Source: a virus. Taken from it: a DNA stretch of 42,465 nt. Under the pieces are notes generated by a model. It saw only the letters and a list, made by a program, of their open reading frames with translations. It made no database searches and was not told the origin of the DNA. The stretch is taken from the IMG/VR virus record IMGVR_UViG_3300047358_000424, positions 1 through 42,465 of that record. One strand, written 5' to 3'. Position numbers and translations under genes: made by a program. Shown piece by piece: positions 1 through 42,465 of this stretch (position 1 is its first letter; each line of letters opens with the position of its first letter).

Positions 1-127
1 TCGATGTTCTCATAGTAAGTCTCGTTACCGTTAGAATCGTATTCAATCTTATACCAGTAGCCATCGCTGTTCTCACGGTAAGTTTCGTTACCGTTGTCAT
101 CGTATTCACCCTTCCACCAGTAGCCAG
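1..127. repeat. Terminal direct repeat (contig overlap), left copy
   Basis: Bases 1-127 are identical to 42339-42465. The repeat lies inside a coding gene and the reading frame continues across the joint. A length of exactly 127 matches a common largest k-mer of de Bruijn assemblers. I read it as the overlap left when a circular assembly graph is cut, not as a biological terminal repeat. It shows that the genome is complete at about 42,338 bp. Confidence 0.93.
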
Positions 128-230
128 AGCTGTTCTCGAAGTAGGTTTCGTTGCCGTTGGAGTCCTCAATTCGGATAGGGAAGCTGAATTCAACCCCGAG
201 TTCTGTTAGTGTTTCGCTTAGTAGTTTCAT
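1..230 (-). CDS. Tandem-repeat protein, N-terminal part (gene continues across the contig joint)
   Basis: This is the N-terminal portion of a gene cut by the linearisation point. It starts at the ATG at 230-228 (MKLLSETLTELG) and runs off base 1. On the circle it continues at 42338 and ends at 42059, for 510 nt and 169 residues in total. After about 20 unique residues come tandem 21-residue units of the form EYDxNGNETYxENSxGYWxK, rich in Asp, Asn, Gly, Tyr and Trp. Such short aromatic/Gly repeats suggest a repetitive beta structure like MORN- or RHS-type repeats, but I cannot assign a family. It lies at the distal end of the replication operon, downstream of the metallophosphoesterase and an 87-aa gene. 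Function unknown. Confidence 0.85.
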   Translation of the reverse strand, partial: MKLLSETLTELGVEFSFPIRIEDSNGNETYFENSSGYWWKGEYDDNGNETYRENSDGYWYKIEYDSNGNETYYENI

Positions 231-294
231 AGTAGTTCATGGTTTTACCGCTCAGTAATAAAGGCGGCATAAGTGAGACGTTTTGCTGACACTG

Positions 295-558
295 TTACCG
301 TTCGGTAGCAAAGTGTTCCTCCATTGCCTTGTCGATGTCCTCACGGTCGTCGAACCAGACGATGACATACTTCCCTTGTTTGTCCGTATAGACATACTCA
401 AGGTTGACACCTGACTCCTCGTCCAGTAGCCAGTCCAGTCGCTCCTTGTCCTTGCGGAGTTCCCGAACTTGGTTCTGGAGGTTAGCTAAAGCGAGCTTCA
501 TAATCTCCTGTCCCTCGAAATATCCGAGGTCGTAGGCTGTCTTTTCTTCAGTTTTCAT
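295..558 (-). CDS. Hypothetical protein, 87 aa, coiled coil
   Basis: A small acidic protein of 87 residues. Residues of about 15-50 form a charged heptad-like stretch (LANLQNQVRELRKDKERLDW) that should be a coiled coil. The C-terminal half (YVYTDKQGKYVIVWFDD) looks like a short beta hairpin. I do not recognise a family. It lies 14 nt downstream of the metallophosphoesterase gene in the same direction, so it is probably co-transcribed. The start lacks a clear Shine-Dalgarno sequence, as do most genes here. It is kept as real because codon use is like that of its neighbours and it fills the space between two genes without overlap. Confidence 0.7.
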   Translation of the reverse strand: MKTEEKTAYDLGYFEGQEIMKLALANLQNQVRELRKDKERLDWLLDEESGVNLEYVYTDKQGKYVIVWFDDREDIDKAMEEHFATER

Positions 559-572
559 TGTGGATGTATTTG

Positions 573-1556
573 TTATCTGTAAGCTACTCCGTCAATAATA
601 CGATAGTTGTTGACTTCAAATTTTTTACCTTTGTGGGTGATCTCAGCGAAACCCAAGTTCCATTGGTTCACTGGCATATAGTCTGGCTCTAGGTCACACA
701 AGCAACCGACTGACCAGCAGGCGATTGTGTCGTTGTCCATAGATTTGACTGAGTGCTGACTAGTCTTGTGCTTGTGGCCAGCGATTGTACAGACTCCAGT
801 TTTTACCTGCAGTGTGCGTGCAAAGTTTACTGGGTCAAATGTATTGAAGAATTCGTGTCCGTGAATTATCCAGAGTCCGCCAGCCTTACATAGTTGACGA
901 CCGCCGATCTCTTGGATGTCCAAGTTATCAAAGCGTAGAAGTTTTTCAAGTTTAAAGTCTGGCACACCGCAGACCTCAGGAGCCTTGCGCCACAGGAACT
1001 TTTCCCAGCGTTCTTCGTGATTACCTACTTTGAAGTAGATATTGGCTTCTGGGAACCGCTCACGTAAATGCATCAGGAACTGGCGACTTGCCTGTAGCTC
1101 TCCTGCTAGGTCACGATTGTTTGGGTCTGATTCCCAGCGACTGGTTGCATAGAAGTCAACTGTGTCGCCATTTAGTATGATACTGGTTGGATCTTTACAG
1201 TGGTTGAGTGCACATTCAACAGCGTCAACATTGTGAAAAGGTAAGTGGATATCTGAAAGTAACAGTGTCTTGCCGTCTGGTATATTGACTATACGTTTCT
1301 TGGAAACAAGGGACTTAGGGATCTTGTACTCACCAGCCTTGCCGTTTTTACGAAAATACTTGGCATTGGAGCTAGTTTTCTTTCGGTTCCTTTTTCCAGA
1401 GTTACCACGAGCGTAGCGCACTGCGTTGCGGGCAGCTTCTACGCTTGTGTAAAGGTTAGGGTTTTCCTTGATGATTAGTGAAGCAATTGTGCGGTTTCCG
1501 TGTTCTGGGTATTTGCTAATATACTCTCGGACGAGATCTGCTTTTGTACGTTTCAT
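573..1556 (-). CDS. Calcineurin-like metallophosphoesterase
   Basis: A predicted dinuclear-metal phosphoesterase of 327 residues. All the family motifs are visible: D102-x-H104 (SDIHLP), GD131xxD134 (NGDTVD), GNHE at 178-181, HGH at 232-234 and GHKH at 260-263. Residues 1-60 form a separate basic helical domain with HTH-like character followed by a Lys/Arg-rich linker, which may bind DNA. Related phage enzymes act as nucleases or nucleotide phosphatases, but the substrate cannot be read from sequence. It follows the 62-aa coiled-coil gene by 2 nt and belongs to the replication operon, so a role in DNA processing or nucleotide metabolism is plausible. Confidence 0.9.
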   Translation of the reverse strand: MKRTKADLVREYISKYPEHGNRTIASLIIKENPNLYTSVEAARNAVRYARGNSGKRNRKKTSSNAKYFRKNGKAGEYKIPKSLVSKKRIVNIPDGKTLLLSDIHLPFHNVDAVECALNHCKDPTSIILNGDTVDFYATSRWESDPNNRDLAGELQASRQFLMHLRERFPEANIYFKVGNHEERWEKFLWRKAPEVCGVPDFKLEKLLRFDNLDIQEIGGRQLCKAGGLWIIHGHEFFNTFDPVNFARTLQVKTGVCTIAGHKHKTSQHSVKSMDNDTIACWSVGCLCDLEPDYMPVNQWNLGFAEITHKGKKFEVNNYRIIDGVAYR

Positions 1557-1558
1557 AG

Positions 1559-1747
1559 TTATAGTGTTAAAAGCTTTTCTTCAAGACGTGCATTTTTAGC
1601 CTTGAGTGCTTGTATGTCTTTGCTGAGTTGTTTGTTTTGCTTTTTGAGTGCTTCACAGGCTAGAGATAGTGAATGTAGACCACGTTCTAGTATTTTTTGA
1701 TGATTCTGGTCGAACAGCGAGCGGTTGGTTGATGGTGTTTTAGTCAT
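1559..1747 (-). CDS. Small coiled-coil protein, 62 aa
   Basis: A 62-residue basic protein whose residues 22-60 form a regular coiled coil with Leu at heptad spacing (SLACEALKKQNKQLSKDIQA). Its ATG overlaps the stop of the SNF2-like helicase gene by four bases (ATGA), a translational-coupling arrangement. It is followed 2 nt later by the metallophosphoesterase. It may be an accessory or oligomerisation subunit of a neighbour; that is inference from position. No family recognised. Confidence 0.72.
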   Translation of the reverse strand: MTKTPSTNRSLFDQNHQKILERGLHSLSLACEALKKQNKQLSKDIQALKAKNARLEEKLLTL

Positions 1748-3156
1748 TTTATGATTTCAATTAAGTCATCTAGCACCATACTGGATAGCTCTTTTTTCTC
1801 TTTGAGTCGTGATAGGATGCCTTCGTCGACTGTTTTGGGCACCACAAGGTCAATATACGTGCATTTGTTGTTTTGTCCGATACGGTGGATACGATCTTGG
1901 CTTTGGAGTCTGGTTTCTAGGCTGTAGTTGTTTGAATAATAAACCATTGTCGAAGCTCTATGGAGTGTCAACCCTTTTGCTGCTGCAGAAGTCGCCAAGA
2001 AAAAGTCTACTTCTCCGTTTTGAAACTGCCTTACACCTTCGTTTCTTACAGAGTTGCTGTCATCTCCCGTATATGACACAACTTTGGAATCTGGGAATTG
2101 TTTTTCAAGTTCTTTTTTAATCTGAACAACGTTGAACTTATAGGCACAGAACACTACCAACGGCTTTGTAGTCTCAGCAATTTGCATAAGAGCAGCTATC
2201 CTGTTGTTGTCTATTGGGTGTTCTGTGCCTTCGTCGTCAGTTACAAAGCCAGTGAGTATCTGGTGTAACTTTACAATCTTGGTCAGAGCCAAGGTTGATG
2301 TGACGAGCTCTCCTCCCTCAAGTAGTGCCAAACAGTCATTCTTCATGCTGTTGTAGACACGTTCTTGTTTTGGGTGTAGTTCAACTGCCTGTTTGACAAA
2401 GGTTTTGTCTGGCAGGTCTAAGCAGTCCTTCTTCTCAACCCTTAAGCTGAATGGTTCAAGTATTTTGGTTAGTTGTTCAAGGTTTTGATAGCCGATAACC
2501 TTACGAAACGCCCGACTACCCATCGTCATCACTGTTTCAATTGCAAAAGCATGTTTGAAAGCGGTGTATGTGTTGTATGGGATTGCATCTTTGCTTAGGA
2601 AACGACATTGACTGAATAAATCGAGCGGGCTTTGGGTAATCGGTGTGCCGTTTAGTATCCACCTGCGGTTGGTTTTTTCTGAAAGCTTAAGCACACGTTT
2701 AGTTTGAAGTGCTTTTGGGTTTTTGATGCAGGTTGATTCGTCGACAATCATGTGACACTCGGAAGTAGAAGAGTTCAGAAACTGCTCACAGGTCGTGTAG
2801 CCTGCTTTTGTTCTTAAAGCCTCGACGTTGATAAGAAAAATGCGAGTTTTCTGCGGATTGTTAACAAACATAGCAAACTCCTTTTTTCTTTTTTGAGTTT
2901 TAATTGGTCCTTTCCAACAGAAGACGTCAGCTTCTTTAGCAAAGTGCGTAGGAATTTCATTAACAAACCAGTTGTGATGAAGACCGTTGGGAGCAACAAC
3001 AACAACATCAATATTGTCTTTGGAGTTCTGCACAATATCCAGCACAATTTTAGTCTTACCTGTGCCCATTTCGCAGAGCAAGGCACCGTAAGGTAAGTCT
3101 ACGAAACGTTTAACAGCATCTTCTTGGTGCTGGAACGGTTTAGTTTTATATATCAT
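1744..3156 (-). CDS. SNF2-like superfamily 2 DNA helicase/translocase
   Basis: A 470-residue SF2 ATPase of the SNF2/DEAD-like type. The N-terminal RecA domain has Walker A EMGTGKT at 29-35, a DExx box DEST at 139-142 and motif III NGTP at 169-172. The C-terminal RecA domain has motif V (ATSAAAKGLTLHRAS) and motif VI QDRIHRIGQ at 420-428, the classical SNF2 signature. It is shorter than chromatin remodellers and carries no extra domain, as is usual for phage members. These proteins translocate on duplex DNA and assist replication, recombination or removal of bound proteins. It overlaps the UvrD-like gene upstream by 4 nt, so primase, SF1 helicase and SF2 helicase form one translational unit. 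Confidence 0.93.
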   Translation of the reverse strand: MIYKTKPFQHQEDAVKRFVDLPYGALLCEMGTGKTKIVLDIVQNSKDNIDVVVVAPNGLHHNWFVNEIPTHFAKEADVFCWKGPIKTQKRKKEFAMFVNNPQKTRIFLINVEALRTKAGYTTCEQFLNSSTSECHMIVDESTCIKNPKALQTKRVLKLSEKTNRRWILNGTPITQSPLDLFSQCRFLSKDAIPYNTYTAFKHAFAIETVMTMGSRAFRKVIGYQNLEQLTKILEPFSLRVEKKDCLDLPDKTFVKQAVELHPKQERVYNSMKNDCLALLEGGELVTSTLALTKIVKLHQILTGFVTDDEGTEHPIDNNRIAALMQIAETTKPLVVFCAYKFNVVQIKKELEKQFPDSKVVSYTGDDSNSVRNEGVRQFQNGEVDFFLATSAAAKGLTLHRASTMVYYSNNYSLETRLQSQDRIHRIGQNNKCTYIDLVVPKTVDEGILSRLKEKKELSSMVLDDLIEIIK

Positions 3157-4673
3157 TTTGGTAGTTGGTAGAATCTGTTAGTTGTTGGTGCATGTATGTA
3201 GAGGTTTTTGCGAGCGCGAGTAGCAGCAACATAAAACACACGATGTTCGTTATCGGGATCTTTGAGCATACCTTTATATGTAGTCTCTGTGATGTCTGGC
3301 AGCACAACTACATTATCAGCCTCTCTACCCTTGGTTGAGTGGATTGTGTTGATCTGAACATCAGCACTACGCTCAAGTGTTCCATTTGCTTCGGCTTTTA
3401 GTAGCACTTCTTTGGTAAACTCTGGAAGCTTGAAGATTAAGTCCCACTTAACTGTGGTCTTGAGGCCAAAGTTGTCTACTAGCTGATCCTTATCAAACAA
3501 CTCATTGTCTGGCATAGAGTCCAGAAGGTTCTTGCAACCTCTAGCAACTACTCGGCCTGATGGCAGGAAATCTCTGTAAAGAACTTTAAGATCAGCTGCT
3601 TTGAACTTATAGCCTCGTCGCAACTGTTCCCACATAAGAATGAAATCAATTTGTTTTTGGTTGAAAAGCGAGTGGTTGCTTGCTGATACAAATAACTGTT
3701 GCTTCTTCATTAATGCATGTTCAAATAGCTCCATGTGTGCTTTGTTACGGCATAGCAGGAACCAAGTTCCTTTGCTCATGTCAAGGTCAGCTAAACTGTG
3801 GATATGGTTAACGGATCCGTGATCCTTATTACTTGTTACAGTGTAGTCTTGCTTTTCTGTTAGCTGATCGGCTACTTTTTCAGCATACGCTAGGACTGGC
3901 TTGGGTAGTCTGTAAGACGTATCAAGCACAATTCGTTTGCCTTTTCGGTTAATCAGGGAACTAGGATCACCGCCTGCGAACTTAAAGATACTTTGTTTGT
4001 CGTCACCAGCAATGAACAATTCCTTTGCTTTTTGGTTGATAAAGTCAACTACATCCCACTGTAGCGGAGATAAGTCTTGAGCTTCATCAACAAACACATA
4101 GTCAAAGTCAGGAACGATGTCTTGCGCAAGGTATGTTTCAAGTTGATCTGTAAAATCATACTTGTTTTTCTTTTGTTTGTAGTCCTTATAAAACTTACTA
4201 AACTCGGTTAGCTCGTCGGCTGTAATGCGAGCACCGATTTGAGAGTTAATTACATCTTCGGGAGTTGTTTTTAAGTTACGAACCAAGCTATCATAGTATA
4301 GGATTTTATCACCCGCATTGCTGTTATAGACAAGTCCGTCTTTTGAAGAGTAGGCTGCGCTGCCTGTGATTGGGTAACCAGTTAGCTCACCAATCTGCTT
4401 GTAATCCTGAACGGTCAGCATCTGTCTACGAGGTATACGTCTGTAACACAAAGCGTGTAGTGTACTAAATGCTTCAAAGTCGGACTGTGCGTATTTTTCG
4501 TTCTTTACTAAAGCTCTGTCAATAGCTTCTGTTGCTCCAGCTTTGGTAAAAGTCGTAAAGCAGATGCGGTTAGGGCTTGTTTTTTCTAAGCAGTCTGTAA
4601 GCAAGTCCATTAATGTTGTGGTCTTGCCAGTTCCAGCACTGGCTACAAAGATTGTTGTGTTAGTAGCTGTCAT
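3153..4673 (-). CDS. UvrD/Rep-like superfamily 1 DNA helicase
   Basis: A 506-residue SF1A helicase, probably 3'-5'. Visible motifs are Walker A ASAGTGKT (11-18), motif Ia (CFTTFTKAGATEAIDRA), Walker B DEAQD (195-199), motif III GDDKQSIFKFAGG, motif IV TSYRLP, motif V TIHSTKGREADNVVVLPD and motif VI YVAATRARKNLYI. The order is standard but the protein is short for UvrD (about 720), with reduced 1B/2B insertions. No nuclease domain is visible. It overlaps the primase gene by 14 nt. With no DnaB/T7 gp4-type replicative helicase in the genome, this or the SNF2-like protein may unwind the fork; that is inference. Confidence 0.94.
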   Translation of the reverse strand: MTATNTTIFVASAGTGKTTTLMDLLTDCLEKTSPNRICFTTFTKAGATEAIDRALVKNEKYAQSDFEAFSTLHALCYRRIPRRQMLTVQDYKQIGELTGYPITGSAAYSSKDGLVYNSNAGDKILYYDSLVRNLKTTPEDVINSQIGARITADELTEFSKFYKDYKQKKNKYDFTDQLETYLAQDIVPDFDYVFVDEAQDLSPLQWDVVDFINQKAKELFIAGDDKQSIFKFAGGDPSSLINRKGKRIVLDTSYRLPKPVLAYAEKVADQLTEKQDYTVTSNKDHGSVNHIHSLADLDMSKGTWFLLCRNKAHMELFEHALMKKQQLFVSASNHSLFNQKQIDFILMWEQLRRGYKFKAADLKVLYRDFLPSGRVVARGCKNLLDSMPDNELFDKDQLVDNFGLKTTVKWDLIFKLPEFTKEVLLKAEANGTLERSADVQINTIHSTKGREADNVVVLPDITETTYKGMLKDPDNEHRVFYVAATRARKNLYIHAPTTNRFYQLPK

Positions 4674-6201
4674 CTGTTTCTAAGGTCGGCATTGGTGTTG
4701 TTGGGTTTATCTGTAAAGCAGACTCATGAACCCGCCAACATCTTACATTTAACCGTATTGGTTCTTTGATAGTGTGGGTCACTGCATCTGCTTTAAGCAC
4801 TTGTTTAATTACTGACAAGATTTTGTTGTCAGGAAGTTCTTTGAATCGCTGTTGGCTTAAATAGTCTTTAAGATCAACCATCCTGAAGTAAAAACATTGG
4901 TTAAGCTTAATGGGTCCGTTTTTAATACTGTTTGGGTTTTCGCTGGCACTGGCACAAAACATTGTCACATACTCCACAAGCTGACCAACAGGTGTCATCT
5001 CAAAAGGAATCTCTATTTGTGTGCAGTTCTTTAGAAGTAGGTTTTGCTGTTTTACCCAATCTTCTTGTTTGATTGGAGGGTATTTAAACAGCAGTCGCTC
5101 CATTACTTTTTGATTGAAAAGGTTAAAGTTGTCGAACTGTTCGGTTGTAAGTTGGATTTCAGAGTCATCGAGTGTCAAAAACCAAAGCGGCGGATCACTT
5201 TTAAGTTGCATAAGCGACCTGTTGTTTGGAAGAAATTCTTCTCCGCCAATGCCGTATTTCCGCTGACCACATAGCTTAGCGTCGCAATACTGACATAAAG
5301 GTTGGCTAGAGCATTGATACTTATAGTCTTTTTTACTGTAAGAGTTTATGAGTGCTTCAACTTCTCGTTCTTCAAGTGGTTCAGAAAACTTTTTATTATA
5401 TTTGGGCAACAAATGTTTCCAGTCAGAAGGTGCTGCTTTTTTAAGATACACTGCAACATTTGCAAGTGTGACGTTTCGGGACTCGCTGTGCTGTGTGCGA
5501 TTTTGAAAGATGTAGTTAAGACATGGTGGTCCTTCGGGTAGTTCTTCGGTTTCTAGTTTCGGAACTTTCAGGTTATTAAAATCGTCCTTACTAAGCTTCT
5601 TTTTTTCGGCAAGATCAAGAAACTTTAGCGGGTCAAGAAAGTTACCGTCGTCGTCGAAAGCATACTGAAGTGTTGGGTTGCCAGAGTATGGCATGTTGAT
5701 CCAGTTACCATACTTACTGTCGTCTTTGCGGTTACTGATCTTTGGCTGCTTGGGGTATATCTCACAAGCACCTTGTCCAAAGAACGCACTAAACGATTTG
5801 AGCTTGTCAATCACACTTGCTGCTGACACTTCTTCACTGAAGAATAAGTATACGTGCGCACCTCCTGATTTTGAACGGCATACTATGAAAGGTAGTTGGT
5901 GTTCTTTTACTTTAGCTACAATGTCTTCTGTTGTATTTGTGTCTTGGTATACGTCGACATCCAAGGCTCCCCACTTGACTTGGTCTTCATTGACGAGGGG
6001 TGTGCATCCAATGATCTTTTCACCTTTAAGGTGTTCTTCCCAGATATCAGTAGACAGCGGGGTTTTAACCAAGAACGACCGAGAATCCTGCTTACCGTCG
6101 CGGTCGCGGGTTTTTCCAGTTAAGGATGTTTGTCCGTGAACAGAAGGATTGCTTACAAAAAGCTCGTAAAATTTAAATGCTAAATCAGCTATAGGTATCA
6201 T
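4660..6201 (-). CDS. Archaeo-eukaryotic-type primase (AEP-like)
   Basis: A 513-residue predicted DNA primase or primase-polymerase. The AEP catalytic core is visible near the N-terminus: acidic motif GALDVDVY with D81 and D83, then SKSGGAHVYLFF with H116 (the SxGxH motif), then NWINMPYSG at about 166-174 as motif III. A Cys cluster (C297, C303, C306, C311) may bind zinc or an Fe-S cluster. The C-terminal 190 residues resemble a winged-helix/PriCT-type region and end acidic. It resembles the primases seen in TOTE-type elements and many phages rather than DnaG or T7 gp4. It starts just downstream of a terminator-like hairpin (6213-6242), so its expression may depend on read-through. Confidence 0.85.
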   Translation of the reverse strand: MIPIADLAFKFYELFVSNPSVHGQTSLTGKTRDRDGKQDSRSFLVKTPLSTDIWEEHLKGEKIIGCTPLVNEDQVKWGALDVDVYQDTNTTEDIVAKVKEHQLPFIVCRSKSGGAHVYLFFSEEVSAASVIDKLKSFSAFFGQGACEIYPKQPKISNRKDDSKYGNWINMPYSGNPTLQYAFDDDGNFLDPLKFLDLAEKKKLSKDDFNNLKVPKLETEELPEGPPCLNYIFQNRTQHSESRNVTLANVAVYLKKAAPSDWKHLLPKYNKKFSEPLEEREVEALINSYSKKDYKYQCSSQPLCQYCDAKLCGQRKYGIGGEEFLPNNRSLMQLKSDPPLWFLTLDDSEIQLTTEQFDNFNLFNQKVMERLLFKYPPIKQEDWVKQQNLLLKNCTQIEIPFEMTPVGQLVEYVTMFCASASENPNSIKNGPIKLNQCFYFRMVDLKDYLSQQRFKELPDNKILSVIKQVLKADAVTHTIKEPIRLNVRCWRVHESALQINPTTPMPTLETDDSY

Positions 6202-6212
6202 GGGACATTAAA

Positions 6213-6242
6213 GCCTCCACCCTGAAAATACAAGGTGGAGGC
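6213..6242 (-). terminator. Intrinsic terminator/attenuator after the ssDNA-binding-like gene
   Basis: A perfect 9-bp stem, GCCTCCACC at 6213-6221 pairing with GGTGGAGGC at 6234-6242, has a 12-nt loop. On the minus strand it is followed by TTTAATG. It lies between the stop of the 244-aa gene and the primase start at 6201. It would let the upstream gene be expressed more than the primase and helicases. Confidence 0.75.
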
Positions 6243-6259
6243 ATGTATGGTTACTACTT

Positions 6260-6994
6260 TTAGTAGGGAACAGCCTCAGTGTCAACCAGTGCTGGTTTGA
6301 CAGTTTCGGCAGTCTGTAGTAGTGGGGTATCAGCTGCGCTGTTATACGTTTCAGACGCAATGGTTAGCGTTTCTTCATCTTCTTCAAAGTCGAGAACGCG
6401 AGGCTCATCGAAAGAGAAGTTGAAGTAGTCGTCGCCATTTTTGCTTGTTTCCAGAACAGAAGACAGCTTCCACGCTTGTGCGTAAAGTGGTGGAACAATG
6501 TCCATACCTTCGTAGCGGAAGCGGTTGATGTCTGTAGTCAGCTTGCGGGATACGCGAAGCTGGGACGATGTAAACGGGATAACTGCTTGCTCCCACTTAC
6601 CGTTGAGCTTAACAAGCACAAACCAGTATGTGGTGAACTTGAGTTCGTTTTCTCCGAGCCATTCGTCATATTGACGCTCACGTCCCTTTTCATAATCGGG
6701 GTGAGTTACAATCATCAATGGGTGATTACCCTTGAAACCACCACCTTTTGAGCGGGGAACCCACTCAGTGTAGATGGATTGAGTGTAGCAAGGGATGATC
6801 TCTGCAGGCTGGTTGATGATGCTTTGCGTTTTAGCAAAGAATAAGTCACCAGTTTTTGAGCCTTCTACGTATTCGTCTTTTTGGGGCTTGAGTTGAGGGC
6901 TCAAGTCCTGCAGGATGCGGATGAATGGCAAGGACGAACCTGTATCCAGATTCTCTGTTCCTTGGCCAGCTACTGTTGATATATCGAACGCCAT
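6260..6994 (-). CDS. Probable single-stranded DNA-binding protein
   Basis: A 244-residue protein with a folded N-terminal part of about 190 residues and an acidic tail (LDFEEDEETLTIASETYNSA). It contains the pattern IIPCYTQSIYTEWVPRSKGGGFKG near residue 70, which I recognise from phage proteins in replication clusters that are often annotated as ssDNA-binding. Supporting points are the position between polymerase and primase, the acidic C-terminus typical of SSBs, and a terminator just downstream that suits a stoichiometric protein. It does not look like T7 gp2.5 or bacterial SSB in sequence. The upstream leader is purine-rich (AAAGAAAGAAGAAA). A different recombination-related function is possible. 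Confidence 0.6.
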   Translation of the reverse strand: MAFDISTVAGQGTENLDTGSSLPFIRILQDLSPQLKPQKDEYVEGSKTGDLFFAKTQSIINQPAEIIPCYTQSIYTEWVPRSKGGGFKGNHPLMIVTHPDYEKGRERQYDEWLGENELKFTTYWFVLVKLNGKWEQAVIPFTSSQLRVSRKLTTDINRFRYEGMDIVPPLYAQAWKLSSVLETSKNGDDYFNFSFDEPRVLDFEEDEETLTIASETYNSAADTPLLQTAETVKPALVDTEAVPY

Positions 6995-7017
6995 GATTCT
7001 ATATTTCTTCTTTCTTT

Positions 7018-7602
7018 TTATTGGGTTATTTTTGCTCGTGTTCCTTGGTAAATACCAAAGGCTTCACGAGGTAGGGATTCTGCCAGCTCTGGGTCGTCCA
7101 GAGCGTCACGACAGAAAGCTTTTAGAGTTGCATGATGCACACTGACTTTTGCATCAGTATCCACACCAAACGAATCTTTAACTAAGTTTTGTATCTGAGT
7201 GACGAGTGCGTCTTGACCTCGATCCAGTGTGATACTTAGTTGATTCTTGATAATACTGTCGTTGTTGGTTTCACGCAACCATTCGAACGCAGTCTGAGGA
7301 TCTTTGATTCTTGCATCAACGAAGTCGTTAAGTTGAATCTTAGTCCCGTCATCCAGCTGGATAAGCTGAAGACCGACTTGCTGCATTTGGTCGGGAATCA
7401 ACTCTTCTGCAATCTTTTTACGATTTGTTTTGAGTGTGCTGATTGTGGCTTCTTGTTCTAAGATTTTTCGATCTAAGTCACTTAGAGCATCGCCGAGTTG
7501 TTTGATTTCCTGTAGTCTATCTGCGGGAACGGATTTTGTATCCAAGTCTTTGATAGATGCAACAGGGATGATATCGCTTTCTTCTAGTAGTTCGTCATTC
7601 AT
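7018..7602 (-). CDS. Hypothetical phage protein, 194 aa, coiled coil
   Basis: A 194-residue acidic protein. Residues of about 27-72 form a coiled coil (DALSDLDRKILEQEATISTL). The C-terminal segment SVHHATLKAFCRDALDDPEL ... LPREAFGIYQGTRAKI is a pattern I have seen in proteins next to phage ssDNA-binding and polymerase genes, but no function is established that I can name. The gene sits between polymerase and the ssDNA-binding-like gene with short gaps, so a role in replication or recombination is likely. No catalytic motif seen. Confidence 0.75.
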   Translation of the reverse strand: MNDELLEESDIIPVASIKDLDTKSVPADRLQEIKQLGDALSDLDRKILEQEATISTLKTNRKKIAEELIPDQMQQVGLQLIQLDDGTKIQLNDFVDARIKDPQTAFEWLRETNNDSIIKNQLSITLDRGQDALVTQIQNLVKDSFGVDTDAKVSVHHATLKAFCRDALDDPELAESLPREAFGIYQGTRAKITQ

Positions 7603-7626
7603 TGGTTGTTGAGTTGGTTGTGGTTA

Positions 7627-9507
7627 TTAGCACCAAGTTAGTCCGAGATCAATATCGGCAATAACTGGCACTTTGAGCGGTATAGCATTTTCCATAATAG
7701 TTTTCAAGTCTAAACTGTCTTTTTCTGAGTCAACCATAGCGTTGATCTCATCGTGAACTGGTAATCGCATGTCAAAACCAGCTTCGTAAGCATCAACCAT
7801 TGCTTTTTTTGCTTGGTCTGCGGCACTTCCCTGAATCAATCTGTTAAGTGCTTTGCTGGTATATGCTCTTTGAAGTGGTTTGTTTGGGTATTTTCCTTTT
7901 GCCATTCCGTAGCCTTTTACTGCTGTTTCTTCGAAGCTTGGTGTCCAGAAGTCAAATCTGGCTCTGCGTCCTAAAATTGTTTTAATGTATCCTCTGGAAC
8001 TGGCAATGTTCATAGCATTGTCAAACAAAACTTTAAGGAATGGAGCTTCACTGTTAAACTTGCGCATTGTTTCTTTGCACGCTTCTTCAGATATGCCGAG
8101 GGTTGTCGCCATCTTTTTCATACCCATTCCGTAACTAATACCCAAGCATAGCATTTTGCAGGTATCGTATGGCAGGCCTGTTGTTTTTTCGAAGAAAGTG
8201 TATAGCTTTTCTCCCTGCTCAAAGGCTTGTTTAGCTTCTAGGGCTTTTGGCAGGGGACGTCCAAATTCCCCAATAAGGGCGTAATGTACTTGGAGGCGAG
8301 GTTCTTGTGAACTGTAATCTGCTTTACACCAGAGTTTGTCGGGCTCTGCAATATACAAGGCTCGGATTGCTTTTCCAATATCACTTCGCTTAGGGACTTG
8401 TTGCATGTTCGGGTTGGCTGAAGATAGCCTCCCTGAACGAGTCCCACCAGTGTCCGATGCAACCTGTTTGAAGTCTGCGTGGATTCGTCCTTTATAATTT
8501 TGGTTGAGAATGATGTCTTCAATAAAGACTTTTCTGAGTCTGTTAATGCTTCTTGCTTCATGAATTAGTTTAACTTCAGGATGATTGCAATTTGTTAGAA
8601 AATCTTTAGATACGGATGGGTTTCCTTTTTCTGTTTTTGGAACAACAAGACCCAGCTTTTCTATGTGATGTGCTAGCTGAGCTGGAGACCAAATATCTAG
8701 GTTTGAGAAATGCTTTTTTAGTTCTTTTTCCTTTGCTTTAAGTTTATTGTTTAGTTGCTCCGCGCCATCAATGTTTACAGGAACACCTTTCATTGTCATA
8801 TGAACAAGGACTGGGGTTAGTTTACATTCTAGCTCCCATACAGGCCACAAGCCTTGCTCTTTTAGTACAGGTATTTGGTGCTGGTATACGTCCCAAGTAT
8901 TCCTTGCATCAATCTCAGCATATTCACCTACGTATCTGGCTGGAAGTTTCCACATACCGCCTTTGGGATCTACTCCGTAAAGCTTTGCGGCCTTTTTTAA
9001 GTTGTCTTCAAACTTAGTTCGCTTGAGATACTTTTTGGATAGATTGTTTAGGCTGTATGAATACTGCTCTTCATCAATCAGTGCTTCTGCAATTTGCACA
9101 TCTCGGACTGGGCATGTGATATCTATGCCTAGAACTTTAAGCCAACCAAGATCATATGCTGCGTTAGCGAACAGTATTTCAGTGCTGTTCTTGATTACGT
9201 TTTGTATGTAATTACAAATTAGATTTTTATCTAAGTTGTCTCCGCCTTGATGATCAATTGGTAGGTAAACCTCTTGGTGTTCGTCAGCTATTGCAATGCC
9301 GACTACTTTTCCTTCTCCTCGTTTGTAGGATGGTCCTAGCTTTTTTAGGTTTGGATCGCAGGTTTCTAAGTCAATTGCGATGATTTTGCCAAAACTTGGT
9401 AGCTGTGCTGGTGGTCTCCAGTTGCAGCTGGGTTGCATTTGTTTTGGTAAATCTAGTGCGGGTTTTTCGCTTCGTTCCAGCTGAAAAAGGTCTATTTGTG
9501 TTGGCAT
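7627..9507 (-). CDS. polA: DNA polymerase, family A (exonuclease plus polymerase)
   Basis: The replicative polymerase, 626 residues. The 3'-5' exonuclease domain has ExoI IDLETC (D46, E48), ExoII NAAYDLGWL (N115, D119) and ExoIII YAEID (Y196, D200). The polymerase domain has motif A DYSSQEPRL (D397), motif B KMLCLGISYG (K451 to G460) and motif C HDE (585-587). No 5'-3' exonuclease domain is present. Residue L455 aligns with E. coli Pol I Phe762, so this is a Leu762-type enzyme. Motif A reads SSQEPR instead of the usual SQIELR. The stop is followed by the 194-aa gene, and the start lies directly after the 90-aa gene, so expression is coupled to the cassette upstream. Confidence 0.97.
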   Translation of the reverse strand: MPTQIDLFQLERSEKPALDLPKQMQPSCNWRPPAQLPSFGKIIAIDLETCDPNLKKLGPSYKRGEGKVVGIAIADEHQEVYLPIDHQGGDNLDKNLICNYIQNVIKNSTEILFANAAYDLGWLKVLGIDITCPVRDVQIAEALIDEEQYSYSLNNLSKKYLKRTKFEDNLKKAAKLYGVDPKGGMWKLPARYVGEYAEIDARNTWDVYQHQIPVLKEQGLWPVWELECKLTPVLVHMTMKGVPVNIDGAEQLNNKLKAKEKELKKHFSNLDIWSPAQLAHHIEKLGLVVPKTEKGNPSVSKDFLTNCNHPEVKLIHEARSINRLRKVFIEDIILNQNYKGRIHADFKQVASDTGGTRSGRLSSANPNMQQVPKRSDIGKAIRALYIAEPDKLWCKADYSSQEPRLQVHYALIGEFGRPLPKALEAKQAFEQGEKLYTFFEKTTGLPYDTCKMLCLGISYGMGMKKMATTLGISEEACKETMRKFNSEAPFLKVLFDNAMNIASSRGYIKTILGRRARFDFWTPSFEETAVKGYGMAKGKYPNKPLQRAYTSKALNRLIQGSAADQAKKAMVDAYEAGFDMRLPVHDEINAMVDSEKDSLDLKTIMENAIPLKVPVIADIDLGLTWC

Positions 9508-9780
9508 TTAGTTTGAATCAGAGCTATTAGTTGCGTTAATGATTTCATTTTCTTTTATCAACCTGTTGATCGCAAGCCAAGGTTTAGACCTCAGCTCTAG
9601 GTTGATCTCTGATTCGCTTTTTACTCGGAGAAGTCCGTTCGCGAAGCCCCATTCTGCTGCTTTTCTGTATTCTGCAAATGGATCTCGTCTTAAAATAGAC
9701 TTGATTCCTTTTTCTACAATAGCAAGTGTTTCGCTGACTGTGTTTGTTTCTGGGTCGTATATTGGTGTTAATTTGTCCAT
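9508..9780 (-). CDS. Hypothetical protein, 90 aa
   Basis: A 90-residue protein with two predicted helical segments and a Ser/Asn-rich end. Its stop abuts the polymerase start and its start overlaps the VRR-NUC gene end by 13 nt, so it is embedded in a tightly packed replication operon. No motif or family is recognised. The spacing, and the lack of any other frame through this stretch, support a real gene. Confidence 0.68.
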   Translation of the reverse strand: MDKLTPIYDPETNTVSETLAIVEKGIKSILRRDPFAEYRKAAEWGFANGLLRVKSESEINLELRSKPWLAINRLIKENEIINATNSSDSN

Positions 9781-10178
9781 GTTTTTGTGTAGTTGATGAA
9801 ATCAGTAAAGCCTTTTTTGTCTAATGAAAAAATAACTTCTTTTCCGTTTTCTTCTATGCCTTCTTTTCCAATAGAGCTGGCGTCAAACATCATCATTATG
9901 AATCTCTTTGACTTTGGGTAGGCAGAGAGTGTGATGCACTTGTTGACTGAATCTTTGAGGACAACATTGCTTTTGATTTGGAAAGCGGCTTGTTCTGGTC
10001 GCAGCTTTTTGGTCTCAAACTTACTTTCAATAAGAAGTACTTTGTTTGGTAGAATAGCCAAGATATCTGGAACGCCATTCGATGTAGTAGTTTCAATGCG
10101 CTGAATGACAGCTTTTGTGTCAAGGCACTCAAAAAACATCCTCCGTATCCAGCGATTGAAATCTTTCTCTGTTGTCAT
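9768..10178 (-). CDS. VRR-NUC domain nuclease
   Basis: A 136-residue stand-alone VRR-NUC endonuclease of the PD-(D/E)xK superfamily. Visible motifs are GVPD (35-38), ExK as ESK (51-53) and RPEQ (60-63). Stand-alone phage VRR-NUC proteins are Holliday-junction or structure-specific nucleases. I chose the ATG at 10178 because the frame further upstream lies wholly inside the JAB gene. That start overlaps the JAB gene by 50 nt and has no Shine-Dalgarno; an ATG at 10205 is an alternative. It is the junction between the ubiquitin-like cassette and the replication genes. Confidence 0.85.
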   Translation of the reverse strand: MTTEKDFNRWIRRMFFECLDTKAVIQRIETTTSNGVPDILAILPNKVLLIESKFETKKLRPEQAAFQIKSNVVLKDSVNKCITLSAYPKSKRFIMMMFDASSIGKEGIEENGKEVIFSLDKKGFTDFINYTKTWTN

Positions 10179-11307
10179 CAAGCAATTGGTAGTCTCTGAG
10201 ACCATGTTTGATGTCTTCGATGGTGTTGTCAACTCCGTTGTATTGAGATGTTTCTTTGAGAAACACTTTAGTGAGTTTGATAGCTTCTTTACCTTCTTTT
10301 GTGCTAAGGAACTCTTCGCTATCGTATAGCGCGCTAAGGTCTGAGGCAGCTTTTGAATCTTCGGTTTCTCCTGTGTAAAGCTTGTGATAGCCTTCGTGAT
10401 CACCGATGTGGTTATAGTAGCCAATAAGAATGTCTTCGTATTCATAATCAGTAAGGATTAGGTTTACCAACTCAGATGCTATGTCTGTGTGGGTTTTTTC
10501 TTTTTCTTTTTTTTTAAATTTTGGTGGTGTGTTGAAACTTGTTCCAGTGTTTGCAATTCCATCTGTTCCATAGTGCCAACCAAGTTGATGTGAGTGGATG
10601 TTGTTTGAGTATTTACTCGTGTATGTTTTCTTTTTTACATTAGACATGGTCTCAAACTTGCACTTTTTGTGGTTAGTGGGTAGAGTTACAATGTCTTTTG
10701 TGTGTAGATAATTTATAAGGTCACGTTCAACTTTGTCGGGTATAGCCGCTGTTTTCTTAAAAGGACTTTCTGCTTGCTCGATGTAAGTGCCTGCTTCGAT
10801 TTCTGAGTGACAACCACCAATAGTGATTCGACAGTGGATATCAAAGTTATCAGGTTCATCCATGTTACCAATTGTAAAATGAATGCCTTCACGGTTTTCT
10901 TCGTCGGACTCATCTGTTCCTGATTGAAATGCCGATACCGAACAGTGATGGTGGATGGTTCCAAACATAACATCTGGATATAACTTACGTTGCTTCTTGT
11001 AATCTGGGTGGTCTGGTAGTGAGCTAACAGACATACCATGTGTCTCTTGTGGTGGAACCCACCAACTCCAGGGTGTATCGCTGGTGTCGTCGTAGAATAG
11101 ATACACAAGTGTTTCTGAATCAAACTCATCGTATGAGTGTTTCATGAAACTAAGGATCTGCTTCCACATGGATCGTGGAATCTTTTTACCTTTAAACTCA
11201 GGGATAAGGTTTTCTGTGTTGTTTACTTCAATCTCTTGATATGTTGTAAACATATCGTTGTCTACTTTGTTGTAAAGCTTGTTGTTATGGATTATATGCT
11301 GAATCAT
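10129..11307 (-). CDS. JAB/MPN (JAMM) metalloprotease-like protein, putative deconjugase
   Basis: A 392-residue protein with an intact JAMM zinc signature: H119-x-H121, seven residues, S129-x2-D132 (HHHCSVSAFQSGTD). The strand-turn sequence EGIHFTIGNM follows, as in prokaryotic JAB domains encoded beside E1-like enzymes. The JAB domain spans roughly 40-180. The remaining 210 residues are helical and charged and unassigned, ending in a segment with DIKHGLRDYQLL. JAB proteins remove or mature ubiquitin-like modifiers, as eukaryotic deubiquitinases and CBASS Cap3 do. It starts 4 nt after the E1-like stop. With the E1, E2 and Ubl genes it completes a conjugation/deconjugation set. The target is unknown. 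Confidence 0.88.
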   Translation of the reverse strand: MIQHIIHNNKLYNKVDNDMFTTYQEIEVNNTENLIPEFKGKKIPRSMWKQILSFMKHSYDEFDSETLVYLFYDDTSDTPWSWWVPPQETHGMSVSSLPDHPDYKKQRKLYPDVMFGTIHHHCSVSAFQSGTDESDEENREGIHFTIGNMDEPDNFDIHCRITIGGCHSEIEAGTYIEQAESPFKKTAAIPDKVERDLINYLHTKDIVTLPTNHKKCKFETMSNVKKKTYTSKYSNNIHSHQLGWHYGTDGIANTGTSFNTPPKFKKKEKEKTHTDIASELVNLILTDYEYEDILIGYYNHIGDHEGYHKLYTGETEDSKAASDLSALYDSEEFLSTKEGKEAIKLTKVFLKETSQYNGVDNTIEDIKHGLRDYQLLDDNRERFQSLDTEDVF

Positions 11308-11311
11308 ATTA

Positions 11312-12043
11312 TTATACGGCTTGTTGTTCTTTGTATAGCTTAGTTAGGTCGGTTACTGTGATTGTTTGCATACGCGAAAACGTGCTTTGGAACTCAATAG
11401 GTAGGTATTGCGTTGCAACCAAATCGTTAACATCTATAGACAATCCGTGCCACTGCCATAGCAAATAGTTGGCAAAACTAGCTGCTACTTGATTTGCGAT
11501 AGCAAGCTGTGGTTCTGAGTCAAGTGCGATGCCCTGACAGCTTAGTGGGCTTCCTGACCTGTCTGTGGCAATCTCAGGATAACGAGCTATTGGATCAATC
11601 ATAGGATAGGAGTGCTCCAGCTCTGGGTTGTAGTAAAACGCTTGACTGGTGTGGTATTCGTTTGCGCATACAACAATTGGTTTGTTGTATTCTTTGGCTG
11701 CTTCGATTGCAGCTTTCCGAGCTGGGTGGTTGTCAACTGCGCAAATGATTACGTCGGCTTTTGAAAAGTACACCTTGTATTCCGTGCTCAGCATACTTTC
11801 GCTGAAATATTCACGAATAGCGTTTCCTTCGTCTTTTCGGAAGTTGTATTGTTTAAGCAAAGCTACTGCTTTATACTGACCGACTGCGTTGTTACGAAAC
11901 AGTTGTCTGTCAAGGTTGTGCTTTTCTAGCTTATCGCCGTCAATGATTGTTGCTGACAGGTCGAAGCTGTTTTTAAGAGCGGGAAGCATGTAGCTTGTTA
12001 CGCCGCCTGCTCCGATGATTACTGCATTTAGTGATGGTTTCAT
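11312..12043 (-). CDS. E1-like (ThiF/MoeB family) adenylyltransferase
   Basis: A 243-residue Rossmann-fold E1-like enzyme, about the length of ThiF. The nucleotide loop is GAGGVTS (11-17). The ATP/Mg motif DGDKLEKHNLDRQ follows (D35, D37, N43, R46), then GQYK with K58 and CAVDN with D104. Cys at 101, 126 and 169 are present; C169 in SCQGIALDSEPQ sits where ThiF-type enzymes of PRTRC-like systems have a conserved Cys, and is the best thioester candidate. E1 enzymes adenylate the C-terminus of a ubiquitin-like protein. It lies between a 113-aa gene and the JAB gene in the same operon as the Ubl and E2-like genes. Confidence 0.9.
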   Translation of the reverse strand: MKPSLNAVIIGAGGVTSYMLPALKNSFDLSATIIDGDKLEKHNLDRQLFRNNAVGQYKAVALLKQYNFRKDEGNAIREYFSESMLSTEYKVYFSKADVIICAVDNHPARKAAIEAAKEYNKPIVVCANEYHTSQAFYYNPELEHSYPMIDPIARYPEIATDRSGSPLSCQGIALDSEPQLAIANQVAASFANYLLWQWHGLSIDVNDLVATQYLPIEFQSTFSRMQTITVTDLTKLYKEQQAV

Positions 12044-12075
12044 AAGTGTGGTGGTATATTAATCTTTGTTAGTTT

Positions 12076-12417
12076 TTACGGTAATGATGATAGTTTTCTG
12101 TAAAGACAATACCCTGTTTCATCTAAAGGTTTGTCATATGCGTCTATGTAGCGGAGTATTGCACCACGCTTTCTACCGCAATCTGGGAGATCTTTTGCTA
12201 CGATCTTTAACAGTATGCGTAATCGGTGGTCTGAGAGACCATGTTTGATATCATAGGTGTCTTTTATAAAGCCTTGATACCGTTCTTCAGCAGCTGCTGT
12301 TCTTGACAGCTCGGCTGGTGAAAGCTTATAAGCGTGTCTAAGGTCTTCGTGAAGATGAGCACACGAAGAGTTACACTCTTGAAGTGCTTCTACTATGCTT
12401 GTTGACGATTGAGCCAT
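12076..12417 (-). CDS. Unknown protein of the ubiquitin-like cassette, 113 aa
   Basis: A 113-residue helical protein with no recognised domain. It overlaps the end of the E2-like gene by 25 nt and lies 32 nt upstream of the E1-like gene, so it is a core member of the cassette by position. Residues of about 50-65 (FIKDTYDIKHGLSDHRLR) resemble the C-terminal segment of the JAB protein (DIKHGLRDYQLL), and a 15-bp DNA stretch is shared. The Cys residues are not spaced like a RING or other treble-clef finger. It could be an adaptor or substrate-recognition subunit; that is inference. Confidence 0.72.
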   Translation of the reverse strand: MAQSSTSIVEALQECNSSCAHLHEDLRHAYKLSPAELSRTAAAEERYQGFIKDTYDIKHGLSDHRLRILLKIVAKDLPDCGRKRGAILRYIDAYDKPLDETGYCLYRKLSSLP

Positions 12418-13265
12418 GATGAAAAGTCTAGGATTGCTTCGTGTTTAGTTTCTAAGAAGAAAGTTGGGTGGTCTTTAACAAGATCAGAGTCACCGCTCCT
12501 TGGGATGCTTAGACCTGACCTATTAAACTTTAAGTAGCCAGCTTCTGCTTCTACATTTCTAAGATCGTTGTTACATAGGCTTGTGTTTAAGTCTGTTACA
12601 CTTCTTTTAATCAACTCCAGTGGTTGATCTGCATATATGTCCAAGTCTCTTGTGTCTCTGGGAAAGTTTTCGCCAGCGCAAATTTCACCACTTTCATACA
12701 CATTTGGTAGATTAGGGGCGTAGGATGTTTTTGTCGCGGGATCGTATACGAAAACATAAGGACTGCCTACTTTGAAAGCTGAGTTGTTTTCAAACGACAT
12801 GCCGAACATAAAGAACAAACTTAGGCCGTCGTTTTGTGGACACCATCGGACTGGGGAAGAAAGGCTATTTCCGCGTATAATCTCTGTTCCTTCTACTACA
12901 TTCCCATTTTCGTAGGGAATGCATAAACGGTATGGTCTTTCTTCTTCAGGGTTATCTGAAACGTTTCTTTCCAGATCTGCTCCGCTGAAGTAGAAGAAGG
13001 GTGCACGAACAAAATAGTAAATCATATTTTGAGATGAGGATGTGTCTCCTTTTACGTAACATGCACTATTTATTAAATAATGAAGGGTCTCTGATTCGCT
13101 TGATAGTGTAAGATACCTCGCAAACGGAGTTACGTAGAAAGTCGGCTTTACTTTTACAGAGGCTAGAGCATCTTCTTGCCTAGCAAGGATTGATTCTACA
13201 ACGGTTCGTCGATAGAAATTTCCATCATTTTTTAAGATATATTCCTGATGAGCTGCGGTGGACAT
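12393..13265 (-). CDS. E2-like protein (prokaryotic E2 family B / PRTRC-B-like)
   Basis: A 290-residue protein with the ATG start at 13265; an in-frame TTG lies ten codons upstream. The segment PVRWCPQNDGLSLFFMFG followed by SPYVFVYDP and then LPNVYESGEICAG (186-198) matches the layout of prokaryotic E2 family B / PRTRC system protein B. It also strongly resembles the eukaryotic E2 active-site motif HPNV..GxxC. C196 is the candidate catalytic cysteine. The N-terminal 130 residues are less conserved beta-rich sequence. E2s accept a modifier from E1 as a thioester. The assignment rests on motif and gene context, since overall similarity to known E2s cannot be measured here. Confidence 0.75.
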   Translation of the reverse strand: MSTAAHQEYILKNDGNFYRRTVVESILARQEDALASVKVKPTFYVTPFARYLTLSSESETLHYLINSACYVKGDTSSSQNMIYYFVRAPFFYFSGADLERNVSDNPEEERPYRLCIPYENGNVVEGTEIIRGNSLSSPVRWCPQNDGLSLFFMFGMSFENNSAFKVGSPYVFVYDPATKTSYAPNLPNVYESGEICAGENFPRDTRDLDIYADQPLELIKRSVTDLNTSLCNNDLRNVEAEAGYLKFNRSGLSIPRSGDSDLVKDHPTFFLETKHEAILDFSSWLNRQQA

Positions 13266-13376
13266 GATTGGCTTTGGTTGTTGATTAAAAAACAATCAGT
13301 GGATGACTGCATCCTTTTCCTCTTGGGGCTGATTACCTCCCTCACGCTGTTGCGACTTTACTATTAAGTTAGCAAA

Positions 13377-13607
13377 CTATGCCTTGCTGGATGCTTGTTG
13401 CTCCAGCGTTATAGCACTGTAATTACTGATGTATTCGTTGTGGTCGAGAGTCTCGCCACCCGAAACGGCATTGACTGATTCTGGTGCAGACAAAGCTGCA
13501 AGAATCGAACGATCTGTGAGGATGTCACCAACCGTTGTATTTTCGTCGAAGCTACGAGTAACTGTGTTAGTTAGACCGTAGCGGAGGGTTACTGTTGTTT
13601 GCGCCAT
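13377..13607 (-). CDS. Ubiquitin-like beta-grasp modifier protein
   Basis: A 76-residue protein, the length of ubiquitin. The pattern is a beta hairpin (TTVTLRYGLTNTVTRSF), TTVGDIL leading into a helix, then shorter strands (VNAVSGGETL, SAITLEQQ), which is the beta-grasp layout. It ends QASSKA with no terminal Gly-Gly, and the stop is clear, so either the end is processed or the chemistry differs. It is the first gene of a run also holding E2-like, E1-like and JAB genes, which is the main support for its role. The leader is A-rich without Shine-Dalgarno (AATAAAAACAAACATAAAT). Fold-level call only; PRTRC protein C is a possible relative. Confidence 0.72.
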   Translation of the reverse strand: MAQTTVTLRYGLTNTVTRSFDENTTVGDILTDRSILAALSAPESVNAVSGGETLDHNEYISNYSAITLEQQASSKA

Positions 13608-13768
13608 ATTTATGTTTGTTTTTATTGTTCTTGTTGTGTTTTTGACTCACATGAGCCCAAAAAATATCTAATTCTACTTGACATGTTTAACTTTACCAAG
13701 CACGCTGTTTGCTACAGCTAGGTTGTTTTGGCATAGTTGTTATCTGTTGTTCTATTGTTCCTTGGTTA

Positions 13769-13799
13769 AGCAGTCTGTCCTTCGGGGCAGGCTGCTTTT
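13769..13799 (+). terminator. UUCG-loop hairpin with T-run (plus orientation)
   Basis: A 12-bp stem, AGCAGTCTGTCC (13769-13780) with GGGCAGGCTGCT (13785-13796), includes two G-U pairs when read on the plus strand and a TTCG tetraloop, then TTT. This is a textbook plus-strand terminator, although the genes on both sides lie on the minus strand. Confidence 0.7.
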
Positions 13800-13808
13800 C
13801 TAAAGTGG

Positions 13809-13848
13809 GTAGCCCTTGATCCTTCGACCAAGACCAAGGGCTACTTTT
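13809..13848 (+). terminator. Second tandem hairpin with T-run (plus orientation)
   Basis: A perfect 10-bp stem, GTAGCCCTTG (13809-13818) with CAAGGGCTAC (13835-13844), is followed by TTTT. It lies 10 nt after the first hairpin. The 300-bp gap 13608-13907 holds these two hairpins and the A-rich leader of the Ubl gene; I see no convincing gene in it. Confidence 0.65.
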
Positions 13849-13907
13849 AGTAGTAGTTCTGATGCCGTCTCCGATTATCACTGTCTCTTAAAACTCTGAA
13901 CGTATAT

Positions 13908-14246
13908 CTAGTGAGGGCACACTTTAGAACGTCGAGAGCGAGAGGGACGATTACTCTCAGAACTACTTTTGTTGTCTTGTTGCTTACCATAAGTGCTTGT
14001 GTTGACGAGCATTTGTGGTGGGTTTACTACTGCGTACAGTAAGCAGGTTAGCAGTGTAAACCAAAGACCTGTAAAGAACGCGGTGATCATTCCGCTAAAT
14101 GTGCCTGCGAAAAGGATAGGTATACCAAACGTAATGATCACATCCAATATCTTTCTTATTTTTAGTGTGCGGTGGAGACCGAGTGTTCTTGTCAGCACTA
14201 GGAGAATACTTAGTGCTGAAATTAAAGAGAATAGTATGATTTCCAT
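13908..14246 (-). CDS. Membrane protein, 112 aa, three to four TM segments
   Basis: A 112-residue hydrophobic protein with TM segments near 2-19, 35-53 and 57-74, then a hydrophilic Ser/Arg-rich tail (SSSESNRPSRSRRS). No family recognised. It follows the 61-aa gene by 3 nt and is upstream of the tandem hairpins that separate it from the ubiquitin-like cassette. An early-expressed inner-membrane protein could take part in takeover or superinfection exclusion; there is no direct evidence. Confidence 0.68.
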   Translation of the reverse strand: MEIILFSLISALSILLVLTRTLGLHRTLKIRKILDVIITFGIPILFAGTFSGMITAFFTGLWFTLLTCLLYAVVNPPQMLVNTSTYGKQQDNKSSSESNRPSRSRRSKVCPH

Positions 14247-14249
14247 GAC

Positions 14250-14435
14250 TTAATAGGTCGCTAACGTTGTTGTGTTGATGTTGACTTGTTCTGTGACGAC
14301 TACTTGGTTTGAGCCTATACTGAAGGGTAGGTCTTCTGGTGTGCCGTCCCAGTCACAAGGAACTAGAACTGGTGTGATTTTAGAAACTTGCTCTCCTGTG
14401 TAGGAGAGCAAGATTGCTGGTTGTTTATTATCCAT
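14250..14435 (-). CDS. Hypothetical protein, 61 aa
   Basis: A 61-residue protein, Thr/Val-rich and probably beta-stranded (MDNKQPAILLSYTGEQVSKI). Its ATG overlaps the stop of the 313-aa gene by 8 nt and it precedes the membrane protein gene by 3 nt, so it belongs to one transcript. No motif recognised. Confidence 0.65.
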   Translation of the reverse strand: MDNKQPAILLSYTGEQVSKITPVLVPCDWDGTPEDLPFSIGSNQVVVTEQVNINTTTLATY

Positions 14436-15369
14436 TTTGATCTAGTCGACTGGTTACTAGGCGTTTGCGGCGAATTGGATTCATTCGTTTCATCCAAGAG
14501 CCAAGTTCAATATCTATCTTGTTATCTGAAGCTAGGTATGATTGTTGTAGACGATTGCGGGATTCTTTGTTGTAGTAGCTGGGTTCTGGTAGTGTGTTGG
14601 TGTAGATACCGTTGAGGACACCACCAGATCCCCTTTTGCGATCTATTTGGTTAGAACGCATTTTGTCATCCCATTCGTCGCTGCGAGGTGGTGTGCCAAG
14701 GAATCGAGCATCGTCTGGATCGCATTCTGGATCTTGATAGAACGACTCTGCATACTCTTGAGTAATGGCTGATTGGTCAGCTGACTCTAGTGATTCATAC
14801 TCTGAGTAGTATAGATTGTGTCGCTCATTGGTGTGCTCATGTGACAAGTGAGCTGTGATGTCGCAATTGGTGTAACGGATAGTCTTTTTTACGATCTCGT
14901 ATGCGTTGTCTGCAAGCCACTGGTCAGATGCGTGCTTGAGAAACTCTGCTAGCCGTGGTGATGAGCCAGCTATTTGGTCATGAAGTCTATCACGTAGAGA
15001 TGATTTGGTTTCTGTGCTGGTAGTGTCATCGCTGAACACTTGCTTGATAGCTTCGACTGCATCTTCTTTAGCTGCTTGCTCCATTGCTTGAACACAGCTG
15101 ATGTCACCTGCTTGGCGATCATCTTGTGGGCTAGAGTGTGACTGGTAGTGGTTGTGATACTCAGCCATCCACTGGTCGACTAGGATAGAAACCATAGTCT
15201 CATCTACGTCACGAGTGATTGAATCTTTGGAATACTTACTCTTGGTTTTGAGTCTGTATGCGTGATTCTTAGCTAATTGGAACAGGAATCTCCAGGCTGA
15301 CTTGTTCTCTTCTGAGTAACGTTCAGTTGAGTTGATCTCTGTGATGGTGTCTATGATTTCTGTTTGCAT
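14428..15369 (-). CDS. Hypothetical protein, 313 aa
   Basis: A 313-residue hydrophilic, mostly helical acidic protein with a basic C-terminus (MNPIRRKRLVTSRL). It contains several His/Glu/Asp-rich stretches (DITAHLSHEHTNERHN; DPECDPDDARF) but no catalytic motif I can name. It is the largest unknown in the early part of the minus-strand block and begins just downstream of a strong hairpin (15406-15456). Early position and lack of homology cues suggest a host-takeover factor; that is inference only. Confidence 0.78.
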   Translation of the reverse strand: MQTEIIDTITEINSTERYSEENKSAWRFLFQLAKNHAYRLKTKSKYSKDSITRDVDETMVSILVDQWMAEYHNHYQSHSSPQDDRQAGDISCVQAMEQAAKEDAVEAIKQVFSDDTTSTETKSSLRDRLHDQIAGSSPRLAEFLKHASDQWLADNAYEIVKKTIRYTNCDITAHLSHEHTNERHNLYYSEYESLESADQSAITQEYAESFYQDPECDPDDARFLGTPPRSDEWDDKMRSNQIDRKRGSGGVLNGIYTNTLPEPSYYNKESRNRLQQSYLASDNKIDIELGSWMKRMNPIRRKRLVTSRLDQNG

Positions 15370-15405
15370 TGTTATATATGTTATTGTGTTGGTGAAAATC
15401 TTTAT

Positions 15406-15456
15406 GATATGTGACCTGCTCGCACCCGCGCCACTGCACGGAGCAGGTCACATATC
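15406..15456. promoter_or_regulatory. 16-bp perfect inverted repeat (hairpin or operator)
   Basis: GATATGTGACCTGCTC (15406-15421) and its exact reverse complement (15441-15456) flank a 19-nt GC-rich loop. It lies between the 82-aa membrane gene and the 313-aa gene. No U-run follows on the minus strand, so it is not a standard terminator. A regulator binding site, an RNA processing hairpin or an attenuator are all possible. Confidence 0.6.
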
Positions 15457-15464
15457 TATAAGGT

Positions 15465-15713
15465 TTAAGCATTGAAATCTTGGTATTTTTTGAGTTCTAG
15501 ATATTTCATTGTCTTAGCAACCTTCATATTCAAACGATACATCTTCACCTTATATTTCGTAAGAGCGTATAAAGTTGAGAAAATGTATACTGGTACTAGC
15601 ATACATATAAACAGAGCAGTTAGTAGTTTGAGTAGCATATGTGTTTTGGTTGTGGGTTGGTGAGACATTGAACATATCAACATCTCTCTTATTTGTTTTT
15701 GGTTTGTGTTCAT
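15465..15713 (-). CDS. Small membrane protein, 82 aa
   Basis: An 82-residue protein with one strong TM segment at about 27-50 (MLLKLLTALFICMLVPVYIF), a short N-terminal part and a basic C-terminal tail (KYKVKMYRLNMKVAKTMKYL). The true start may be one of two internal Met codons nearer the TM segment. It is followed by the hairpin at 15406-15456. Unknown family. Confidence 0.62.
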   Translation of the reverse strand: MNTNQKQIREMLICSMSHQPTTKTHMLLKLLTALFICMLVPVYIFSTLYALTKYKVKMYRLNMKVAKTMKYLELKKYQDFNA

Positions 15714-15732
15714 TGTTAGTATATCTTGTGGG

Positions 15733-15903
15733 TTACCCTAGATACCGAAGACAATCTTCAGATTCCTTTTCCGTTGCGAAATACTCACTGTTACGTGAAT
15801 ACGGTAACCAGCAGCCTATCTCCTCGTCGTAGTATTCTCTACCTACGTAGTATCCAGCTGCTGATTGCATTACTTTTAGTGGTGTTATTTTTTCAGTTAC
15901 CAT
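15733..15903 (-). CDS. Small protein, 56 aa
   Basis: An open frame with ATG at 15903 and stop at 15733 encodes MVTEKITPLKVMQSAAGYYV, then GREYYDEEIGCWLPYSRNSE, then YFATEKESEDCLRYLG. The phrase QSAAGYYxGRxYYDEE...PYSRxSxYFAT resembles short phage proteins of unknown function that I have seen elsewhere. It starts 4 nt after the 31-aa gene stop, so it fits a chain of small early genes. Confidence 0.65.
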   Translation of the reverse strand: MVTEKITPLKVMQSAAGYYVGREYYDEEIGCWLPYSRNSEYFATEKESEDCLRYLG

Positions 15904-15907
15904 AATG

Positions 15908-16003
15908 TTATTTGTTTAGTTTTATATACATGTAGATAAACAATCCTAGATAGACTGTGACGATTGGTCCGAAGATTAGGTAAGCTAGTAGTACTTGATT
16001 CAT
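15908..16003 (-). CDS. Single-TM microprotein, 31 aa
   Basis: ATG at 16003, stop at 15908. The protein is MNQVLLAYLIFGPIVTVYLG followed by LFIYMYIKLNK: almost entirely one TM helix with a Lys/Asn end. It fills the gap between the 60-aa and 56-aa genes in the same direction. No Shine-Dalgarno is visible, as for its neighbours. Confidence 0.5.
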   Translation of the reverse strand: MNQVLLAYLIFGPIVTVYLGLFIYMYIKLNK

Positions 16004-16021
16004 GATTAGTATAGGTTGTGG

Positions 16022-16204
16022 TTAGATTGTGCTTCTGATTACAGTACTAAAGGATCCAGAATGCTCATATAACTCAGCATTGTTTTCCCAAGATACTTCA
16101 TCATATCTCTTTATTGCTTTATTACGGGAGGTGAACTCTTCTTCTACTTCGTTGTGGGGATCATCTGAGAACTCTACTGTTAGGATGTATGTTGCGTTTT
16201 GCAT
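16022..16204 (-). CDS. Hypothetical protein, 60 aa
   Basis: A 60-residue protein starting MQNATYILTVEFSDDPHNEV, with an alternating strand-helix-strand layout. No family recognised. It lies downstream of the terminator-like hairpin that ends the 75-aa gene, in the early minus-strand cluster. Confidence 0.65.
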   Translation of the reverse strand: MQNATYILTVEFSDDPHNEVEEEFTSRNKAIKRYDEVSWENNAELYEHSGSFSTVIRSTI

Positions 16205-16250
16205 AGTATATATTGTGGGTTTGGTTTTTGGATTTGATTAACACCAGAAA

Positions 16251-16275
16251 GCAGGGGGACTTCTCAGCCCCCCTA
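16251..16275 (-). terminator. G5/C5 hairpin after the 75-aa gene
   Basis: On the minus strand GGGGGCTGAGAAGTCCCCC is followed by TGCTTTCTGG. The stem is at least five G-C pairs with a small loop. It lies just after the 75-aa gene stop and is partly preserved in the decayed duplicate near 16976-16995. Confidence 0.6.
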
Positions 16276-16285
16276 CCGTTTAGGC

Positions 16286-16513
16286 TTAGCAGGTCACGAT
16301 GTAGGTGTCCACCCAGCCATTCTCCCAAATGACTTTGTCGACTGTTATGGACGTCCCCCGCTTGAGGGCCGTGTCGTGCCATACTTTCATATACTCACCA
16401 GACTCCGTTCTCACGGTGGTTGGGTATTCACCCTCTGTGGACTTTGCGCCGCAGGCGACAACGTCTCCTTGATATTGGGTTACTTGGACTTCGGATTTTG
16501 TAGCTTTTTTCAT
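16286..16513 (-). CDS. Hypothetical protein, 75 aa (first gene of the minus block)
   Basis: A 75-residue protein starting MKKATKSEVQVTQYQGDVVA, mostly beta-strand by pattern, ending WENGWVDTYIVTC. No family recognised. It is the first gene transcribed leftwards from the divergent region, with TATAAT (minus strand, 16523-16518) five bases before its ATG. A -10 so close to the ATG implies a very short or absent leader. A decayed copy lies inverted at 16732-16962, so this gene was duplicated and one copy lost. Confidence 0.75.
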   Translation of the reverse strand: MKKATKSEVQVTQYQGDVVACGAKSTEGEYPTTVRTESGEYMKVWHDTALKRGTSITVDKVIWENGWVDTYIVTC

Positions 16514-16584
16514 ATGTATTATAGGTTTCGTGAGCGGAATTGCTCGTCCCGAAAGAATCTGTCAAGGTGGAGATTCGCTAAAAT

Positions 16585-16603
16585 TGCATCGGAATCCGAT
16601 GCA
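16585..16603. promoter_or_regulatory. 19-bp palindrome, possible operator
   Basis: TGCATCGGA-A-TCCGATGCA is a perfect palindrome with 9-bp arms around one base, in the spacer between the two arms of the inverted duplication and upstream of the first leftward gene. A related half-site (TTCCGATA) occurs near 16652. It has the form of a dimeric repressor site. Confidence 0.5.
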
Positions 16604-16669
16604 CGTCGACCCGCTTAAGATAAATGGACATGGGTTGTGGACGCCCACAGGTTCCGATACTTGCGGGGT

Positions 16670-17010
16670 GCGAATACTACCTTTACAGATTCTTTAGAGC
16701 AATTCCGATCACGAAAACTATAATACATTCGATGGGAAAAAAGCTTCAAAATCCGAAGTCAAAGTGACATGGATCCAATGTCAAGGAGACGTTGTCGGCT
16801 GCGGCGCAAAGGCTGACTAGGAATACCCAACCGCCGTGAGAACGGAGTCTGGTGACTGATGACATGGCACGTCACGGGCCTCAAGCGAAGAGGGGGACGT
16901 CCGTGACAGACGGCATTAGTGCTTTGCGAGAAGGGCTTGGGCACCTACGTCGATGAGCCGCTTAGCCTAAACGGTAGGGGGGCTGAGAAGTCCCCATGCT
17001 GTATGGTGTT
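16670..17010. repeat. Inverted duplication, right arm (decayed)
   Basis: This is the plus-strand counterpart of 16578-16240. It keeps CTATAATACAT, the coding body and the GGTAGGGGGGCTGAGAAGTCCCC hairpin region, with scattered substitutions and small insertions. Confidence 0.88.
16732..16962 (+). pseudogene. Decayed inverted copy of the 75-aa gene
   Basis: The sequence is alignable from its ATG to the position of the parent's stop with the gene at 16513-16286, but it is broken. Two extra bases after the ATG shift the frame. In the parental frame a TAG follows CGAKAD and two TGA codons follow TESGD, with more indels after. Residues such as SKSEV, QGDVV, CGAK and EYPT can still be read. It is a clear pseudogene on the opposite strand from its parent. 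Confidence 0.85.
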
Positions 17011-17421
17011 TGGGGGAGGTTTGGTTAGTGCAAATGCTTGTGGAGTAAGGTGTTGCGATTGTGGAATGTATAGATAGGCCGCCTTGTTTGTCGCGTTCGG
17101 GTGGGCGTGAGCCAGAAGCGGAGACAAAGTTCTGATAGCCAAGGGTTTAGCGCGTCACTGTTGCCCGCTTCGTGGGCTGTGGGGTCTGGAGGCGCATGAA
17201 GAGAAGGTCAACGTTCGAAGTTCCGAGGGTCCGAAGGAGCTGCGTTGCATTAGCAAGCCGACGACTCCTAATCGACACAGGAAACTTAGGCCCCCACTGG
17301 GGGAAACGAATCGGTGACGAAACAAGGAGTCCCTACCTGCAAATCCAATTTTCAATTTTTGGGATTTCGGGTGATTTAGTGCACAAGTGTTCAGTGGAAT
17401 TGGCAATTACTGCTAAATCTG
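17011..17421. other. Non-coding stretch, no gene seen
   Basis: About 410 bp with no convincing gene on either strand; the open frames here lack family features and consistent codon use. It appears richer in G and C than the flanking regions. Small hairpins are visible, for example CCCCC-ACT-GGGGG at 17291-17303 and one around the TTCG in GCCCGCTTCGTGGGC near 17163-17177. It may hold decayed sequence, a structured RNA or a packaging or replication site; I cannot decide. Confidence 0.5.
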
Positions 17422-17667
17422 TCACACTTATCACACTTGCATCACACTTTTTTGAGCTAAGTGTGACTTATTAAATGGTACCTTTATCAACGACTTACGT
17501 AATCTGTCACACAAATCACACTTTTTCTAACCCCCTAACGTTTACTTGTAACAGACCCCCAAAAAAAGTGTGATTTGTGTGACAGATTCCATAAGTGCTT
17601 AATAACTATATAATAAAGTTAATCACACCCCCCCAAAAAAAGTGTGATACAGGTGTGATAAGTGTGA
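17422..17667. repeat. Iteron-like array of TCACACTT / AAGTGTGA octamers
   Basis: Twelve octamers close to TCACACTT or its complement start at 17422, 17431, 17442, 17459, 17507, 17516, 17566, 17575, 17623, 17640, 17651 and 17660. They fall into three groups, each with one or more inverted pairs. A longer direct repeat, CCCCCAAAAAAAGTGTGAT, occurs near 17556 and 17629. The array lies in the divergent control region just upstream of the structural operon. This form fits binding sites for an origin protein or regulator. Confidence 0.85.
17501..17588. promoter_or_regulatory. 26-bp perfect inverted repeat within the octamer array
   Basis: Arm 17501-17526 (starting AATCTGTCACACAAATCACA) is the exact reverse complement of 17563-17588, with a 36-nt spacer. 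Each arm contains two octamers. It could form a long cruciform or RNA hairpin, or position proteins symmetrically. Candidate replication origin, packaging site or operator. Confidence 0.8.
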
Positions 17668-17672
17668 CACGC

Positions 17673-17701
17673 TTGACATTTTGTTCACTACTTGTTTTAC
17701 C
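17673..17701 (+). promoter_or_regulatory. Possible promoter for the structural operon
   Basis: A perfect TTGACA (17673-17678) is followed after 17 nt by TTTACC, a poor -10. It lies exactly 36 nt before the terminase small-subunit ATG, the same distance as the better promoter at 36396. A TATAAT also occurs at about 17610. Initiation here would give an almost leaderless mRNA. Confidence 0.4.
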
Positions 17702-17708
17702 TTGTTAC

Positions 17709-18245
17709 ATGCCAACCAAGAAACCAGATGGTAGAACTTATGCTGCAGGTAAGAAACCAAAGCAGGTTGTTAAGCAGCAAAATGCAAAAAGAACACGGTG
17801 TCACCGTAAACGCATGAAGGCAGAAGAAGACATGATAGTAGCTAAGAAAGATCTTGCTAAGGTTGAGAATGAGCTCTCAATCAAGCAACAGTTCCTGGAT
17901 ATGATGAGCCAAGCTCCTACCCCTGCCCAGCAACGGAAGGCTTTGCTTGCCATGTTTGCGGACAAAGGCATCAATCCTATCGAGGAACTGATGAGCTATA
18001 CCAATAACACAGAAGTTCCCCTAAAGGAGAAAATATCTATCTGGAAGGAACTAGCCAGTTACACCCAGCCGAAACTTAAGAGCGTAGACGTCCAGCAGAA
18101 CATTACGGGTGAGATGAAGATATTGTCTGTGGACTACAGTAAGGTGTCCAAAGCTGACTTAGCAGATTCAGTTGACGCAGAAATCGTTGACATCGGCGAA
18201 GATTATGATGAATTTCTAAGCGAGGAGGAGAGAAGTGAGTCTTGA
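17709..18245 (+). CDS. Putative terminase small subunit
   Basis: A 178-residue protein starting MPTKKPDGRTYAAG. An in-frame ATG 38 codons upstream lies inside the octamer array and is unlikely. The N-terminal 35 residues are Lys/Arg-rich, followed by a coiled coil at about 35-60 (EEDMIVAKKDLAKVENELSI), a helical middle and an acidic tail (DIGEDYDEFLSEEERSES). The layout and its place just before the large terminase gene suggest the DNA-recognising small terminase. No direct HTH motif is clear. It is the first gene of the rightward block. Confidence 0.65.
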   Translation: MPTKKPDGRTYAAGKKPKQVVKQQNAKRTRCHRKRMKAEEDMIVAKKDLAKVENELSIKQQFLDMMSQAPTPAQQRKALLAMFADKGINPIEELMSYTNNTEVPLKEKISIWKELASYTQPKLKSVDVQQNITGEMKILSVDYSKVSKADLADSVDAEIVDIGEDYDEFLSEEERSES

Positions 18246-18495
18246 GCCAATAGAGAAAGCAATCGCCATACTGGGAGAACACTTCCGTCACTATGTGGTC
18301 ATAGCGTCGGATGACGATACTCCCTTGGCATATGACGTTCGCTTCAGCGATCCCTACGCCGCATCTGGTCTGCTTAGCTCCGCAACAAAGTATCACGAGA
18401 ATTTCATCAGCGACAGTGGTAGTATGGACGATGACTGGGAGTGGAGCGAGCTGAGTGATGACGACGACTTTGACGATTATCTAGATGAATATTAG
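18235..18495 (+). CDS. Acidic hypothetical protein, 86 aa
   Basis: An 86-residue very acidic protein. Its last 25 residues (DDDWEWSELSDDDDFDDYLD) are mostly Asp/Glu/Trp. It overlaps the small terminase gene by 11 nt and the large terminase gene by 11 nt, so it is translationally coupled to both. A DNA-mimic or terminase regulator is possible; no family recognised. Confidence 0.7.
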   Translation: MSLEPIEKAIAILGEHFRHYVVIASDDDTPLAYDVRFSDPYAASGLLSSATKYHENFISDSGSMDDDWEWSELSDDDDFDDYLDEY

Positions 18496-19798
18496 CGTCC
18501 CAGCTCAGGGATGGGAGCCAAGACCTTACCAGCTTCCATTACTGAAGTATATGTCCCAGAAGAAGCGCAGCCTGAGAGCGGTTGTTGCTTGGCACCGTCG
18601 TGCTGGTAAGGATCTAACCTGTGTGAATATTGTTGCGATCAAGGCATTGCAGCGTGTTGGCACTTACTGGTATGTGTTGCCCTACGGCAATCAGGCACGC
18701 CGAATCGTATGGAACGGCATGACTGGCGAGGGCAAGAAATTTATCGACTACTTCCCAAGGGAATTGGTCGAGAAGAAGAGTGAGCAGGAGATGCGTATCC
18801 ACCTTAAGAATGGATCAATCATCCAGCTCATGGGATCTGACGACCCCGATAAAATGGTTGGTGCGAATCCCGTCGGAGTGGTATTCTCGGAATATAGTAT
18901 CTCCGATCCTTCAGCGTGGCAGTTGATTAACCCCATCCTTGCAGAAAACGGAGGGTGGGCGTTGTTCAACGGAACGCCTCGTGGTGAGAACCACTTCTAC
19001 AAGATGCTGTTAAAAGCTCAGGCCGACAAAGCGTGGTACAGCAGCCACCTGTCGGTCAAGGACACAAAGGCGATTGCACCCGACGAACTTCGTAAAGCTC
19101 GTAACGAGCTGAACAACGAAGCTCGCTTCCAATCGGAATATATGTGCTCGTTTAAGACTCCAGTGGAGGGAGCTTACTACGGATCGCAGATCAACAAGGC
19201 TTACAGGGAGAAGAGAGTTGTAGACAGCATCGCGGTCGACCCCCTGCTCCCTGTCCACACTGCGTGGGACTTGGGGATGGACGACGCGACAACCATTTGG
19301 TTTTTCCAGCAGTTTCGCAATGAGTTACGGATAGTGAACTACTACGAGAACAGCGGGGAGGGGCTGCCCCACTATGCACGAGAACTGCACAGGTGGTCTG
19401 CCCAGAAGGATGTGACGTATGGGAAGCACTATGCCCCACACGACATCAAGGTGCGAGAGCTTGGTACAGGCAAGTCTCGCTTAGAGACAGCCAGAGGACT
19501 TGGCTTGAAGTTTACTCCAGTCAAGAAGCTGTCTATCATTGACGGCATCGAAGCCGTCCGAAACATTCTACCGAAGTGTTGGTTCTCAAAGACAGCGTGC
19601 TACGCAGGCATTGAGGCACTGAAGGGCTACCATAAAGAATTTGATAGCTCTCGCGCAGTTTTCAGAAAAACGCCCGTCCATGATTCCAACTCACACGGAG
19701 CAGACGCTTTCAGAACATTAGCGGTTGGTCTAAAGCAACCAAAACTGGATAAAAAGAAACCAAAGCATGAGTATCAAGTCGCAGGTATCCGTTGGTGA
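18485..19798 (+). CDS. terL: Terminase large subunit
   Basis: The DNA-packaging ATPase/nuclease, 437 residues. Walker A is AWHRRAGKD (35-43) and Walker B is GVVFSEYS (131-138) with catalytic E136; the coupling motif follows as FNGTPRG (161-167). The C-terminal RNase H-like nuclease starts at HTAWDLGMDDATT with D262 and includes a late Asp in HDSNSHGADAFR. The length is shorter than T7 gp19 (about 586) and typical of compact terminases. Unlike T7, where the terminase genes are at the genome's right end, here they head the structural operon. No Shine-Dalgarno; the start overlaps the preceding gene. Confidence 0.96.
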   Translation: MNISVPAQGWEPRPYQLPLLKYMSQKKRSLRAVVAWHRRAGKDLTCVNIVAIKALQRVGTYWYVLPYGNQARRIVWNGMTGEGKKFIDYFPRELVEKKSEQEMRIHLKNGSIIQLMGSDDPDKMVGANPVGVVFSEYSISDPSAWQLINPILAENGGWALFNGTPRGENHFYKMLLKAQADKAWYSSHLSVKDTKAIAPDELRKARNELNNEARFQSEYMCSFKTPVEGAYYGSQINKAYREKRVVDSIAVDPLLPVHTAWDLGMDDATTIWFFQQFRNELRIVNYYENSGEGLPHYARELHRWSAQKDVTYGKHYAPHDIKVRELGTGKSRLETARGLGLKFTPVKKLSIIDGIEAVRNILPKCWFSKTACYAGIEALKGYHKEFDSSRAVFRKTPVHDSNSHGADAFRTLAVGLKQPKLDKKKPKHEYQVAGIRW

Positions 19799-20234
19799 GG
19801 ACTACCGCCTATCCTTATTGGATGAGGCGGTGGTTTTGTATCACACACAAAACGCTGATTTCATTCAGCTTCAGGATTACTACCTGAACTGCCCACACGG
19901 TGAGGAGCGTTACTATTGGGGCACCCCCACCTACATTCTCATGGCAGAGGTACTTGAGGATGAGGTTGGTCGTTACTGGAGGATCGCCTATGCCGCTAGC
20001 CGCGACCCATCCAAGAGTGTTTCCATCTTCTTTGAACTTGCACCTTTTCCCCTTGACAGAGTATCGTTTACTCGTTACCACAGAATGCACAAACCCAACT
20101 CAGAAAAATTTTTTGAGTGGAACACTTTAAAACGTATATCAAAATATGGGCTCATCACCAAGCAAACCACCTCCTCCCCCACCACCCCCTGCTCCTCCTC
20201 CTCCTCCAGCACCGATGGCGCGGATGCCAGTTAA
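19767..20234 (+). CDS. Conserved-looking phage protein, 155 aa
   Basis: A 155-residue protein with a dense, folded-looking body (YYWGTPTYILMAEVLEDEVG; YWRIAYAASRDPSKSVSIFF; FELAPFPLDRVSFTRYHR). It overlaps the large terminase end by 32 nt. Its last 30 residues are Ser/Thr low-complexity because they overlap the Pro-rich gene that starts at 20146 in another frame. Position between terminase and portal matches small virion or assembly genes in T7-like phages. No family named. Confidence 0.7.
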   Translation: MSIKSQVSVGEDYRLSLLDEAVVLYHTQNADFIQLQDYYLNCPHGEERYYWGTPTYILMAEVLEDEVGRYWRIAYAASRDPSKSVSIFFELAPFPLDRVSFTRYHRMHKPNSEKFFEWNTLKRISKYGLITKQTTSSPTTPCSSSSSSTDGADAS

Positions 20235-20376
20235 ACAGGCAGCCGCTCCATCTGCCCGCGTAACATCTGCTGGCCTGTTTGGTTCGCAGGCTGCTCGTCC
20301 CCGACAAAAGACTTCGCAAAGAAAGCGAACTCAAGGTCGCGCTACCCTTGGTGGTGGTTCAGGCTTGTATGGTTAG
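20146..20376 (+). CDS. Pro-rich small protein upstream of portal, 76 aa
   Basis: A 76-residue protein. It opens MGSSPSK followed by a run of prolines broken by Ala (residues 8-23), then a basic Ser/Ala-rich middle, and ends GRATLGGGSGLYG. Short Pro-rich proteins just before the portal gene are frequent in T7-like aquatic phages. The GGG-containing end resembles that of T7 gp7.3, a small virion protein, so a minor head/tail component is likely. It overlaps the 155-aa gene by 89 nt and the portal by 8 nt. Confidence 0.68.
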   Translation: MGSSPSKPPPPPPPPAPPPPPAPMARMPVKQAAAPSARVTSAGLFGSQAARPRQKTSQRKRTQGRATLGGGSGLYG

Positions 20377-21985
20377 ACTCAAGCAACGCTATGAGGAGCT
20401 TAAGCTGTTAAGGTCAAACCTTGACAGTATGTTCTATGATGCCCAGAGATATGTTCGGCCGAACTCAAACAAGTTCGATCACGGACATACTCCTATGCAG
20501 GAGGATGATTCACGGGAGCTTTACGATGATACAGCTGTCTGGTGTAATCAGATGTTTGCAAACGGACTCAGCTCTAACCTGATTCCAAAGTCTGATCGTT
20601 GGTTCTATCTTCGAATTGTCAATCGAGCGCAAAATGATGTCTCTTCAGAGGAACTTGCGTATCTGCAGAAGGTAGCTGATCGGATCCTACATGAGTTCGC
20701 TCTGCCGCAATCTCAGTTCTATAGCTCAAGTCACGAGTGTTTCTTGGATATTGGTGCTTATGGAACGTCTCCTGTTCAGATCTCGGAAGTTAACGGCGTT
20801 GTTAACTTTCGTTCTCGACCGCTGGCGGATGTGTTTTTTGACACAGATCAGCACGGCACCGTAGATACCGTTTATTATCGGTGTTACAAAACTGCTCGTC
20901 AGTTGATGCAATCGTTCCCAGCTGTTGAGGATATGGATGGCTTCAACAAAGATAGCTCGGTACACAACAAGTACGAGCTTGTTTATACGATTGAGCCCAA
21001 CACTGATAAGGCTGCTAAGAAAGGGAGTCGTGTCGGCAAGGGTCGACCTTATAAGGTAACTTATTGGTGCCCTGCTTTGAAGGAGCCACTTCAGGAAAGT
21101 GGATCCAGCTACTTTACATTCTTGGTGCCTCGTTGGTCTAAGTTGGCGGATGAAGTCTACGGACGGGGTCCCGCTTTCTCATGTTTGTCGCAGATTCGTG
21201 CGCTTAACAAGATGGTTAAGGAAGCACTGACATCTGCCGAGTATCTGAACTTCCCAACGCTGACAGCCGAAGAGGACAGCATCATGCTTCCTATGAAATA
21301 CGGTTCTCGTCAGATTATGTTTCATGAGGCTGGCAGTGAGAAGCCGTCGCCAATCATGGCAGGTAACCAGCCACAGTATGTGATGGAGATGATCCGCATG
21401 TATCGTGACTCTGTCAACCGTTCGTTCTTTGTCGATCAGATTATCCGTCAGGAAAAGAAGGAACGCCAGAGTGTTACAGAGATCCAAGATGTACGCGGAC
21501 AGATGCTCAACCAGTTGGCTCCGCTTCTTAATCGCATGGAAGCGGAATATCTGGGACCCGCCATTGAAGCAACATTTGAGCTTCTTGATCGTGCTGGTAG
21601 GTTACCAGAAAAACCAGCAAGCCTGTCTGGTGCGTCACTTGAGGTATCCTACTCCAGCCCAGCGTCTCAGTCTCAGTTTGCTACTCGACTTTCAGATATT
21701 AGTGCCTTTATGCGAGACATTGCACCTTTGGCTCAGGTTAAACCTGAAGTGATGGGTGCCGTTAACGAGCAGCGGCTGTTGGCCAGTTACGCACAGTATC
21801 GGAACATCACACCAGATATCATAAAGACCGAAGAAGAACTAGCTAAGATAGCACAGGCATCCCAACAACAACAACAACAAAGAGACGCTGTAGAGGCTGC
21901 TCCACAAATCGGAGGGGCGATGAAAGATATCGCTCAGGCCAAGCAGATTGATCCAGAAGGCGTGGGTCAGTTGTTGAACATATAA
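20369..21985 (+). CDS. Portal (head-to-tail connector) protein
   Basis: A 538-residue portal of the T7 gp8 type. Start at ATG 20369 (MVRLKQRYEELKLLRSNL), overlapping the stop of the Pro-rich gene; the frame is open 30 codons further upstream but that part lies inside the other gene. Recognisable stretches are YDDTAVWCNQMFANGLSSNL near the N-terminus, SRPLADVFFDTDQHG, PRWSKLADEVYGRGP, and RQEKKERQSVTEIQDVRGQM towards the C-terminus. It is followed by a Gln-rich tail (SQQQQQQRD). The dodecameric portal is the packaging channel and tail attachment point. The Bbp19-like gene and scaffold follow. Confidence 0.95.
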   Translation: MVRLKQRYEELKLLRSNLDSMFYDAQRYVRPNSNKFDHGHTPMQEDDSRELYDDTAVWCNQMFANGLSSNLIPKSDRWFYLRIVNRAQNDVSSEELAYLQKVADRILHEFALPQSQFYSSSHECFLDIGAYGTSPVQISEVNGVVNFRSRPLADVFFDTDQHGTVDTVYYRCYKTARQLMQSFPAVEDMDGFNKDSSVHNKYELVYTIEPNTDKAAKKGSRVGKGRPYKVTYWCPALKEPLQESGSSYFTFLVPRWSKLADEVYGRGPAFSCLSQIRALNKMVKEALTSAEYLNFPTLTAEEDSIMLPMKYGSRQIMFHEAGSEKPSPIMAGNQPQYVMEMIRMYRDSVNRSFFVDQIIRQEKKERQSVTEIQDVRGQMLNQLAPLLNRMEAEYLGPAIEATFELLDRAGRLPEKPASLSGASLEVSYSSPASQSQFATRLSDISAFMRDIAPLAQVKPEVMGAVNEQRLLASYAQYRNITPDIIKTEEELAKIAQASQQQQQQRDAVEAAPQIGGAMKDIAQAKQIDPEGVGQLLNI

Positions 21986-21986
21986 C

Positions 21987-22253
21987 ATGAAAGTCCTAGA
22001 TTCCTTAAGTAAGCTCCGCGAGAAAGCGAAGCTTAAAGAAGATTTAACTAATATATTGGAGACACCGCACGGTAAGCGGTTCTTCAAAGTACTCTTGCGT
22101 GAATGTCACGTAACCAAGCCCGTGTTTCATTCGGACGAAGCCAAGCTTCGTGAATGTGAAGGACGAAGACGTTTGGCTATGAGCTTTCTCACTCTACTGG
22201 GTCAAGACGATCCACAAGAACTTATTAACAAGATAGAGATGGAGAATAAATAA
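21987..22253 (+). CDS. Bbp19-like small phage protein
   Basis: An 88-residue protein with the pattern ETPHGKRFFKVLLRECHV ... EGRRRLAMSFLTLL. This matches what I know of Bbp19-like proteins of podophages (TPxGRxVL...EGRRxxG). It sits between portal and scaffold, the usual place for the family. Function is not established; head assembly is likely from context. Confidence 0.7.
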   Translation: MKVLDSLSKLREKAKLKEDLTNILETPHGKRFFKVLLRECHVTKPVFHSDEAKLRECEGRRRLAMSFLTLLGQDDPQELINKIEMENK

Positions 22254-22254
22254 T

Positions 22255-23172
22255 ATGTCAGAAGATACAGAACCAACAGGAGGTCTGGGAGGCGGAAGCG
22301 TCGATCAGGAAGCCTCCGAACCATCAACTTCGCCCAGCCAATTTGATTTCTCATCAGAGGACGCATACGGACAGTTCTACGAGTCACTGCCAGAAGAGCT
22401 TCAGGCACACGACACCCTGAGAAACACCAAGTCGATTCATGCATTAGCTGATCAACTTGTTAATGCGCAGAGTGCATTGGGTAATAAACGACTACAGGCT
22501 CCCCAAGAAGACTGGGGAGACGAGCAGTGGGAGGATTTCTACAATCAGATTCGACCCGAAAACGGTGAATACTCAGTCTCAGATGAGCTCTCTTTTGAAG
22601 GTGCAGAATCCACCCCTGACTTCGCAGATGAGACGATTCAGGAACTTGTGGATTTTTCCGCAGAGATGGGTCTTAGTCAAAAACAATTCGACATACTATA
22701 CGAGCGTTATGCTCAGATGGCCGTTGATGGACAAGACCGTATGTCCGCCGAAACACAGGATCTAGTTGCGAACCACCGACAATCCATTCAAGGAGAGTGG
22801 GGAGAAAAGTATGAGTCAAACCTAGCCGAAGCCAATCAGGCGTACGAAGCACTTGCTTCCGAGATTCCCGAACTTAGAGAGTTGATCGACTCAGACCCTG
22901 TTGTGGCAAACCACCCAGCCGTGCTTAAGGTTTTTCACAGAATCGCAGAGGTATCTGGCGATGCACTGCCTCTTGCGGAAAACAACCCCACATCTGGGTT
23001 TGCTGCTGAAAACATTCATGGCATTAAGAGCGCAATTCAGGAATTGGATTCCAGTCATGCGGAATTAATTATGTCGGATCCAGCCTCTCTTAACATGGCG
23101 GATCGTACAAAACGACAGCAAATATTGGATCAACGGGCGAAGTTATACTCTAATTTGTACCCATCTGATTAA
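22255..23172 (+). CDS. Capsid assembly scaffolding protein
   Basis: A 305-residue acidic protein just before the major capsid gene. It starts MSEDTEPTGGLGGG with a disordered Ser/Glu/Gly region of about 40 residues, then a mainly helical body. It includes DWGDEQWEDFYNQIRPENGE and VDFSAEMGLSQKQFDILYER, typical of T7 gp9-like scaffold/minor head proteins (GLsqeQ motif). It ends with a basic helical segment (RTKRQQILDQRAKLYSNLYP), where scaffolds contact the coat protein. It is followed by a strong terminator. Confidence 0.9.
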   Translation: MSEDTEPTGGLGGGSVDQEASEPSTSPSQFDFSSEDAYGQFYESLPEELQAHDTLRNTKSIHALADQLVNAQSALGNKRLQAPQEDWGDEQWEDFYNQIRPENGEYSVSDELSFEGAESTPDFADETIQELVDFSAEMGLSQKQFDILYERYAQMAVDGQDRMSAETQDLVANHRQSIQGEWGEKYESNLAEANQAYEALASEIPELRELIDSDPVVANHPAVLKVFHRIAEVSGDALPLAENNPTSGFAAENIHGIKSAIQELDSSHAELIMSDPASLNMADRTKRQQILDQRAKLYSNLYPSD

Positions 23173-23199
23173 AATAGACTTGACATCTCCTTTAAACAG

Positions 23200-23234
23200 G
23201 GCTATCCCAGCTATTACTGGGGTAGCCTTTTTTT
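23200..23234 (+). terminator. Intrinsic terminator after the scaffold gene
   Basis: An 11-bp stem, GGCTATCCCAG (23200-23210) with CTGGGGTAGCC (23217-23227) including one G-U pair, has a 6-nt loop and is followed by seven T. The capsid gene starts 109 nt further on, so that interval should contain a separate promoter or processed leader; it contains TATAAC near 23269 but no clear -35. Confidence 0.92.
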
Positions 23235-23343
23235 AGGTCCTAGTATCAGCTTTAGAAGGCCGTTGGTTACGTATAACTAGAAGAGTCCGAAAGGGTAGCT
23301 CATCGAAAAGCAAACTTCTATTTAACTTAACTTATATTATATT

Positions 23344-24447
23344 ATGGCATATTCAGATCCATCCTACATGTCAGACAACGGCTCAGGTGCTGCTGCAATC
23401 AGCAACGCCGCTGCTCTGAACACCGCATACGTTGAATCGTTCAAAGCTGGTTTCGAACAAGCATTCCAGCAAACTGAATCTAAGCTTCAACCGTATTTTG
23501 AACAAGAATCCCAAAACGAAGAGTTCCAATACTTTGATCGTATCGGCGTCGCCGAAGAAATGACCGAAGACGCTACTCGTTATGGCGATAACCCTAACAG
23601 TGATATCTCTCACGATCGTCGTCGCATCGGTCTTAAGGACTACGAGCTCGGCAAGTACATCGACGAGAAAGATCTTAAGCGCGTGCTTACAGATCCAATG
23701 AATGCTTACACACAAGCACTTCTTGCATCAGGTAAGCGTAAGATCGACGATATCATCATCGACCGAATATTCGGAGAAGCGTACACAGGTCGTAGCGGTG
23801 GCACAACCGTTACTTTCTCCCGTGCCGATTCCTCTACTCGTGACACCAACATCACTATTGGTAATCTGAGCAAGAACGAGGCTAACCCAATCATCGACAC
23901 CTACGATGCAGCTACTGCAAAGAATGGTGTTGATATCGTTGCTGGTAACACTGAAGGTTTCTCCATCGGTGCTAACTATGACGGTACCCCAACTGGCGGT
24001 GCTGCTCCTCTTGGTCTTACCCTTGAGAAGTTGAAGGCTGCTCGTCGCACAATGCTTCGTCTTGAAGCTATTGGTCAGGATGACGTCGTTAACTGCTTCC
24101 TTACTTCGACTCAGTTCAACGACCTTCTTGGAATCGAGGAGATCATCAACTCTGACTACGCTGTTCGCAAGTCCCTTGCAGAAGGTGCGGTCACTACGTT
24201 CATGGGCTTCCGTTTCATCCAAACCGAGCGTCTTGGTCTTAACAACGACGGTGCTAACAACGACGAGCGTCGTGTTATCGTTGCAACTCCAAAGGCACTT
24301 AAGATGTCTATCGGCACATCCCTTAAGGGCGATGTGTGGCGTGTTCCAGCCAAGAAGAACATCCCTTACGTGTACTTCAAGCTCTGCTCTGAAGCATCTC
24401 GTATGTGGGGTGAGGTTACTGGCGAAATCCGCTGCCTAGAGGCTTAA
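23344..24447 (+). CDS. Major capsid protein
   Basis: A 367-residue coat protein in T7-group order after the scaffold. It starts MAYSDPSYMSDNGSGAAAIS and contains RRRIGLKDYELGKYIDEKDL, LGLTLEKLKAARRTMLRLEA and SKSLxEG-like stretches (VRKSLAEGAVTTFMGFRFIQ), as in HK97-fold phage capsids. Codons are strongly biased to C-ending forms compared with neighbours, as expected for the most expressed gene. It has its own upstream terminator and a downstream hairpin, so it is a separate expression unit. The leader is AT-rich without Shine-Dalgarno (ACTTATATTATATT). Confidence 0.93.
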   Translation: MAYSDPSYMSDNGSGAAAISNAAALNTAYVESFKAGFEQAFQQTESKLQPYFEQESQNEEFQYFDRIGVAEEMTEDATRYGDNPNSDISHDRRRIGLKDYELGKYIDEKDLKRVLTDPMNAYTQALLASGKRKIDDIIIDRIFGEAYTGRSGGTTVTFSRADSSTRDTNITIGNLSKNEANPIIDTYDAATAKNGVDIVAGNTEGFSIGANYDGTPTGGAAPLGLTLEKLKAARRTMLRLEAIGQDDVVNCFLTSTQFNDLLGIEEIINSDYAVRKSLAEGAVTTFMGFRFIQTERLGLNNDGANNDERRVIVATPKALKMSIGTSLKGDVWRVPAKKNIPYVYFKLCSEASRMWGEVTGEIRCLEA

Positions 24448-24455
24448 TCTAAACC

Positions 24456-24487
24456 GTAGCCTCCCCTGAATTGACGGGGGAGGCTAC
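24456..24487 (+). terminator. Hairpin after the capsid gene
   Basis: A perfect 11-bp stem, GTAGCCTCCCC (24456-24466) with GGGGAGGCTAC (24477-24487), is followed by TTCTCCTCT and, 9 nt after the stem, the ATG of tail tube A. The T-run is weak, so partial termination is likely. The hairpin occupies the space where a ribosome-binding site for the next gene would be. Confidence 0.75.
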
Positions 24488-24496
24488 TTCTCCTCT

Positions 24497-25120
24497 ATGG
24501 CTATAGAAGCATCTAAGTTAAAGATAATGAACGCTGCCTTGCGTATGGTTGGCAGCTATCACATGGAGGACTATGCTGATGACGATGCCGTGCCGAGCAG
24601 TACTTACGAAATAACTAATCGTGCTTACTTACAGGCCGTCACTGAGTTGTTCGGCGACAATATTTTTAATTACAACACGAAGCGGTCAGGGTTGACTGGT
24701 GTCGAATCAACAGAGTTTAAAAACTTTGGATACGAGTATACACTACCTACCGATTTTAATTTATTTTTATACATAGAGACTGCAGAAGACAACCTTGTTC
24801 CCGATTTCCGATTTGCGAACGGCAAGTTGTATGCAAGCGAACCATCCCTAAATATCACATACACGTATGTTCCTGATCTAGAGATGTCCGCACAAGGACT
24901 ACCAGCTTTCCTTGTTCGACTGCTAACTCTCCATATAGCACAAAATGTGGCAATCGAGTTGTCTGGTTCTGAAAACCGACATGAGATACTCCACAAACAG
25001 TATATTATGGCTCTTCGAAGAGCACGCACACTAGAAGGCCGTCAGGGACCAGCGCAGACTTATATCAGCGACAGTAACTCTCAGTTTATAAGCGCACATC
25101 AAGGGTATGGCTCGGTATAG
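24497..25120 (+). CDS. Tail tubular protein A (T7 gp11-like)
   Basis: A 207-residue protein starting MAIEASKLKIMNAALRMVGS, the typical opening of gp11-type adaptor proteins (N-x-AL-x-x-x-G). It contains YEITNRAYLQAVTELFGDNI and ends with a Ser/Gln-rich segment. The family forms the ring between portal and nozzle. The stop overlaps the tail tube B start by 14 nt. Confidence 0.9.
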   Translation: MAIEASKLKIMNAALRMVGSYHMEDYADDDAVPSSTYEITNRAYLQAVTELFGDNIFNYNTKRSGLTGVESTEFKNFGYEYTLPTDFNLFLYIETAEDNLVPDFRFANGKLYASEPSLNITYTYVPDLEMSAQGLPAFLVRLLTLHIAQNVAIELSGSENRHEILHKQYIMALRRARTLEGRQGPAQTYISDSNSQFISAHQGYGSV

Positions 25121-28067
25121 TAATGTCCAAACAGACTTCTCAGGTGGTTTAATCAGTGATTATGTTCTGGGACGTACTGATATTAAGCGCATAGCTAATT
25201 CGGGGCGCAAGTTTAGAAACTTCTTTCCATCGCTACAAGGCCCTGCTATCTTTAGGACAGGGTTTAAGTGGTACAGAACAGAGAACTATACTGGAGATGC
25301 TGTTGCGTCTATTGATGTTGTCTTATCAACAGATGAGCCTTATAGAGTAGTATTCACCCCTCAGCAAGTAGAGATATTTGACAAAGACAGTGTACTCAAG
25401 GATACAGTAGCCACTACTTACTCTGCTACTGATATCAAAGATATTCGGTTTAGTTCAGAAACAGGAGAGCTTTATATAGCTCATGGTCTTCATAGACCAA
25501 GAAAACTTTCAGCTGACTTATCATATGTAACAGCAACACTTGTGTCCAGTGACGGCTATACCCTTGAGGACGACGGCGGAGTTACACTGCAAACTAACGT
25601 CGAAGTGCAGGGAGACGACCAGTGGACGCTGGAGGATTTGTCATTTGATGTAGAGCCTTTCCTTGAAAAAGAAGCCTCAGGTAAAAAGTTCACTATTTCA
25701 CAAAATGAGCGATACGTTAAATTGGAGTCGAGTGTCAATTCGTTTTCAGCTGTAGTCAACAATCCAACTAGAGACTGGTATGTGGATTACACTATTGGGT
25801 CTAATAAATATTTAGGTAAGGTAGTAGACTCGACTTACACGACTAATTACACTCTCGACAACCCTACAAACACAACCGTGTATGTGGAGCCAGTTGTTTC
25901 CGTATTGGATATTGAAGATAATGCAGCACAACTCTATCTTTTAGACAGCGATGAGGTAGATGAGGCAACACAGCCATCAGTAAGTAAGGCTCTTGAGTTG
26001 GATGGGGTTGGTGAAGATGAAATACATCTGCGCTCCGACACTACAGTGTTCAGTTCGGGGTTTACCGACTCGTGGGTTCGTGTGGGTAGTGATAGACGAA
26101 ATAACAATGTAGTTGTTGGTGAGAATCGTGATCTGGTTCGATGGGTTAAGATCAAAGAGCATCTTGGAGCCGAAGACCACCCTGTTGAGTTTTACAGAGG
26201 AACCTACGATAACAGTGTGTACAAAAGCGGGAGTGTTTATAGAATATACGACGGCTTTACCAGTGGCACCTTGTATATGGCTGGCCCTGACACTCAGGGG
26301 GCTATTAAGATAGTCAACGCCGTTTTGCAAGGCAATGGAAACAGGACGTATACCTTTGTTAATAAATTATCGGCAACCAACCCACACAACGACACAAACC
26401 CACCCGCCGTAAGTGCAAGCTATGTGATTGGGAACTTATCCACCCAAAAACAATTTGACTGTGTGAAGTGTTATAATTCGGCAGACGGTATCCCGAAAGT
26501 TGAAGAGTATTCATCTTCAAATACAGCGGGTAATCTGATAGTTCCTGCCACTTCCAGCAGTTTTACAGCCACTGAGATTGCAAATGACGCTAACCTTAAT
26601 GTTACAGAAACCACTTTCCTTCCAGAGGACATAGGCCGACATATACTTGGTCGTATGCAGTCGGGCAGCGTCTACATGAAAGTAGTTCGCTTCACCAGTG
26701 CCCAGCAAGTAGTAGTTGAACTGCTTAACTCAGCTCCTCGTGACAAACGAACACTTGCTTTTGAAAACGGAGGTTTGTTTGAAGATGTAAAACTTGGTGC
26801 GTGGTATGGTGGTAATTATCCCAGAACCGTAGCTAAATTTGAACAACGTCGTATCTTTGGAGGTACTTATCAAAACGCCAATTATATTTACTTTAGTAGA
26901 GTTGGAGAGGAGCAAAGTTTTCAGCCAACGCAGGACGACGGTGAAGTGTTGGATACAGATGCTATAACATATGCACTGGCTAATCGTAATGCATCTATTC
27001 GTTGGATCAACGCAGCTAAGGATTTGGTTGTCGGAACAACTGGTGGTATATACCGAATCGTTCCGAATCAATACCAATACGGTATTAGCCCGAAAACAAT
27101 TCGTATGGAGCTTACGGAAGAGGAACCCTGTGAGATACAGGCAGAAACAGTGGGCAGCTCTGTGTTTTATCCAGATCAGTCAGGAACAAGGCTGATGGAG
27201 TATAAACACGACACAACCCTGAATAGCGCATCATCTAACGATGTGTCTAAGCTGATATACCCGATATTTTTAACTGACACTATCGCTCAAATTGCGTATC
27301 AGCACACACCCCAACCAAGAATCTGGGTTCGCACCGTATCAGGTAAGTTGTACTGCTTGTCTTATCACAGACAGGAGGAGTTCTATGCGTGGTCTGAGCA
27401 GGATCTTGGTTCAAATGTAAAAGTAATGGATATGTCTGTAATGCACAAAGGATCTGCTACTGATTTGGATCAGTTGTGGATTGTTGTTCGACGTGGTGGT
27501 ACTATTTATACAGAAGCGTTAGCTGAAACAGATCCTGTGCAGCTGACGGAGAGCTATCCAATGCTGGATAGCTACATTGAGTTGGTAAAACCAGAAAACG
27601 GTTTAATTAATAACGATATAAGCGCACGCTTTGGAGCTGGAGAAACTGTTTCTGTTGTCGAAGATGGTGTATATATAGGTGAGTCAGCAACATCCGACGG
27701 AACAGTTCCAATATCCGCACAGGCCGAGCGGGTGGTTGTGGGCCTACGCTATACAGGGGAACTACAGATGATGTTCCCGACATGGGACGCAACCAACAAA
27801 CCAGCGTATTCTTCGGAAACGGCTCGTATTATCTCGATAAAGCTTTTCCTGATTAACACATGGAGCTTCATGTTGGGTATAAAGGATAGGTTTGAGACAA
27901 TCCGAACATCCACAACTTACGGAAACGGTAAAGGTTTCACTGGTTTTGATAAAGAAAGACCAGTGACAGGCTCTACATTTGGTGCCGACAATGTACCAAC
28001 AATTAAGCACAGTGAGCCATACCCCTTGACAGTCGCCTCGATAACCACCAAAACTGATTTAAATTGA
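25107..28067 (+). CDS. Tail tubular protein B (T7 gp12-like nozzle)
   Basis: A 986-residue, mostly beta protein (gp12 of T7 is about 794). The start MARYSNVQTDFSGGLISDYVLGRTD and the phrase RKFRNFFPSLQGPAIFRTGF are typical of the gp12 family. So are PRTVAKFEQRRIFGGTYQNA, AITYALANRNASIRWINAAKD and VGTTGGIYRI in the C-terminal half. Six copies form the tail nozzle. AAGGGT before the ATG is one of the few Shine-Dalgarno-like sequences here. About 190 extra residues relative to T7 lie in the N-terminal half, suggesting an inserted domain. Confidence 0.93.
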   Translation: MARYSNVQTDFSGGLISDYVLGRTDIKRIANSGRKFRNFFPSLQGPAIFRTGFKWYRTENYTGDAVASIDVVLSTDEPYRVVFTPQQVEIFDKDSVLKDTVATTYSATDIKDIRFSSETGELYIAHGLHRPRKLSADLSYVTATLVSSDGYTLEDDGGVTLQTNVEVQGDDQWTLEDLSFDVEPFLEKEASGKKFTISQNERYVKLESSVNSFSAVVNNPTRDWYVDYTIGSNKYLGKVVDSTYTTNYTLDNPTNTTVYVEPVVSVLDIEDNAAQLYLLDSDEVDEATQPSVSKALELDGVGEDEIHLRSDTTVFSSGFTDSWVRVGSDRRNNNVVVGENRDLVRWVKIKEHLGAEDHPVEFYRGTYDNSVYKSGSVYRIYDGFTSGTLYMAGPDTQGAIKIVNAVLQGNGNRTYTFVNKLSATNPHNDTNPPAVSASYVIGNLSTQKQFDCVKCYNSADGIPKVEEYSSSNTAGNLIVPATSSSFTATEIANDANLNVTETTFLPEDIGRHILGRMQSGSVYMKVVRFTSAQQVVVELLNSAPRDKRTLAFENGGLFEDVKLGAWYGGNYPRTVAKFEQRRIFGGTYQNANYIYFSRVGEEQSFQPTQDDGEVLDTDAITYALANRNASIRWINAAKDLVVGTTGGIYRIVPNQYQYGISPKTIRMELTEEEPCEIQAETVGSSVFYPDQSGTRLMEYKHDTTLNSASSNDVSKLIYPIFLTDTIAQIAYQHTPQPRIWVRTVSGKLYCLSYHRQEEFYAWSEQDLGSNVKVMDMSVMHKGSATDLDQLWIVVRRGGTIYTEALAETDPVQLTESYPMLDSYIELVKPENGLINNDISARFGAGETVSVVEDGVYIGESATSDGTVPISAQAERVVVGLRYTGELQMMFPTWDATNKPAYSSETARIISIKLFLINTWSFMLGIKDRFETIRTSTTYGNGKGFTGFDKERPVTGSTFGADNVPTIKHSEPYPLTVASITTKTDLN

Positions 28068-28068
28068 T

Positions 28069-28701
28069 ATGGAAGTAGCAGTAATCTCAATAATAGCTAG
28101 CTCGCTTATAAGTTATAGATCCGCGATGAATTCCGCCAAAGCGCAGGAGTATGCTGCGGAGGCTGCTGAGGCGCAGGGGGTGTATAACGCACAGATCGAC
28201 GTTAACAACGCTCGTGCTGCTGCGGATCAGGAGGCTTTTAATCAGTCAGCTGCAGAAGCCAATAAATACCGAGATATGGAAGCTAACCAGAAAAAACGGA
28301 CTGCTCTTTCTAAACAACTTAATGCTGAGTTGGCCAAAGAGCGTATACAGATGACATCATCTTATGGGACATTCGAAGATACCTTTAGATCCTATGAGAT
28401 GGAAGCGAATAATCGCCTTGCTAGTTTTGACTTTGACGCATCCGAATCAAGTTACCAATACAATTTGCAATCAGGAGAGGCTGGGCGTAAACGTAACCTA
28501 GCATGGGATCAGGGTCTTGCTCAGCGTGAACTAACACTAGCTTCTTCTGCCAACCAAGCTACACAGCTCCGCAATCAAGCATCAAACACCAGACTTGGTG
28601 CTTATGGTTCTTTGATTGGTGGGATCGGACAAGCAGCTTATATGGGCAGTGAAATGAAGCCCTCGGCAGCCAAGGGCCAGCCCTCGGCAGCCAAGGGCTA
28701 G
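28069..28701 (+). CDS. Internal virion protein, T7 gp14-like
   Basis: A 210-residue Ala/Glu/Gln-rich helical protein with a short hydrophobic N-terminus (VAVISIIASSLISYRSAM) and long helices (AKAQEYAAEAAEAQGVYNAQ). It is in the position of T7 gp14, which is ejected and forms the outer-membrane channel. The C-terminus repeats PSAAKGQPSAAKG, encoded by a 21-bp tandem palindromic repeat that continues past the stop, so the tail of this protein looks like a by-product of a DNA-level repeat. Confidence 0.82.
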   Translation: MEVAVISIIASSLISYRSAMNSAKAQEYAAEAAEAQGVYNAQIDVNNARAAADQEAFNQSAAEANKYRDMEANQKKRTALSKQLNAELAKERIQMTSSYGTFEDTFRSYEMEANNRLASFDFDASESSYQYNLQSGEAGRKRNLAWDQGLAQRELTLASSANQATQLRNQASNTRLGAYGSLIGGIGQAAYMGSEMKPSAAKGQPSAAKG

Positions 28702-28710
28702 CCCTCGGCA
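28658..28710 (+). repeat. 21-bp palindromic tandem repeat, 2.5 copies
   Basis: Unit AGCCCTCGGCAGCCAAGGGC plus one base occurs at 28658-28678 and 28679-28699, and 11 bases of a third at 28700-28710. Each unit can fold (AGCCCT pairing with AGGGCT in the second). The repeat spans the stop codon of the gp14-like gene and sits 22 nt before the next start. It is GC-rich relative to its flanks. Confidence 0.85.
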
Positions 28711-28731
28711 TAGAAACCGAAAGAGTGATAT

Positions 28732-31443
28732 ATGGCCATTCAATTAAATACCCAAACTGCTCCTCAGCAAAAAGCACCTTTCTCAGCTTTTGATACTACT
28801 TCGAACTACCGAAGTGGTTTATCTGATGTAGCCCAAGGTCTCAGTCAAGTAGGCCAAGCTGCGTTTAAAATAGCTACGGAACAAAAGCGACAGAAAGAGC
28901 AAGCACAGAAGTTGCTGTCAGGGGAGGCTTATACAAACTACAACGTAGAACTTGATCGTGCGCATAATGAACTTGATCACGCCTTTAAAACAGGAAACAT
29001 TGATCAGATAAATCAAGCAAAGGCTAATTTTAGCAAGCTTCAAGAGCCCGATTTTAATAAATTTCTGGGTGAAGACGCAGGTGGTTTGATTGAAAGCGAA
29101 TCGGCTCTTGCTCCTTACCGACAAAAAGCAGGTGAGTCGTGGGGTATGCTTAACAACAAGGTTCTTCTTCAAGAGAACAATAGGCTGGTTTCAAATCGAA
29201 CCAATAGGCATCTTGATGGACTAAGAAGCACAACTATCCGAGCAATTACCAACAACCCTTCTGGGCTTCCGTCAGCGGATGCAGTTGCTCTTTTCAACTC
29301 GCTAATACCTTCTGACGAATTTCATAATCTGCTGGATGCACAGCTTACAGGGGATATGCGGAATGCGTTTGGAAGAAATGCAGCCAGCAGTGCTGTTGCT
29401 CTACTAAAGCATCAGCTAAAAACAGCAAACAGTGCTGATGAGTTGAACGCTCGCAAAGAAATAGGCGATGCGTTTGTAAACGAGTCTCTGTCTAGTTATG
29501 GTTTTACCGAGGAGCATTTACTTAATCTAGAGGACATATATAATACAAGATATGCTGAAGTAAGCGACCCCACTTATTTAGTAGAACAAGCAGAGGAAGA
29601 ATTTACTACTCTTAATAACACCTACGATGCTTTTTGGAATCTTACGTCAGCTACTGACTCAAGAAGCGCAGCTCAAAAGTTGGAGCAACAGGTAATTAAT
29701 GCAAAAGAAAACCCTTACGTTGTAAAAGAACACGGAGATGCCCTTAGAGAAATGGAAGAGGTGTTGTCCATGTTTACACCCCCAGTGGATGCTCAGGGCA
29801 ACCTGTTGGGGGATAGGGACTCCTTAGTTGATCTTTTGGCTCGGCGATTTATTCTCAGCAGACCAGATAGCCGACCATCCTTTGCTGACTTTCAGGTTAT
29901 TGTTGATAAAGATAGTACCTTAAGTAACAAAACAGTCGAGAGAGTACAGAACTACATTAACTCGCGCATAGACATAGTAGAGCGAGGTTTGGCGGAAAGT
30001 GACCTAGCATCACTAGGCGCATTGTATCCTGATTTTAAAAATGCTATTACATCGGGAGATCAGGATAAAGCCCGTCTTTACTACACGGAAGTAATTCTGC
30101 CAGAGCTTACAGCTGAAGGTATGGATGCTGGGGTTTATGGTGAAGTTGGAGGTAATATCAAACTACCTCCTGAGATGTGGTTTGGATTAACCGATGAAGT
30201 AGTTTCTGGAAGATTTAAACAAAGACACAGTGTGGAGCAAGCCGCTTCCGATGTGTACAACCTACTTGTTAAAAACAGAGGTCACGAGGAGGCGGCAATT
30301 GCAGGTGCTATGTTTGCTGCAGGCAGTCCAAGTATATCCGAAGGAAAGCATCAAACTTATATGCTTTTCATGGCTGCAGCAAGAGCTGTTCGCGAGGGAG
30401 ATGATCCACAGACAGTGACGGAACAGTTACTTGAGTTTGATCGCTTGGCGGTGACTAACGTAGATAATGATCAAGTTAATGATCTATACGACGAGTTTTA
30501 CGCCAAAGAGGATGTTGGCGCAGTGATGGATGTAGAGTTGCTTGATTCAGTACAAAGAATTAAGCAACTTGATGGTACTACCCGATACAGGGAAAAAGTT
30601 TTCTATGAAAACCAACTAAAGGGTTTAATTGCTAAGTATGTTAAGCAGGGACATTCGACTGATGAGGTATTTGAGTTAGTGCAGCAGCACGAAGACAGAT
30701 ATCTTCGACCTTATTATGGAACTTTGCGTCAAGTTAGAGAAGGTCAGACTGCTTTTATACACCCCGAAGTTTACAACGAAAATGTTGATCCAAAATACGA
30801 GCGAAGAGGTCTTTTAGGATCAATGTTTATTAGTCCCATCAGTGAGGTGCCCGCTTTAGGCGGTAAGACAGGGGCAAAGCGTGTTGCCGAGATCAGTCAG
30901 GCAGCAGTAATTGCGTGGGCAACCAAGCACTACAATATTCTTGATACCGATATAGTCCGAGGAGATATGGATTTTGGTTTTCGAGATCTGAAAGCAGAAA
31001 TCGAGAAGACAACCTTACCTGTTGGAGAGGTGGGTTTTACTCCCGAACTTTACCGCAGCCAAATGGAAGCTGAAGGTGTTGAGGAAATGGATCAGCGAGC
31101 TTTATTCCTTGGTCTTAGTAATAACAATTACTATCCCGCAGGTGAAGGGCTTTTTGGTCCAAAAGGTGACGGAGTTCCGATTGCAGAGGTTCGTGGTACT
31201 ACATTTAGACAAGGAAGGGAATATTATGTTTTGGAAGCTTACAATCCTCGGCTGCTTAGGTACGAATCTATTGTAGATTCAGATAATAAAGAAGTCTTGG
31301 TTCCAGTAGATGTCATCAACCCAATAATACGTAAAGCTGTTTTGGAGGATGTCGGTTTGAATCCTCTTGATGTTACAATTGGTGATTTTACTACATCAGC
31401 CACCTCTTCTCAAAACAGAGTGTGGAACCTACTCAGTCAATAA
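28732..31443 (+). CDS. Internal virion protein, T7 gp15-like
   Basis: A 903-residue, soluble, largely helical protein (T7 gp15 is 747). It starts MAIQLNTQTAPQQKAPFSAF, has an early helical domain, and is in the position of gp15, which forms the periplasmic tube during DNA ejection. I see no catalytic motif. Its stop (TAA) is immediately followed by the ATG of the giant gp16-like gene (TAAATG), so the two are coupled. The assignment is by position, size and composition. Confidence 0.8.
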   Translation: MAIQLNTQTAPQQKAPFSAFDTTSNYRSGLSDVAQGLSQVGQAAFKIATEQKRQKEQAQKLLSGEAYTNYNVELDRAHNELDHAFKTGNIDQINQAKANFSKLQEPDFNKFLGEDAGGLIESESALAPYRQKAGESWGMLNNKVLLQENNRLVSNRTNRHLDGLRSTTIRAITNNPSGLPSADAVALFNSLIPSDEFHNLLDAQLTGDMRNAFGRNAASSAVALLKHQLKTANSADELNARKEIGDAFVNESLSSYGFTEEHLLNLEDIYNTRYAEVSDPTYLVEQAEEEFTTLNNTYDAFWNLTSATDSRSAAQKLEQQVINAKENPYVVKEHGDALREMEEVLSMFTPPVDAQGNLLGDRDSLVDLLARRFILSRPDSRPSFADFQVIVDKDSTLSNKTVERVQNYINSRIDIVERGLAESDLASLGALYPDFKNAITSGDQDKARLYYTEVILPELTAEGMDAGVYGEVGGNIKLPPEMWFGLTDEVVSGRFKQRHSVEQAASDVYNLLVKNRGHEEAAIAGAMFAAGSPSISEGKHQTYMLFMAAARAVREGDDPQTVTEQLLEFDRLAVTNVDNDQVNDLYDEFYAKEDVGAVMDVELLDSVQRIKQLDGTTRYREKVFYENQLKGLIAKYVKQGHSTDEVFELVQQHEDRYLRPYYGTLRQVREGQTAFIHPEVYNENVDPKYERRGLLGSMFISPISEVPALGGKTGAKRVAEISQAAVIAWATKHYNILDTDIVRGDMDFGFRDLKAEIEKTTLPVGEVGFTPELYRSQMEAEGVEEMDQRALFLGLSNNNYYPAGEGLFGPKGDGVPIAEVRGTTFRQGREYYVLEAYNPRLLRYESIVDSDNKEVLVPVDVINPIIRKAVLEDVGLNPLDVTIGDFTTSATSSQNRVWNLLSQ

Positions 31444-34400
31444 ATGATTATACCAGAAAGAGACCCAAACTCCTTAATCAGAACAAGGACTTTGTCCGAG
31501 ATAGCAGGACAGGATTACAGTCCAACTGATTACGGAGTCGTTGAGGGCTTAAAGGCCACTTCCCTTGCAACCATAGAGCGTAACTTTACAGTTACCGCTG
31601 CTGATTGGGTTAAGCAGTATGACGAGCGACGGGATATGAAGATGGGCAAATATGCCCCTGTTACTCAAGAAGAGTTCGATGCCAGCCCAGCAGCTAAATA
31701 CGGCTTAGAGTTTCGTAGCAACGAAAACCCATATAGCTTTCAACGTCGGATCCAAAAATCCGCCAAGCTCAGTTACTATGATGAAATGGCCAGAGGTCAG
31801 GATCGACAAGCATCCCAACTTGTAGCGTCTTTAGGAGTCGGCCTTGTCACAGATCCAGCTAATTTTATTGGGGTGGGCTTGGGTGCAAACGTAGCAAAGG
31901 GTTCTTTGTATGCGGCTGCAGGAAGGGCTAAAGCAGCTGCTTATCATACAACCAAAGGTACGTTTAAAAACACGTTAGCGTATGGAGCTGCTTTTGAAGT
32001 CCCTTATGCGTTTATGTCAAACGATCTTGGTGTAGAAGAGTACACAGTTGATCACTTACAGATGTCTATGGCCATGAACGGTGTCTTCTCGACTCTTCTT
32101 TCTGCTGGAACAGGTACATTGGCCTACCGAAGTGCAGCAAAGGTTAGGAAAGCCAAAGCCGACTATGACGCATACAATAGTATGATGACAGGAGACTATA
32201 CGATGCCACAGGCACTTGAGTCCGTGTATGCTTCTGGCGACAAAGCTATTGCTAGAGTTATTAGAGAAAACAAAAGATTGTCTGACGTAGCAGAAGGTCG
32301 AGTTGTTGCTGATGAGATGACACTAGAAGATACGTTTCTGGTAGCGAGTGTTCTTAAGGCACATGAGACGAACCTTAAGATGACAACTATGGCCTCTAAG
32401 ATGGCAGATGACTTCTTAGCCCAAGTTAACTCTGGGGAGGTCGGTATTTTTAAGGCTCGTAAGGAATACGAAGCCAGAGTTAAGAGAGTCGGAGACGCCG
32501 TTCTTTTTGGTAAGGTGCAGAATCTTACAGACGTCGATGTTGAGTTCATAACCGAAAACGGAATCCAAATCCGCAAACGAGGGGATGCTGTTGATCAAAA
32601 CGGTGGATCAGCTCAGCTGCACCCAGAATACACTCTTACTGAAGATTATGGCGTTGTTACCAACGCAGAGTCCTCGGCGAATCAATCACTAATAGAGGCA
32701 TCCTATAAAGCACAAAAGCTGGAACAACGCTACTTTCAACTTCTAAAAAAAGCTGAAGATGCTCATCGTCTTGACGGTTACAGCACCAAGCAAGAAGCAC
32801 TTGAACATGCTGCGCTTCTTAAAAAACAAGCGGAGGAGTTAAAGCCAAAGGTTGATTCTGCTATTGGGGCTGTAGATAACGTAATTGGGGAAACATACGC
32901 CCGAATCGTCGAAGATGCTAATAGTATGGTGAATGATGTCTTCTTCGGAGAAAAAATCATTCCAGCGACAATTAGAAGGAAAGAGTTTGTTGATGAGTAT
33001 AATGCTATTGCTTGGGTAGTGGACAATGAGTTAAGAAATTACATTAGCCAACCGCACACTCTTTTCTATCTTAGTGAGCACACATCTCAACACATACCAG
33101 ATGCAAAAATCCCCGCTTCTGAGTTGTTGTTTACGCGAGTTCTAAGTGCGATGTTCCATGAGTCGTGGCACATTGTACAGGAGCTTGACCCAAATGCGTA
33201 CAACAAACTTTTGGATATTGCTAAAAGCCGAAAAATAAAGAAAGCCTTAGACGAGATTCTTGAAAAAAGAGGATACTACTCACACCCTTGGTATAAAGAA
33301 AAAGACGCATTTACTGAGGAGGCGGGCAGTCACTTACTGGAGTTTGCCTTAGCCCAGCCAGAGTTTTGGATCCAACTTAACAAAACAGACTCAACCTTGG
33401 CAGGTAAATATAAGTTGATGGTTAATAACCTTCTTTCTTACGCAGCATCTGTTCTTAAGGTCGATGGTTTTGAAAGCCTACTTAGTCTTAGAAAACCAGA
33501 AAGCGTTGCTAAACGGGTTGCTAAGGTTATTGCTACGCTAAGAGAAAATGTAGATCAGATTAAAAGAATTAAGAAAATAAAGGATCAACTTGGTGGTTGG
33601 AGAAACAGATCGTTGAATATATCAAAAAAGACTGCTTACGACAACCCCAACTTTAAGTCTCGTGCAGAAGAGATGCGGAAGTATTCAGCAGACCCAGTTA
33701 AGTACCTAGAGGATACAATTGAGTCTATGCTTGGGGATGAGCAGGCAATGCCTGAGCTTCTCCCCAATCAGTTACCCGAAACAGCAGCGGATCTGAACGA
33801 ATACATTGCAACCACCGTTGTTAAACTAGACAAGATGGGCTTGGGCCACATAACACCGTATGTCAAAGACAGTCTTGTCAATCAGATAGGCTCCCAGAAG
33901 CGACGTATTGCTATCATGAAGGTCATACGAAAAGGTGATCCGACTGAAGATGTAATTGGCGCGCTTCTTAAAAACCTAAAAGACAAGAAGGCCCCCTTGG
34001 ACCTTGTTCAGCGTATTGGGTTTATATTAAAAGATGAAGACCTGTCCATGACTGAAAAACTTGGCAAGGTTAACCGTTATTTTCACGAAGAAAATTTGGC
34101 AATGATTCTTCGTAATGTACACAACGCCACCGTTGCTCGGAACCTAAAAGCTGCTGTAGATGCCAAAAAAACTCCCAAAGAGAAAATGGATCAGCTAAAG
34201 ACCATGCTCGACGGTAGCTTGCGTGAAGGAGTGCAGCGCAATACATCTATTCAAAGAGCGGTTGATGCTCAGATAATAAAAGACCAGTCTCCCCTGATTG
34301 AGTATCTGGTGAACAACGATCTATTAGAGGTTTTTTTAGGAGAAGATCCGACGCACTACATGTCGTCATACAGGGAGCTTGTTGCTAAAAACCCCGAAGT

Positions 34401-36381
34401 AGCCCGAATCTACGGAGAGAATCTCAAAGAAGGATCACTTCAACTGCACCTTGATCTTATGGATTCTATTTCCAGCGGTGCGATTCCTTTGAAGTGGAAG
34501 GATGTAGAAGAGTTCCAAGGTCTTGTAGATATCATCAAAACAATTAATCTCGGCCAGATGGCTGAGATCAACCATCTCGGTGTCAATATGCGCCAGCGTA
34601 AGGGCTTTACTGGTTATAGTATGCGTTACGACAGACAGGTGGTTTCTGCTATGTCGGAAAAAGAGTTTGTATCTTTTATGCTTGGTGTTGTGGACGCTGA
34701 GACGACTGAACGACTGCACGGAGGTGTCATGGAGGGTAGACGCACTACGACACTCCCAGTGGAAACACGAAAAGCTAAGTCTGGTAAGCAGGAAGCCAGA
34801 ACCTTTGATACTTTTGAAATCAAAGAGTTTCTCAGTAGGTTCTACGGTGAAATCGTATCAGGCAGGTTTGAAGAGGAGGACACCGCAGCAGCCAAGTCTA
34901 TTATCGGGTCTATGCGAAAGGCCGCTAAGATCGCATTTAAACCAGAACATCGCAACGAAGCGATGATTAAGCTTAGCAACTTTGAGAATTTAGGTCGATT
35001 GCTCCTTGAGCAGATTCGCAACCGATCTGAAAAAATCGCATCGGTTAAAAATCTAGGACACGATCCATATGGCATGGTTATGGGTGTTGCTCGCAACGCA
35101 GGTCTGGCTAAGGTCAAGGGTTTCGACATTTTGGACGCTACAGCAAAACAGGTCACTGGGATGTTAGACAACCCAGTAGATGTTGATATAGCTAATAATT
35201 TCCAAAAGGTTCGACAGTTCTCCAATGTTCTGTTTTTAGCAGGTTCGGGGATATCAGCTTTGTCTGATATTCCTCTAATGCTCACTACCTTGCAATATTT
35301 AGGTAACGATGTGACATTTAAAGACTTCGTTGCATCTTACCGACAAGCAGCAGACGCTCAGTTTCGTGGAAACAATAAGCAAAAAGCCGCGTGGTTCCGA
35401 TCACAAGGAGCTGGATTTGACATCATTACCCGTCAAACGGCGCAGCGAGTTGTAACGGGCGAGTCATACGCAGGTGGTCTTTTGGGTGCGGCCAATCAGC
35501 TTATGTTTGAGCTAAACGGCCTTAATCGTATCACAGCCACACACCAGCAGGTGTTTTTGGACTTGATAACAAACAGTATAGGGCATCAACTTAGGACAGG
35601 AGATATTAATCCTGTCCTAAAAAGCAGGATGCTTGAGTTTGGATTTACGGAAAAAGAGATTTCTGCTCTAGCCAAGTATGTAGTAAAGACACCAGATGGT
35701 AAATACAGGCTGGGTTCGTCTAATATTAAAAACGCACCGCTGCAGAGAAAACTCAGTGGGTTTTATATGACCTACATGAAGGAGGCTGTCATTGAACCAG
35801 ATGCTGGAGCTATGGCAATTTCTCGTCTGGGATTGGAGGCTGGTACAATTACGGGGGAAACAGCTCGTGTAGCTCTGCAATATAGTAGTTTTATGCTGGC
35901 TATGTCTCGTGTTGTCTATCGTCGATTCCTTCACGGCTACAGTGGCGAGGGCAAGCACAACGCTTACAAGATGGCTCACCTGATTACATATGTCGGAACT
36001 GCTTTGGCTTTTGCATATATGTCGACAGTCCTGAAAGACTTGTCGAGAGCCAAAGAACCGATCAATCCGCTAAATATGACTTTCTTCGATTTTAGCCGTA
36101 TTTTACGCCAATCGGGGGTTCTTGGTGTCGCTGAGCTTGGTCTGAATGCAGCCCAATTCGGTCCTACTTCTACCTTATCACCCATCGCTGAAACGGCTGT
36201 AGATGTTGTTTCTGGTGACGTGGCTGGTGGTCTTAAACCGCTTACAGGGCAGCAATACCCAATAATCGGTCCTGTCCTCCAGAAAGCTATTGGCTTTGTA
36301 ATGGGAGAAACTGTCCAGAATGTACAAAATGACCTAGTTGATCGGGCTGTGCAGGCAGAAAGGCAGGGCCGATACGATTAA
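31444..36381 (+). CDS. Giant internal virion/ejection protein (T7 gp16-like) with HExxH motif
   Basis: A 1645-residue protein, the largest in the genome and in the position of T7 gp16 (1318 aa). The N-terminal region starts MIIPERDPNSLIRTRTLSEI and has Ala/Gly-rich hydrophobic stretches near 128-160 (SLGVGLVTDPANFIGVGLGA). I see no lytic transglycosylase motif there. Residues 572-576 are HESWH in SAMFHESWHIVQEL, a zincin signature, with acidic candidates for a third ligand at E625/E626 (FTEEAGSHLLEF). A long helical middle follows. The C-terminal 350 residues (for example GAMAISRLGLEAGTITGETA and SFMLAMSRVVYRRFL) look membrane-active. It is probably ejected into the cell, and the metallopeptidase-like part may open the envelope. 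Confidence 0.85.
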   Translation: MIIPERDPNSLIRTRTLSEIAGQDYSPTDYGVVEGLKATSLATIERNFTVTAADWVKQYDERRDMKMGKYAPVTQEEFDASPAAKYGLEFRSNENPYSFQRRIQKSAKLSYYDEMARGQDRQASQLVASLGVGLVTDPANFIGVGLGANVAKGSLYAAAGRAKAAAYHTTKGTFKNTLAYGAAFEVPYAFMSNDLGVEEYTVDHLQMSMAMNGVFSTLLSAGTGTLAYRSAAKVRKAKADYDAYNSMMTGDYTMPQALESVYASGDKAIARVIRENKRLSDVAEGRVVADEMTLEDTFLVASVLKAHETNLKMTTMASKMADDFLAQVNSGEVGIFKARKEYEARVKRVGDAVLFGKVQNLTDVDVEFITENGIQIRKRGDAVDQNGGSAQLHPEYTLTEDYGVVTNAESSANQSLIEASYKAQKLEQRYFQLLKKAEDAHRLDGYSTKQEALEHAALLKKQAEELKPKVDSAIGAVDNVIGETYARIVEDANSMVNDVFFGEKIIPATIRRKEFVDEYNAIAWVVDNELRNYISQPHTLFYLSEHTSQHIPDAKIPASELLFTRVLSAMFHESWHIVQELDPNAYNKLLDIAKSRKIKKALDEILEKRGYYSHPWYKEKDAFTEEAGSHLLEFALAQPEFWIQLNKTDSTLAGKYKLMVNNLLSYAASVLKVDGFESLLSLRKPESVAKRVAKVIATLRENVDQIKRIKKIKDQLGGWRNRSLNISKKTAYDNPNFKSRAEEMRKYSADPVKYLEDTIESMLGDEQAMPELLPNQLPETAADLNEYIATTVVKLDKMGLGHITPYVKDSLVNQIGSQKRRIAIMKVIRKGDPTEDVIGALLKNLKDKKAPLDLVQRIGFILKDEDLSMTEKLGKVNRYFHEENLAMILRNVHNATVARNLKAAVDAKKTPKEKMDQLKTMLDGSLREGVQRNTSIQRAVDAQIIKDQSPLIEYLVNNDLLEVFLGEDPTHYMSSYRELVAKNPEVARIYGENLKEGSLQLHLDLMDSISSGAIPLKWKDVEEFQGLVDIIKTINLGQMAEINHLGVNMRQRKGFTGYSMRYDRQVVSAMSEKEFVSFMLGVVDAETTERLHGGVMEGRRTTTLPVETRKAKSGKQEARTFDTFEIKEFLSRFYGEIVSGRFEEEDTAAAKSIIGSMRKAAKIAFKPEHRNEAMIKLSNFENLGRLLLEQIRNRSEKIASVKNLGHDPYGMVMGVARNAGLAKVKGFDILDATAKQVTGMLDNPVDVDIANNFQKVRQFSNVLFLAGSGISALSDIPLMLTTLQYLGNDVTFKDFVASYRQAADAQFRGNNKQKAAWFRSQGAGFDIITRQTAQRVVTGESYAGGLLGAANQLMFELNGLNRITATHQQVFLDLITNSIGHQLRTGDINPVLKSRMLEFGFTEKEISALAKYVVKTPDGKYRLGSSNIKNAPLQRKLSGFYMTYMKEAVIEPDAGAMAISRLGLEAGTITGETARVALQYSSFMLAMSRVVYRRFLHGYSGEGKHNAYKMAHLITYVGTALAFAYMSTVLKDLSRAKEPINPLNMTFFDFSRILRQSGVLGVAELGLNAAQFGPTSTLSPIAETAVDVVSGDVAGGLKPLTGQQYPIIGPVLQKAIGFVMGETVQNVQNDLVDRAVQAERQGRYD

Positions 36382-36395
36382 AAACCCAGTAAAAC

Positions 36396-36424
36396 TTGAC
36401 ACTATTTTCTTAGTTAGATATATG
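36396..36424 (+). promoter_or_regulatory. Sigma70-type promoter before the late accessory genes
   Basis: TTGACA (36396-36401), 17-nt spacer, TATATG (36419-36424). The ATG of the next gene is at 36432, where transcription would be expected to start, so the mRNA would be leaderless or nearly so. It lies in the 50-nt gap after the gp16-like gene. Confidence 0.65.
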
Positions 36425-36431
36425 ACAATGT

Positions 36432-36698
36432 ATGAGCACTTCGTACCCTTCACCCTCCTATAACACCGTAAATCCTGAATCTGTAGGTTCGGTTATTGTT
36501 GATAGTTCGTCTGGCTCAGTTGCTGGTCGCTTTGGAGCTATTCAAGTCCTAAAAGACTGCACCATCAGCAGTATTGCCAGCACGACCGCTGTTGGCGTCA
36601 CTAAGTTGCAAACAACGCTGAGCGCAGGAACTGTTCTTTATGGTGTGTTTACCGAACTTACTATTACTAGCGGTCTTGTAGCACTACACAATGTTTAA
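36432..36698 (+). CDS. Small Ser/Thr-rich virion-like protein, 88 aa
   Basis: An 88-residue protein of Ser, Thr, Val and Gly with alternating beta pattern (GSVAGRFGAIQVLKDCTISS; LSAGTVLYGVFTELTITSGL). Small proteins of this type occur near fibre genes in aquatic podophages and may be decoration or fibre-base proteins. It follows the promoter at 36396. No family recognised. Confidence 0.7.
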   Translation: MSTSYPSPSYNTVNPESVGSVIVDSSSGSVAGRFGAIQVLKDCTISSIASTTAVGVTKLQTTLSAGTVLYGVFTELTITSGLVALHNV

Positions 36699-36749
36699 AT
36701 ATGAACACACTGTCACTGAATTTTAAGTTAGGTCTAAAGTAGGAACAGA

Positions 36750-36890
36750 ATGCATCTTTCTCTAAATATTGCGTTGGGTCGTCCAACATTTGTTGAGGGC
36801 CTAGGCTCATCTGACCTGTTGTATTTTCAGCCCGACGGTACGTCCTTATACTTGCAACCCGACGGATCATCTTTCTATCTTCAACCCTAA
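36750..36890 (+). CDS. QPDG-repeat microprotein, 46 aa
   Basis: ATG at 36750 with AGGA 6 nt upstream, TAA at 36888-36890. The protein is MHLSLNIALGRPTFVEGLGS, then SDLLYFQPDGTS, LYLQPDGSS, FYLQP. It contains three imperfect repeats of (L/F)Y(L/F)QPDG-S. The clear ribosome site, repeats and exact fit between its neighbours argue for a real gene although it is very short. Function unknown; beta-type repeats suggest a virion surface or fibre role. Confidence 0.65.
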   Translation: MHLSLNIALGRPTFVEGLGSSDLLYFQPDGTSLYLQPDGSSFYLQP

Positions 36891-36896
36891 AATATA

Positions 36897-37529
36897 ATGG
36901 CTAATATTACAGTATCTTCCTCCGTTGATACCTTGCTTAGATCCAGCGATACCGTTGGCATCAGGGGTGCGGTAAATTCTCCTTACACGGTTTTTATGAC
37001 CGACAGCGGAGGAACAGGTGGGATTAATAACAAGCTGCAAATAGAGGACTTCACTACGATTACGAGCAGCGACGGGATGCAGTATATCGACGTAAAGGAG
37101 GTTAGCATCGGGTCAAACGTGACATCTATTGGCAGCTACGCTTTTAGATATGGGTTCAATACCAGCAATACGCAACGTGATGTAACTATTCCAGACTCCG
37201 TTACTTCCATCGGGAGTGCTGCTTTCGACTACTGCACTTATTTGACTAGCGTCACCATAGGAAACGGCGTGACTTCGATTGGCAGTTATGCTTTCAGCTA
37301 CTGCAGTTCCCTGACCGACGTCACCATTGGTTCAGGAGTAACGGCAATTGGCAATTACGGGTTCAGCAGTTGCTCTTCCTTGGCGACCATCCATTGCCTA
37401 GCAACGACTGCCCCATCACTGGGTTCACTTGCGTTTTACTCCGCTGCAGCTACGGAAATTCATGTCCCCGTTGGAGCAACAGGCTACGGGACGACATACG
37501 GCGGTCTGACCGTTGTCTATGACCTATAG
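36897..37529 (+). CDS. BspA-type leucine-rich repeat protein (LRR_5)
   Basis: A 210-residue protein with about four BspA-like repeats of roughly 23 residues (VTIPDSVTSIGSAAFDYCTY; LTSVTIGNGVTSIGSYAFSY; LTDVTIGSGVTAIGNYGFSS) between residues 65 and 165. The N-terminus (residues 1-60) and the end (EIHVPVGATGYGTTYGGL) are beta-rich and cap the solenoid. BspA-like LRR proteins are bacterial and protist surface adhesins. In this genome it lies between small virion-like genes and the sulfotransferase, so a fibre-associated binding protein is likely. It may have been acquired from a host. Confidence 0.88.
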   Translation: MANITVSSSVDTLLRSSDTVGIRGAVNSPYTVFMTDSGGTGGINNKLQIEDFTTITSSDGMQYIDVKEVSIGSNVTSIGSYAFRYGFNTSNTQRDVTIPDSVTSIGSAAFDYCTYLTSVTIGNGVTSIGSYAFSYCSSLTDVTIGSGVTAIGNYGFSSCSSLATIHCLATTAPSLGSLAFYSAAATEIHVPVGATGYGTTYGGLTVVYDL

Positions 37530-38330
37530 ATGAGCAAAAAGCTACACTTCGTATCTGGACTCCCTAGAGCTTGCTCGACGCTGCTCTGCAATCTCCTTGC
37601 GCAGAACCCAAGGGTTCACGCTACGCCTACGAGCGCATTGCATGAAATCGGCTATATAGCGAGACAAGTATTCCAAACCGAAGAAGCGAAGGCAGTGGAC
37701 CAGAAGAATGTTCTGGAGCCTATGTATCTGGACTACGTCAAGGCTGGGTGCGAAAACGCTTTTAACACCATCACTGACCGACCAGTAGTGGTTGACAAGT
37801 GCCGTTCTTGGATTGGCCACCTCGACCAGTTGTTCAAGGTATGGCCTGACGCAAAGGTGCTTGTTCCTGTTCGGGATATTCGTGGCGTTATTTCCAGCAT
37901 GGAAAAGAAGCGTCGCCAGCATCCAGAGGTCTTCAGTGGAATCGAAAAACAGAATCCGCAGAACTGGACAACGCTCGAAAAACGGGTTCACGGATGGCTC
38001 CAGACTCCTCCGATTGGAATCGCCATCGAACGCTTGCACGAGGCAAAGGAGCGATTCGGAGACAAGCTTTTGTTCGTTCACGCCGAGGACTTAGCAGAGA
38101 AACCTCAAGACGTTATGAATAAAGTCTGGGGGTATCTAGGCGAGGAACCTTTCATCCATAATATCTCTAACGTGGAGCAATATACTCAGGAGTATGACGT
38201 TGGTTTTCCTTACGGCGACCACATCATTCGCAGCCAAGTTGAACCGCTTGTTCAGGATTGGGACGAGGTGCTGGGTGATCGACTCTCCGAACAGCTCAAC
38301 AGCAAATTTAATTGGATAAACAAATTATGA
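37530..38330 (+). CDS. Sulfotransferase family protein
   Basis: A 266-residue P-loop sulfotransferase. The 5'-phosphosulfate loop is SGLPRACSTLL (9-19) and the 3'-phosphate motif is LVPVRDIRGVISS (111-123) with R115 and S122/S123. It would transfer sulfate from PAPS to a hydroxyl or amine. The acceptor is unknown; candidates are host surface glycans or phage virion components. The start follows the LRR gene stop directly, and the end overlaps the chaperone-like gene by 4 nt (ATGA), which ties it to the fibre region and not to metabolism genes. No PAPS-synthesis gene is present, so PAPS must come from the host. Confidence 0.9.
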   Translation: MSKKLHFVSGLPRACSTLLCNLLAQNPRVHATPTSALHEIGYIARQVFQTEEAKAVDQKNVLEPMYLDYVKAGCENAFNTITDRPVVVDKCRSWIGHLDQLFKVWPDAKVLVPVRDIRGVISSMEKKRRQHPEVFSGIEKQNPQNWTTLEKRVHGWLQTPPIGIAIERLHEAKERFGDKLLFVHAEDLAEKPQDVMNKVWGYLGEEPFIHNISNVEQYTQEYDVGFPYGDHIIRSQVEPLVQDWDEVLGDRLSEQLNSKFNWINKL

Positions 38331-38713
38331 AATACGCATTAATCAATCAAAAGGGTCGGGTTGTTAAACTTTCCGCTACTGACTTCTTAGAGACACTTGA
38401 TAACCAACAAAGTGTCGAGATTACTGATGAGCAGGCTGACCAGATTGAACAGTCGGAGACTCCATTGTTCCTGATTGGGGGCAACCTATACTCTCGCAAG
38501 GGGATGCTCTGGCAGACAAACCCAGAGTCCGTCAAAGAGACGCTGCGACCAGAACGCAATCGCCTACTCAGTGAGTCAGATTGGACGCAACTAAATGACA
38601 CTCCTATGACCGATGATAAACGTGCAGCTTGGGCTGCTTATCGACAAGAATTGCGTGACCTTACGGACGACATTGACGAAAACGGAGAAGTAGAATTTCC
38701 AACGGCACCTTAA
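38327..38713 (+). CDS. Phage tail assembly chaperone-like protein
   Basis: A 128-residue protein starting MKYALINQKGRVVKLSATDF at the ATGA overlap with the sulfotransferase; an in-frame ATG 15 nt upstream is possible. The C-terminal part, RPERNRLLSESDWTQLNDTP ... WAAYRQELRDL, matches the phage tail assembly chaperone signature (R.RN.LL..SDWTQ...W..YRQ.LRD). Such proteins help fibres or tape proteins fold. It lies a few kb before the fibre genes. Confidence 0.82.
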   Translation: MKYALINQKGRVVKLSATDFLETLDNQQSVEITDEQADQIEQSETPLFLIGGNLYSRKGMLWQTNPESVKETLRPERNRLLSESDWTQLNDTPMTDDKRAAWAAYRQELRDLTDDIDENGEVEFPTAP

Positions 38714-38715
38714 AA

Positions 38716-38874
38716 ATGGAAGACATCATCAGCAAATCACTCGTCGGCACAGGCGGCTTTTTCGCTTCCCTTGGCCTCGCTCAGTTCAGCGAAGTAGTCA
38801 GCGTCATCGTCGGTCTGGCGACGCTGACTTACATGGTGCTTAACATCTACAAGATTATAAAGGAGGACGAATGA
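38716..38874 (+). CDS. Small holin-like membrane protein, 52 aa
   Basis: ATG at 38716, two bases after the preceding stop; 52 residues: MEDIISKSLVGTGGFFASLG, LAQFSEVVSVIVGLATLTYM, VLNIYKIIKEDE. There are two hydrophobic stretches (about 8-22 and 27-46) and a charged C-terminus. The stop overlaps the next ATG (GAATGA). Size and topology suit a small phage holin; there is no family match I can state. Confidence 0.65.
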   Translation: MEDIISKSLVGTGGFFASLGLAQFSEVVSVIVGLATLTYMVLNIYKIIKEDE

Positions 38875-39275
38875 CACCAGAATTAATAGCAATGCTCGGC
38901 GGCGGGATCAGTGGTTTCGTCATGAAACTGATTGCTGCTCAGATGCAGAACCAAGCAGCACTGTTTGAACAGACCATTAAGAAGCAGAAAGCAGCGGACG
39001 TATCGGCTGATGCTGCTGCTAAGCGAGGCAGTTCCAGTGGTCCTTGGGTTCGTCGTTTTATTACTGTGGCGACTATGTTTGCAGTAATAGCAGCCCCCTT
39101 TATTGTTGCGTTTACTGACGTAGGAGTGTCAGTACAGAAGGACACAAGCTTTTTGTTTGGTCTTATCAAAGGAGCCAAGTGGGAAACAATCACTGGCTAT
39201 GTAATTTTACCTGAAGTGCGACAAACAGCATTAGCGATTGTCGGCTTTTATTTTGGCTCATCTCAAGTTAAATAA
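38871..39275 (+). CDS. Membrane protein, 134 aa, possible holin or spanin-like
   Basis: A 134-residue protein with a strong Shine-Dalgarno (AAGGAGG), unusual in this genome. The N-terminus (MTPELIAMLGGGISGFVMKL) is amphipathic or membrane-bound. A helical stretch with Gln/Ala follows, then TM segments at about 62-82 (FITVATMFAVIAAPFIVAFT) and 112-130 (ILPEVRQTALAIVGFYFGS). Similar membrane proteins occur near the lysis or late end of marine podophages. With the overlapping 52-aa protein it forms the best candidate lysis pair. Confidence 0.75.
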   Translation: MTPELIAMLGGGISGFVMKLIAAQMQNQAALFEQTIKKQKAADVSADAAAKRGSSSGPWVRRFITVATMFAVIAAPFIVAFTDVGVSVQKDTSFLFGLIKGAKWETITGYVILPEVRQTALAIVGFYFGSSQVK

Positions 39276-39304
39276 TCCAAATCCAACCTTAATTAGTAAA
39301 TACC

Positions 39305-39733
39305 ATGCCCGCACCCCTATTAGCAAAAGCAGCAGTTGCGTTAACTACAGCAGCCCGATATGGAAAAAAAGCACACAGTGCATACAAAACTGTTAAAGCC
39401 TCACGTAAAGTACAGGCAACTAAGAAAGCTGCTAAGAAAGCTGTTAAAGCAGCTAAAGAAAAAGGTGTACCCGCTGCTAAAAAGGCAGCCAGAACGTCCG
39501 CAGCCAAAGCACGTAAAACATTTAAAGCAACTAAGAAAGCTGCTAAAGAAAAAGGCGTACCCGCCGCTAAGAAAGCTACTGAGAAAGCTGTTAAAGCAGC
39601 TAAAGAAAAAGGTGTACCCGCTGCTAAAAAGGCAGCCAGAACGTCCGCAGCCAAAGCACGTAAAACATTTAAAGCAACTAGCGACTACATTCGCAAGAAG
39701 CGAAGGACTGCTAAAGTAAACAAACTTAATTAA
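39305..39733 (+). CDS. Histone H1-like Lys/Ala-rich protein
   Basis: A 142-residue, very basic protein dominated by AAKKA and KAAKEKGVPAAKKAARTSAA motifs, like the C-terminal domain of histone H1 or bacterial Hc1/AlgR-type proteins. Residues 45-76 and 94-125 are the same sequence, encoded by a 99-bp exact repeat (39435-39533 and 39582-39680). It should bind nucleic acid non-specifically and might condense DNA in the head or in the infected cell. The antisense frames over it are composition artefacts. Confidence 0.85.
   Translation: MPAPLLAKAAVALTTAARYGKKAHSAYKTVKASRKVQATKKAAKKAVKAAKEKGVPAAKKAARTSAAKARKTFKATKKAAKEKGVPAAKKATEKAVKAAKEKGVPAAKKAARTSAAKARKTFKATSDYIRKKRRTAKVNKLN
39435..39680 (+). 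repeat. 99-bp exact direct repeat inside the H1-like gene
   Basis: 39435-39533 equals 39582-39680 with no mismatch, offset 147 nt (49 codons), so it is in frame. A third diverged AAKEKGVPAAKKA unit lies between. Exact identity points to a recent duplication or continuing homogenisation. Confidence 0.92.
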
Positions 39734-39755
39734 TAACAAAGGATGTTTCTAAGTA

Positions 39756-39995
39756 ATGCGTAAAGAGCACAAAAGTAAGACTGGCGGCTTGACAGCAGCT
39801 GGTCGCCGTTATTTTAAAGCCAAGGAAGGAGCTAATCTTAAGGCTCCCGTAACTGGTAAAGTGAAACGTGGGTCTAAGGCTGCTAAGCGTCGCAAGTCTT
39901 TTTGTGCTCGTATGTCTGGGGTCAAGGGACCCATGAAGGATTCAAAAGGAAGACCAACACGCAAAGCGTTGGCTCTTCGCAAATGGAAGTGTTAA
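39756..39995 (+). CDS. Small basic phage protein of unknown function, 79 aa
   Basis: A 79-residue Lys/Arg-rich protein: MRKEHKSKTGGLTAAGRRYF, KAKEGANLKAPVTGKVKRGS, KAAKRRKSFCARMSGVKGPM, then KDSKGRPTRKALALRKWKC. This is a conserved short family in aquatic phages (I recall a DUF6321-like pattern, GGLT..GR..F..KEGANLK.PV..SFCARM.G). Function unknown. AAGGA lies about 14 nt upstream. Confidence 0.85.
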   Translation: MRKEHKSKTGGLTAAGRRYFKAKEGANLKAPVTGKVKRGSKAAKRRKSFCARMSGVKGPMKDSKGRPTRKALALRKWKC

Positions 39996-40661
39996 ATGCC
40001 TGAATATGTTTTAAGTAATTCCGCAGCCGTTATTGATTCGGCTATTACTCGTGTGGCGTCCGCAGACACGACACCGACTAACACCAGTCAAAACATGGTG
40101 ACGAGCGGTGGAGTCAAAAGCTATATTGATGACGAGCTTGGTGATTTTATCGGTAAGACTGTAACTACTGAAAGTACAGGCATAGATTCTACAGACAACG
40201 ACGCTAGCATTCCTACTTGCGCTGCTGTTAACGATGCAATCAGTAGTAGTGGTTTTAAAGTTGCTTCCTATGGAAGGCTTGCTGCTTTTAATGGGAACTA
40301 CAGTCAAGTGATACCCATTACCGAGCTGTATGATCCGCACAATATTGGTGCTGTAGCTAATGGAACAGTAACCTTGGGTGCTGGTACATACTTGGTGGAG
40401 TATAGTGGTGATTTTCAAAGGCTATATAATAGTGATGAAGGCGATGTATTTTACATCAAGCTTAGACATAATGGGTCAACTAAGACAAATGATACCATAA
40501 GTGTGACAAACCAGTATGGTTCAGCTCAATATGAGCATAGATCATCGGGTTTAATTGTTTTGGAAAGTACACAGACCCAAACAGTGGATATATACGGGGT
40601 CCCACAAGATACGAGTATTCGTACCCAAAACGTGTACTTAACTGTTATTAAAATATCCTAA
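39996..40661 (+). CDS. Tail fibre/receptor-binding protein 1
   Basis: A 221-residue protein. Residues 1-85 carry the fibre-shaft phrases NMVTSGGVKSYIDDELG and IPTCAAVNDAI, shared almost exactly with the next gene. Residues 90-221 are a beta-sandwich-like head (TVTLGAGTYLVEYSGDF ... VYLTVIKIS) that resembles the C1q/TNF-like folds of phage fibre tips. Its ATG overlaps the preceding stop (TAAATG). The conserved N-terminal and variable C-terminal parts suggest an adhesin that determines host range. Confidence 0.78.
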   Translation: MPEYVLSNSAAVIDSAITRVASADTTPTNTSQNMVTSGGVKSYIDDELGDFIGKTVTTESTGIDSTDNDASIPTCAAVNDAISSSGFKVASYGRLAAFNGNYSQVIPITELYDPHNIGAVANGTVTLGAGTYLVEYSGDFQRLYNSDEGDVFYIKLRHNGSTKTNDTISVTNQYGSAQYEHRSSGLIVLESTQTQTVDIYGVPQDTSIRTQNVYLTVIKIS

Positions 40662-40664
40662 ACT

Positions 40665-41336
40665 ATGCCAACATACACATTATCCAACACCGCAGCCGAC
40701 ATTGATTCGGCTATTACTCGTGTGGCGTCCGCAGACACGACACCGACTGACACCAGTCAAAACATGGTGACGAGTGGTGGAGTCAAAAGCTATGTTGATG
40801 GGGAGGTTGGTGATTTTAGCGGTAAGACTGTAACTACTTCTACCGATAATTTTGCAGACAACGATACTAGCATTCCTACTTGCGCCGCTGTTAAAGACTT
40901 TGTCCCATCTTACCAACAAACAGCAACTGCGAGATGTGCGTATTTTTCAACAAACTCGAATACATACCAAACCGTACCGTTAGCACATAGAGGAGATTCC
41001 TTTTTGACAGTTATCAATAATAAAGTTACGATACCTGTGGGAGATTATTTAATGTTTTATGGTTTTGAGTATAGATCCAGCAGTGGATCTACCGATAATT
41101 CAAGAGGACCTCAATTAAACATTAATATAACAAGTGGAATATCTGACTTTTTTGGATTGTCGGTATTTCAGCCTAATGCAAGTAGGGATTGGCGGTCAGA
41201 AACTTTTTTGGCGGGGGTTTTCATACCTGTAACTTCAACTACATCGTTTAAACTTCAATTAAAGGACAACCCAGCTAGTGGCACCTATACTCAATACATT
41301 AAGAACCTGTATTGGACGTGCCTTAAGATGAATTAA
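40665..41336 (+). CDS. Tail fibre/receptor-binding protein 2 (paralogue)
   Basis: A 223-residue paralogue of the previous gene, starting 3 nt after its stop. The N-terminal 85 residues match with few changes (ASADTTPTDTSQNMVTSGGV). The C-terminal domain (VTIPVGDYLMFYGFEYRSSS ... IKNLYWTCLKM) is different in sequence but of similar length and strand pattern. It is the last plus-strand gene before the convergent region. It probably assembles on the same tail site as its paralogue. Confidence 0.78.
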   Translation: MPTYTLSNTAADIDSAITRVASADTTPTDTSQNMVTSGGVKSYVDGEVGDFSGKTVTTSTDNFADNDTSIPTCAAVKDFVPSYQQTATARCAYFSTNSNTYQTVPLAHRGDSFLTVINNKVTIPVGDYLMFYGFEYRSSSGSTDNSRGPQLNINITSGISDFFGLSVFQPNASRDWRSETFLAGVFIPVTSTTSFKLQLKDNPASGTYTQYIKNLYWTCLKMN

Positions 41337-41543
41337 AAGAACACCCCAGCGGAGGCCATCCCGCTGCTCCCTGTTGTCAGGTGAGTAGCCTTCACTGCTA
41401 TATTAGGAAGAGGCGCGGCGAGCCTAATAACACAAGCCGAATTACGCATAGCCCATAGGGAGCAGGAGAGGACATAGGGTGAAGTGTTTGAATTGTTAAC
41501 GCCGAGGTTAACTCTCGGTTGATTTCGGTTGTATTCGCTTCTA
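41337..41543. other. Convergent intergenic region
   Basis: About 200 bp between the last plus-strand gene and the last minus-strand gene. It contains a hairpin CAGCGG...CCGCTG at about 41347-41366 that could end the structural transcript. An open minus-strand frame (41333-41560, 75 codons) overlaps the 71-aa gene by 17 nt, but it has no start signal or family features and I do not call it. Confidence 0.5.
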
Positions 41544-41759
41544 CTAGTCTTCAGTGTCATACGATTGAATGTAATCTATAGCCTCTAGGAGAGCCTTGAT
41601 GGCATCCCCCCTTGATAGGCTCGCGCCATAATAGCCGTCACACTCTTCGCGGAACAATACAGTCCCGTCATACATCATCTTGATGGCTAAGGTTCTTAGT
41701 TCGTCATCCACATCATTCAGTGAAATCTTACCTTGTCTTTTTTCTGTCCAGTATTTCAT
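41544..41759 (-). CDS. Hypothetical protein, 71 aa
   Basis: A 71-residue protein starting MKYWTEKRQGKISLNDVDDE, with a mixed helix/strand layout and acidic character (LLEAIDYIQSYDTED at the end). On the circle it is the last gene of the minus-strand block. No family recognised. Confidence 0.65.
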   Translation of the reverse strand: MKYWTEKRQGKISLNDVDDELRTLAIKMMYDGTVLFREECDGYYGASLSRGDAIKALLEAIDYIQSYDTED

Positions 41760-41827
41760 AATAAGCTGCGGCTACTCTTTTACGTTCATAAGTGGTAAGA
41801 TTTTGTCACAAGTTGAGGGGGTAATTT

Positions 41828-41860
41828 GGGACAAAAAGTGATACAAATTTGTCCCGAAAA
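41828..41860. terminator. Hairpin between the two last minus-strand genes
   Basis: GGGACAAA and TTTGTCCC form an inverted repeat (about 41829-41856) in the 114-nt gap after the 62-aa gene. The stem is 8 bp with an AT-rich loop and lacks a good T-run, so it could be a weak terminator or a binding site. Confidence 0.4.
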
Positions 41861-41873
41861 GAACATTAAACCG

Positions 41874-42062
41874 TCAGCTTATAGCCCCCCCCTCGTCCTT
41901 GTCAAGCTCGACATTATCTGGATGGTGGCCCGCTGCAATTAACAGGCGACGGCAGAGTTCAACAACGTCCGATGTGCTGGAGTCCCCGTGGAACTCGATA
42001 CTGATTTTGCGGAAATCGGCGTATGCTGATTCCGTTTCGTATGTTATTGTATCTGTTTTCAT
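41874..42062 (-). CDS. Hypothetical protein, 62 aa
   Basis: A 62-residue acidic protein starting MKTDTITYETESAYADFRKI. Its ATG overlaps the stop of the tandem-repeat gene (CTATGA), giving a coupled pair. Strand-helix layout; no family recognised. Confidence 0.68.
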   Translation of the reverse strand: MKTDTITYETESAYADFRKISIEFHGDSSTSDVVELCRRLLIAAGHHPDNVELDKDEGGAIS

Positions 42063-42465
42063 AGTTCCTTTAATTGATACTTCTTACCGTCCACCTCAAT
42101 GACCTTACCGTTGCAGGACTGGCTCCGTGGTGTGCCTCGTTTGTAGCCATCGCTGTCCTCACGGTAAGTTACGTTACCATCTTCATCGTATTCACGCTTA
42201 ATCCAGTAACCCCTGCTGTTCTCGTAGTAGGTCTCTTTACCGTTGGTATCGTATTCACCCTTAATCCAGTAGCCACTACTGTCCTCGTAGTAAGTCTCGT
42301 TACCATTGGAATCGTATTCCCCCTTGCCCCAGAAGCCCTCGATGTTCTCATAGTAAGTCTCGTTACCGTTAGAATCGTATTCAATCTTATACCAGTAGCC
42401 ATCGCTGTTCTCACGGTAAGTTTCGTTACCGTTGTCATCGTATTCACCCTTCCACCAGTAGCCAG
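42059..42465 (-). CDS. Tandem-repeat protein, C-terminal part (gene continues across the contig joint)
   Basis: This is the C-terminal part of the 169-aa repeat protein whose start is at position 230. Reading down from the contig end, further 21-residue units follow (EYDSNGNETYYEDSSGYWIK; EYDTNGKETYYENSRGYWIK; EYDEDGNVTYREDSDGY). A unique tail then ends in GKVIEVDGKKYQLKEL and a TGA overlapping the next ATG. About six units in all, each 63 bp. Bases 42339-42465 duplicate 1-127. Confidence 0.85.
   Translation of the reverse strand, partial: GYWWKGEYDDNGNETYRENSDGYWYKIEYDSNGNETYYENIEGFWGKGEYDSNGNETYYEDSSGYWIKGEYDTNGKETYYENSRGYWIKREYDEDGNVTYREDSDGYKRGTPRSQSCNGKVIEVDGKKYQLKEL
42339..42465. repeat. 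Terminal direct repeat (contig overlap), right copy
   Basis: Identical to bases 1-127; see the left copy. Removing one copy and joining the ends restores a single open frame for the tandem-repeat protein. Confidence 0.93.

Follow-up and report, generated by a model that had tools for sequence, protein, structure and literature searches.

Ubiquitin-like conjugation in bacteria is known mainly as an anti-phage defence. Judged by sequence, the closest known counterparts of the phage locus described here are the "type 6d" cassettes of plasmids (Iyer et al., 2006; PMC1779556), which we equate, from their matching parts, with the PRTRC cassettes (ParB, E, C, F, B, A, ThiF). In the literature we found neither a tested function for PRTRC/6d systems nor biochemical work on any close relative of the phage cassette. 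In the Bil systems (BilABCD), BilA consists of two ubiquitin-like (Ubl) domains and BilD of an inactive and an active adenylation domain (PMC11354881). A JAMM enzyme of Caldiarchaeum trims the C-terminal tail of the ubiquitin precursor and also cleaves conjugates (PMC6043591), and phage lambda encodes a tail-assembly Ubl and JAB protein, TAPI and TAPK (PMC1779556).

How does the present locus compare with these systems? The window, a stretch of 42,465 nucleotides comprising IMG/VR virus record IMGVR_UViG_3300047358_000424, carries what a preliminary description proposed to be an apparently complete Ubl conjugation and removal cassette in a T7-like phage. All five consecutive minus-strand genes of the proposed cassette are present in the order claimed, and they lead on to replication genes:

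13377..13607, minus strand: Ubl, 76 aa, with predicted fold and invariant K75-A76 end
13266..13376, minus strand: Ubl-E2 intergenic gap, with a weak hairpin at 13301-13314 and a T run after it
12393..13265, minus strand: E2-like protein, 290 aa, with Prok-E2_D-type motif LPNVYESGEIC, N188, C196 and N232-x-D234-L235
12076..12417, minus strand: fast-evolving 113-aa protein with invariant basic block G81-RKRGAILRYI, in group A only
11312..12043, minus strand: E1/ThiF-like adenylyltransferase, 243 aa, matching PF00899 and TIGR03736, with candidate catalytic C169
10129..11307, minus strand: JAB/JAMM metallo-isopeptidase, 392 aa, with E65-H119-H121-S129-D132, matching TIGR03735
9768..10178, minus strand: VRR-NUC/Holliday-junction-resolvase-like nuclease (PF08774, 2e-4; phrog_5702, 7e-5)
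9508..9780, minus strand: 90-aa protein of no assigned function, conserved next in line
7627..9507, minus strand: DNA polymerase A, 626 aa (PF00476, 1e-54; phrog_17, 1.7e-102), downstream of the cassette

The cassette (10129-13607) is a tight operon that continues into the VRR-NUC nuclease and then the DNA polymerase, and it lies within the replication block. The E2-like and 113-aa genes share 25 bases, the JAB and VRR-NUC genes 50, and the E2-like frame can start at ATG 13265 (290 aa) or TTG 13295 (300 aa). Early expression is plausible from the operon position. Purifying selection acts on each of the five genes (median dN/dS 0.08-0.41), and their motif residues are invariant or almost so among 40-64 homologues.

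The 76-aa protein had been taken for a beta-grasp protein, and its AlphaFold model (pLDDT 87.3) has the ubiquitin fold. The matches listed by Foldseek against the PDB are ubiquitin, SUMO and other Ubl domains or variants (probability 1.00). The best of them is Caldiarchaeum ubiquitin bound to its JAMM protease, although this protein ends in Gly-Gly and belongs to an archaeal cellular system. A Pfam search of 25 family members gave no convincing match, and a profile-profile comparison with PRTRC_C was not significant. The C-terminus is K75/A76 in all 42 homologues and thus K-A rather than G-G, a feature missed by the preliminary description, as were the invariant E1 cysteine and JAB glutamate described below. 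PRTRC_C ends in an invariant K-G followed by tails, and the phage proteins have no invariant C-terminal Gly. K75 is the sole lysine of the window Ubl; in group A, the phage group of the window, the Ubl body contains no lysine in nearly all sequences and one in the remaining few, while lysine averages 7.9% in the early proteins of the window. Ubls of a second phage group (group B) have variable, cleavable-looking tails beyond K-A, a parallel to the tailed K-G of PRTRC_C.

The E1 motifs previously reported (GAGGVTS, D35, D37, K58 and D104) are all seen. D35, D37, R46, K58, D104 and C169 are invariant, with the ATP site kept and C169, the candidate thioester cysteine, found in 57 of 57 sequences. 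The protein matches Pfam ThiF (PF00899; 8.7e-16), and its best NCBIfam match by E-value is PRTRC_ThiF (TIGR03736; 2e-13), at 50 bits and so below the cut-off of 144.75. Profile-profile comparison with plasmid PRTRC_ThiF gave 8e-21, and the top matches in a profile search of the PDB are the catalytic subunits of the SUMO and NEDD8 E1s. Phage E1s form a separate clade that is sister to the PRTRC E1s (tree support 100/99). The zinc site claimed for the JAB protein (H119-x-H121-x7-S129-xx-D132) is likewise present within a fully conserved JAMM site, whose candidate catalytic glutamate, E65, occurs in 64 of 64 homologues. The protein resembles PRTRC_A (TIGR03735, 6e-4; 2e-6 by hhalign), and 8 of 17 homologues match Prok-JAB. 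Its N-terminal region has an invariant W48 and a near-invariant R107, which might correspond to the conserved Arg and Trp in the N-terminal alpha+beta domain of the 6d JAB.

The identity of the 290-aa protein as an E2 is weaker than the preliminary description stated. The motif LPNVYESGEIC with C196 is there and is of Prok-E2_D type: C196 and N188 are invariant in 51 of 51 homologues, and PF14460 (Prok-E2_D) matches 8 of 27 (best 1.3e-5), the window protein itself falling below the cut-off. A PROSITE-like pattern for an E2-like core is found in 65 of the 103 ORFs of the family and in 2 of about 11,900 others. N232, D234 and L235 are also invariant, and the family has this N-x-D and no invariant His where PRTRC_B of plasmids mostly has a His downstream of the Cys (Deinococcus versions are without it). 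A UBC-like fold, which the preliminary description itself had required of this protein, was not recovered. The AlphaFold model is confident (290 aa, pLDDT 88.7), yet Foldseek found no PDB match at E<=0.001 and no UBC among the matches listed, and the core profile retrieved no E2 chain from the PDB, only chance matches. A third fold search, against a viral library and uninformative on function, returned one uncultured Caudovirales protein (E 9.5e-5). Canonical E2s have strands, then the active-site Asn/Cys loop, then a helix of about 14 residues. The modelled order around C196 (strands 149-184, N188, C196, helix 215-228) is compatible with an E2 rather than diagnostic of one. Since no solved UBC fold was matched, it is the Prok-E2_D motif, together with invariance and synteny, that carries the "E2" label.

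Could the genes then form a sulphur-carrier system, in which the Ubl would donate sulphur like ThiS/MoaD, after activation by the ThiF-like E1 and maturation by the JAB protein, with the "E2" unrelated? Sets of Ubl, ThiF and JAB with metabolic genes are known (PMC1779556), and both the ThiF-like E1 and the missing UBC match would suit such a role, but no gene recognised around the cassette encodes a rhodanese or an enzyme of sulphur or cofactor pathways, the Ubl has a C-terminal Ala in place of GG, and the set always includes a separate protein whose E2-type motif has an invariant Cys. The lysine-free Ubl body would also go unexplained, and we regard this explanation as quite unlikely.

Conservation of the 113-aa protein is limited to group A, and no similarity links it to either the small or the large accessory proteins found in group B. 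It is the fastest-evolving protein of the cassette (dN/dS 0.41) and has an invariant RKR block. 6d/PRTRC, too, has a fast-evolving additional protein, a rapidly diverging, alpha-helical partner with conserved charged residues, to which the 113-aa protein might correspond. The 113-aa protein is possibly an adaptor or E3-like specificity factor.

Both the phage and the 6d/PRTRC sets have a small stand-alone Ubl with a K-[G/A] end and tails (its beta-grasp predicted in the phage), a Prok-E2_D-type motif with a conserved Cys, and a separate ThiF-like E1 with a Cys, plus JAB. The phage set nevertheless fails several defining features of 6d/PRTRC. Its gene order is Ubl-E2-x-E1-JAB as against C-F-B-A-ThiF, and no ParB-family, PRTRC E or PRTRC F gene was recognised among the neighbouring ORFs. 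Among the related systems named in the preliminary description, the PRTRC type proved closest, and not CBASS or Bil. CBASS Cap2/Cap3 has E1 and JAB chemistry in common with the phage set, but the CBASS models are E1-E2 fusions, whereas the phage has separate E1 and E2 proteins and its own Ubl; no CD-NTase was seen near the cassette. Bil follows the same four-gene logic (Ubl, E2, E1, JAB), but the phage has one Ubl and a single-domain E1. Lambda TAPI/TAPK come without E1 or E2 and lie among tail-assembly rather than replication genes.

Rather than tagging proteins itself, the phage set might compete with or strip host conjugation of CBASS/Bil type, its JAB protein removing host tags and its Ubl, E1 and E2 acting as decoys. 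CBASS turns ubiquitin-like conjugation against phages (PMC10097602), the phage E1 is weakly similar to the CBASS E1-E2 models, and the E2-like and 113-aa proteins evolve fast (dN/dS 0.35 and 0.41), like arms-race proteins. A decoy, however, would need less than E1, E2 and Ubl all together and with their active sites intact, and the cassette belongs to the core replication block rather than to an accessory locus, which makes it unlikely.

Carriers of the cassette form a clade of uncultured marine phages. A direct search of viral contigs and isolate phages with the E2-like protein returned nothing; it is too divergent for such a search, and homologues were therefore reached via E1 and JAB loci. 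Dozens of IMG/VR contigs carry the entire set in synteny, and it is intact in every contig with a polymerase of at least 66% identity and sufficient upstream sequence, but relatives at 34-39% polymerase identity are without it, as is MW202510, the closest database entry when terminases are compared. No isolate phage with the cassette and no paper describing one was found. The label "T7-like" holds for the terminase, portal, capsid and tail-tube proteins but not for the replication genes, and a search that had no positive control found no T7-type RNA polymerase. The set also occurs in group B and in MAG contigs, mostly of Verrucomicrobia; MAG contigs may be misbinned, which makes any host assignment for group B tentative. 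The group B record G008 had no structural matches in PHROGs. On one Opitutus contig, genes for aspartokinase and homoserine dehydrogenase lie about 25-30 kb from the cassette, which fits an integrated element.

Iyer et al. (2006; PMC1779556) suggested for mobile type 6 cassettes a role as weapons between elements, tagging here serving to inactivate competing phages or plasmids. Kin on plasmids and in MAG contigs are in keeping with this proposal, but no integrase or lysogeny gene was recognised in the window phage, any gain would be limited to a short infection, and the cassette is constant, not patchy, within the clade. We consider such a role very improbable.

Half of the related loci (23 of 46), with members of both phage groups among them, have a strong intrinsic terminator behind the Ubl gene (6% in shuffled sequences); the region scanned was the Ubl-E2 gap together with 60 bases of the E2 frame. 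A terminator behind the Ubl gene would yield tag in excess of enzyme. The gap of the window itself is without a strong terminator and has only the weak hairpin. The idea of a riboswitch-like leader between the Ubl and E2 genes was rejected, since conservation was poor and Rfam, with no window match reaching gathering scores, gave no support.

A complete phage set for Ubl conjugation and removal, as first proposed, is well supported by the Ubl fold, the E1, the JAB protein, synteny, the lysine-free tag and terminator placement. We put at roughly 70% the probability that the phage encodes here a ubiquitin-like system for modifying proteins reversibly, of a lineage sister to PRTRC/6d; the conjugation would probably be to protein, and reversible. 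From invariance, synteny, selection, the predicted Ubl fold and the E1 and JAB families, we infer four steps. The JAB protein would trim residues beyond K-A, the group A Ubls being already mature. E1 would adenylate the carboxyl of the C-terminal Ala and then take the Ubl on C169, from where it would pass to C196 of the E2-like protein and on to lysines of target proteins, the 113-aa protein perhaps helping in target choice. Finally, JAB would remove the tag again. With its almost lysine-free body, the group A tag should be added singly and not in lysine-linked chains. The likeliest targets may be replication or recombination machinery of host or phage early in infection; that a replication protein is the target is a guess, and a doubtful one.

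Counting against this reading of the cassette are the lack of a UBC match, the Ala in place of Gly, the lack of profile similarity to PRTRC_C and the window's want of a strong terminator; no E3 or target was recognised.

What looks like a complete ubiquitin-type system of their own, set within the replication block, suggests that these phages chemically tag proteins during infection. By a narrow balance we favour a core, vertically kept viral Ubl system, with which this clade and the second group would tag proteins during replication using their own Ala-ended, almost lysine-free, single-unit modifier, a regulated excess of tag and their own deconjugase. The switch from K-G to K-A and the lysine-free tag lead to clear biochemical predictions. 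If the reading is true, a small viral genome, in which candidate targets are few, would open PRTRC/6d systems to study, and if a complete set is indeed a core phage block, the roles would be reversed, with viruses owning the machinery.

The cassette is best read as a system for reversible single tagging of proteins, in which a ubiquitin-like protein (Ubl) would be passed by thioester transfer via E1 C169 and E2 C196 to lysines of target proteins, any tail after its K-A end would be trimmed off, and the JAB protein would take the tag off again. The support in hand comprises the predicted Ubl fold, the E1 and JAB families, invariance, synteny and selection; target choice and early timing we infer. 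All five open reading frames of the preliminary description were found where it had placed them:

13377-13607, minus strand, Ubl
12393-13265, minus strand, E2-like protein
12076-12417, minus strand, 113-aa protein
11312-12043, minus strand, E1
10129-11307, minus strand, JAB protein

The operon is tight, with a 25-base overlap between the E2-like and 113-aa genes, 4 bases between the E1 and JAB genes, and a 50-base overlap of the JAB gene with the VRR-NUC nuclease gene, which in turn overlaps a 90-aa gene abutting that of DNA polymerase. The Ubl gene is set off from the others: 111 bases separate it from the E2-like ATG. Immediately upstream of the Ubl gene (13700-13860) are two strong hairpins, which resemble terminators when read on the plus strand (13796 and 13844) and may have a control or terminator function. 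By PHROGs and homology, the window, a 42,465-base IMG/VR viral record, also has recognisable genes for terminase, portal, capsid and tail tube.

The Ubl matched no sequence family (Pfam search, 25 members). Its AlphaFold model (pLDDT 87.3) bears out the beta-grasp fold proposed earlier, as the PDB matches listed are ubiquitin, SUMO and other Ubl domains or variants throughout (probability 1.00). Several features are signs that it serves as a protein modifier. In group A, the window's own phage clade, all but four of the listed Ubl sequences have a body free of lysine, and those four have one each; lysine averages 7.9% in the window's early proteins, and the probability of none across 74 residues is ~0.002 for the window Ubl alone, the sequences being related and not independent tests. 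A tag without lysine could not itself be tagged except at K75. The K-A end is invariant in 42/42 phage Ubls; those of group A stop there, and those of group B, a second phage group, mostly continue with variable tails. The plasmid PRTRC_C proteins have an invariant K-G, with tails in 3/7, and it is established that a JAMM enzyme cuts a tail of this kind off Caldiarchaeum ubiquitin (PMC6043591). A hairpin and T run lie directly 3' of the Ubl gene in 23/46 loci (mostly -20 to -31 kcal/mol), as against 6% of mononucleotide shuffles passing the same scan; the window's own Ubl-E2 region fails it. These hairpins occur in both phage groups with differing stem sequences, and in several loci are the sole or strongest such site across 10-14 kb. 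So placed, they would raise output of the tag above that of the enzymes.

The window E1 matches Pfam ThiF at 8.7e-16 and NCBIfam PRTRC_ThiF at 2e-13, yet far under that model's cut-off; its profile matches the plasmid PRTRC_ThiF profile at 8e-21, and the best PDB chains are SUMO- and NEDD8-activating subunits. D35, D37, R46, Q47, K58, D104 and C169 are kept across homologues, C169 falling in the alignment on the SCS cysteine that is invariant in PRTRC_ThiF. JAB residues E65, H119, H121, S129 and D132 are invariant or almost so; the protein matches PRTRC_A at 6e-4 (sequence against family model) and 2e-6 (profile), and Prok-JAB was found in 8/17 relatives. The E2 claim stands in part. The assignment is made because the motif PN[VI]xxxGxIC around C196 matches Prok-E2_D in 8/27 relatives (best 1.3e-5), the profile matches PRTRC_B across 23 columns (6e-6), N188, C196, G198, N232, D234 and L235 are invariant, and synteny is constant, although the AlphaFold model (pLDDT 88.7, pTM 0.81) has no match among PDB structures at E ≤ 0.001. 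In canonical E2s the HPN...C active site looks similar to this motif and has the same distance between Asn and Cys, which is a lead rather than a fold test.

The definition of type 6d (Iyer et al., 2006; PMC1779556) calls for a Ubl with Gly at its C terminus, an E1, an E2 whose Cys is followed downstream by a His, a JAB extended by a further N-terminal domain, and a helical protein that evolves fast. The phage set shares this general plan but lacks the Gly, the His and the PRTRC neighbour genes (plasmid regions from eight records), and is therefore not classed as a 6d/PRTRC member. In an IQ-TREE analysis of 37 E1s, midpoint-rooted and with several long branches, PRTRC forms one clade opposite the phage and MAG E1s (100/99). 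The phage set thus works like 6d/PRTRC and is its sister. Full-text literature searches, covering few subscription journals and preprints, turned up no phage that encodes a Ubl-E1-E2-JAB set, so that earlier mention is possible.

Scans with E1 and JAB yielded 75 viral loci, a number of which are overlapping stretches of the same contig. All 75 have JAB, 70 have E1, 65 have E2, 54 have Ubl and 51 have the 113-aa protein; missing parts fall mostly at contig ends. Where the polymerase is at least 66% identical, every contig reaching far enough upstream has the full set; ten loci at 34-39% identity, a few of them short, are without it. Group B (L011, L063-L076; most 42-57 kb) has the order Ubl-E2-small protein-E1-extra gene-JAB. 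The extra gene (L011 6663-7589, L063 6063-6917 and equivalents) encodes ~190-310 aa with a recurring G.C.YS..R.G-like motif, and no relation to the 113-aa protein was found. JAB also occurs in 15 bacterial genome contigs, most from Verrucomicrobia MAGs, the longer of which also carry Ubl, E2 and E1. The cassette was found in no isolate phage of a 50,697-record collection, where E1 matches were partial and below 40% identity. In contig 3300046169_000041 (L010/L037 3313-4133, 5140-6268) the E2 and JAB genes are each split into two ORFs, and so carry frameshifts, real or sequencing errors. A Cloacimonadota MAG (L091 3785-4240) encodes two tandem Ubl domains, each with an HDKG end, with JAB, E1 and E2 downstream; it is a poly-Ubl relative with K-G ends. 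The closest database phage by terminase (MW202510) is without the cassette; beside its polymerase (7372-10614) are annotated genes of nucleotide metabolism (thymidylate kinase, pyrimidine hmase, deoxycytidylate deaminase).

Elsewhere in the window, a large imperfect inverted duplication (16240-17010; arms ~300 bases, blocks 82-97% complementary, ~150 bases between), one arm of which holds a 75-aa ORF (16286-16513, minus strand), and a second inverted repeat (17420-17669; 107-base arms, 79%) both sit where leftward early and rightward late genes meet. They may mark an origin or a control region, or may be a palindrome produced by assembly. Further frames are:

36897-37529, plus strand, protein reading like BspA-type leucine-rich repeats (by eye only)
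37530-38330, plus strand, next frame, 266-aa protein reading like a sulfotransferase (by eye only)
39305-39733, plus strand, 142-aa lysine/alanine-rich repeat protein, looks histone H1-like
42059-42463, minus strand, open-ended frame, broken off at the window end, of MORN-like short tandem repeats (type GYWWKGEYD..NGNETYYEN)

Median dN/dS, by a simple counting method and over pairs that are not independent because some contigs overlap, is 0.05 for the polymerase, 0.08 for E1, 0.16 for Ubl, 0.18 for JAB, 0.35 for E2 and 0.41 for the 113-aa protein. Relaxed constraint is a possible account of the last two values. The fastest-evolving parts are also those that would contact targets, and their pace fits targets that change.
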